Of a DNA stretch of 36,967 nucleotides, positions 1 through 36,967 are shown piece by piece; the stretch's first letter is position 1; each line of letters starts with the position of its first letter. A program made the translations under genes and the position numbers. Under the pieces are notes generated by a model. It was not told the origin of the DNA. It searched no databases and was given only the letters and a program-made list of their open reading frames with translations. This DNA comes from a virus: positions 1-36,967 of the IMG/VR virus record IMGVR_UViG_3300026518_000663; one strand, given 5' to 3'.

Positions 1-177
1 CGGGAGTATCCAGCGCTCTGCCTCGCTGCGGTCGAATGATCCACCATTACCAGATTCTCGTTGCTGGTTCTCAAACGAGTCAATAGCGTCTCTGAGGTAT
101 TCCCACGGTTGACGATCCGTTGTATTCGGGCGTGGTGCGACTGTATAAATAATTTCTGGTGTGTAGTAAGTAGCCAT
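1..177 (-). CDS. Hypothetical small early protein, cut by the window edge
   Basis: A leftward reading frame starts with ATG at 177 and stays open to position 1, giving 59 codons with the C-terminus missing. It begins MATYYTPEIIYTVAPRP. A good Shine-Dalgarno, GGGAAGAA, lies just upstream. It follows the gene at 232-426 in the same direction and is probably the next gene of that transcription unit. I recognise no family. In lambda-like phages the integrase often lies at this end of the leftward operon, but nothing in these 59 residues looks like an integrase. Confidence 0.6.
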   Translation of the reverse strand, partial: MATYYTPEIIYTVAPRPNTTDRQPWEYLRDAIDSFENQQRESGNGGSFDRSEAERWILP

Positions 178-197
178 TTTGATTCTTCCCTTTGTTT

Positions 198-215
198 GCC
201 CCGGCTGGCCGGGGC
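198..215. other. GC-rich hairpin between two leftward genes
   Basis: An 8-bp perfect inverted repeat, GCCCCGGC and GCCGGGGC, is separated by 2 bases. It lies between the stop at 232 and the start at 177. Neither strand has a convincing T-run after it, so it may be a weak terminator, an RNA-processing signal or an mRNA stabiliser. Confidence 0.5.
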
Positions 216-231
216 TTTGACCAGTTGAAAT

Positions 232-426
232 TCAGTCAATCCACATTTCAGCGTATTTTTTACCGACGCTTAAATATTCGCCGTAGGTCATGCCTTCCTG
301 GCTGGCGTTTGAAATCTTATCAACCACTGCTTTCTGTACTTGCTCGTCTTCGATCTGCAACTCTTCGGAAACTGCTTCGATCATTTCTTCCCAGTTGCTT
401 TCGTTGATGATTGTTTCGATGTTCAT
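232..426 (-). CDS. Small acidic hypothetical protein
   Basis: The 64-residue product starts MNIETIINESNWEEMIEAVSEEL and is strongly acidic. ATG at 426 is preferred over upstream starts because AAGGA lies 8-9 bases before it. It looks helical, has no cysteines and no membrane segment, and I do not recognise the family. Acidic helical early phage proteins often act as inhibitors or DNA mimics, but that is only a possibility here. It lies just downstream of the attC array and has its own promoter candidate at 484-512, so it need not depend on transcription through the array. Confidence 0.6.
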   Translation of the reverse strand: MNIETIINESNWEEMIEAVSEELQIEDEQVQKAVVDKISNASQEGMTYGEYLSVGKKYAEMWID

Positions 427-483
427 AAGAAAATTCCTTCTTGGCTTATGGCTTCCAGCCCCTTGCTGTCCGTCCATGATTCA

Positions 484-516
484 AATATATGTTAGCGCTA
501 ACGCTTGCGCAAGCGG
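484..516 (-). promoter_or_regulatory. Leftward promoter with nested palindromic operators
   Basis: On the minus strand TTGCGC (512-507) and TATATT (489-484) are separated by exactly 17 bases, which fits a sigma-70 promoter. The spacer contains the perfect palindrome GTTAGCGCTAAC (491-502). The -35 region lies in a second perfect palindrome, CGCTTGCGCAAGCG (502-515). A repressor bound to either would block RNA polymerase. The promoter would drive the genes at 232-426 and 1-177. No regulator for these palindromes is identified, and they do not resemble the 17-bp operator of the immunity region. Confidence 0.55.
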
Positions 517-560
517 TTTCGGAATATATTTTAAATCTTTACATTCGGAACGGCGGCGAG

Positions 561-624
561 AGCAATAACAAAGCGTTCAATCTGGACGGCGCTGGAGCGC
601 CGCCCATTAACGCCGGGTTATGCG
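561..624 (+). repeat. attC-like site 1
   Basis: Left core CAATAAC (563-569), inner box GCGTTCAAT, a GC-rich stem around GGCGCTGGAGCGCC, inner box ATTAACGC, right core GTTATGC (617-623). The left inner box has one extra C compared with the reverse complement of the right (GCGTTAAT). That extrahelical base sets the attC polarity as plus. The left half resembles the class 1 aadA attC (TAACAATTCGTTCAA). Its left end has no matching partner further left, so it is the orphan end of the array. Confidence 0.85.
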
Positions 625-625
625 G

Positions 626-826
626 CTACCATTCGTCCGAAGGTGAATCAGATGCTGCAACACAATCACCGGGACGTATTACGTTCCACATGGCAATTAT
701 GCAATCCTCATTCACTTGTGCAGCTATCGAAAATCCACAGTCAGAGCACCGGATATTCGACCTCTGCATTTCTCGTGATGATTCTGTGTGTACCGAATCC
801 GAATCACAGCTTGGACAGTTGTTCAT
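626..826 (-). CDS. Cassette 1: Lar-like restriction alleviation protein
   Basis: The 66-residue zinc-ribbon protein has C4-x2-C7 and C27-x2-C30 followed by a late A-x-WN-x-x-R stretch (AMWNVIR). This order is typical of the Lar restriction-alleviation family, small phage and prophage proteins that reduce type I restriction of unmodified DNA. The function here is inferred from that pattern only. ATG at 826 follows AAGGCGGA, which lies immediately beside attC site 2. The stop (TAG) lies just before site 1. The ORF therefore fills its cassette almost completely. Confidence 0.72.
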   Translation of the reverse strand: MNNCPSCDSDSVHTESSREMQRSNIRCSDCGFSIAAQVNEDCIIAMWNVIRPGDCVAASDSPSDEW

Positions 827-839
827 CTATTCCGCCTTG

Positions 840-902
840 CGCATAACAATGCGCTGTAAGTTTATTTCGCTGACGCTCAAAATTAAGCGCCGGGTTATTG
901 CT
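840..902 (+). repeat. attC-like site 2
   Basis: Left core CGCATAAC (840-847), which is the reverse complement of GTTATGCG at 617-624, the start of the same cassette. Left inner box GCGCTGTAA and right inner box TTAAGCGC pair except for one extra G on the left, giving plus polarity. Right core GTTATTG at 894-900. Confidence 0.82.
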
Positions 903-1098
903 ACATTTGAACCCTGACGCGCGGCCCTAAACTGGATGAATCTCGCGTCACCCTGAGACCCTCTACCGTTGTCTCGAAAACATCAGGAATTGGGCCGCCA
1001 TGATTGTCTGGTAGGGAACTACCAGTGCATGTGACTTCAATATCTCCCTGAGCTTGTTTGACCTTCTCCAGCTCTGCAATAAGTTGTGATATTTTCAT
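901..1098 (-). CDS. Cassette 2: small phage-type hypothetical protein
   Basis: The 65-residue product begins MKISQLIAELEKVKQAQGD and continues IEVTC. This resembles a common short phage protein of the form 'MKI.ELI..L......GD.EV' found in early regions, with no known function. ATG at 1098 follows GGAGGG at good spacing. The stop TAG overlaps the edge of attC site 2. No membrane segment and no known catalytic motif. Confidence 0.7.
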   Translation of the reverse strand: MKISQLIAELEKVKQAQGDIEVTCTGSSLPDNHGGPIPDVFETTVEGLRVTRDSSSLGPRVRVQM

Positions 1099-1110
1099 AT
1101 GCCCTCCGAG

Positions 1111-1171
1111 AGCAATAACAATAATTTCAAGATGGACGGCTGCGCCGCCGGTTAAAATCTGGGTTATTTGG
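1111..1171 (+). repeat. attC-like site 3
   Basis: Left core AGCAATAAC (1111-1119) is the reverse complement of GTTATTGCT at 894-902, the start of its own cassette. A central stem GGACGGC...GCCGCC and right core GTTATTTGG (1163-1171) follow. The left inner box TTTCAAG against the right TTAAAAT is consistent with an extra base on the left. Positions just before and in the left core share CGAGAGCAATAACAA with site 1. Confidence 0.82.
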
Positions 1172-1355
1172 TCGCAGGTTTAGCCTTGGGCATCCAACTG
1201 TACCTAACGCTGTTGTATGTGAAACACGATACCAGATATAGAGTCCGACATAGTTCGCGCTTAAATTCGTCTTTACATGACACTGACCAGCGTTTTAGTC
1301 GGGTCATTGCGATAGTTATCCGAATAATGTAATAAAATCGTTTAACTGGATTCAT
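1164..1355 (-). CDS. Cassette 3: small basic hypothetical protein
   Basis: The 63-residue product begins MNPVKRFYYIIRITIAMTR and is rich in Arg and Lys, with three cysteines in the second half. GGGAGAAAGAG precedes the ATG at 1355. The stop TAA lies within AAATAAC of site 3. I do not recognise it. The start signal and the fit to the cassette boundaries support a real gene, but of the cassette ORFs this is the least convincing as a protein family. Confidence 0.5.
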   Translation of the reverse strand: MNPVKRFYYIIRITIAMTRLKRWSVSCKDEFKRELCRTLYLVSCFTYNSVRYSWMPKAKPATK

Positions 1356-1370
1356 TCTCTTTCTCCCGCG

Positions 1371-1428
1371 CCAAATAACAAGGCGCTCAAAATGGACGCT
1401 GCGCGCCCGTTAGCTTTTGGTTAGGCGC
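1371..1428 (+). repeat. attC-like site 4
   Basis: Left core CCAAATAAC (1371-1379) pairs with GTTATTTGG at 1163-1171, the start of the same cassette. The inner box GCGCTCAA and the right side TTAGC differ by one extra C on the left. The right core is a perfect canonical GTTAGGC (1420-1426). This is the most canonical attC right end in the array. Confidence 0.86.
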
Positions 1429-1606
1429 TCTGCTTTTGTAGAGCAGGAAGTGAATCAGAAATTATCCCTCTCTCCGCCATTGCGTCGATCATTTGTCTGG
1501 CCACCAGTGCGACCTGCAACCAATCATGTGGATCTGATGTATTACTAGCTCTGTGATACTCCACATTAAAATCATCAGCCATCTCTTGGATTGTTCTTGT
1601 ATCCAT
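1421..1606 (-). CDS. Cassette 4: small hypothetical protein
   Basis: The 61-residue product begins MDTRTIQEMADDFNVEYHR and includes DWLQVALVARQMIDAMAERG, probably two or three helices. ATG at 1606 follows GGAGTAAG. The stop TAA (1423-1421) is formed by the right core GTTAGGC of site 4 read on the minus strand. Family unknown. Confidence 0.65.
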   Translation of the reverse strand: MDTRTIQEMADDFNVEYHRASNTSDPHDWLQVALVARQMIDAMAERGIISDSLPALQKQSA

Positions 1607-1623
1607 AATTCTTACTCCGCAAT

Positions 1624-1685
1624 GCGCCTAACAAGGCACGTAAATCTGACTGCTTCGCAGCAGTTTCGTTTGGGGTTATGATGCC
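1624..1685 (+). repeat. attC-like site 5
   Basis: Left core GCGCCTAAC (1624-1632) pairs with GTTAGGCGC at 1420-1428, the start of its own cassette. The central stem is CTGCTTCGCAGCAG. Left inner box ACGTAAA against the right TTTCGT shows one extra T on the left, giving plus polarity. Right core GTTATGATGCC at 1675-1685. Confidence 0.86.
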
Positions 1686-1939
1686 TTGTAGCCTTCGACC
1701 AACTTCTGTAGCAGCGGCGTTCCTTCATCAAGAAACATAATTTCATTGTGCCCAACTTCTACCCGCACATACTTCACGGTTTCCTCTTCAATAGTAGATA
1801 GTTTTGGTTTTTCGCTGCCCGTCATTATTCCGATTGCGGTCGCGTCGTCATCTATTGGCCACATGACTGACAGGGCTGATTCGTCTACGTCCATATTTTG
1901 ACCATCTAGTGGGCCGCCTATGAATAGAATGCTTTTCAC
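1676..1939 (-). CDS. Cassette 5: FIGGPLDGQ-motif hypothetical protein, GTG start
   Basis: The 87-residue product begins with KSILFIGGPLDGQNMDV. A short N-terminal strand followed by GGPLDG is common in small phage and cassette proteins of unknown function. The start is GTG at 1939, chosen because AAGGAGT lies 8 bases upstream and no ATG fits. The stop TAA is within the right core of site 5. This is the longest cassette ORF and strong evidence that the leftward strand is the coding one. Confidence 0.72.
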   Translation of the reverse strand: MKSILFIGGPLDGQNMDVDESALSVMWPIDDDATAIGIMTGSEKPKLSTIEEETVKYVRVEVGHNEIMFLDEGTPLLQKLVEGYKAS

Positions 1940-1966
1940 TTGTGATACTCCTTATGTTTGACTGAT

Positions 1967-2035
1967 GGCATCATAACAAACATTTGAATCATGGACTTCG
2001 CTGGCGCTCAGCCCGTTAAAATCTGGGTTATTTTG
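1967..2035 (+). repeat. attC-like site 6
   Basis: Left core GGCATCATAAC (1967-1977) pairs over 11 bases with GTTATGATGCC at 1675-1685, the longest own-end match of the array. Left inner box ATTTGAATC against right TTAAAAT shows an extra G on the left. Right core GTTATTTTG at 2027-2035. The right half (TTAAAATCTGGGTTATTT) is nearly identical to that of site 3. Confidence 0.86.
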
Positions 2036-2195
2036 ACATCCAATAGAACAAGCTCCGAGCGGCGCAAGCTCCGTCAACATCAGCACCAATAGACTCAAGC
2101 CAGCACTGCTCCGCCCAAACTGGCAACGTCCGCTGCTTAATTCCCAGTCGCTTACCTTCGCGTTTAAATAGCTTCACCCATTTGCCTTTTTTCAT
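2028..2195 (-). CDS. Cassette 6: small hypothetical protein
   Basis: Starting at ATG 2195 the product is 55 residues, beginning MKKGKWVKLFKREGKRLGI and very basic at the N-terminus. A longer frame running to 2318 would read through attC site 7 and into the PrtN gene, so it is rejected. The Shine-Dalgarno is weak (CAGGT). The stop TAA lies in the right core of site 6. Family unknown; the basic N-terminus could bind nucleic acid. Confidence 0.58.
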   Translation of the reverse strand: MKKGKWVKLFKREGKRLGIKQRTLPVWAEQCWLESIGADVDGACAARSLFYWMSK

Positions 2196-2205
2196 ATTTA
2201 ACCTG

Positions 2206-2272
2206 CAAAATAACAATTTACTTTTGTCAGACCTCGCTGCGCTTCGGCAACAAATCTCTGGGTTAACCTGCC
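2206..2272 (+). repeat. attC-like site 7, at the array/phage junction
   Basis: Left core CAAAATAAC (2206-2214) pairs with GTTATTTTG at 2027-2035, closing cassette 6. The right core is GTTAACC (2262-2268), and its TTA gives the stop codon of the PrtN-like gene. The stem around CTCGCTGCGCTTCGG is less symmetric than in the other sites, and polarity cannot be read from the inner boxes alone. No site further right pairs with GTTAACCTGCC, so this is the right end. Confidence 0.75.
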
Positions 2273-2520
2273 TTTCGCATTTTCTTCCACTGTTCTCGAG
2301 CAGTGGCTGATTGGTCATCGATATATTGAGCCCAGTCGGCTGCGCTGCAAAAGTAGCCAGATTTCCCGGTTTTTTTGTAAAACGGAACCGGCAGGTCGTG
2401 GGCAGCGGCTTTCCGTTTTGCTTGGGCCAGTTCCATACCGAAGTGTTCTTTGCAGACCTGCTCCAGCGGGATCTCTGCGCTGCCGAACTGGTGCATAACC
2501 AGAAATATGGTGGTGCTCAT
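2263..2520 (-). CDS. PrtN-like transcription regulator
   Basis: The 85-residue product starts MSTTIFLVMHQFG and contains AEIPLEQVCKEHFGM and a later region with PVPFYKK. This order (hydrophobic start, 'IPLE.VC..YF' helix, basic helix, 'PVP') matches the pyocin activator PrtN family. PrtN activates pyocin genes in Pseudomonas; related proteins in prophages often sit next to the integrase and may act like excisionases. ATG 2520 overlaps the upstream stop (ATGA). Its own stop lies within attC site 7, so the array begins exactly where this gene ends. Confidence 0.78.
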   Translation of the reverse strand: MSTTIFLVMHQFGSAEIPLEQVCKEHFGMELAQAKRKAAAHDLPVPFYKKTGKSGYFCSAADWAQYIDDQSATAREQWKKMRKAG

Positions 2521-3017
2521 GCGGCCTCCGTCATTCGTTCGAGTTGTCTGATCATGGTTGCGGCTTCGGTGTGGGCGCGATCCCATGGTTTGTGTGCTGC
2601 GAACAGCCGCAGTGCATCGCGCTCTGACCGGTGTAGGTCAACCGCGTGATCTGGCACTATGAAAAAGCCAGAACTGCAGACGTGGTTGAGGTTTTGCTCG
2701 CCGACAAAATCCCAGTGCAGCTGATCGATCTGTGCGTTGATGTCGCTGCGGCTTTTGTGTTCGGTGATGGTGTGGTGATCCGTCTTTGCGAATGGCTCAA
2801 TGCCGTTATCCAGAAAAACGACGATCATAATTGCCCAGGTGTTCCGGCGGTTGAGGATCGCCACGGCATCATCTGTAGTGATGGTGTGTTTTGGGTTGCC
2901 GACCTCAGCACCCTGGCTGGCCATCATGGTGCCGTGCATGTAAAACGTGTTACGGCGGATGTCGTCACGCAGTCGTTGGGCGTTTTTGCCCTGGCGGGCG
3001 CGGGTTGATTTTTTCAT
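2517..3017 (-). CDS. Hypothetical early protein
   Basis: The 166-residue product begins MKKSTRARQGKNAQRLRDD. ATG 3017 is chosen because it overlaps the methyltransferase stop (ATGA), matching the coupling seen throughout this operon. A middle section has AIMIVVFLDNGIEPFAK and a histidine-rich stretch follows. It ends with an Arg-rich helix. I recognise no family. Its position between a methyltransferase and PrtN suggests an early accessory or regulatory function, without further evidence. Confidence 0.65.
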   Translation of the reverse strand: MKKSTRARQGKNAQRLRDDIRRNTFYMHGTMMASQGAEVGNPKHTITTDDAVAILNRRNTWAIMIVVFLDNGIEPFAKTDHHTITEHKSRSDINAQIDQLHWDFVGEQNLNHVCSSGFFIVPDHAVDLHRSERDALRLFAAHKPWDRAHTEAATMIRQLERMTEAA

Positions 3018-3904
3018 GCTGCTTGCCTCTGCTGCTTGAAATATCTTGTTAGTTCTCGGCCAGCCCACTCGGCCATTTGTACTGGTACGCCGTTTCCGAT
3101 CTGTCGGTATGCGGCGGTGTTAGATCCGGGGAATGTGAAGCTGTCTGGTATGCCTTGGAGTCGGGCGTATTCTCGTACGCTGTAGGGGCGTACTCCCATT
3201 GGAAAGCGCTTGTCTTTTACCAGTCGAGTGCTTTTATCTTTGGCGTAATGTGCAACGCATGTAGGTGCGATGTCTCCACGCTCGGGGTCACTGATAATTG
3301 GCAAGTCGCGGTATGCTCCTGTCATTCGATTCTTTATCGCTGACGGGAGGGTTACATCTGGGTTTTTTTCCAGAATGTCGGTCAGGGATATCGCTCGGGT
3401 GTTCTCGGGTGGGCGAATTTTGAAGTGCTTGCGTGTGCCGATAATGATCAGTCGATGGCGGCGCTGCGGTAGCCATGTCTCTGCTTTTACTGGACAGAAT
3501 ACTTGTACGTAGTAGTCTGGCATTCTGGTCATGGCTTCCATGACTATCGGGAACGCTCGCATGCCCGGTACATTCTCAACCAGGTACGCTTCGGGGCGTG
3601 CAATAGCAAGGTGGCGAAGGGCGTGCAAGAACAGTTCATCGCCAGTGCGAGTGTCGTGAATATCGGCTATCCGGCTGTACTTGGTGCACGGGTAGGTAAA
3701 CGCCATCAGATCGCAGCTGTCTTGCTCCAGAACTAGCTGATGGCTGATGTCGCCCTCAACTAATTGGTGGTTGTGGTTTTTCCGATAGGTGGCGCAAGCG
3801 TCTTTATCGATCTCGTATGCTTGGCCGATATGGATGCCGGCGTTTTGCAGGCCGATATCGAGCAAGCCAGCGCCGCTGAAGTAGCTGTTGGCAATGATGT
3901 TCAT
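3014..3904 (-). CDS. DNA (cytosine-5-)-methyltransferase
   Basis: The 296-residue product has the C5-methyltransferase motifs in order: motif I FSGAGLLDIG at 9-18, motif IV with catalytic Cys73 in TYPCTKYS, motif VI ENV at 110-112, motif VIII QRRHR at 147-151, a target-recognition region after that, and a C-terminal GNGVPV motif X. It should methylate C5 of cytosine in a specific sequence. Motif IV reads YPC where PPC is usual, and TKYS replaces the usual Q.FS. No partner restriction enzyme is nearby, so it is a solitary phage enzyme that probably protects the phage DNA. ATGA overlaps join it to both neighbours. Confidence 0.93.
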   Translation of the reverse strand: MNIIANSYFSGAGLLDIGLQNAGIHIGQAYEIDKDACATYRKNHNHQLVEGDISHQLVLEQDSCDLMAFTYPCTKYSRIADIHDTRTGDELFLHALRHLAIARPEAYLVENVPGMRAFPIVMEAMTRMPDYYVQVFCPVKAETWLPQRRHRLIIIGTRKHFKIRPPENTRAISLTDILEKNPDVTLPSAIKNRMTGAYRDLPIISDPERGDIAPTCVAHYAKDKSTRLVKDKRFPMGVRPYSVREYARLQGIPDSFTFPGSNTAAYRQIGNGVPVQMAEWAGRELTRYFKQQRQAA

Positions 3905-4467
3905 CAGACACCCATCCCGATCTGTTCGTGCATGCCGGATTTTTCTGCTGCGCCTTTGGCGGCTGTTGCTGCAATGGCGTCGCGGCGTTTTATGACTGCT
4001 CTGATCCGGGCGGTGGTTGCTTTGCAGCCTCCGCGGAATGTCAGATGGGTTTCGTATAGGCTAATACAGGCGCTGCCAAAGCCTCCGCGCCAGCTGCTTA
4101 GAACCTTGTCGTGCTCGGTGTAGATGGTTGCCGATGGCATAAACCGCTCAATCTCTGCGTACAGTTTTTCAGAGGCTTTGAGCATTTCGTCCATGCGATC
4201 GCAGACGCTTAATAGATCGTCTGCCGTAGCCATGCCAGATTCAATTACGCGTTCAACTTCAGTTTCTATTTCGCCATGGCCTATGCCCAGGTAGGTCATG
4301 CCGTGATTCCAGTGCATGGCATCGGTTGGTTCGCCTTCGGCAAGGTGTATGTTGTGAAGAACGCGAACTGCGCATGCTTCGCCAAGGCTCCGTTGGCTGT
4401 GGCCTTCGGCACTGATGCTGAGTTTTTCAGCCAGTTCTTCTACGGCAAGCTGTCGTGCGAATGTCAT
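3904..4467 (-). CDS. Hypothetical early protein
   Basis: The 187-residue product starts MTFARQLAVEELAEKLSIS. ATG 4467 has AGGAGA upstream and overlaps the previous stop (ATGA). The N-terminal helix resembles the start of the neighbour at 4464-4889 (MAKLAEKLGID), hinting at a shared short N-terminal module. No membrane segment or catalytic motif recognised. Confidence 0.65.
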   Translation of the reverse strand: MTFARQLAVEELAEKLSISAEGHSQRSLGEACAVRVLHNIHLAEGEPTDAMHWNHGMTYLGIGHGEIETEVERVIESGMATADDLLSVCDRMDEMLKASEKLYAEIERFMPSATIYTEHDKVLSSWRGGFGSACISLYETHLTFRGGCKATTARIRAVIKRRDAIAATAAKGAAEKSGMHEQIGMGV

Positions 4468-4889
4468 TGCTGTTCTCCTGGGATTGGTGCCCACTCAATG
4501 ACGGGCATGCATGAGTCGATTGCAATCCACCGGTACTCGTCCCAGTTCATTTGGCGTTCGTAAAAACCCTCGGGGCAGTAGTACGTGTCCGCTTCCTCGC
4601 TGTAATCGGCTTCATCGTCGTCTCCGTGGCTTTCAATGGTGTGCTTCTCAGCGTATTGGCCGACAATCACGAACGGGTCGCATCCGTCGTGTTGTTGTTT
4701 CAGCAGTACCGTTCTCCCGCTTGGTGGGAGTTGGTCGCTGACTTTTGTCCAGGGAGTGTTCGGATGTGGCCTAGTGCACTCGATATGCTTCAGCGCGTTC
4801 TCGCACACGATTTCTGCGAGTTCTTCACGCGGAAGTTTGGCGTGGTCTATGCCCAGTTTTTCTGCGAGTTTTGCCATTGCTTGGTTCAT
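4464..4889 (-). CDS. DUF551-like protein
   Basis: The 141-residue product begins MNQAMAKLAEKLG. Residues in the middle read PWTKVSDQLPPSGRTVLL and the end reads PVIEWAPIP. The W..V...LP..G..VL start and W.P.P end are the signature of DUF551, a small phage domain of unknown function. The region between is acidic. ATG 4889 overlaps the preceding stop. A second DUF551-like gene lies at 10103-10354. Confidence 0.75.
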   Translation of the reverse strand: MNQAMAKLAEKLGIDHAKLPREELAEIVCENALKHIECTRPHPNTPWTKVSDQLPPSGRTVLLKQQHDGCDPFVIVGQYAEKHTIESHGDDDEADYSEEADTYYCPEGFYERQMNWDEYRWIAIDSCMPVIEWAPIPGEQQ

Positions 4890-5176
4890 GAGCGCGGCCC
4901 TTTCGGTAGGCCGATTGCGCACCAGGTGCCGTCTGGGTCATATGGTGCGTCAAGCGGGCAGCGACATTTTGGGTAGTCACACCTCTGTTTTGCTTGGGCG
5001 CTCGTTTTCTGGGTGATGGCGTTGCCGGTGTGGATGCTGACAACGTTGTCCGGTTCCGGCAGTTGCCAGTGGCATAGGCCAGTTGCGATCCGGCGGGCGA
5101 CTATGTAGGCGCTTATGGCTACTGCTGCGGCTGTTGCTGCGAGTATGCAGGCAACGAGTATCAGTGTGGTTTTCAT
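4886..5176 (-). CDS. Small membrane-anchored cysteine-rich protein
   Basis: The 96-residue product has one N-terminal membrane helix (about residues 4-27, hydrophobic and Ala/Ile/Val rich). The tail contains CDYPKCRCPLD and DGTWCAIGL. The C-terminal cysteines could bind a metal. Proteins with this tail occur in other phages without known function. ATG overlaps the stop of the 25-codon gene just upstream. Confidence 0.7.
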   Translation of the reverse strand: MKTTLILVACILAATAAAVAISAYIVARRIATGLCHWQLPEPDNVVSIHTGNAITQKTSAQAKQRCDYPKCRCPLDAPYDPDGTWCAIGLPKGPRS

Positions 5177-5250
5177 GCTGGCGTTCCTATGCAGCCCAAG
5201 GCTGCGGCAATGATGAGTACTACTAAGAATCCGGTGAAGTTGGGTGTCAT
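5173..5250 (-). CDS. 25-residue membrane micropeptide
   Basis: A 25-codon frame from ATG 5250 to TGA 5173 encodes MTPNFTGFLVVLIIAAALGC followed by IGTPA. Its start overlaps the stop of the gene at 5247-5519, and its stop overlaps the start of the gene at 4886-5176, both as ATGA. These exact overlaps, shared with the rest of the operon, are the main evidence that it is translated. It is a single hydrophobic helix with a cysteine, loosely like a lipobox but not a good match. Confidence 0.6.
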   Translation of the reverse strand: MTPNFTGFLVVLIIAAALGCIGTPA

Positions 5251-5519
5251 GCTGCGTGCCCCTTGTAGCCGGATTTAATTCTGTTTTTGTGTCCGTTAAC
5301 GCTGAGCTGCATAGGTGATTGGCCTTTCCAGCCGGGCGCTGCCTGGCCGCGCTTTCGGGATTTTTCTTTTTTACGGGCTACGGCTCCCAGTTCTCCGGCG
5401 GGGTACTCGTCGGGACTGTACGGAAGCTGCTGGATCTGGCCGCCGTTTGCTGTGAATTCGTCGATCTGGCGCTGGATCGCATCGCGTTTTTCTTGCTGAG
5501 CGTCTGTTGTGTGTCTCAT
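5247..5519 (-). CDS. Small hypothetical early protein
   Basis: The 90-residue product begins MRHTTDAQQEKRDAIQRQ and is rich in Lys, Arg and Gln, with a central basic block (ARKKEKSRKRGQ). It may bind nucleic acid. Family unknown. ATGA overlaps join it to both neighbours. Confidence 0.62.
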   Translation of the reverse strand: MRHTTDAQQEKRDAIQRQIDEFTANGGQIQQLPYSPDEYPAGELGAVARKKEKSRKRGQAAPGWKGQSPMQLSVNGHKNRIKSGYKGHAA

Positions 5520-5719
5520 GCGGCGTCTCCTGCTTCCGTGAATTTATAGATCGGGTCGCTGAACTCTGAGGCGGTCACGCCCGTAGTGAATACACCGATA
5601 AAGTCGCCTTCGATCAGGCGTTTGCAGCCGGGTGTCACGATTTCATCGGGGGCCAGTTGGCGCGCGATAAATTGCTCACCTGGCCGGTAGTTTTTCAGGG
5701 GGATGTCTGTGCAGCTCAT
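5516..5719 (-). CDS. Small hypothetical early protein
   Basis: The 67-residue product begins MSCTDIPLKNYRPGEQF and appears to be a short beta-rich domain. Its ATG overlaps the exonuclease stop (ATGA) and its stop overlaps the next start. Family unknown. Confidence 0.6.
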   Translation of the reverse strand: MSCTDIPLKNYRPGEQFIARQLAPDEIVTPGCKRLIEGDFIGVFTTGVTASEFSDPIYKFTEAGDAA

Positions 5720-6321
5720 GGTCGGTTACCCTCTGCGATGTACACCAGCAGATCGCGGGCGGCGATGGCGTCGCTTAGTGCGCGGTGGGCGTTGCCGGTT
5801 CGTTCAATGCCGGTAATTTCAAGGCACTTCGCCAATGAAAGGCGCCTGAACTTACTCTGTTCTGCATCCCATTCGAGGTATTCAGCAAAGTATCGGTTGG
5901 CCAGCTCCATGATGCAGTTGCTTTGGCGGTAGGCCGGTTCGTTCTCTGCGGTCATTTCGCATGCGGCCATGGTCTGGCGAATCATGCGGCTGTTGAACGC
6001 GAGGTTGTAGGCGGCGATATTCAGGTGTTCGTTTTCGAGTGTGAAGAACAGGTCGCCAATTACGTCTTCTGGGTCGCAGCCCTCTTCATCCAGCATGGCC
6101 TGAGTAATGCCAGTCAGGTCGGTGATTTCCTGGCGTGCTTCGTTTTTGGTCAGCGTCAGGGCGTCTTGAATGACTTCGCAGGTCATGCCATCAACGGCTG
6201 CCAGCTCGATGATGGTGTCGGTGTTTTCAAGGCCGGTGGTCTCAGTGTCGATGATGACGCATTCGGTCAGAATGCGGCGGGCCTGTTGGATCAGGTCGGC
6301 TTCGGTGGTTGTTGTGATCAT
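5716..6321 (-). CDS. DEDD-family 3'-5' exonuclease with an altered Exo II motif
   Basis: The 201-residue product has Exo I DTETTGL (D25 and E27) and Exo III H-x4-D (H179, D184), typical of the DnaQ/ExoX-like 3'-5' exonucleases. Exo II reads YNLAFNSRM, so Asn110 sits where the metal-binding Asp of the usual N..FD motif is expected. The fold is clear; full activity is not. Such enzymes can proofread, repair or trim DNA ends. It is the first gene after a 105-base gap and could be translated from its own mRNA segment. Confidence 0.85.
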   Translation of the reverse strand: MITTTTEADLIQQARRILTECVIIDTETTGLENTDTIIELAAVDGMTCEVIQDALTLTKNEARQEITDLTGITQAMLDEEGCDPEDVIGDLFFTLENEHLNIAAYNLAFNSRMIRQTMAACEMTAENEPAYRQSNCIMELANRYFAEYLEWDAEQSKFRRLSLAKCLEITGIERTGNAHRALSDAIAARDLLVYIAEGNRP

Positions 6322-6355
6322 TGCGTTGTCCTTTGCTGGTTTTTCTACTGCGAAA

Positions 6356-6371
6356 GCCCCAATTGAGGGGC
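6356..6371 (-). terminator. Weak terminator or attenuator hairpin
   Basis: Read leftward, GCCCC-TCAATT-GGGGC is followed by TTTC. It lies in the 105-base gap between genes 6427-6774 and 5716-6321. The T-run is short, so read-through seems likely. A second hairpin, GGCGGTC-GTCCT-GACCGCC, lies at 6383-6401. The pair may divide the long leftward operon or be sites for antitermination or RNA processing. Confidence 0.45.
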
Positions 6372-6426
6372 GTATTAGGTTTGGCGGTCGTCCTGACCGC
6401 CATCGCTTAGGGTGCTGAGTGATTCG

Positions 6427-6774
6427 TTATTGAAGCTGTGCCTTCATTTCTTCGATGCGCTGATGGGCGATCTCTGCCGGTGTAATGGCCGCGACCGATA
6501 ACCGCTCTGTGGTTTTAGTGTCGCCGCTATAGAGCGCTCTCAGGTACGTGATGCCGGCGGGCCGTACGGTCAGCATGGTGTGCAGCCTGGCGACTTTGCC
6601 GACCTGGTAGCTGTGGTGTTCTGTGTCGAACAGGTGCGCGGCTTCAGGGCGTGGCATGTTGCGGCGTAACGCATCGCTGTAGAGCATCCCTTCGGTGCGC
6701 AGGCGCTTCAGTAGCTCTGGGCCGGTGGTGTTGAGTTGCACGGCTATGTCTCGGTGGTCAATGCTGAGTGTCAT
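6427..6774 (-). CDS. KilA-C-like (antirepressor C-terminal type) protein
   Basis: The 115-residue product contains KRLRTEGMLYSD and TVRPAGITYLRALY. The 'L...G.LY.......P...............V...G..YL' pattern resembles the DNA-binding C-terminal domain of phage antirepressors (KilAC/ANT). No N-terminal BRO or KilA-N domain is present, so it may be a stand-alone domain. If the match holds it could modify lysogeny, which matters because the CI-like repressor here seems unable to cleave itself. Confidence 0.5.
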   Translation of the reverse strand: MTLSIDHRDIAVQLNTTGPELLKRLRTEGMLYSDALRRNMPRPEAAHLFDTEHHSYQVGKVARLHTMLTVRPAGITYLRALYSGDTKTTERLSVAAITPAEIAHQRIEEMKAQLQ

Positions 6775-7058
6775 GCGGCTTCTCCTGTCATTACGCGAAT
6801 GATCATGGTTTTTGGGCTTTCGAGCGCTGGCAGTTCGTCGATGGCCTGGCCTACGTGATCCAGTGCTGAATCGGGAGCCAGCGCCAGCGCCTCGCGGCGG
6901 CGGGCTTTAAAGCCTGACCAGAAGAACTCTGCTGTTTTCAGCTCGGCCAGTTGGCGTTCTGGTTTGTTCTGCTCGGTTGCGCGCTGCATGGCATGGGCGC
7001 AGCCCCAAAAGCGCAGGCGCATGTCTTGCAGTGCTTGTTCGTAGGCTGGGGTTTTCAT
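6771..7058 (-). CDS. Small hypothetical early protein
   Basis: The 95-residue product begins MKTPAYEQALQDMRLRFWG and is mainly helical, with a cluster of Arg in GFKARRREALAL. ATGA overlaps join it to both neighbours. Family unknown. Confidence 0.6.
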   Translation of the reverse strand: MKTPAYEQALQDMRLRFWGCAHAMQRATEQNKPERQLAELKTAEFFWSGFKARRREALALAPDSALDHVGQAIDELPALESPKTMIIRVMTGEAA

Positions 7059-7231
7059 GCTGCTGGCTCCGGGTCGAAGTCGTCTGCCCGGTTGATCTCT
7101 GCAAACAGGCCGTTGTGGCTGGCCACGATGCGGGCGCCGGTTTCGTTCTCGATGGCGTCCAGTACGTCCAGCATGTCCGGGCGGTTGAACACGGATGGAT
7201 GAATCACGATGTCGGCTTTTGCTGTTTGCAT
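7055..7231 (-). CDS. First gene of the leftward operon, small hypothetical protein
   Basis: Starting at ATG 7231 the product is 58 residues, beginning MQTAKADIVIHPSVFNRPD. A longer frame to 7330 would begin upstream of the promoter and read through the operators, so it is rejected. AAGGC lies upstream at the right distance. It is the promoter-proximal gene of the early operon. Family unknown. Confidence 0.62.
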   Translation of the reverse strand: MQTAKADIVIHPSVFNRPDMLDVLDAIENETGARIVASHNGLFAEINRADDFDPEPAA

Positions 7232-7246
7232 GACGTTTGCCTTATA

Positions 7247-7297
7247 TGTATCTAAACGGTACATATTAAATGTGTACCTTGCGGGTACGTTTGTCAA
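7247..7297 (-). promoter_or_regulatory. Leftward early promoter with two repressor operators (OL/PL-like)
   Basis: On the minus strand TTGACA (7297-7292) is a perfect -35. A weak -10, CACATT (7274-7269), lies 17 bases on. Two 17-bp operators occur: TGTATCTAAACGGTACA (7247-7263) and TGTACCTTGCGGGTACG (7273-7289). The second fills the promoter spacer, so bound repressor should block the promoter. The same operator occurs beside the Cro-like gene, which indicates joint control by the CI-like protein. Confidence 0.72.
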
Positions 7298-7317
7298 TAT
7301 TTTTTTTCGGGTAAGAT
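7291..7317 (+). promoter_or_regulatory. Possible divergent promoter for the accessory pair
   Basis: TTGTCA (7291-7296) and TAAGAT (7312-7317) are separated by 15 bases, shorter than ideal. The -35 overlaps the opposing leftward -35. It would transcribe 7344-8284 away from the early operon, including in the lysogen. Weak call. Confidence 0.35.
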
Positions 7318-7343
7318 TGGGTGGCATCAAAAGGAGGTTTGAT

Positions 7344-7820
7344 ATGAAGGGGTTGGCTGTATTGTTTCTCTTGCCTGTGGTGGCGGTCGCGGGTCAGTAC
7401 CACGTCTGCACAGATGAAAATGGGAAGAAGTCGTTTCAAACGATGCCGTGTAATGACGCTGATCAGTCGGAGGTTCGTGAATATGAGGTTCGTGAGTCTC
7501 TGGGTGGTAGTGGCCCGTCAGCGGGATTGCCGACTGACAGTGATATCTACAAGCAGATGAAGGCAGATAATCGCCGGGCTCAACTGAAACGGGATATCAA
7601 GAAGGGTGAGCGGGCTATTGATCGGTATCAAAAGCAGATGAGTGGCGAGTTGGCGGCGCTGAGGGCGCGTAAGGCTCGCGCAAATAATAATCTGGCGGGA
7701 GCCACCTGGGAGCAAAGCATCAGCGCAGAAATGCAGGCGGTGTCTGATAAGTACGGCAATTTAATCGGTGTGGAGCGTGATCGGCTCACGGAATACAGAA
7801 GGGAGTTATCTGGGTTATGA
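7344..7820 (+). CDS. Secreted DUF4124-like protein (probable lysogenic conversion gene)
   Basis: The 158-residue product has an N-terminal signal peptide (MKGLAVLFLLPVVAVAG), then YHVCTDENGKKSFQTMPC. The 'Y.C.D..G...F...PC' pattern is the DUF4124 signature of periplasmic proteins. The rest is a long charged helix. AAGGAGG at 7331-7337 sets ATG 7344 as the start; longer frames begin inside the promoter. It lies between the leftward promoter and the repressor gene, a common place for genes expressed in the lysogen. Function unknown. Confidence 0.75.
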   Translation: MKGLAVLFLLPVVAVAGQYHVCTDENGKKSFQTMPCNDADQSEVREYEVRESLGGSGPSAGLPTDSDIYKQMKADNRRAQLKRDIKKGERAIDRYQKQMSGELAALRARKARANNNLAGATWEQSISAEMQAVSDKYGNLIGVERDRLTEYRRELSGL

Positions 7821-8284
7821 GTTACATTGATTCTAATATTTTGCCTGGTGAGCAGGTGGTTAGCCGCGCAAATATTCATTGGGTTGTTTTTGTCAGGCCG
7901 GTGTTGGCGGGGTTTGTAGCCCTTCTTTGTTTGGGCTCGCTTGGTGGTGCTGGTGCGGAATCTGATGTCCCTTTGTTGGTATTCGGTACCATCTTCCTTT
8001 TGGTGGCTTTGTGGTCTGGGTTGTCCTCTATTATTGTGAAGTTCTTTACTGAGATGGCGGTGACGGATCGGCGGGTAATCGCAAAGCGGGGTTTTATTCG
8101 GCGGGATACGGTCGAGCTGAACTTGGCGGCGTTTGAAGGTTGTAAGATAGACCAGTCAATAATGGGGCGGATTCTGGGTTATGGTACGGTCACACTGAGC
8201 GGTCGCGGGGGGTTGGTGTCTCCGTTCTTTCCTATTTCTAAGCCGTTGGAGTTTCGCCGTAGCGCTTTGTCCGCCGCAAGCTAA
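7817..8284 (+). CDS. Membrane protein with a bacterial PH-like domain
   Basis: The 155-residue product has two N-terminal membrane helices (about residues 25-45 and 53-72), then FTEMAVTDRRVIAKRGFIRRDTVEL and ILGYGTVTLSG. The 'VTDRR...K.G...R...E..L...' and 'GYGTV.L.G' features are typical of bacterial PH domains (DUF304-like). The ATG overlaps the preceding stop, so the pair is coupled. Its 3' end overlaps the convergent repressor gene by 4 bases. Superinfection exclusion is possible for an envelope protein at this position, but unproven. Confidence 0.8.
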   Translation: MSYIDSNILPGEQVVSRANIHWVVFVRPVLAGFVALLCLGSLGGAGAESDVPLLVFGTIFLLVALWSGLSSIIVKFFTEMAVTDRRVIAKRGFIRRDTVELNLAAFEGCKIDQSIMGRILGYGTVTLSGRGGLVSPFFPISKPLEFRRSALSAAS

Positions 8285-8931
8285 GGCAGTAATGCGCCTA
8301 TGACTTTCGCAACGATCCGAAAAGGTTCGGTGGTCATCGGGAATTGAGGGTTCAGGGGTCTCAGTGCCTCTGTTCCTGCCTCTCTGTATAGCTGCCTGAA
8401 GGCAGTGACTTTATTTGGCCGTTCGGTCAGTTCTGCAATTACAATATCGCCATTTTCGCAATTCTCGACTTGTGCTGGGTCGGCAAAGACGATGCTGCCA
8501 GTCGGGTAGGCTTTTCCGTATTGCGGGTGCATTGGGTTTGCTGCACCTGGTGCTCCCTCTACTAATAACGCAAATGTGTTTGGTCCACATGTGAACGGGC
8601 ATAGGGTGGCATGTTCAGAGCCCTTTTTCCCGATATCCAGATCTCTAATTGTGTATACCGGCACCACTGGGTGGCGGTTAACTGCATACTCAGCTCCGGG
8701 TTCTCGTACCGATATTGAATGGTCGTTGTCCATCCATCCTGTCGGTAGGTTGAAGCATTTTTCTATGTGACGTGCCAGGCTATCGCCGATGTTTTTCGTT
8801 GGGTTTTTGCCAATGAATCTGCTTACTTGAGTTGATTCTCTGTCTATCCGGGCTGAGAACTCCTGCTTGCTTTCGCATTCTTCTGCTAGCTGCCGGGCGT
8901 TGTCTCTGCGGATGTCGCTTATTGTTTTCAT
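8281..8931 (-). CDS. CI-like repressor with a degenerate S24 peptidase domain
   Basis: The 216-residue product has an N-terminal helix-turn-helix (about 10-65) and a C-terminal LexA/CI-like S24 domain: VPVYTIRD, YPTGSIVFADP, NGDIVIAEL and LRPLNPQFP. The usual catalytic Ser region (VEGDSM) reads VEGAPG here, with Pro128 at the serine position. The usual Lys (TFKQL) is Arg179 (AFRQL). No Ala-Gly or Cys-Gly cleavage dipeptide is seen in the linker, which has PGAEYA. It should bind the 17-bp operators but may not self-cleave. ATG 8931 is used; a longer frame would read through the operators. Confidence 0.85.
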   Translation of the reverse strand: MKTISDIRRDNARQLAEECESKQEFSARIDRESTQVSRFIGKNPTKNIGDSLARHIEKCFNLPTGWMDNDHSISVREPGAEYAVNRHPVVPVYTIRDLDIGKKGSEHATLCPFTCGPNTFALLVEGAPGAANPMHPQYGKAYPTGSIVFADPAQVENCENGDIVIAELTERPNKVTAFRQLYREAGTEALRPLNPQFPMTTEPFRIVAKVIGALLP

Positions 8932-8973
8932 CGTTATGGCCTTGCACGTTTTGTGGCTCCTATTGTCCGCTGC

Positions 8974-9043
8974 TGTACTTTTTGGGTACAGGTGCTTGAC
9001 GGTACATATTTCCGGCGCTATCTTGATGTACCTAGGAGGTACA
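8974..9043 (+). promoter_or_regulatory. Rightward early promoter with repressor operators (OR/PR-like)
   Basis: TTGACG (8996-9001) and TATCTT (9019-9024) are separated by exactly 17 bases. Operators: TGTACTTTTTGGGTACA (8974-8990), a degenerate AGGTGCTTGACGGTACA (8990-9006) over the -35, and TGTACCTAGGAGGTACA (9027-9043) after the -10. The last includes the Shine-Dalgarno AGGAGGT of the Cro-like gene, so binding could also affect the leader. The 8974-8990 site faces the repressor gene and may allow autoregulation. No clear leftward promoter for the repressor was found. Confidence 0.8.
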
Positions 9044-9048
9044 TTACT

Positions 9049-9294
9049 ATGACCAAAAAAGAATTCTGGAAGCGCTTGGGGCGTGAGCGAAAAGAAGCCA
9101 TCGCGAACCATGTTGGCACTAGTACTGGATATCTCAGGCAAGTCTTCATGTATGACAAAAAGACTGGTGCTAAGCGTGCGAGGATTCTCGCGGCGGAGAC
9201 TGATGGTCTGTTCGGTGCTCATGAGTTTTGCCCGGATGCGTTTAGTGAATCTGATTCTTTGAGTATTGATTCTCATAAAACAGACGCTGCCTGA
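9049..9294 (+). CDS. Cro-like DNA-binding protein
   Basis: The 81-residue product contains the helix-turn-helix AIANHVGTSTGYLRQVF and a later HEFCPDAF, as in Cro/YdaS-like proteins ('...LRPD.F'). ATG 9049 follows AGGAGGT. It is the first gene of the rightward early operon and lies opposite the repressor gene. It should bind the shared operators and favour lytic growth. Confidence 0.8.
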   Translation: MTKKEFWKRLGRERKEAIANHVGTSTGYLRQVFMYDKKTGAKRARILAAETDGLFGAHEFCPDAFSESDSLSIDSHKTDAA

Positions 9295-9324
9295 CTACGT
9301 TTTCTAAATTAAGGAAAAGACGCG

Positions 9325-9801
9325 ATGAATAGCATTATGACTGCGATGCCGCTGCCGGGCATGTCTCTGAGGGCGGCGATCCGTGAGGATATTAAGCGAC
9401 AGAGGGGCACCACGGCGGTGGCGGCAACAATTATGGGTGTCGGTCACCCTCAGACGGTGCTGAATTACACCTGTGATACCAAGCGTGACACCCATGATAT
9501 GAGCCTGAAACAGTTTGAGGCGCTCCTTGAGTGGACGGACGCGCAATACACCGCTCATGCAGTTGCTGAGATTGCGGGCGGTTTTTTTGTGCCTGGCGTT
9601 GATCCGGTGCAGGGCGTTGATCTGTTTGAGCAGATGGCGAATTCCGTTGCGCGCGTTGGTGAGTTGGGTCAGGCCATTAATGAGGCGATAGCCGATCAGC
9701 GTGTGACGGTCTCAGAAATGAACCGCATTAAGCAGGTGCGTACTGAGTTGGCGGCTGAGATTAATACTCTGGTGAGTATCGCTGCGGGGATGCCGGGATG
9801 A
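9325..9801 (+). CDS. CII-family phage regulatory protein
   Basis: The 158-residue product begins MNSIMTAMPLPGMSLRAAI and contains a region with MGVGHPQTVLNYTCDTKR and LKQFEALLEWT. The pattern 'L....N......H.L.L.E...I...T' is typical of the phage regulatory CII family found in P2-like and Pseudomonas phages. The second half is helical. AAGGAAAAG precedes the start. It would influence the lysis/lysogeny choice or replication; the role here is inferred. Confidence 0.72.
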   Translation: MNSIMTAMPLPGMSLRAAIREDIKRQRGTTAVAATIMGVGHPQTVLNYTCDTKRDTHDMSLKQFEALLEWTDAQYTAHAVAEIAGGFFVPGVDPVQGVDLFEQMANSVARVGELGQAINEAIADQRVTVSEMNRIKQVRTELAAEINTLVSIAAGMPG

Positions 9802-10058
9802 TGGAGGCGGTTGTAGAGCCGGTCCCGACTATCAATCTGAAGATTGGTGCGATCACGTTGGAGGGGCTGCGTAAGGCGGGCTCTCTGGGGCCGTTTCAGG
9901 AGTACCAGGATGAGCAGGGGCGGTGTGTGTATTTGCACGCTGATGAATCGGGTCGGTCTGTGTTGCTTGGTGAGATCTTTGGCAGTTCTGAAACTGTTCA
10001 TGTTGTGAGTATGGATTCAGATCTGGCGGATGAGGTTGGGTTGCCGTTTAGGCGATGA
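9798..10058 (+). CDS. Small hypothetical protein
   Basis: The 86-residue product starts MMEAVVEPVPTINLKIGA. Its ATG overlaps the CII-like stop (ATGA). It looks like a compact alpha/beta protein without membrane segments. Family unknown. Confidence 0.6.
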   Translation: MMEAVVEPVPTINLKIGAITLEGLRKAGSLGPFQEYQDEQGRCVYLHADESGRSVLLGEIFGSSETVHVVSMDSDLADEVGLPFRR

Positions 10059-10102
10059 CCTGAATGTTTTGCGGCAGCCGTTGGGCTGTCCGAGGAGGAG
10101 GA

Positions 10103-10354
10103 ATGACGACTGAGCAAGTTGTTATGTGGAAAACCCCAGAGACTGCGCCGCGAGACGGGAGCACGTTTTTAGCCGCTGTTGGCTACCCGTGGCCAGTGCT
10201 TGCATGTTGGAACGAGCACAACAATGAATTTGTGCTCGCGAACCTGCAAGTCAATCTGGTGGATGGTGAGCAAGACCCATATTTTGAAAACGAATATGAG
10301 CGCATAGGCGCGTTAAAACGATGGATGCCAATACCGGAGCTAGACCATGATTAA
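10103..10354 (+). CDS. DUF551-like small protein
   Basis: The 83-residue product starts MTTEQVVMWKTPETAPRDG and ends KRWMPIPELDHD. The W.....AP.DG start and the W.P.P end are DUF551-like, with ACWNEHNNEF between. GAGGAGGA lies just upstream of ATG 10103, which is preferred over 10064. A second, longer DUF551-like gene lies at 4464-4889 in the leftward operon. Confidence 0.7.
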   Translation: MTTEQVVMWKTPETAPRDGSTFLAAVGYPWPVLACWNEHNNEFVLANLQVNLVDGEQDPYFENEYERIGALKRWMPIPELDHD

Positions 10355-10466
10355 AGAGGTGATGGCTCGGGTGGTTTGCGCAAACTGCGGCTGGACTGGC
10401 AGACGAAAAACAGGGCATTTGGTGTTTTGCCCAAAGTGTGGCAAGTGTGCCACTTTTGACGTGTAA
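10347..10466 (+). CDS. 39-residue zinc-ribbon protein
   Basis: A 39-codon frame from ATG 10347 overlaps the end of the previous gene. It contains C11-x2-C14 and C28-x2-C31 plus a further cysteine, a classic zinc ribbon. Such small phage zinc ribbons may bind nucleic acids or host proteins. The two complete CxxC pairs and the coupled start support translation; function unknown. Confidence 0.65.
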   Translation: MIKEVMARVVCANCGWTGRRKTGHLVFCPKCGKCATFDV

Positions 10467-10528
10467 CAAAGAGTTCGTGAGCCGTAGGTCTCACGCAATG
10501 AGGTGTTATTGCCTCAAAAAATCGCCGA
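10467..10528. other. Short hairpin-rich leader before the replication gene
   Basis: Two inverted repeats occur: CGTGAG...CTCACG at about 10475-10494 and TGAGG...CCTCA at about 10500-10516. They could form a leader hairpin that controls translation of the replication gene, or be part of a replication or Nut-like region. No promoter is clear. Confidence 0.35.
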
Positions 10529-11506
10529 ATGTCGGCGCAATTTTCGGAATTTTCGGAGGCTGATTTGGCTGATGTAATACCGATGAATCGTCAGTTTTCA
10601 GGGCGGTTCTGGATGGTTAATGAGGATGAGGATGCGGCTCTAGAGTATCTGCCGCATCGGGATCAGGTGTTGTATCTGCGGGGCATTAAGCCTCATTTGG
10701 ATATGCAGACCGGTCTGGTTGGGGTGGCGCGGCGTTTGTCTTATAAGGGCATGGCTGAGCTTCTGGAAGAGCACAGGGCGCGGGGCAGTACGGTGCCGCG
10801 TGTAGCTATCACTAAGCAGATGGTGCGTGAGTCGGTGAAGCGCCTGGTTGATCGTGGGCTGTTGGATCAGCAGCGGTCAGGTGGGCGTGCTGAGTGGTTG
10901 GTTTTTCGATTGCCTCTGGCGCACTGGGTTTCAGTCCGTCCGTATGAGGAACAACGCAGGAACAACACACCAGCAACAACACGTTCGCATTCAGGTGTGG
11001 CGCAGCTTTCAGAGGGAGCAGCAACGCAGGAGCAACACACCATGAACAACACACATCAAGAGATCAAGAATATTAATAACTCTACTTACGTAGAGTGTCC
11101 GAAACCTGCGGTTTCTGACGCTGACGGCGGTGGTGTTGTTTCAGGTTGTTCAGGTGATCAGGTGTCGTCTCCGCTTGGTCCGTGCCCGCATGCTGAGATT
11201 CTGGATTTGTGGGCTAAGCATTTGCCTGGTTGCCGTCAGCCTAAGCGGGCTCTGTGGTCTCAGGGGCAGGGCGCTCGTAATCTGGCGAACCGTTGGAAGC
11301 AGGCGGCGGCAATCCGGCACAGCATTGAGAGTCGCACGCTCTATCATGATCGGGCGTCTGGGTTGGATTGGTGGCGTCAGTTGTTTGAGTACATTGCGAC
11401 CCGTTGCCCCTTGCTGACGTCGGATGAAACTCGGTGGTTTGATCTGCAGTGGCTGGTGAAGAAAGAGAATTTCCTGAAAACGCTGGATAAAAAATACGAG
11501 GGCTGA
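10529..11506 (+). CDS. Replication initiator or helicase-loader protein
   Basis: The 325-residue product has an N-terminal winged-helix-like region (ITKQMVRESVKRLVDRGLLD at about 96-116, then a basic turn). The C-terminus contains LFEYIATRCPLLTS and ends NFLKTLDKKYEG. The 'W...F.....S..L.....F.L.WL....NF.K.L...Y' pattern is common at the C-terminus of phage replication/helicase-loader proteins. The DnaB helicase follows directly. The start is uncertain: ATG 10529 has no good Shine-Dalgarno, whereas an in-frame TTG at 10565 follows GGAGG and ATG 10583 is also possible. Confidence 0.75.
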   Translation: MSAQFSEFSEADLADVIPMNRQFSGRFWMVNEDEDAALEYLPHRDQVLYLRGIKPHLDMQTGLVGVARRLSYKGMAELLEEHRARGSTVPRVAITKQMVRESVKRLVDRGLLDQQRSGGRAEWLVFRLPLAHWVSVRPYEEQRRNNTPATTRSHSGVAQLSEGAATQEQHTMNNTHQEIKNINNSTYVECPKPAVSDADGGGVVSGCSGDQVSSPLGPCPHAEILDLWAKHLPGCRQPKRALWSQGQGARNLANRWKQAAAIRHSIESRTLYHDRASGLDWWRQLFEYIATRCPLLTSDETRWFDLQWLVKKENFLKTLDKKYEG

Positions 11507-11508
11507 TC

Positions 11509-12882
11509 ATGATTCGACCATTGTGGAGCGGGGAGGCTGAGCAGTCTGTTCTGGGTGCGCTGCTGTTGGATGACGACGTGTATGACGATGTTGCTGCAGA
11601 AGGTGTCTGCGCAGAGTCGTTTTACGATGCGCGTCACCGCAATATCTGGCGTGCGCTGAGTGCGCTGCGTGAGCGTAATGAGCCGCTGGACGTGGTGACG
11701 GCAGTTGAGCAGCTTGAGGGCGCTCAGCTGCTGGATAAGTCGGGCGGTGCTGGGTATCTCAGTCGACTGGTTGATTTGACGCCGTCCGTTGACAACGTTA
11801 TCGCCTATGCGCGGATTGTCCGTGAGCGTGAGATTGAGCGGGTTTACCTGGTGGCGGCTCAGGATATGTTGCAAGTGCTGCAGTCGGATGCCTATGACGA
11901 TCATGCGTCGCGTGTGGCTCAGTTGCAGACGATTCTGGCAGGCACTGAGCGTGATGAGCGTGCGAGCACGATGCAGTGCCTGAAGGAGGTGATGTTGTCT
12001 GTGCGCGATGCTGCGGATGCGGCGTTCAACGGTAACGAGATTACGGGGTTGCGCACTGGCTTTAAGCATGTGGATTATCGGCTTGGCGGTATGCAGCCCG
12101 CCGATCTGATTATCATTGGTGCTCGCCCTGGCATGGGTAAGACGGCGTATATCACGAACATACTGCGCAGTGTTGCTCTTGAGCAGGGTGTGAACTCGTT
12201 GGTGTTCAGTTTGGAGATGCCTAACGTTCAGTTGGGGCAGCGGATGATTGCGGCGCAGGGTAAGGTGAATCTTGGGTTGATCAAGTCGGGCAAGGCGTTT
12301 GGCATCGATGAGCAGGCTGCTCGGTTTGGTGCAGCGATGACGACGTATGTTCAGCAGGCGCCAGAGCGTGTCTGGTTCGATGATGAGGCGTCGTTGCCGA
12401 TTAGCGAGCTGGTTGCACGGGCGAAGCGTTTGGATCGTCAGCATCGGTTGGGGTTGGTTGTGGTTGATCATGTTGGTTTGGTGGAATCGACTCTGAAGAC
12501 TGAGAACGAGTCGCAGTGTATATCGCAGGTGACGCGGGCGTTGAAGAAGCTGGCGAAGCAATTGCAGTGCCCTGTGATAGCGCTGTCGCAGGTGAATCGC
12601 GAGTGTGAAAAGCGGGCGAATAAGCGGCCTATCTTGTCAGATTTGAGAGGCTCGGGGGCGATTGAGCAGGATGCAGATGTGATTCAGTTTCTGTATCGAG
12701 ACGAGTACTACAACGAGAATACAGATCAGCCGGGGCAGATCGAGGTGATTAGTGCGAAGGTGCGTTCTGGTGAGCGGGGGGTTGATTATCTGACGTGGAA
12801 TGGCGCGTATCAGCGCATGGATACAAGGGAGTTTCAGCCGGTTGAGTCTGAGCAGGAGAGAGCATCGGGGGATTTTGTATGA
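11509..12882 (+). CDS. dnaB: Replicative DNA helicase, DnaB family
   Basis: The 457-residue product has the DnaB N-terminal domain beginning EAEQSVLGALLLDDDVYDD, Walker A GARPGMGKT (204-212), Walker B VVVDHVG around Asp320, and SQVNRECEKRANKRP followed by LSDLRGSGAIEQDADVI. These are the classic DnaB motifs. It is a full-length hexameric helicase that unwinds DNA at the phage fork, loaded by the gene just upstream. Two bases separate the preceding stop from its ATG, and its own stop overlaps the next start. Confidence 0.96.
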   Translation: MIRPLWSGEAEQSVLGALLLDDDVYDDVAAEGVCAESFYDARHRNIWRALSALRERNEPLDVVTAVEQLEGAQLLDKSGGAGYLSRLVDLTPSVDNVIAYARIVREREIERVYLVAAQDMLQVLQSDAYDDHASRVAQLQTILAGTERDERASTMQCLKEVMLSVRDAADAAFNGNEITGLRTGFKHVDYRLGGMQPADLIIIGARPGMGKTAYITNILRSVALEQGVNSLVFSLEMPNVQLGQRMIAAQGKVNLGLIKSGKAFGIDEQAARFGAAMTTYVQQAPERVWFDDEASLPISELVARAKRLDRQHRLGLVVVDHVGLVESTLKTENESQCISQVTRALKKLAKQLQCPVIALSQVNRECEKRANKRPILSDLRGSGAIEQDADVIQFLYRDEYYNENTDQPGQIEVISAKVRSGERGVDYLTWNGAYQRMDTREFQPVESEQERASGDFV

Positions 12883-13274
12883 CCAAGCGAGTATTAAACC
12901 GGGAGCAGCGTCGTGAGCTTGAGGGCTGTCTGGCTACGTGGGCGGAGTGGTCGCGGACTGGTCTGGGTGGGTATGTGTCCGCTCAGCTGGATGGTGTGCG
13001 CTCGGGTGAGTTTCAGTCGTCGGTGCCGGTGCCGCCTTCTGTGGATGCGGTTGAGTCTGTGTTGTCTCGTATGTCTCAGGAGTATTGCGACGGTCGTGAC
13101 TTCATCGTTTGGCTCTGGCTTGAGTCAAACGTGAGTCTGACGAAAGCGGAGCGGTGTAAGGTGCTGCGTGTGCATGTGAGCACGTATGACCGCATGGAGG
13201 ATCGCGCTTATGTGTGGATCTGGAATGGTGTGGTGGATCACGGCATTATCGTAGGAAAAAAATTAGCGGCGTAA
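12879..13274 (+). CDS. Antiterminator Q-like late regulator
   Basis: The 131-residue product contains CLATWAEWSRTGLGGYV near the N-terminus and ends with a helix-turn-helix-like region (LTKAERCKVLRVHVSTYDRM then AYVWIWNG). 'W..W.R.G.G..' followed by a sigma-region-4-like helix-turn-helix is the pattern of small Q-type antiterminators. The position, last in the rightward early operon and just before a terminator-rich gap and the lysis genes, supports this. Confidence 0.72.
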   Translation: MTKRVLNREQRRELEGCLATWAEWSRTGLGGYVSAQLDGVRSGEFQSSVPVPPSVDAVESVLSRMSQEYCDGRDFIVWLWLESNVSLTKAERCKVLRVHVSTYDRMEDRAYVWIWNGVVDHGIIVGKKLAA

Positions 13275-13390
13275 CTGTCTGATTATTAAGGGGTTGTTGT
13301 TTTCTTGATTACTACGTTCGAAAAAAGTGCTTGTAAACGTGACCGTTTTCAGGAAAATGCTACCTAGCGTCAGATAACGCGCTCAGAAGA

Positions 13391-13421
13391 AAGGCCCGGT
13401 CAGAAATGGTTGGGCCTTTTT
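13391..13421 (+). terminator. Rho-independent terminator
   Basis: AAGGCCC (13391-13397) pairs with GGGCCTT (13412-13418), followed by TTTTC. It closes the rightward early operon and is a plausible target for Q-like antitermination. Confidence 0.82.
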
Positions 13422-13473
13422 CGTTTCTGGTTGTACGTTTTCTGGGGTCTTTCTCTGGTTGAGTAACTGTCTT

Positions 13474-13499
13474 GCCCCGGCTTTCGTCGGGGCTTTTTT
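13474..13499 (+). terminator. Rho-independent terminator before the lysis genes
   Basis: GCCCCG (13474-13479) pairs with CGGGGC (13488-13493), followed by six T. It lies only 16 bases before the endolysin start, so late transcripts must pass it. Confidence 0.85.
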
Positions 13500-13515
13500 A
13501 TTTCTGGGGTTTGTT

Positions 13516-14031
13516 ATGGCTGACTTTGATCGCGCATTCTCTCGAATGCTGCTGAACGAAGGTGGCCTTGTTTTGCATACCGTGGCGGGTGATCGCGGCG
13601 GTATGACGTTCGGTGGTATTGCTCGTAAGTTTCACCCGTCATGGGGTGGCTGGGTCATTATCGATACTGCCGGGGCGCACGATCCTCGGCTTACTGATCT
13701 GGTTCAGAGTTTTTATCGCGTTAATTTCTGGGATCGCATCGGCGGCAATGGTCTGCACAGTGATGTGGTCGCGTTCTCGGTATTTGATTTTGCCGTGAAC
13801 GCTGGCGTTAAAACGTCCGTGAGGCTGGCGCAGTTGGCAGTGAATGAATCTGCCGATGGCATCATGGGGCCGCAAACGCAGAAGGCGTTGAATACCTGTG
13901 ATGCTGAATTGTTTGAATACCGCTTTGCCCTGGCAAAGATCACGCGTTATGCCCAGATCGTTACCCGCGACCGTTCGCAGGGTAAGTTCTTACTGGGCTG
14001 GGTTAATCGAACTATCAACGGGGTGCAATGA
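13516..14031 (+). CDS. Endolysin, GH108 muramidase with PG-binding domain
   Basis: Starting at ATG 13516 the product is 171 residues and begins MADFDRAFSRMLLNEGG. The Glu in LLNEGG is the expected catalytic acid of GH108, and GGMTFGGIA follows. The second half (SADGIMGPQTQKALN) resembles the PG_binding_3 domain. It should cut the glycan backbone of peptidoglycan. No signal peptide is visible, so it probably needs a holin. A longer frame from 13459 would begin before the terminator and is rejected. Confidence 0.9.
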   Translation: MADFDRAFSRMLLNEGGLVLHTVAGDRGGMTFGGIARKFHPSWGGWVIIDTAGAHDPRLTDLVQSFYRVNFWDRIGGNGLHSDVVAFSVFDFAVNAGVKTSVRLAQLAVNESADGIMGPQTQKALNTCDAELFEYRFALAKITRYAQIVTRDRSQGKFLLGWVNRTINGVQ

Positions 14032-14450
14032 TGCGTGGCTTTGGTCAGTTAGTCAGTGCGGTTGGTGGTGTCATTGATGATCTGGTTACGTCTGATGAAG
14101 AGCGCCTGAGGGTTGCGCTGAAAGAGAAACAGATAGACGCGAGTCTGCTTCTGGGTCAGATGGAAGTGAATAAGGCAGAAGCGCAGCATAAGTCTGTATT
14201 GGTGGCTGGCTGGCGTCCTGCGATTGGTTGGGTTGGTGCGTTGGCGTTGGCTTATCAGTTTATCGTGTACCCGTTACTGGTGTGGGGTTGGTCGTTGCTT
14301 CAGGCGACGGGTGTTGTGCCTGCTGAGGTATCTGCACCACCGGTACTGCCTACCGATGCACTCTGGGTGATTGTGTCGGGTATGTTGGGCATTGGCGCAA
14401 TGCGTTCGCATGACAAGCGCAAGGGTGTATCGACGGAGCGTTTCAAATGA
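14028..14450 (+). CDS. 3TM-type holin
   Basis: The 140-residue product has a charged N-terminal helix, then hydrophobic segments in GWRPAIGWVGALALAYQFIV, a second at about 84-93, and a third in ALWVIVSGMLGIGAMRS. The GWRP motif and the 'GIGAMRS..K' ending are typical of the holin-of-3TMs family. It starts with two adjacent Met codons and overlaps the endolysin stop. Confidence 0.85.
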   Translation: MMRGFGQLVSAVGGVIDDLVTSDEERLRVALKEKQIDASLLLGQMEVNKAEAQHKSVLVAGWRPAIGWVGALALAYQFIVYPLLVWGWSLLQATGVVPAEVSAPPVLPTDALWVIVSGMLGIGAMRSHDKRKGVSTERFK

Positions 14451-14695
14451 GCCATCCAGTAACTGACGCGATTGCGGAGCGTGCTGCCTCGGTCGCCTCT
14501 TATGGTGCGAGCGGTGTAGTTGCAGCAACGGGTTTTACTATGCAGGAAGCGTTTGGATTTATAGGTGTTGCCCTGGCGGGTGCCACGTTCGCTGTGAATT
14601 GGTATTACAAGCAGCGTCATCTCAATATCGCTGAGCGTGAGCAGGCCCGGAAAGAGTGGGCTTCGATGGCGCGGCAGCGCGATGATGTTAACTGA
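14447..14695 (+). CDS. HP1-like (class II) holin or lysis accessory membrane protein
   Basis: The 82-residue product has a central membrane segment (about residues 33-53), then NWYYKQRHLNIAEREQ. This 'F..NWYYK..HL.I.ER' tail is typical of small class II holins. With the 3TM holin just upstream, one of the two may be an antiholin. No Rz/Rz1 pair was identified. Confidence 0.72.
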   Translation: MSHPVTDAIAERAASVASYGASGVVAATGFTMQEAFGFIGVALAGATFAVNWYYKQRHLNIAEREQARKEWASMARQRDDVN

Positions 14696-15108
14696 TGGCG
14701 GCGCGTGCTCCGACATTCTGTCGTCATCCGGGTTGTGGGGAGTTGGTTCGATCAGGTTATTGCGATACGCATAAGCCTGCTGAGCGTGCTGATCGCCTGG
14801 CTGGCCAGCGGGATTACAACAAGCGCCGCGCTGAGTCTGACTCGTTGTACGGTACGCAGCGCTGGCGCAAGTTAAGTGTTGCATTTAAGCGGCGGCATCC
14901 ATGCTGCTCTGAGTGTGAGCGCAACGGACTGACGCGACCGTCTGAGATTGTTGACCACATTGTTCCAGCTAAAGAGGATCTGTCTTTGTTCTGGGATTGG
15001 AAGAACCTCCGTGCTCTCTGCCACGACTGTCACAACAAGATCGGTCGTAAGGTTCGTGGTGTCGGTCAAGGTGTCGTGATCGATGGTGAGTTTGATCGTG
15101 TGGGCTGA
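14695..15108 (+). CDS. HNH endonuclease
   Basis: The 137-residue product has an N-terminal zinc ribbon (FCRHPGCGELV) and an HNH domain: CCSECERNG, VDHIVP, then WDWKNLRALCHDCHNK. The His in DHI, the Asn in KNLRAL and the CxxC pairs are present. HNH proteins next to terminase genes are needed for cos cleavage in HK97-like phages, which fits this position. Confidence 0.92.
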   Translation: MAARAPTFCRHPGCGELVRSGYCDTHKPAERADRLAGQRDYNKRRAESDSLYGTQRWRKLSVAFKRRHPCCSECERNGLTRPSEIVDHIVPAKEDLSLFWDWKNLRALCHDCHNKIGRKVRGVGQGVVIDGEFDRVG

Positions 15109-15263
15109 GGGGAGGGGCGGTCTGAATCCTTCCAGCCCTGAAAATCCGCGAACGAAGAGGGAACACTCCGTGTGAGATTTCTAATTTTAAGGGGGGGGGG
15201 TTAAACGGCATTCTGCCTTTGCCTCTGCTCCGGTCAAGTTGCTGGGGTGCCAGTGACGAGAAT
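15109..15263 (+). other. Probable cos (packaging) region
   Basis: This stretch between the HNH gene and the small terminase has no gene. It contains a purine-rich block (AGAGGGAACACTCC), an AT-rich stretch, and a run of ten G at 15191-15200. This organisation just before a P27-type terminase is typical of cos regions in HK97-type phages. The exact nick positions cannot be read from the sequence. Confidence 0.55.
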
Positions 15264-15290
15264 AGCCCGGCGATCTGCTGGGCTTTTTTG
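15264..15290 (+). terminator. Rho-independent terminator before the terminase genes
   Basis: AGCCC (15264-15268) pairs with GGGCT (15280-15284), followed by TTTTTTG. It lies 15 bases before the small terminase start. Confidence 0.75.
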
Positions 15291-15304
15291 TATCTGAGGT
15301 ATGT

Positions 15305-15778
15305 ATGGCTGAAAGTAAAAAAGCAGCCGTCGTGCCGCTGGAGCCTAAAAAATCCGCGACAACTCAAAACGCTGCAGGCTCTCAGCAGGCTGGCGGTGAT
15401 GAGTTGTATCAGGGTGTTGTGTCTGGTCTCCCTGATAAACCGAAAGGGTTGAAGGCTAAGGAATCTCAATTCTGGGATGAGTTCGGTCAGAAGCTCGTTG
15501 ACATGGGTGTTCTGTCTGAAGTCGATCTCTCTGTATTTCACCGCTACGTGGTGACGTACATTGAGTGGCAGCACTGGAATACCAAGTGTCAGAAGGGAGG
15601 CGGTGAGGCTTCTATTCAGACCTTTGCCACGGGTGCCCGTCAGATGTCTGTTGAGGCGATTATGCGCAAGCAGGCCGCTGAGCTATTGCTGAAGCTCGAG
15701 GGTCAATTGGGTCTGACGCCTCGGGCGCGTCAGGCGATCAAGATAGAAAATCCGAATCAAGGGATGCTTGATCTATGA
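15305..15778 (+). CDS. terS: Terminase small subunit, P27 family
   Basis: The 157-residue product has a low-complexity N-terminus, then PKGLKAKESQFWDEF and DLSVFHRYV, and ends LGLTPRARQAIKIEN. 'L...E..FW.......L...D......Y' with a 'LGLTP..R' ending is the P27 small terminase signature. It recognises the packaging site and feeds DNA to the large subunit, whose start overlaps its stop. Confidence 0.9.
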   Translation: MAESKKAAVVPLEPKKSATTQNAAGSQQAGGDELYQGVVSGLPDKPKGLKAKESQFWDEFGQKLVDMGVLSEVDLSVFHRYVVTYIEWQHWNTKCQKGGGEASIQTFATGARQMSVEAIMRKQAAELLLKLEGQLGLTPRARQAIKIENPNQGMLDL

Positions 15779-17496
15779 CAACCGCAACGGTCAAGGCTGT
15801 GCCTGCCGTTGATCTGGGTCGCAAGTATCTCGATATGGCGTATCAGTACGCCGCTGACGTTCGTGATGAAAAGATACCCGCTTGCAAGTGGGTAAGACTG
15901 GCGGTTAAGCGCTGGTATTCAGATCTCGAAACCGGCGGTGATCGCGGCCTGTATTTCGACGAAAACGCCGCTGCTCGGGTATTCCGGTTTTCTGGTTACT
16001 GTCGTCAGTATGAGGGTGAATATGCTGGCCTGCCGCTGGAGCTTGAAGGCTGGCAGTGTTTCATCATCGCCAACGTATTCGGTTGGATGCGTGCTGATGG
16101 TCGTCGTCGGTTCCGGATCGTCTACGAAAAGGTAGCGCGAAAGAACGGCAAATCGACCAAGCTAGCATTCATTGCAAATTACGGCCTGTTGGCTGATGGC
16201 GAAGGTGGTCCGCGTGTTTACTCCGCAGCGACCAAACGCGATCAGGCCAAAGAGTTGTATGACGCCGCTCTGGCCATGTTGGAGCAGAGCCCGAAACTCA
16301 GCAGCATGATACGTGCCTACGCTGACCGGGTTGTCTGCCCTAAAAACCGTGGCCGGTTGCAGGCACTGAGTAAAGACAGCAAGTCGATGGACGGCCTCAA
16401 CGTCCATTATGGCGTCATCGACGAACTGCATGCGCACCCAACGTCAGCGGTATGGGATGTGATCAAATCGGCGCGTGGCGCTCGAAAACAGCCGCTGATC
16501 TGGGCGATTACAACAGAGGGTTATATCCCCGACGGCGTAGACAGTGATCAGCAGGACTACGCTCAGCGAGTGCTTGAACGTGCCGTTGAAGATGACGACT
16601 ACTTCGCAATCATTTACACGCTGGATGACCCTGAAAAATGGGACGACGAATCAGAGTGGATTAAGGCAAATCCAAACTGGGGTGTGTCGGTTGATCCTGA
16701 CGACATGCGTCAGCAGTGCCGAATGGCCAAAGAGATCCCGACGGAACGCATTGAGTTTTTGACGAAAAAGCTGAATGTCCGTGTGCGCGGTGAGGCTAAG
16801 TGGATGAACCTTGAAAAGTTCAAACTCTGCGAGGCCGACTACGACGACCAGGCACCATGGAACGGCAACGACGAATTTAAAGGCGCAGATGCTTGGGGTG
16901 GTCTTGATCTATCAGCGGTGGAAGACATCACTGCGTTGTCATTCACCATCACCCATAAGAAGAAAACCCGTACATTTGTCCGGGCGTGGTTGCCTCAGGG
17001 TGCTCTGGATCGGCGTCTGGCAAAGGGTGATAAGTCGCTGGAAAAGTTCGTTCTCACTGGACACCTGCAAGTGGTGCCGGGTGAGACCGTCGACTATGAG
17101 TACATAAAGCGAGATCTTAAAACGGCACTGGATTATTTCAACGTCTCGGGCGTTGGCTTCGACCGCTGGAACTCCAACCAGTTGGTCAACGACATGCTGA
17201 ACGATGGTGCGCCAATGATCGAATTCGGTCAGGGCTTTGCCTCCATGTCTACGCCAATGAAGGAACTCATGGTGCGCGTACTGAACGGCACCATCGAATA
17301 CAGCAACCCGCTGCTGTATTGGGCGATGGGTAACCTGGTTGCCGAAATCAACCCGGCGGCTGACATCAAGCCGGATAAATCCAAAATTAAAGAGAAAATT
17401 GACCCCGCAGTGGCACTGATCATGGCGCTTGGCGTAATGATTAAAATGCCGGCGAAAAAGCGGCGGCGGTCGATTTACGCAGATGGTGAACTATGA
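15775..17496 (+). CDS. terL: Terminase large subunit, HK97 type
   Basis: The 573-residue product has Walker A ARKNGKST (around Lys126) and Walker B VIDELH (Asp216, Glu217) in the ATPase half. The nuclease half contains WGGLDLSAVEDITAL with its metal-binding Asp and a later GFDRWNSNQ. This matches the Terminase_1 family of cos-packaging phages. Full length. Confidence 0.95.
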   Translation: MTTATVKAVPAVDLGRKYLDMAYQYAADVRDEKIPACKWVRLAVKRWYSDLETGGDRGLYFDENAAARVFRFSGYCRQYEGEYAGLPLELEGWQCFIIANVFGWMRADGRRRFRIVYEKVARKNGKSTKLAFIANYGLLADGEGGPRVYSAATKRDQAKELYDAALAMLEQSPKLSSMIRAYADRVVCPKNRGRLQALSKDSKSMDGLNVHYGVIDELHAHPTSAVWDVIKSARGARKQPLIWAITTEGYIPDGVDSDQQDYAQRVLERAVEDDDYFAIIYTLDDPEKWDDESEWIKANPNWGVSVDPDDMRQQCRMAKEIPTERIEFLTKKLNVRVRGEAKWMNLEKFKLCEADYDDQAPWNGNDEFKGADAWGGLDLSAVEDITALSFTITHKKKTRTFVRAWLPQGALDRRLAKGDKSLEKFVLTGHLQVVPGETVDYEYIKRDLKTALDYFNVSGVGFDRWNSNQLVNDMLNDGAPMIEFGQGFASMSTPMKELMVRVLNGTIEYSNPLLYWAMGNLVAEINPAADIKPDKSKIKEKIDPAVALIMALGVMIKMPAKKRRRSIYADGEL

Positions 17497-17675
17497 ACCT
17501 GAAACTCCCGAAAATCCGTATCCCGCTCAAGAAAGTGGACCTCATTCTACTGGTCTCACTGGGCCTGATCGGCGGCGGTGTGTATCAGATTCTGGGTTCT
17601 GGTCCTGCGATGCTGGCTGTCGGCATTCTGCTGTTGTTGCTCGGTCTGCTGATGGCTCGCGGGGGTGCTGAATGA
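17493..17675 (+). CDS. Small two-helix membrane protein
   Basis: The 60-residue product has two hydrophobic helices (about 18-35 and 40-55). It overlaps the terminase stop and the portal start by ATGA. Small membrane proteins occur here in other HK97-like phages; function unknown. Confidence 0.65.
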   Translation: MNLKLPKIRIPLKKVDLILLVSLGLIGGGVYQILGSGPAMLAVGILLLLLGLLMARGGAE

Positions 17676-18940
17676 GCCTCTTCGAGGGAATCGGCGCTGG
17701 CCTGAATTTCGATGCCCGGAAGACGGGTGTTGATCCTATTGGATCCCCTGCGGGCCGTGGATTGTTCGGTTTTACGTTTCGCAAGCCGATTGCGGGCGTA
17801 CCAGTCAATGAAGAAAGCGCACTGACGTACTCTGCGGTCTGGGATTGTGTTCGGCTGATCAGTGAGCACATCGCGATGATGCCGCACCGTGTGCATGAGC
17901 AGAAAGGTGAAAAGCGCGAAGTTGCTTCAGGCCACGCGGTTGATCATCTGCTGTACCGTCAGGCGAATCCAGAGACCAATGCATTCGATTTTAAACAGTC
18001 GCTCATCGCGGCTGCATTGCTTGGCGGTAACGGCCTGGCAGAGATTGATCGTGTCCGCAGTGGTGAGCCCGGTGCGCTCTGGCAAATTGAATGGGATCGC
18101 GTTAACCCAACCCGTGATTCTGCAGGCCGGTTAGTGTACGAAATCAGCAACGGCGGGGCTGCAAATACCTATTTGCGTCCTCAAGACGTGCTGCACCTGA
18201 AAGGCTTCAGCGTTGATGGTGTCGTGGGTCTCAGCCCGATCATGTTTGCAAAACAATGCATCAGCCTTGGCTTGGCAATGGAGCAATTCGCAGCGGCATT
18301 TTTCGGTAACGGCGCCATCCCTGGTGGGGTTATTGAGTGGAAAGACGAAGCTCAGCAGCCAGAAGAATGGGGCCCGGACGCCGCGCGCAACCAGAAAAAG
18401 ACGTGGGCTAAATCGCACCGTGGTGCGGCCAATCATGGCGGCATTGAAATCATGGAGCCTGGCCAGACCTTTAAGGCCATCGGTATTCCGCCAGAGGCCA
18501 GCCAGTTTCTTGAGTCGCGCAAGTTCGGTGTTACTGAAATTTGTCGCTGGTACGGTGTGCCACCACACAAGCTGGCAGACCTTGAGCGCAGCACCAACAG
18601 TAATATCGAAGCGCAGAATATTGAATACGTCACCGATTGTCTGATGCGCTGGGCAGTGCGGTTCGAGCAGGAAGTGAACGCCAAGCTATTGCGTGGCAAC
18701 TACTACAACAAAATCAACTTCAACAGCCTGTTGCGCGGCGACATGAAAACCCGTCAGGAGTATTACAAAACCATGCTGGATCGTGGTGTGTACTCCATTA
18801 ACGACGTGCTGGGCCTTGAGGATCGAAACCCTGTAGATGGCGGTGACCTTCGCATGGTGCCGCTCAACATGGTCAGCCTTGAGCAGGCCGCCAAAAACGG
18901 CAACACCATTCAACAGAAAACAGGAACCGGCAATGATTGA
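17672..18940 (+). CDS. Portal protein, HK97 family
   Basis: The 422-residue product contains ALTYSAVWDCVRLISEHIA near residue 50, LYRQANPETNAFDF, and FGVTEICRWYGVPPHKLAD, all typical of HK97 portals. It forms the dodecameric ring through which DNA enters the head. Full length. Confidence 0.95.
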   Translation: MSLFEGIGAGLNFDARKTGVDPIGSPAGRGLFGFTFRKPIAGVPVNEESALTYSAVWDCVRLISEHIAMMPHRVHEQKGEKREVASGHAVDHLLYRQANPETNAFDFKQSLIAAALLGGNGLAEIDRVRSGEPGALWQIEWDRVNPTRDSAGRLVYEISNGGAANTYLRPQDVLHLKGFSVDGVVGLSPIMFAKQCISLGLAMEQFAAAFFGNGAIPGGVIEWKDEAQQPEEWGPDAARNQKKTWAKSHRGAANHGGIEIMEPGQTFKAIGIPPEASQFLESRKFGVTEICRWYGVPPHKLADLERSTNSNIEAQNIEYVTDCLMRWAVRFEQEVNAKLLRGNYYNKINFNSLLRGDMKTRQEYYKTMLDRGVYSINDVLGLEDRNPVDGGDLRMVPLNMVSLEQAAKNGNTIQQKTGTGND

Positions 18941-19838
18941 ACAAACAGCAGTCTGGGGCATTAGCGCTCTGGGTGAAGGGCAGCTCAAAACGCTCGCGGG
19001 GCTGTTGGCATTAGAGCGATCGGCTAACCCAGATGCGCAGCCGTACGCAGCGATCAGCGCCGGGCCAGTGGCCGATGCAGAGCGCGACGGCCTGCCCGTC
19101 ATGGTGCGTGACAACGTCGCCATCATCCCTGTGCGCGGCATCATGCTGAAGTCGTACCCGTGGCCATCCAACTACGTCAGCAGCACAGCGCATGTGCGTG
19201 CTGCGGTGCGGGCGGCACGACTGGATGCCAGTATTGATCACATCGTGATTTTGTCAGATACACCGGGTGGTGACGTGCGCGGAATGCACGAGCTGACCGA
19301 CGAAATTACCGCAGCGGCGCAAGACAAAACCGTTACGGTGCAGATTGAAGGCACCCTGGCCAGCGCTGGCTACCACATCGCAGCGCCAGCCACTGCGATC
19401 TACGCCAGTCACCGGATGAACACCATCGGCTCTATTGGCGTGCGTACTGTGCTGTGGGATTCCAGCAAAATGTACGACAACGCTGGCATTAAAGTCATTC
19501 CGGTTGACACTGGCCCGCACAAGTCTACAGGTGTCGAAGGCGTGCCCGTCACTGAGGCTCAGCAGGCAGAAGTGCAGCGCGTGGTCGACCAGCTCTATGA
19601 TGAATTTCTGGCCGTCATCATCGCCGGTCGCGGAATCACTGAAAAGGCACTGAAAACCCTGGCCGATGGCCGCAGCTGGTTTGCGCATGAAGCCGAAGGT
19701 TACGGCCTGATCGACGGTATCCAATCACTGGAAACAACCCTCAACGGCCTGACCAAACGCAGCCAGTCACGTACCGGCATGACCCGCGCTCAGGCTGATG
19801 GCCTGTTTGCTGACTTCGAGAAAGTCACAGACAACTAA
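18933..19838 (+). CDS. Prohead protease, S49 (SppA/ClpP-like) family
   Basis: The 301-residue product has the S49 fold with DTPGGDVRGM, catalytic Ser144 in ASAGY, and the probable general base Lys197 in GPHKS. ATG 18933 overlaps the portal end. It replaces the HK97-type protease seen in other phages and should cleave the capsid N-terminal domain during maturation. The C-terminal TRAQADGLFADFE may be a scaffold tail. Confidence 0.92.
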   Translation: MIEQTAVWGISALGEGQLKTLAGLLALERSANPDAQPYAAISAGPVADAERDGLPVMVRDNVAIIPVRGIMLKSYPWPSNYVSSTAHVRAAVRAARLDASIDHIVILSDTPGGDVRGMHELTDEITAAAQDKTVTVQIEGTLASAGYHIAAPATAIYASHRMNTIGSIGVRTVLWDSSKMYDNAGIKVIPVDTGPHKSTGVEGVPVTEAQQAEVQRVVDQLYDEFLAVIIAGRGITEKALKTLADGRSWFAHEAEGYGLIDGIQSLETTLNGLTKRSQSRTGMTRAQADGLFADFEKVTDN

Positions 19839-19916
19839 CTAATCCCCGATTTTACCAACCAGCAACACTGCCATCCGGGCCGGTGGGGCTATCTATACCT
19901 TAAGTAGGAGAAAACC

Positions 19917-21206
19917 ATGAACAAACGTTTGAAAGCGATTCTGGCCCGCCGTAATGAGCTTAAGGCTCTGGCAGAGGCTGAAGGCCGCTCATACACTGCT
20001 GAAGAATCGGCAGAGCTGACGAAGTTGGCGACAGAAGCCAGCGAGATTAAAGCGCAGCTTGATCAGGATAAAGAATTCGAGGCGCTGGAAACGCTCGATC
20101 TCGAATCAAACACCCTGCAGGGCCGCAAGACCTCGCAAGCGCCTATCGGTGGCAATGCAAAGCCTAAAGACGAAACAGCCGAAGCAATGAGCGGCTTTAA
20201 GTCTCACGGTGAGTTCTTCATGGCGGTTCAGGCTGCATCAGCGGGTGATGTTGATCCGCGTCTGTTGGCGACGGCATCCAATGTTGTCGGTAACGATGGC
20301 GGCAATGAAGGCTTTAGTCTCCCGCCTGCAATGCGCAACAGCATCTTTGAGATTCTGGAAGCGGACGCGGGTGACATGCTGAGTAAAGTCACCTCCGAAG
20401 TGACTGGTGCGTCCTCTGTGTCGTTCCTCAAAGACGTGACCATGCCGTGGCAGGCTGCGGGTATTGAGATCAACTGGGATCGTGCCAACAACAAATTCGA
20501 GCCTACCAAGTTCAATGCACTGACTGCGGGTGAGTTGAAGTTGAACGGCCTGTCTGTGTTCGTGAATGTAGATGAAGACCTGCTTGAAGATGCGCCGCGT
20601 CTGGGTCAGCGCATGATGAAGATGGCGCCAATGGCGATGCGCTGGGCAATCAACGAAGCGATCCGCAACGGTGATGGTGTTGGCAAGCCAAAGGGTTACC
20701 TTAACAGCGGTGCGCTGATTACGGTGGCGAAGGAAACCGGTCAGACTGCGAAAAGCCTGGTTGCTGAGAACGTCGCGAAGATGTACACGCGGATGCTGCC
20801 GTCCAGCATTTCGAAGTCACACTGGGAAATCACCCCAGAGCTACTGCCTGAGCTGATGAAGCTGAAAGACGATGCGGGCAACCTGCTGTGGACGCCGCTG
20901 AACAGCGGCTACAAAGAAGCGCCTAACGGTCTGCTGCTTGGTCGCCCTGTGGTGTTCAATGAACACCCTGAAGCTGCGGGATCTAAGGGTGATATCCAGC
21001 TGGTTGATCCATCTGGCTACTACCTGGCGCTGCGTACCGCTGCGGCTAAATACGCAGAGTCCATGCATGTGTACTTTGATCAGGGCCTCAGGTCGTTCCG
21101 CTGGCGCCTGCGTCTGGATGGCAAAACCATCCTGACTGAGCCTGTAACTCCGGCAAAAGGCACCCTGACCAAGTCTCACTTCGTGACGCTGGCAGCTCGC
21201 GCCTAA
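19917..21206 (+). CDS. Major capsid protein, HK97 fold
   Basis: The 429-residue product has a coiled-coil N-terminal delta domain (about 1-70) followed by an HK97-type capsid: GDVDPRLLATASNVVG, SLPPAMRNSIFEILE, DEDLLEDAP and GVGKPKGYLNSG. The N-terminal part is probably removed by the protease encoded just upstream. Good Shine-Dalgarno AGTAGGAG. Confidence 0.95.
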   Translation: MNKRLKAILARRNELKALAEAEGRSYTAEESAELTKLATEASEIKAQLDQDKEFEALETLDLESNTLQGRKTSQAPIGGNAKPKDETAEAMSGFKSHGEFFMAVQAASAGDVDPRLLATASNVVGNDGGNEGFSLPPAMRNSIFEILEADAGDMLSKVTSEVTGASSVSFLKDVTMPWQAAGIEINWDRANNKFEPTKFNALTAGELKLNGLSVFVNVDEDLLEDAPRLGQRMMKMAPMAMRWAINEAIRNGDGVGKPKGYLNSGALITVAKETGQTAKSLVAENVAKMYTRMLPSSISKSHWEITPELLPELMKLKDDAGNLLWTPLNSGYKEAPNGLLLGRPVVFNEHPEAAGSKGDIQLVDPSGYYLALRTAAAKYAESMHVYFDQGLRSFRWRLRLDGKTILTEPVTPAKGTLTKSHFVTLAARA

Positions 21207-21215
21207 CCCTAACCC

Positions 21216-21301
21216 CAGCGGCTCACACTGAGCCGCTGTCTTGATCCTAACGTTTAAACAGTACACCTGCCGGGCCTCTGTCAATCACGAACAGGCCCGG
21301 C
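21216..21301 (+). terminator. Two strong hairpins after the capsid gene
   Basis: The first is CAGCGGCTCA-CAC-TGAGCCGCTG (21216-21238), a perfect 10-bp stem followed by TCTTG. The second is GCCGGGCCT (21269-21277) with AGGCCCGGC (21293-21301). Neither has a long T-run, so they may partly attenuate transcription or stabilise the capsid mRNA. Confidence 0.6.
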
Positions 21302-21327
21302 GCTCACCATTGCAAAGGAGCAATACA

Positions 21328-21753
21328 ATGAGCAATCCGAACCTCAAGCCATCGCTGCGCATGCCAGTGATCGCGGCTCTCAAATCCGATACCCATGCAG
21401 CCGACAGCACCTATCCAACGGGCGCGGTCGATATGGGTGCCCACATCAACATCATGGCCGTGCTGGCCGTTGGCGCCATTACCGGTTCTGGCACGGTTGA
21501 ATTTGAACAGGCCACCACTGATGTATTCAGCGATGCCAAAGCGATCGAAGGCCGTACCGCTGTAGACCTGGTGGCTGAAAAACCAGTGCAGCTCAACCTG
21601 AAAGCCAACGAGCTGGACGTTAACAACGGCTTCCGCTACGTGCGCGCCAAGCTCACCACCGTAGGTGGTAGCGTAAAAACCGGCATACTGGTGCTGAGCG
21701 CAGACGCCAAAGACCAGCCGTTTGCGCCACTGACCGGCACCATCGTCGACTGA
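21328..21753 (+). CDS. Probable capsid decoration protein
   Basis: Starting at ATG 21328, after AAAGGAG, the product is 141 residues and begins MSNPNLKPSLRMPVIAALK. It contains AAVDMGAHINIMAVLAVG-like beta strands and a 'GSGTVEFEQATTDVFSDA' stretch common in head proteins encoded next to the capsid. Decoration is inferred from position and composition. Confidence 0.65.
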   Translation: MSNPNLKPSLRMPVIAALKSDTHAADSTYPTGAVDMGAHINIMAVLAVGAITGSGTVEFEQATTDVFSDAKAIEGRTAVDLVAEKPVQLNLKANELDVNNGFRYVRAKLTTVGGSVKTGILVLSADAKDQPFAPLTGTIVD

Positions 21754-21766
21754 TAAGGCCGCGACC

Positions 21767-22315
21767 ATGACACCTGACCACATCACCCTGATTACCGCGC
21801 CGTCGGAAGAGCCGCTCACCCTTGAGCAGGTAAAAACCGACCGGGGCGGCATCAACCACAGCGAGCACGACGACCTGCTGACGCAGCTGATCGCCGCCGC
21901 GCGTGAACGTGCAGAAAACGCCACGGGCCGGGCACTCATGCCACAGGTCTGGCAGCAACTGCACACCAAAGCCACCGCAGAGCTTGATCTCATCCGGTGG
22001 CCGGTGGGTGATCTGGTCAGTGTCACTATCGACGGCGAAGAACAAGACATCGCCGCTCTGGTAGCGAGCGGCGACCTCGAATTGTGGAAAGGCGACCAGG
22101 CGCTGCTCATCAGCCCGCTGTTTTACGGCAAGCGCGTCATTGTGCAATACAACGCAGGCTATGCCGATGCGGCCGCAGTGCCGTCACCAATTAAAAAATG
22201 GATGCTGATGCAAATTGGCTCCATGTACGAACACCGTGAGTCGGAGGTCGTTGGTGTAGCAACCAACAAACTCAAATACGTTGATTCACTCATACAACCA
22301 TACCGGGTGCGATAA
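21767..22315 (+). CDS. Head-tail connector (gp6-like)
   Basis: The 182-residue product contains EPLTLEQVKTDRGGINHSEHD followed by DLLTQLIAAARERAEN and, later, YNAGYADAAAVPSPIKKWML. This is the standard pattern of HK97 gp6-like connectors, helical rings attached to the portal. Confidence 0.9.
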   Translation: MTPDHITLITAPSEEPLTLEQVKTDRGGINHSEHDDLLTQLIAAARERAENATGRALMPQVWQQLHTKATAELDLIRWPVGDLVSVTIDGEEQDIAALVASGDLELWKGDQALLISPLFYGKRVIVQYNAGYADAAAVPSPIKKWMLMQIGSMYEHRESEVVGVATNKLKYVDSLIQPYRVR

Positions 22316-22317
22316 CC

Positions 22318-22875
22318 ATGCGAGCAGGCAGACTAACCACCGCCGCCACACTGAGCGACACTGAAGGCAAGGTGCTTGCAACGCCCCTGATCGGCGTGAC
22401 GGCAGACCAGCCCAACGGCCCGACAGAGCCCGGCCTGATCGGCCATAGCGTAGCCATCCGCGCGCGCTGGTCACCAGATTTTAAAAACGGCCATAGCCTG
22501 GCGGTGGTGAATGGCGATGAGGTTTACATCATCAACAGTGCGGCGAACCCTGACGGAAAAAAACAAGACTCGCTCATCAATGCCAACGCCTTGCGTGGGC
22601 ACGCGTGCACGGTAACCACTACCAGTGGCGAAGTAGAAACCCGCGTAGCGTTGCTGGGTTACATACCCGAAGCCGAAGGCGAGCAGGGCTACCTTGAGGC
22701 AACAGAGCCCCGGCGCCAGGCGGAGTTCTTTAACGCCCACTACTTCCCGAAAGTGAATCACGAATTTACCGCCGCAGGCAGCTTGTGGCGAATAGAACAA
22801 CTTGATCCAGAGCGTAGTACCGGCGTACTGACGCGCTGCTGGATCTCATTTTTGCAACACGACCCATCAAACTAA
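22318..22875 (+). CDS. Head closure or stopper protein
   Basis: The 185-residue product begins MRAGRLTTAATLSDTEG and contains VAIRARWSPDF and NGDEVYIINSA. The 'GRL' start and 'ARW.........D...Y.I.....' pattern resemble head-tail joining proteins of the SPP1 gp16 type. It follows the connector by 2 bases, as expected for that role. Confidence 0.72.
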   Translation: MRAGRLTTAATLSDTEGKVLATPLIGVTADQPNGPTEPGLIGHSVAIRARWSPDFKNGHSLAVVNGDEVYIINSAANPDGKKQDSLINANALRGHACTVTTTSGEVETRVALLGYIPEAEGEQGYLEATEPRRQAEFFNAHYFPKVNHEFTAAGSLWRIEQLDPERSTGVLTRCWISFLQHDPSN

Positions 22876-22890
22876 CAACGGATAACGACG

Positions 22891-23190
22891 ATGAAAGTCA
22901 CGAATTTCTCAGGCAGCAAAACGGACACCGGCGCGATCACGTTGAGCGCTGATGACATTAACGGCGGTTTCACTGGCATCGCCCTGGCGACAGAGGGCGC
23001 CGTCGGCGAATGCACGGTTACTGTTGTTCCGGTGGGTTGTGCTACTGCCCGCAATCCGGGTGCGGATGGCGAAAACGTCATTGCTGAAAACGGCATCCTG
23101 ATGATTGATGCGAATTTGCCACTGCAGAGTGTGATCATCACGCCTGCCGATACCGGTACTGAATTTACTGTGAGTTGGAACCAGTACTGA
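22891..23190 (+). CDS. Small hypothetical structural protein
   Basis: The 99-residue product begins MKVTNFSGSKTDTGAITLS and looks beta-rich, ending FTVSWNQY. Its stop overlaps the next start (TGATG). It is probably a small structural or adaptor domain coupled to the lectin-like protein that follows. Family unknown. Confidence 0.6.
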   Translation: MKVTNFSGSKTDTGAITLSADDINGGFTGIALATEGAVGECTVTVVPVGCATARNPGADGENVIAENGILMIDANLPLQSVIITPADTGTEFTVSWNQY

Positions 23191-23924
23191 TGGCGATTCA
23201 GAAAGCAATTCAGAAAAGCGGCATCCTCTCGCCCTGGCGCAATCCGTTAGATCCGGGTGATCGGTTCTATCGTCGGGTGAGTGCTATTACCCGCGCAATT
23301 ATGAACTTCAACGGTACGCAGTACATCGAGCTGGACAATAAAATAACAATAACTGGTGAGTGTGAGATTGAGTGGTATAGTCAATGGCCGGAATCTGCGT
23401 ATATTTTCGCAAACGCTGGTGTTGGTACTGTCGATGTTCACTCTGACCGACTCGCGTTTTTTAATGGCGATGTTTACGGCGTAGGTTTCAACCAGAGTTC
23501 ATCGACAGGAACGCAGTTAAGTTTTACTCCATCAGCAGAAGAACTTCATAGATTCAAATATACGCGATCAGCGGATGGTTTTGTTAAGCTGTTATGCGAC
23601 GGAGTTGTGCTGGCCAGTGGCAGTGCTGTATACACAGGCCCTATATATATTGACTCGTTTTTATCAAAATGGAGTGCCAATACCAGTGTGCCCAATTTTG
23701 CCGGGATAATTTTTGATGTATCAATCAAGCAGGGTGGCGTGCTGACGAACTTCTGGTCTATCGACGACAACTCCGGAACTATTTATGACAGTGTCGGCGG
23801 AAATAACGGTACGTTGATAAATTACATGCCCGGTGATTGGGAAGAAATTTCTAAGAAGGTATCTGATGATTTCTGGGTAGACGAAGATGGTGAACGGATA
23901 TATTACGCAGAGGGTGCGCTATGA
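23190..23924 (+). CDS. LamG/concanavalin-like lectin-domain protein
   Basis: The 244-residue product has a beta-jellyroll (about 30-190) that includes FNGTQYIELDN near its start and VKLLCDGVVLASGSAVYTG in its middle. The C-terminal part contains NFWSIDDNSG and GGNNGTLINY, typical of LamG-like domains in virion proteins. It is AT-richer than the genes around it. It may bind a cell-surface carbohydrate. Its location among the head-tail connector genes, not with the tail-tip genes, is unusual. Confidence 0.72.
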   Translation: MAIQKAIQKSGILSPWRNPLDPGDRFYRRVSAITRAIMNFNGTQYIELDNKITITGECEIEWYSQWPESAYIFANAGVGTVDVHSDRLAFFNGDVYGVGFNQSSSTGTQLSFTPSAEELHRFKYTRSADGFVKLLCDGVVLASGSAVYTGPIYIDSFLSKWSANTSVPNFAGIIFDVSIKQGGVLTNFWSIDDNSGTIYDSVGGNNGTLINYMPGDWEEISKKVSDDFWVDEDGERIYYAEGAL

Positions 23925-24295
23925 GTCTGATTAATGCTGCCGATCTGCCCGATCATCAAATGGTCTCCGTTGTCATTCCCGGTATTCACTCTGATTACGC
24001 AAACCACTCGCCGCTATCTGTACTGGATGTATCTCAAAACGGGCAGACGTTTGAAATGCATATCTATCGCGGGAAACTGTTTCACGATGACGATGGCGAG
24101 TCGTTTACTCCGCTGGGGTATTTAACCCTGCAAGAGTTTTTCACGCTGCGATCAATGCTTGCATATACCGATGAAAACGGTGTTGAGCATGAGCGCACGC
24201 TTCCGATGGAATGGGAAGAAATAGACGCGATGATTGAGGCTATGCGCGCTGAGTCTGCGCAGGAACAACCGGGAAACGATCAGGAGTCTTTATGA
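23921..24295 (+). CDS. Hypothetical protein
   Basis: The 124-residue product starts MSLINAADLPDHQMVSVVI and is acidic, especially at the C-terminus. Its start overlaps the lectin gene stop and its stop overlaps the next start. Possibly a chaperone or partner of the lectin-like protein, judged only from coupling and size. Confidence 0.6.
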   Translation: MSLINAADLPDHQMVSVVIPGIHSDYANHSPLSVLDVSQNGQTFEMHIYRGKLFHDDDGESFTPLGYLTLQEFFTLRSMLAYTDENGVEHERTLPMEWEEIDAMIEAMRAESAQEQPGNDQESL

Positions 24296-24726
24296 AATTC
24301 AGGGTCAGTTGGTGTTATATCAATGTTATTCAAACCGCTATTTCAGCGGTTTTTTTATGCCTCGGTGTCGTACTGGCGCTGGTGTTGGTTCCGGTGATGC
24401 TGCCGCTCACGGGTATCCCGCTGGCGCTGATGTTGGCAGTGCCTCGCTGGCGGCGATTCGTCGGTAAAAAGGCGTATCACATCTGGATTGCGTTTGATCG
24501 CCTGGTGAATGCGCTGTTGTGGCACGACAGTCGTGAGACGTTATCAAGCCGGTTAGGTAAGGCGCTGTATTGGCATCACCCGCCGGTATTTAATTGGCTC
24601 TGGATTGATGCCGCAGTGTCGTGGGCACTGGACAAAGTTGATCCGGGCCACTGCTTTAAATCCATCGACTGGTCGGTGGGGCGCAGTAAAGACTGGCACC
24701 GCGTGCGCTGGTCAGAGCCCGTCTGA
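24292..24726 (+). CDS. Phage membrane protein with an HDSRETLSSR motif
   Basis: The 144-residue product has two hydrophobic helices (about 9-30 and 33-50), then LLWHDSRETLSSRLGKALY and KVDPGHCFKSI. The second part is a conserved pattern seen in several phages near tail or head genes, without known function. Good Shine-Dalgarno (GGAGT). Confidence 0.65.
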   Translation: MKFRVSWCYINVIQTAISAVFLCLGVVLALVLVPVMLPLTGIPLALMLAVPRWRRFVGKKAYHIWIAFDRLVNALLWHDSRETLSSRLGKALYWHHPPVFNWLWIDAAVSWALDKVDPGHCFKSIDWSVGRSKDWHRVRWSEPV

Positions 24727-25313
24727 TGGCGTCGCAATCAGCAAGCCTGACCGGCATGACGGATGCGCTCGCGTTGCTCGATAAACTCGGGGCGCGCGGT
24801 GACGCTATCGCCCGATCTGCTGCGACCACGGCCGCCCGTACGCTGCGGGCGTCGTATCTGGTCGGGGCGCTTAGTCGTGAATCAGGCATAAAACAGAGTG
24901 TTGTGCTGCGCAACATGGTCGCCAAACCAGCCGATAAGAAATACCCTGCAGCACGGGTGAATTTCTCCGGTGCGGGCATTCTGGTTAAAGACTACAGCTA
25001 TCGGTACCGGGTTGTTGGGGGTGCCGGTGGAACGCGTGCCCAGATCCTTGTTGATTGGGTGGGTGGCACTAAAGTGGCAGCGGGCTTTATCAATGCCCGC
25101 AGTCAGCGCAAGGCAGCGCTATCTACTCGCAATAGCAAAACCACCAAGCGCGGTAGAACCTACACGTACCGGCAGGGCAAGCTGATGGATGCAATGGGCC
25201 CGTCACTGGCCACCCTGTACCAGGCGCTGCCAGAGGGGCGGGTGTCGTCAGAGGCTCAGGAAACCCTGAGTGCGGCACTTAACGAACTACTGGATGAGGT
25301 ATTCAATGACTAA
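24726..25313 (+). CDS. Minor tail protein Z-like
   Basis: The 195-residue product contains IARSAATTAARTLRASYL and RESGIKQSVVLRN, as in lambda gpZ-type tail completion proteins ('...R..GI....R.R'). It ends with a helical region. It should help join tail to head. The next gene overlaps its end. Confidence 0.75.
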   Translation: MASQSASLTGMTDALALLDKLGARGDAIARSAATTAARTLRASYLVGALSRESGIKQSVVLRNMVAKPADKKYPAARVNFSGAGILVKDYSYRYRVVGGAGGTRAQILVDWVGGTKVAAGFINARSQRKAALSTRNSKTTKRGRTYTYRQGKLMDAMGPSLATLYQALPEGRVSSEAQETLSAALNELLDEVFND

Positions 25314-25722
25314 GCTCAACACGGCTCATGCAGAGCTGATCGCGCGCCTTGAGGCTGTTGATCAGGTCGGTGCGGTTGTTGATCCGGTAGAGGCTCGCAA
25401 CCCGGGTGTGCAGCCAGAAATGGGGCACATCGTCGTTGTCTGGGCGCTTGAGGCGTCTACACGATCAGACGGCGGTGCGATTATCTGGACGCAGCCGTAT
25501 GGCATTGATATCGCGATTGATTGGGAAGTGGCCGAAGACATGACGGCCTACCTCAATGATTTTCGTCTGAAAGTGGCTTCGGCGCTGCTGCGGTCGTGGG
25601 CTGCCGGTGTAGTGCAGAAGGTAGAGCTGAGTACCGTCAGCATTGCGTACCCTGATCGTGGTAATGGTAAAGCAGTCGTCAGCTGTGAGCTGACATTAAC
25701 CGTGCGCGAAAAACTCTCTTAA
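25306..25722 (+). CDS. Tail terminator-like protein
   Basis: Starting at ATG 25306 the product is 138 residues and begins MTKLNTAHAELIARLEAVD. The pattern (N-terminal helix, then beta strands with IDIAIDWEVAEDMTAYLND) and the location between the Z-like and tube genes fit the gpU-type terminator. The sequence match is not strong. Confidence 0.65.
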   Translation: MTKLNTAHAELIARLEAVDQVGAVVDPVEARNPGVQPEMGHIVVVWALEASTRSDGGAIIWTQPYGIDIAIDWEVAEDMTAYLNDFRLKVASALLRSWAAGVVQKVELSTVSIAYPDRGNGKAVVSCELTLTVREKLS

Positions 25723-25777
25723 TCACATTTCAAACCCGCCCACTCGGGCAAAACCAAAACCGTAACGGAGTAATAAC

Positions 25778-26524
25778 ATGGCTAATTCTGTGTACTCATA
25801 CCTGGGTGCAGGGCAGGTATTTCTGCAAAACCGTACTGGCACTGACAAAGGGCTGCTGCCCATTGGTGAAGTGTCAGAGCTTGAAATCTCGGTAGACACC
25901 AACAAAAAAGAGCTGCCGTCATCGTCGCAGACGGGTGGTGGTCTGGCTGACTCGGTAGCGCGTATTTCTGGTGTGACGATGACGATGAACGTCAACTCGC
26001 TTTCGCCTGAAAATATCGCCATTGCGCTGCGTGGTGATGCGTCGCTGATTGCATCGGCAACCGTCACTGACGAAGCTCATACCGCGTACCCTGGCGCGCT
26101 GGTTAAATTCAACAAGGTGCCTGATCTGTCTGAGACGATCACTGTCACGGGTGATGGCGGTACGCCAACCTATGTTGCGGATACTGACTATACTCTCAGC
26201 CCGGCGGGTATTCGCATTCTGGCCGGTGGGTCAATCAGTGCGTCAACGGATATTGAAGTGAGTTACGTCAGTAAGGCGCATAACGCAGTTGAGATGCTGA
26301 CCAACTCAGGCGATGAATACCGTCTGGTATTTGAAGGTTTGAACGAAGCCTCATCAGATGACCCGGTGCTGGTGACTATGCATCGTTGTAAGTTCGAGCC
26401 GACATCTGGCCTCGGGTTTATCTCTGATGACTTCGGCAGCTTGTCGCTGGCAGGCGACGTGCTGAAAGATCCGGCCATTACGGCGGCGGGCCTCAGTAAA
26501 TTCGCTAAGGTTGAGATGGTTTAA
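25778..26524 (+). CDS. Major tail (tube) protein
   Basis: The 248-residue product begins MANSVYSYLGAGQVFLQNR and contains repeated beta regions, with FNKVPDLSETITVTG and ADTDYTLSPAGIRILAGG in the middle. It ends with DVLKDPAITAAGLSKFAKVE. This is the pattern of non-contractile tail tube proteins. AACGGAG precedes the start, and a strong terminator follows the gene, consistent with high expression. Confidence 0.82.
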   Translation: MANSVYSYLGAGQVFLQNRTGTDKGLLPIGEVSELEISVDTNKKELPSSSQTGGGLADSVARISGVTMTMNVNSLSPENIAIALRGDASLIASATVTDEAHTAYPGALVKFNKVPDLSETITVTGDGGTPTYVADTDYTLSPAGIRILAGGSISASTDIEVSYVSKAHNAVEMLTNSGDEYRLVFEGLNEASSDDPVLVTMHRCKFEPTSGLGFISDDFGSLSLAGDVLKDPAITAAGLSKFAKVEMV

Positions 26525-26545
26525 TCTCAATAACCCGCCCACTGA

Positions 26546-26570
26546 AAACCCCGCACCTGCGGGGTTTTTT
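26546..26570 (+). terminator. Strong rho-independent terminator after the tube gene
   Basis: CCCCGCA (26549-26555) pairs with TGCGGGG (26558-26564), followed by six T. It lies between the tube and tape-measure genes. Confidence 0.9.
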
Positions 26571-26602
26571 ATTTCTCTTTACTTCGTCTGAGTAATTAAT
26601 CA

Positions 26603-29311
26603 ATGGCTGCTAATAAAATCGTTTCTCTGCTGTTGCAGGTGAAAAACGCAATTTCTCCGGGCGTAAAAGAAGCGTCTGACGACCTGCGTGATTTAAATAA
26701 GCGCACGACAGAACTCGAAGGCAGTTTAAATAAATTCGATACAGCACTGGATGCAGTGCAGTCGCTAGATTCTGTTGGCGAAGCTGCCAAAGAGGCTGAA
26801 AAACAATTCGACGATGCGCAGCTACAAGTTGAAAAACTGAAGCAGGCGTTTAAGTCAGAAAAAACCCCAGAATTAGGCGTTGCGCTCGAGAAGGCTAAGG
26901 TAGCCGCGCGCGAAGCCAAAAAAGAATGGCAGGGCTCGGTCCGTGCTGTTCAGAAACTTGAAAAAGTCGTTACCAGCGCCGGTGGTGATCTCACCGATCT
27001 GGCAGCAACAGAAAAGAAATTCGCGAACGAAGTAGAGTTTGCCAACGGTAAATTAAAATCGCACGTTGACCGCGTTAATCAGGTGCGGCGCAGCTTAAAG
27101 GGCGCAGGTGAGCAGGCAGCAAAAACCACGTCCAGCATTGGCGGCACCATTGCAAAAGTCGGTGCGTTTGTTGGCTCGCTGGTGATCGTCGATAAGTTAA
27201 AAGATGCATTTTTTAACCTGGCCGAAAGCACGTTTGAGGTGGCCAGTCAGTTTGAAAATTTAGGCAAGCGCCTGACGCCAGAGCAGCTGGGTTACGTCAC
27301 TGAGTTTGCGCGGTCTACGCCGCTGCAACTCGATCAGGTGGCGGAGTCGTTCGCTAAGTTGCGGGCGTTTGGTGTTGACCCGATGAACGGCAGCCTGCGG
27401 GCGCTGGTAGACCAGAATGCCGCGCTGGGTGGCAGTTATGAAACTCTGACTGGTCTGGTTGCAGGTATTGGCCAGGCATGGGCAAAACAAAAACTGCAAG
27501 GCGAAGAGATTCTGCAGCTGGTTGAGCGCGGTGTGCCCGTCTGGGATCTTCTGGCAAAAGCGACCGGTAAAAACACCGTAGAGCTGCAAAAGATGAGTTC
27601 AGCTGGTGAGCTGGGCCGTAAGGAAATGGCCCTGTTGCTGTCAGAGATCGCTAAAGCGAATGACGGCAAAGCCGCAGAGGCGATGGATTCGCTTTCTGGT
27701 CTGGTCTCTAACCTCAAGGATGACATTACCGCGTTTTACCTGCGGGTCAGCCAGAACGGGGCGTTGGAGTCGTTCAAGGGTGCGATCCGCGATATCCGTG
27801 AGCAGATCCAGCTTATGGCCGATGATGGTCGGCTGGATAAAATCGCCACGGGGTTGGCTAACCTGTTCAGCTCTGCGATTCGTTGGAGTACTGAGGCGGC
27901 AGCGGCTCTGAATGAGAATTTCGGCAAGCTGGTCGGCTTTGCTCAGATATTTGCCAACTCAATCGGGGTGGTGTTCAACGGGCTGCGAGCTGGTGTGACT
28001 GGTGCTGTTGCTGTCGTCTCTGGTGCCGTTGCTGAGCTGGCTGACTTTGCTGGTTTTGATGAGTTTGCGAATAAGGCGCGGGCTATTTCTACCGGCTTCG
28101 CTGATGCATTTGAAAGTTCATCGGCTGATGTGCGGGCAAACCTGCAGGGTATTGCAGATGCGACGGGTAAGCTCGATAAATCCTTCACTGATTTAACCAC
28201 TTCGGCTGCGGCGGCTGGTAGTGCGGCAGAGTCAACAACAGAGTCTGTTGAGCAGGCCGGGCAGGCGGCTGCTGAGGCGGGGCAGTCGGGTGCTGAGTCT
28301 CTGGATAACCTGGCGACCTCCTTGGGTTATGCCGCTGATGAAGGTGACCGTGCGGCTGATAGTGTTGCGGGTACGGCAGATGAAACGGGTCGGCTTGTCA
28401 TCTCGGTTGAGCAAGCGTCAGAGAAACTAAACCAGATTACGGGCGATCTGGCTGGCTGGTTTCAGTCTGTGCGCTCTGAGGTCGGTGCGCTCAGTGAAAC
28501 AGCACAGGCCGCTTTTGAGAATCGTCTGAATATAGATAGCGCTGGGCCGGTAACAGAGATTGAAGCCGTTAAGGCATCCCTTCAGGCGGCGCGTGATGAG
28601 CTGGCAGCCATTGGCCGCGATAACCTTCAGGTGTTTGACGTTACCGGTATCAATCGCTGGAAGAACAGCGTGCTGGAAGCCAAAAACGAGACGGTAGCGG
28701 CTTATAACGAACAGAAGCTCAAGGCGCTGGAATACCTTGAGGCGCTGCAGTCTGGTGAGGGTGTTACTCAGGCGTTCTTGACCAACGCAGAGCGTAGCCT
28801 GGCAAGCATGGATATGCTCGGCAGTCAGGATCTGTCGACCCTGCGCAGTGCGTTGGCTGCGGCTAATAACGAGCTTCAGCAGATGACTGACAGTGCAGCT
28901 CAGGCTGCGGCTAACTTGCAGGATGAGTTGGATCGGCTGCGGGGCAATACCGATGCAATTAAGCAACGCGAGTATGAAGCTCAGCGCGATGAGTTGCAGG
29001 CGGAGTTGGAGCGTGCTCGGTTTTATGGGAATGAAGAGGCGATCAAAAGTACTCAAGAAGCGCTGCGGCTTTTAGAGCAGGTCCGACAAGAGCAGCGGAG
29101 TGCGGCTCAGTCTCAGTCTTCAGCTTCGTCGTCCAGCGCTAGCAGCTCGGCGTCTGGCAGTGCTGCGCCTCAGATCGGCAATGTGCCGTCGTCGAGATCG
29201 GTGGATGTAAACCTGAATATCGGTGGTGAGTCAGTCAGGTTGAATGGCGATCAGGATACCGTTGATAAATTATTAGACCTCCTTGAAGACGCTCAACTCC
29301 GGAGCAGTTAA
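26603..29311 (+). CDS. Tape measure protein
   Basis: The 902-residue product is mainly helical with long coiled coils at 10-150, then a hydrophobic segment (about 190-205). The conserved tape-measure core follows: GYVTEFARSTPLQLDQV, AKLRAFGVDP and VERGVPVWDLL. The rest is Ala/Glu/Ser rich, with an SSASSSSASSS-type linker near the end. Its length should set tail length. No ribosomal frameshift chaperone gene is seen between it and the tube gene. Confidence 0.93.
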   Translation: MAANKIVSLLLQVKNAISPGVKEASDDLRDLNKRTTELEGSLNKFDTALDAVQSLDSVGEAAKEAEKQFDDAQLQVEKLKQAFKSEKTPELGVALEKAKVAAREAKKEWQGSVRAVQKLEKVVTSAGGDLTDLAATEKKFANEVEFANGKLKSHVDRVNQVRRSLKGAGEQAAKTTSSIGGTIAKVGAFVGSLVIVDKLKDAFFNLAESTFEVASQFENLGKRLTPEQLGYVTEFARSTPLQLDQVAESFAKLRAFGVDPMNGSLRALVDQNAALGGSYETLTGLVAGIGQAWAKQKLQGEEILQLVERGVPVWDLLAKATGKNTVELQKMSSAGELGRKEMALLLSEIAKANDGKAAEAMDSLSGLVSNLKDDITAFYLRVSQNGALESFKGAIRDIREQIQLMADDGRLDKIATGLANLFSSAIRWSTEAAAALNENFGKLVGFAQIFANSIGVVFNGLRAGVTGAVAVVSGAVAELADFAGFDEFANKARAISTGFADAFESSSADVRANLQGIADATGKLDKSFTDLTTSAAAAGSAAESTTESVEQAGQAAAEAGQSGAESLDNLATSLGYAADEGDRAADSVAGTADETGRLVISVEQASEKLNQITGDLAGWFQSVRSEVGALSETAQAAFENRLNIDSAGPVTEIEAVKASLQAARDELAAIGRDNLQVFDVTGINRWKNSVLEAKNETVAAYNEQKLKALEYLEALQSGEGVTQAFLTNAERSLASMDMLGSQDLSTLRSALAAANNELQQMTDSAAQAAANLQDELDRLRGNTDAIKQREYEAQRDELQAELERARFYGNEEAIKSTQEALRLLEQVRQEQRSAAQSQSSASSSSASSSASGSAAPQIGNVPSSRSVDVNLNIGGESVRLNGDQDTVDKLLDLLEDAQLRSS

Positions 29312-29314
29312 ATC

Positions 29315-29689
29315 ATGCAACTCGATACGTTAACCCTGCCGGTCAATCTGTACTGGCGGGATGAATTTGCGTGGCGGCCGGCTGCGCAATCTACGCAGCG
29401 CTCCGTCGGCGGTGGCTTTGTTGTGCAGGCGATGCCACTGCAATACGGGCGGCCCATCACGTTAACCGGTGCATGGGCTGGCCGCGATGATGTGCAGGCA
29501 CTCAAGGCGCTAGAAGCTGATGCAGGAACTAAGCGCACGTTAACCCTGAACGACGGTACAACCTACACCGTGCTGTTCGATATCGAAAAGGGCGGTGTGC
29601 AAGCGCCGCTTTTGTCGCCAGAGTTAAACCCGACGGCGGAAACCTACTACGAACTCACTATAAATCTTTTAACTGTGGAGCCTGACTGA
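29315..29689 (+). CDS. Small tail protein after the tape measure
   Basis: The 124-residue product begins MQLDTLTLPVNLYWRDEFA and is beta-rich, with RPITLTGAW. In DMS3/D3112-like phages small tail proteins follow the tape measure. It may be a distal tail component. Its stop overlaps the next ATG. Confidence 0.68.
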   Translation: MQLDTLTLPVNLYWRDEFAWRPAAQSTQRSVGGGFVVQAMPLQYGRPITLTGAWAGRDDVQALKALEADAGTKRTLTLNDGTTYTVLFDIEKGGVQAPLLSPELNPTAETYYELTINLLTVEPD

Positions 29690-32600
29690 TGGCAATTAAC
29701 GCAGCTGACGTAAAACTGATGCGGGCAGAGCGCAATACCGATGAAGCCGACGGCGGCGGCATGATGACGGGTACTCCGTTGGTGTCGGGCGATATCAACA
29801 ACTTGTGGGTTGACATCAGCCAGAATCTGCAAGCGCGTGGCGGTGTGTCGTTGCGCAAGTTGTTTGGTGCAATTCGCAGCGCGAACACCGATGCCTTTTT
29901 GGGTGCTGGGTTCATGCTTACTCGTGATGCGGTTGCCGACAATATTAGTACGCTGCTGTTTTACACTGGCGATCAGTACGATGAGCGGGATCAGGCTAAA
30001 GATGCCATTGAGCAGTATGTCGTGCTGTCTACCCGGTCGGGTCTACGGCCTGTGGGTACTCAGCGAGCTGGCCAGACATCGCTGGTGCTGTACACAGAAA
30101 GCGTGCAGGACGTGCCGGAGGTTGGCGAGGTCGTGTTTCTGATTAACGGCAATAATGAGCAGCCAGTTAAAGTCATGAGCGCGGAGTACTCGCGGGCAAC
30201 GTATACCTATATTGATGAGCAGCAGAACTATAAAAAATATTCAGCGTATGAAGTCACTCTGCGAATCAGTCAGCAGTTGAAATATGAATTTACTGGCGTG
30301 GACCCGTCGCCGGTGGCTCAGCATCCTACGGATATTTTTAAAACGCAGAGCAATAGTTCTGCGAAATATTACGGCATGAAGCCGCTAGCGGCGGATGCCT
30401 CTGCGGGTGATGCGTCGGTGTCGGTAGGTTCTATTTTTCAACCAATCATTCCCGCGTCGACCGCTGAGACGGCGCTGCTGGATCAGACGCCGGGCGTCTT
30501 GCAGCGGGCGGTTCAGCCTGCTGCGGCGTCTGCGATCACCCGGTCGCTAGGAACGGTCACAGGTGCTCAGCAATTTACTCTGCCTACCGCATGGGTGCCG
30601 GGGTCGCTGACTGTCACGGTTGCGGGTAGCACATACGACGAAAACGCAGGCACGCTGCGCTTGCTCTCTGGCTCTGATTACCTGAGTGATGTATCTCTGG
30701 TTGCTGCTGATGGCGTGCTGGCGTTTGCCGTGTCGGGCACGCGGGCGGTGTCGGTTCAGTATGTGCCGGGCGCGGCGGTTGATTTAACGCCGTATACCGA
30801 CTCTGTGCTAATCGGCGCGGGCAATCGCCAACTGACATACACAGAGCAACTGTCACCGGCGCCTATGCCGGGCTCGCTGCGTGTTGAGTTTGCGTATCTG
30901 GGTAAATGGTATTCGCTGGTCGATGACGGCACGGGTGCGCTTTCCGGGCCTTCGGCATCGGGTGCGATCAATTACGACACTGGCAGCGTATCAGTCTCAT
31001 TACCTGGCGAGCCTGACGTCGGTTCGCAGATTATCTATACCTGGGCGCAGTCGCCATTTCAGGCCGCGACCACTGGCAGCCGTGATGCGTGGTTTGAGAT
31101 TGAACTGGAAGAACAACCGCTGGCCGGTACGCTGTCCGTGTCGTGGCAGCGGAATGGAACGTCATACACTGAAACCGCAAACGGCTCTGATGTGCTGTCT
31201 GCTGGGGTTGGGTATGTCGCTGGTAACACCCTGATCTTTACGCCTGCGAGTTTGCCAGACGGCTCGGTCAGTATTTCTTACGATAAGCACAATGGTGCCG
31301 TGCTGACTGACTCTATCTCGGTCACTCAGCAGACCGGCGGTGATCTGGTGTTGTCACTCAGTGATACTGACATCGTGTCGGGTTCTGTCTCGTTTGATCT
31401 GGCGCTGTCTTATCGCTCTGAGTTTTTCAACAGCGGCGTCGTGCATGAGTCGCGGTTTGCGTTTGAAGCGAGAATTAAAGCGGACGCTCAGGGTAACCTG
31501 CGCTGGCGGAATGGTGGCAATATTGTCTGTGGCTCGGTTGATGCCGTGGCTGGCACTGCCACTGTGGATGGTGACGTGTTTACTCGTATCGTGGCCGATT
31601 ACGTGAAAGGTGGTGGCGGTGATCTGGGCGGCTATGAGCGAACGTTTGTCATCAGAACGATGCGCATTGAGGCGCAGTCAGTCTCTGTGAGTTATCGTTC
31701 TGCGACTGCGGGCGTTGCTGTTACGCAGACGGCTGCTCTGGCTGACTTGGCGGTGACAATCCCGCTCGAATCTGACCCAATGGTGCCCGGCGCTCAGTCG
31801 CTGACGTTGGGTGGTGATGCACTGGTTGATCGCGGTGACGGGGCGTTGTATCGCGCATGGAATAGTACAACCGCTGCCGGTTTGTTGGCGGGGTCAATTG
31901 ACTACGTAAACGGCGTTGCTGAGGTCGATTATTCTGCAGTGCAGGCCGCTGCTTCGTCACTGTCGACATCCCTCACATCTGGGGCTCTGGGTGCAGGTTT
32001 CGCGGCGGCTGTTACCTCGGTGACGTTCCGTACCAGTGCCAGTCCGTTGCGTCCGTCTGGTTTGCAGTTTCTGGCGCGTCGTGCGACCGATGGCGCACTG
32101 ATGCGTGCTGAGTCAAACAACGACGGCGTGATATCCGGATCGTTTGATACTAACGATCAGATCAGTGAATTGCGTCAGCCGGGGGCTGGGTACGTGGTGA
32201 CCTTTATCCCAACGACAACCAGTGCCGGTACGGCATCGGGTAATGTCGACAGCAATTCTGGCGTGATTGAAATTACATTCAGTCAGCCGGTGCTGCTGAG
32301 TACGCTGACGTATAACGCAGTGGCGTACACAACGCTGCCACAGGACCCAGAGCGCTTGGGGCTCGACCCTGTACGCCTGCCAACCAATGGCACGGTGCCG
32401 ATTTTCAATGATGGTTACCTGGTGGCAGTACACGATACGCAAGAGATCACTGAAGCCAGCCCGACCGCTGGCCAAGTGATCGACTGCGGTCGTACCGACC
32501 TGGCGCAGGTGGTTATTACTGATAGCCTCGGGGCGTTGCTGGCCGTTGATCAATACACGGTTGATCTGGCGGCGGGCACGGCAACGCTGGCTGATCCGTT

Positions 32601-33225
32601 TTCTGCAGAAGATGCTGACGGCAATTCGCTAACGTTGCCGCTAACGATCTCGCATCGTGTTGAAGATCGTGCGGTTGTTGTTCGCGCTAGTGTGACGGGT
32701 GAGTTGTCGTTAAATCTGCAACTGACTCATGACTACACTGCCGCCAATTCGTATGTCAGTGGCATTGTTGAGCTGGGTGATTTGCAGAGTCGGGTTTATG
32801 GCACGTTCGTTCAGAAAGTCGATCAAGCCGGCGAATACGCGGATGATCTGGTGGGTGATGCCGCAACGGCCTCTTACGATGACCTGAATTACCCGATCTT
32901 GTACGACAATTTAGGCTCAGTGCAGGATCGCTGGAAACTGCGATTCACCAGCGGCACTGGCTTTGAGTGTATCTCTGAGCAGCGGGGCGTGATTGGTACG
33001 GGTTCGACCAATGCTGATTTTGCTCCTGTCAATCCGGCAACGGGTACGCCTTATTTCACTATTCGCTCTGGTGGTTGGGGCGGCTCGTGGGTCAGCGGCA
33101 ATATCGTGCGATTTAATACCGATGCGGCTGCTGATTCTGTGTGGGCAATTCGCACCGTAACACCATCCAATCAGCAGATCGCTGATGACTCAATTGTGAT
33201 TGAATTTATGGGAGATGCTGACTGA
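29689..33225 (+). CDS. 1178-residue distal tail protein with repeated beta modules
   Basis: The N-terminal 220 residues form one domain (NLWVDISQNLQARGGVSLRK near the start). The rest is a string of about six or seven beta-rich modules sharing a loose pattern: a 'PGSLTVTV' or 'PGSLRVEF' strand, a region such as DDGTGALSG, and a closing INYDTGSVSVSLP-type strand. Similar long modular proteins occur in phage tails as tip or fibre components. No catalytic motif was recognised. The pI and composition are uniform along its length. Confidence 0.75.
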   Translation: MAINAADVKLMRAERNTDEADGGGMMTGTPLVSGDINNLWVDISQNLQARGGVSLRKLFGAIRSANTDAFLGAGFMLTRDAVADNISTLLFYTGDQYDERDQAKDAIEQYVVLSTRSGLRPVGTQRAGQTSLVLYTESVQDVPEVGEVVFLINGNNEQPVKVMSAEYSRATYTYIDEQQNYKKYSAYEVTLRISQQLKYEFTGVDPSPVAQHPTDIFKTQSNSSAKYYGMKPLAADASAGDASVSVGSIFQPIIPASTAETALLDQTPGVLQRAVQPAAASAITRSLGTVTGAQQFTLPTAWVPGSLTVTVAGSTYDENAGTLRLLSGSDYLSDVSLVAADGVLAFAVSGTRAVSVQYVPGAAVDLTPYTDSVLIGAGNRQLTYTEQLSPAPMPGSLRVEFAYLGKWYSLVDDGTGALSGPSASGAINYDTGSVSVSLPGEPDVGSQIIYTWAQSPFQAATTGSRDAWFEIELEEQPLAGTLSVSWQRNGTSYTETANGSDVLSAGVGYVAGNTLIFTPASLPDGSVSISYDKHNGAVLTDSISVTQQTGGDLVLSLSDTDIVSGSVSFDLALSYRSEFFNSGVVHESRFAFEARIKADAQGNLRWRNGGNIVCGSVDAVAGTATVDGDVFTRIVADYVKGGGGDLGGYERTFVIRTMRIEAQSVSVSYRSATAGVAVTQTAALADLAVTIPLESDPMVPGAQSLTLGGDALVDRGDGALYRAWNSTTAAGLLAGSIDYVNGVAEVDYSAVQAAASSLSTSLTSGALGAGFAAAVTSVTFRTSASPLRPSGLQFLARRATDGALMRAESNNDGVISGSFDTNDQISELRQPGAGYVVTFIPTTTSAGTASGNVDSNSGVIEITFSQPVLLSTLTYNAVAYTTLPQDPERLGLDPVRLPTNGTVPIFNDGYLVAVHDTQEITEASPTAGQVIDCGRTDLAQVVITDSLGALLAVDQYTVDLAAGTATLADPFSAEDADGNSLTLPLTISHRVEDRAVVVRASVTGELSLNLQLTHDYTAANSYVSGIVELGDLQSRVYGTFVQKVDQAGEYADDLVGDAATASYDDLNYPILYDNLGSVQDRWKLRFTSGTGFECISEQRGVIGTGSTNADFAPVNPATGTPYFTIRSGGWGGSWVSGNIVRFNTDAAADSVWAIRTVTPSNQQIADDSIVIEFMGDAD

Positions 33226-34247
33226 TGGGTGCTCCGACGATTTACCGCAGTGACGACCCTGGCGCGCCGGTTACTACCGGTGACGTTAAAAATGGATTGT
33301 ATAACGTACTGCGCGCGTGCTTGGTTGATGGCTACGGGTCTAAACCCGCAGCGGGCTGGTCGATCGTGCATGACGCGTGGGCCAGTGATGGCGTATGCAC
33401 GTTCACTAATGCGGCTCAATCGGGTGTGTTAGGAGTGTCCCATAACTCCTACTTGAATTATGGGCCTATTATATTTACGGCATCCGCGATGATTGACGCG
33501 ACTACGGGTGTGAATGTGCGTAGTGGTTTTGGCGATAAACTTGTTGCAGATCTAACGACGTCGAACTCGACAGAGGCTAATGAGTGCCTCGTCGCGCATC
33601 GCAATGGATTCTATCAGGCTGATTATTGGTGTGTGATTGCAAATGAGCAGTTTTGTGCGGCGTTTTTTTCCAGCAATGAGGTGCGGTTGTATGGCTCCGA
33701 TCAGGCACTAGCTAACCATTTTGAAATTTCGCATATTTTCTTTGGTGCTGCTGATTCGCTCGTTGGTTTAGGTGGTGTCTCAACGGCTCAGGTTGGCAAT
33801 TTTGTGCAGTTAGGTGCGGGCATTGAGGGGCGTTCTGAATCTAGTTGGCGCTTGGATGGCAATCTACATGGTACGGCTGTTGTGGATGGTAGTGGGGCTG
33901 CTGCCTCAGGTTCTGTTTATGTGCATTTGTCGCCATTTGCAACAAGTGCTGGTGCGGGTCTTGGTGGGGATTATCCTGAGTTTATTCATAATTTAAGACT
34001 GGTGCCTCTCTCTCTGTGGGTCGGGATTGGTACGTCATCAAAGGGCTCTGCTCAGCAAGTTGCAGATATACCCATGCTCTACGGTTCACCGGATATGACG
34101 TACAGCAAGGGTTTTAACGTCATGGCTGAGTTTAATGCAGTGTCGCTGACAGATGTGATATCGATCGACGGTAAAAACTATCTATGGGCGCCAACGCTGT
34201 ATGGCAATGTCATGTTTATTTCACTAGATGCGGCTGACTGGCAATGA
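33225..34247 (+). CDS. Tail protein, DMS3-like
   Basis: The 340-residue product begins MGAPTIYRSDDPGAPVTTG and has LYNVLRACLVDGYGSKPAAG. The 'IY.S.D.GAP.LTG......L..CLV.GYG.K.AAGW' start is well known in Pseudomonas-type phage tail proteins. The remainder is beta-rich and AT-richer, as in receptor-binding genes. Function is inferred from position. Confidence 0.75.
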   Translation: MGAPTIYRSDDPGAPVTTGDVKNGLYNVLRACLVDGYGSKPAAGWSIVHDAWASDGVCTFTNAAQSGVLGVSHNSYLNYGPIIFTASAMIDATTGVNVRSGFGDKLVADLTTSNSTEANECLVAHRNGFYQADYWCVIANEQFCAAFFSSNEVRLYGSDQALANHFEISHIFFGAADSLVGLGGVSTAQVGNFVQLGAGIEGRSESSWRLDGNLHGTAVVDGSGAAASGSVYVHLSPFATSAGAGLGGDYPEFIHNLRLVPLSLWVGIGTSSKGSAQQVADIPMLYGSPDMTYSKGFNVMAEFNAVSLTDVISIDGKNYLWAPTLYGNVMFISLDAADWQ

Positions 34248-34987
34248 GCATTGAATTTACAACTCAGTCACTAGCGCTGGATGGCCCTGGTGCGCCTGTT
34301 GTGTTAGTCGAATTGCAGCATGATCTGCCTGTTGTTGGTTCTGATTTCTTCATAGTGCAGTTTGTGCGTGGCCTCACGGCCCCGGATTCAGTCATTGTTG
34401 TCCGTGACGCGTTGCGGTTTCCGCTGGCGATGATTGATCAGTCGGCAGCGTATAAATTACTGGCATTCAAAATCAGTGACGGCATCGCCGACGGTGTGTG
34501 GTGGGTAGATGACTACGTCTACGATGAGAATCAGGTCAATATCTCGTTTAAATCCTCTGGCGATGCGGCAGGCTCTGGTGATCCGGGGGCGTTTACTGGC
34601 TCTGTGCGTGTTGCTGATCAGCCCGCGGCTCGTAATGTAATTGCCACGGCGTTGGACGCTGACCCTCCGTATCAGTTGGCGCGGGCTGTATCTGATGCTG
34701 GTAATGGTCAGTACACGTTGGAGTGGCAGGGCTACTCAGGCCAGATGCTGATCACGGTGTTTGATGAGTATGGCGTGGCGCACGTAAACGGTGAGGCGCG
34801 TGGTGCGGGCGAGCGGGTACACCCTACGCAGTACAACGGATATACGTATCATGTGGTGCAGAGTGGTACGCTCGGTGCTGAACCTGCGTGGCCCACGACA
34901 GCAGATGAGACGGTCTGGTCTGGTACGGTGCAACTGATTGCTGTGCCGTTTTACCGCCCGGTGTCTGAGGGGCCGTTTATCGTATGA
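34244..34987 (+). CDS. Tail protein with carbohydrate-binding-like C-terminus
   Basis: The 247-residue product begins MSIEFTTQSLALDGPGAPV. Near the end the pattern VHPTQYNGYTYHVVQSG and GAEPAWPTTADE matches the 'P....G..Y....G..G..EP.WPT..G' phage module often found in fibres. It may contact the host surface. ATG overlaps the previous stop; its stop overlaps the next start. Confidence 0.7.
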   Translation: MSIEFTTQSLALDGPGAPVVLVELQHDLPVVGSDFFIVQFVRGLTAPDSVIVVRDALRFPLAMIDQSAAYKLLAFKISDGIADGVWWVDDYVYDENQVNISFKSSGDAAGSGDPGAFTGSVRVADQPAARNVIATALDADPPYQLARAVSDAGNGQYTLEWQGYSGQMLITVFDEYGVAHVNGEARGAGERVHPTQYNGYTYHVVQSGTLGAEPAWPTTADETVWSGTVQLIAVPFYRPVSEGPFIV

Positions 34988-36738
34988 CCAGAATCTACGC
35001 AATGGCGGCGTGTGGTGTGGCTTCGGCTGATGCGGTGATACAGAGCGCCGCGGCTGCTGGATTGCACCAGCGTGAAGCTCGGGCGGCGCTGTCTGTGTTG
35101 GGTTGGACGGATTCTGCGGCTGTGCAGGTGTCGTGTGATGCTTTGTGGTCTGCTCCTATACCGGCTTTCGGGGCAGCGTCAGTTGCTGTTCGGTCGGCAG
35201 GTCAGGCGCTGACTGTTTCACCATCTTTGCCATGGGTGAGCCCTGTGCCGTTGGCGGTGTCGGGTGCTGCTGGTATTGCTGCGGCGTCTGTTGCGTTCGG
35301 GCAGGGTGCTGCACTTGAATTGCATCAGGCGGCGGCTCAGGCCGTTGAGCTGGTTGCGCCTCAGTTGGGCACCGATCTGTACACGATCAGGCCGTCAGAA
35401 TATGACCTGCGTCAGTCGGAGTTGCTAACTGGCGTGTCCGGCGATTTCAATCTGACCGCTGGTGAGTACGTGCCCAGTGCAGTGGTGCAGATCGCTAGTT
35501 TTGACCTGGTGGATCTGCCAGCGTATCCGATCCGCGCTGGTGCTGCGTTGCGGGCGTACCAGCCTCCAGAAAAAACGGCTGAATCTGGCTTGCCGTGGGG
35601 TGAGGGTGAGCCGCTGCACTACGCGCCCGACTTGCCTTATCTTGTTGAGCCGCCTGTTATCCCGGGTGGTCCGATCTCAGAACCCAATGCCCGTGAGGTG
35701 CATATCCTGATGAATCAGGTTGACGTAATTTCTCTGCCCGATGAGACGCCGCTCAGTGTAGCGGATATCAGTATGTCGCTGGATGATGACTCGTTTAGCT
35801 GGCGGTTTTCGTGCGATGTGCTCAATGATGCCAGCATTGCGCTGCTCAAACCTGGCGCTAGCGGTAACAAGGAGTTGGCGGTGATCATCAACGGTCACCG
35901 CTGGGAATTCTTCGTTGCGTCGTGGGGTCGCTCCCGGACTGTTGACGGTAACAAACTGAATAAGCGGTTTAATGTGTCTGGCTACAGCCGCAGCCAGTAC
36001 CTGGCATTGCCTTACGCGCCTAAACGTACCCGCTCGATCAGCTCGACCACGGCCGTTCAGGCTGCGACTAACGAGCTGTTTGGTACAGGCTATACGCTGA
36101 ACTGGAACACGTCAGACCTGCCTGACTGGTCCATGCCCGGGGCAACGTTTAGCTATCAGGAGCTGGCGCCCTTACAGGTGATAAAACGACTGGCGGCCAC
36201 GGCAGGTGCGGTGGTGCAGCCAGCACTGGCGACGGATGAAATCACAGTGCGGCCGCGTTATTGGCCAGCGCCATGGGAGTTGGCATCGGCAACGATGGAT
36301 AAAACGATCCACGAAACCCAGATCCTGTCTGAGGGCGGTCAGCTCGAATACCGGGATAAAATCAACTCGGTGTTTGTCTCGGGTGAGACTGCCGGTGTCG
36401 GTGCGACTATCACTCGATATGGCACGGCAGGTGATGTGCCGGGGCAGGATATCGTAGAGCCGTGGCTGACAGCGCAAGAGGCGAACGTCAGCCGTGGGCG
36501 GCAAGAGATCGCGGCGGGCGGTGATCGCGTGATCCATACGCTCGGGCTGGCGATCCCAGAAGGCACTGCTGAGCCGGGGTTATTGCTGCCTGGTCAGACG
36601 GTTGCAGTGGTCTACGATGATGAATCGCTATCTTATCGCGGCTATGTTACTGCGGTGAGTATTTCAGTGCCCGGCAATGGCCTGGCTCAGATCATTCAGA
36701 CGGTTACCATTGAGCAGCCCGTTGGCTGGGAGGAATGA
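34984..36738 (+). CDS. Tail hub protein (gp44-like)
   Basis: The 584-residue product has an Ala-rich N-terminus (about 1-120). A hub-like region follows with ILMNQVDVISLPDETPLSV and IALLKPG, then the 'RFNVSGYSRSQYLALPYAP' region and a late 'GLLLPGQTVAVVYDDESLSY' followed by a beta strand. This resembles Mu gp44-type/late-control-D hub proteins of DMS3-like phages. It would sit at the tail tip. Confidence 0.78.
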   Translation: MTRIYAMAACGVASADAVIQSAAAAGLHQREARAALSVLGWTDSAAVQVSCDALWSAPIPAFGAASVAVRSAGQALTVSPSLPWVSPVPLAVSGAAGIAAASVAFGQGAALELHQAAAQAVELVAPQLGTDLYTIRPSEYDLRQSELLTGVSGDFNLTAGEYVPSAVVQIASFDLVDLPAYPIRAGAALRAYQPPEKTAESGLPWGEGEPLHYAPDLPYLVEPPVIPGGPISEPNAREVHILMNQVDVISLPDETPLSVADISMSLDDDSFSWRFSCDVLNDASIALLKPGASGNKELAVIINGHRWEFFVASWGRSRTVDGNKLNKRFNVSGYSRSQYLALPYAPKRTRSISSTTAVQAATNELFGTGYTLNWNTSDLPDWSMPGATFSYQELAPLQVIKRLAATAGAVVQPALATDEITVRPRYWPAPWELASATMDKTIHETQILSEGGQLEYRDKINSVFVSGETAGVGATITRYGTAGDVPGQDIVEPWLTAQEANVSRGRQEIAAGGDRVIHTLGLAIPEGTAEPGLLLPGQTVAVVYDDESLSYRGYVTAVSISVPGNGLAQIIQTVTIEQPVGWEE

Positions 36739-36739
36739 C

Positions 36740-36967
36740 ATGGCAAACCCATGGGCGCGCTTCGGTGCGCTAGTTAGCCCCGGTGCAAAGGCGGTGGTGA
36801 CGGTTGCGGCCGTAAACGCAGACGGCACCAGTGTTGTTACGCTCCGCAGTGGCGGAACGCTGCAAGTGCGGGGCGACTCTGTAGCTGTCGGCCAGAAGGC
36901 GATTATTCAGCGCGGTGAGATCAAGGGTAAAGCCCCTGATCTGCCTGCCGTGACGATTGAGGTTTAA
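36740..36967 (+). CDS. Small tail-tip-associated protein
   Basis: The 75-residue product begins MANPWARFGALVSPGAKAV and is beta-rich, like an OB fold, ending PAVTIEV. AGGAA precedes the ATG. Its stop is the last codon of the window. Similar small proteins follow the hub gene in other siphoviruses; function unknown. Confidence 0.68.
   Translation: MANPWARFGALVSPGAKAVVTVAAVNADGTSVVTLRSGGTLQVRGDSVAVGQKAIIQRGEIKGKAPDLPAVTIEV

Follow-up and report, generated by a model that had tools for sequence, protein, structure and literature searches.

Can a phage repressor keep the S24 fold of lambda CI while losing the means to cleave itself, and, if so, what would bring lysogeny to an end? This question is raised by a CI-like immunity repressor encoded in a stretch of viral DNA of 36,967 nucleotides (IMG/VR record IMGVR_UViG_3300026518_000663, positions 1 to 36,967; hereafter, the window). 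The protein, of which the N-terminus reads MKTISDIRR, consists of a DNA-binding domain and a C-terminal domain of the S24 fold in which the residues expected at the catalytic and scissile positions are replaced; we refer to the latter as the dead domain. The features of the gene on which the argument rests are as follows.

8281..8931, (-): immunity repressor of the CI type, 216 aa, with the S24 fold but no active site
8704..8931, (-): DNA-binding domain at the N-terminus (residues 1-76), similar to SPC32H Rep (structure, phmmer, phrog_12107)
8284..8667, (-): C-terminal domain of the dead S24 type, residues 89-216 (Z 15.5 against lambda CI, 8gmu_A)
8635..8640, (-): Leu98-Asp99 replacing the scissile Ala-Gly; Leu-Asp in 8 of 8 clade members
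8548..8550, (-): Pro128 codon at the catalytic Ser position (lambda S149), by profile alignment to 1kca
8533..8535, (-): Pro133 codon, the alternative at the catalytic Ser column, by MAFFT
8395..8397, (-): codon of Arg179, opposite the catalytic Lys (lambda K192); all 8 clade members have Arg

Fold, active site and cleavage site of the repressor

The initial annotation had described the S24 domain as otherwise well kept and had proposed that a predicted structure be aligned with lambda CI and LexA. The S24 fold is recovered by profile and by structure. The C-terminal half of the repressor matches Pfam Peptidase_S24 (PF00717) with 28.3 bits against a cut-off of 23.3, and residues 88-216 of the AlphaFold2 model (30 sequences, pLDDT 89) match lambda CI 8gmu_A over 119 aligned residues with 32% identity (Z 15.5, rmsd 2.1). 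LexA is retrieved with Z 12-14 in the VIA structure search, and the C-terminal domain of phage 186 CI (2fkd/2fjr) is more distant, with Z 10 and 14-15% identity.

By contrast, none of the three catalytic features of an S24 peptidase was found. When the profile of the dead-domain clade is aligned to lambda CI 1kca (E 5e-11), Pro128 falls opposite lambda Ser149 and Arg179 opposite lambda Lys192, exactly as had been annotated. MAFFT places the Ser column on Pro133 rather than Pro128 because of a 5-residue insert, so that the catalytic Ser is absent in both alignments, with Pro at either place; the Ser and Lys positions were assigned from the sequence, the profile and a range-level alignment of structures. 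In the cleavage region, the intact VPVISWVQAG corresponds to VPVYTIRDLD in the window. The earlier statement that no Ala-Gly or Cys-Gly site is seen holds at the cleavage position but not for the rest of the protein, which contains Ala-Gly at residues 185-186 and Cys-Gly at residues 115-116; the same Cys-Gly is present, in addition to VQAG, in Hafnia phage yong2 and Edwardsiella phage EPP-1, which have an intact site. The uncleavable LexA variant G85D likewise has Asp instead of the Gly of the scissile bond.

Taken together, the sequence and the model identify the repressor as an S24-fold protein rather than an S24 peptidase, one that profile-based annotation would label as an ordinary S24 repressor. 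Strong support for a loss of RecA-stimulated self-cleavage comes from the sequence, from conservation across the clade, from the joint loss of the dyad and the cleavage site, and from the fold prediction; residual or unusual cleavage, by a host protease or through other residues, may nevertheless occur.

The dead-domain clade and its DNA-binding domains

When viral contigs were searched with an alignment of five members, 80 related loci were retrieved, seven of which (L015-L021, representing 6 distinct C-terminal domains) carry the replacements. All seven have Arg for Lys and Leu-Asp for Ala-Gly, and their Ser position is occupied by Pro, Ala or Gln, varying with the member and the alignment, but never by Ser. 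Among the remaining 73 loci, 57 keep Ser and Lys, invariably along with Ala-Gly (57/57), and 16 combine Thr with Lys, mostly with Ala-Ala. In a tree computed without the insert, the active-site columns and the cleavage columns, the eight dead domains, that of the window included, form one clade with support of 100/99. No further members were recovered in a later scan using the dead domains alone, and no dead-domain relatives were found in approximately 85,000 bacterial and archaeal species covered by two genome scans dependent on short exact patterns.

Pairwise dN/dS values within the clade, where estimable, are 0.11-0.18, which argues that the dead domain is functional; as far as the sequences tell, the clade is maintained by purifying selection. 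Given that the window is a single metagenomic record with no isolate, one might suspect a normal CI that has decayed into a pseudogene or been altered by a sequencing artefact, but with the same replacements in seven further IMG/VR records, under purifying selection, this explanation is hardly credible.

Among the related loci, the repressor of L024 (L024:2662-3297) has a window-type N-terminal domain and the Lys, with Thr in place of the Ser and a lost cleavage site (Leu-Thr). Possibly, this protein is a sister of the dead clade, on a long branch; it is also possible that it represents an intermediate towards that clade. A well-supported, separate Thr group (L043-L046, L048, L055, L068, L069, L071, L073, L077 and L078; repressor near 3001-3300) consists of S24 repressors with the motif DDTM, in which Thr replaces the catalytic Ser, the Lys is kept, and Ala-Ala stands at the expected Ala-Gly.

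The DNA-binding domains of the clade are of several types. The N-terminal domain of the window repressor resembles SPC32H Rep, both in structure (5d50_A; VIA Z 12.9, rmsd 1.3, 74 aligned residues, 34% identity) and by phmmer (E 2e-4). Across the clade, the dead domain is fused to at least three unrelated DNA-binding domains: L002, which comes from the same record as L015, encodes a C-terminal domain 76% identical to that of the window joined to an unrelated, XRE-type N-terminal domain, and its operator region differs from that of the window, and a third N-terminal type is found in L019-L021. At the DNA level, an 84% match between the window and the L002 phage begins within the repressor gene, and the DNA of the cII gene is 92% identical (window 9280-9801 versus L002:4017-4537, genome G001). 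Between the window and G001, the cro gene, the N-terminal domain of the repressor and the replication genes are replaced, with sharp borders. By these comparisons, the immunity region has been exchanged and the dead domain retained.

Control region and routes of induction

The genes and putative sites that bear on the control of lysogeny are listed below.

8974..8990 (GTAC at 8975): putative right operator TGTAC-N7-GTACA, between the repressor and cro
9027..9043 (GTAC at 9028): putative right operator TGTAC-N7-GTACA, adjoining the cro start
7274..7288: GTAC-N7-GTAC, putative left operator, located upstream of that operon
9049..9294, (+): gene for a Cro-like product of 81 aa, transcribed divergently from the repressor gene (phrog_35, transcriptional repressor, E 2e-6)
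9325..9801, (+): CII-like gene (Pfam Phage_CP76, E 4e-12; phrog_101)
7055..7231, (-): leading gene of the left operon (58 aa), situated about 43 bp downstream from the putative operator
6427..6774, (-): KilAC-like 115-aa protein of the left operon, candidate antirepressor (Pfam ANT, 25.4 bits against a cut-off of 25.3)
2263..2508, (-): PrtN-like/excisionase-like 81-aa protein (Pfam PF11112; phrog_1300)

The window contains exactly three copies of the motif GTAC-N7-GTAC, against an expectation of 0.22, and a count of three was reached in 1 of 100 shuffles. The 12-mer ACGGTACATATT is common to both control regions (7256 and 8999), and the relatives G002 and G004 each carry a 21-bp sequence in identical form in both regions. 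It is likely that the three sites and the shared repeats are operators, as predicted from these patterns. With a DNA-binding domain, divergent cro and cII genes, and predicted operators at both early promoters, the repressor has the attributes of a lambdoid immunity repressor; the CII-like protein itself gave no match among phage records.

Between the repressor and the left operon, on the opposite strand (7209-8284, +), lie genes for a DUF4124-like protein, present also in G002, and for a bPH_2-domain membrane protein, a placement resembling that often taken by lysogenic-conversion genes. A 67-aa protein (5516-5719, -), which had no match among phage records, has conserved counterparts in all four close relatives and weakly conserved ones in two of the distant phages with a dead domain.

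We propose, with a probability of roughly 0.6, that the window encodes the immunity repressor of a lambda-like temperate phage, one unable to cleave itself, in which the S24 fold is kept for dimerization and cooperativity, and that an antirepressor lifts lysogeny. As the fold suggests, the S24 domain would be retained for dimerization and for cooperative binding at OR and OL, and the antirepressor would bind the repressor and remove it from the DNA. Because phages with different DNA-binding domains and operators have the dead domain in common, this domain is probably where the antirepressor docks. No antirepressor was identified in the window. A bolder version, which we consider unlikely, holds that in one clade of phages the S24 domain has turned into a pure docking module that is swapped among heteroimmune repressors and recognized by one dedicated antirepressor type, either the KilAC-like protein or the product of the conserved gene past the end of the record. 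If true, such a module would coordinate control across phages that differ in their operators, with no need for the repressor to be cleaved.

The initial annotation had offered the KilA-C-like gene or the PrtN-like gene as an alternative induction route, and the case for either is weak. The PrtN-like protein matches both Pfam PyocinActivator (PF11112) and the PHROG excisionase family phrog_1300 (E 2e-18), has a homologue in only 1 of the 9 records compared, and looks like an excisionase rather than an inducer. The KilAC-like gene belongs to the operon that follows the putative left operator of the repressor itself and should therefore be silent in the lysogen, so that it is more likely an early lytic factor than a trigger.

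That same position is compatible with a tentative alternative, in which the KilAC-like protein is a dedicated antirepressor of the dead-S24 repressor that acts early in the lytic cycle and locks the lytic state, but does not start induction. The protein belongs, at the cut-off, to the Pfam KilAC family (the ANT domain is borderline, with a second value of 26.1 bits, and one relative scores 32.8), and, of the 8 dead-domain records, 5 carry its gene, namely, the window and G001-G004, where its relatives are 44-100% identical; it was not found in the two intact-site relatives or the Ser-to-Thr relative (G008-G010). However, G005, G006 and G007, the dead-domain records at greater distance, likewise gave no sign of it, and the five carriers share other left-arm genes, so that the co-occurrence may simply reflect kinship. 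Moreover, a gene under repressor control makes a poor trigger, and the fold model yielded no convincing match in the PDB, although a missing match is not evidence for a different fold. Among phage records, the protein had no match.

The repressor might instead be removed in trans by a host or phage protease, whether ClpXP-like or another S24 or M78 peptidase. ImmA/ImmR provides a precedent for a repressor being cleaved by a separate enzyme, but neither a second S24 protein nor an M78 (ImmA-type) protease was found in the seven records searched (the window and six relatives), and we regard this route as quite improbable.

The proposed loss of RecA-stimulated self-cleavage, put forward in the initial annotation as a sign that induction takes another path, is thus upheld, but SOS-free induction does not follow from it, because the uncleaved repressors of phages 186, N15 and Gifsy are nonetheless SOS-induced via LexA-controlled antirepressors (PMC3121763). 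The switch of the antirepressor that we propose here might likewise be a LexA-controlled gene, located in a part of the genome missing from the record. The genomes are partly incomplete, and the record itself is probably so: its ends (1-36967) do not overlap; no integrase was recognized among the window genes, though an excisionase-like gene is present, and G001 carries a serine integrase at the corresponding place; and a conserved 149-aa gene in G001-G004 follows the gene at which the window ends. SOS control is possible because the record, in which no integrase was recognized, ends where relatives carry another gene, and we view induction that is still SOS-dependent, through a LexA-controlled antirepressor next to the integrase in the absent part of the genome, as a serious contender, at somewhat less than even odds. 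In G001, a LexA-like box (L095:17795) lies directly past a terminator-like hairpin, near the area of the 149-aa gene, and scores 17.2 bits, with E. coli training sites scoring 15-27. However, one of 50 shuffled genomes gave a higher score (19.2 bits), and the match does not stand out clearly from chance; no clear gene follows the box, the remaining dead-domain records yielded none comparable, and no convincing one was found in the window. The 149-aa gene (L095:18324-18773; homologues in L098, L101 and L102) adjoins the end of the structural module, and its product in G001 matched no known family.

Comparison with known systems

The closest structural parallel is with lambda CI, LexA and UmuD: the C-terminal fold (Z 15.5), the divergent layout of cro and cII and the paired operators are alike, whereas the repressor described here is without the catalytic Ser, the Lys and the Ala-Gly, contains a 5-residue insert at the nucleophile, and has a shorter stretch past the cleavage position. 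With Rep of Salmonella phage SPC32H, by contrast, it is the N-terminal domain that is shared (5d50, Z 12.9, 34% identity): only residues 1-76 of the repressor align, and an Ant gene was not identified in the window. In SPC32H, the Rep tetramer is broken by the antirepressor Ant, itself a tetramer, which binds two dimers of Rep (PMC9638917), and 5d50 is the structure of Rep solved in complex with Ant. The CI of phage 186, which is countered by the antirepressor Tum, has a C-terminal domain of related fold (Z 10) but is distant in sequence, and neither a Tum-like gene nor a LexA box was seen here.

The repressors GfoR and GtgR of the Gifsy phages are likewise uncleaved, and one antirepressor can act on heteroimmune repressors (PMC3121763), a mode of action that the shared dead domain would allow here as well. 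Unlike the window repressor, these proteins are only about 136-150 aa long and reportedly do not have the two-domain architecture of CI. The layout of G001, with a LexA-like box past a terminator-like hairpin, also resembles that of the Gifsy phages (PMC3121763). In a different group, the linear plasmid-like phages, 210 of 271 cI proteins have been labelled putatively non-autoproteolytic (PMC10432266), a label that denotes missing predicted catalytic sites rather than a defined clade.

Thus, uncleaved repressors are already known, from Gifsy, 186 and N15 (PMC3121763), and are common (PMC10432266), so that the principle is not new. What is new, according to the available literature, is a defined clade in which the full S24 fold is under selection, the whole cleavage apparatus is replaced, and different DNA-binding domains are attached. 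This clade is a clean natural case in which nucleophile, base and scissile bond have all been replaced while the fold is still under selection; it separates the structural from the protease role of the S24 domain in repressors and predicts the existence of phages for which the usual CI rule is no guide to induction.
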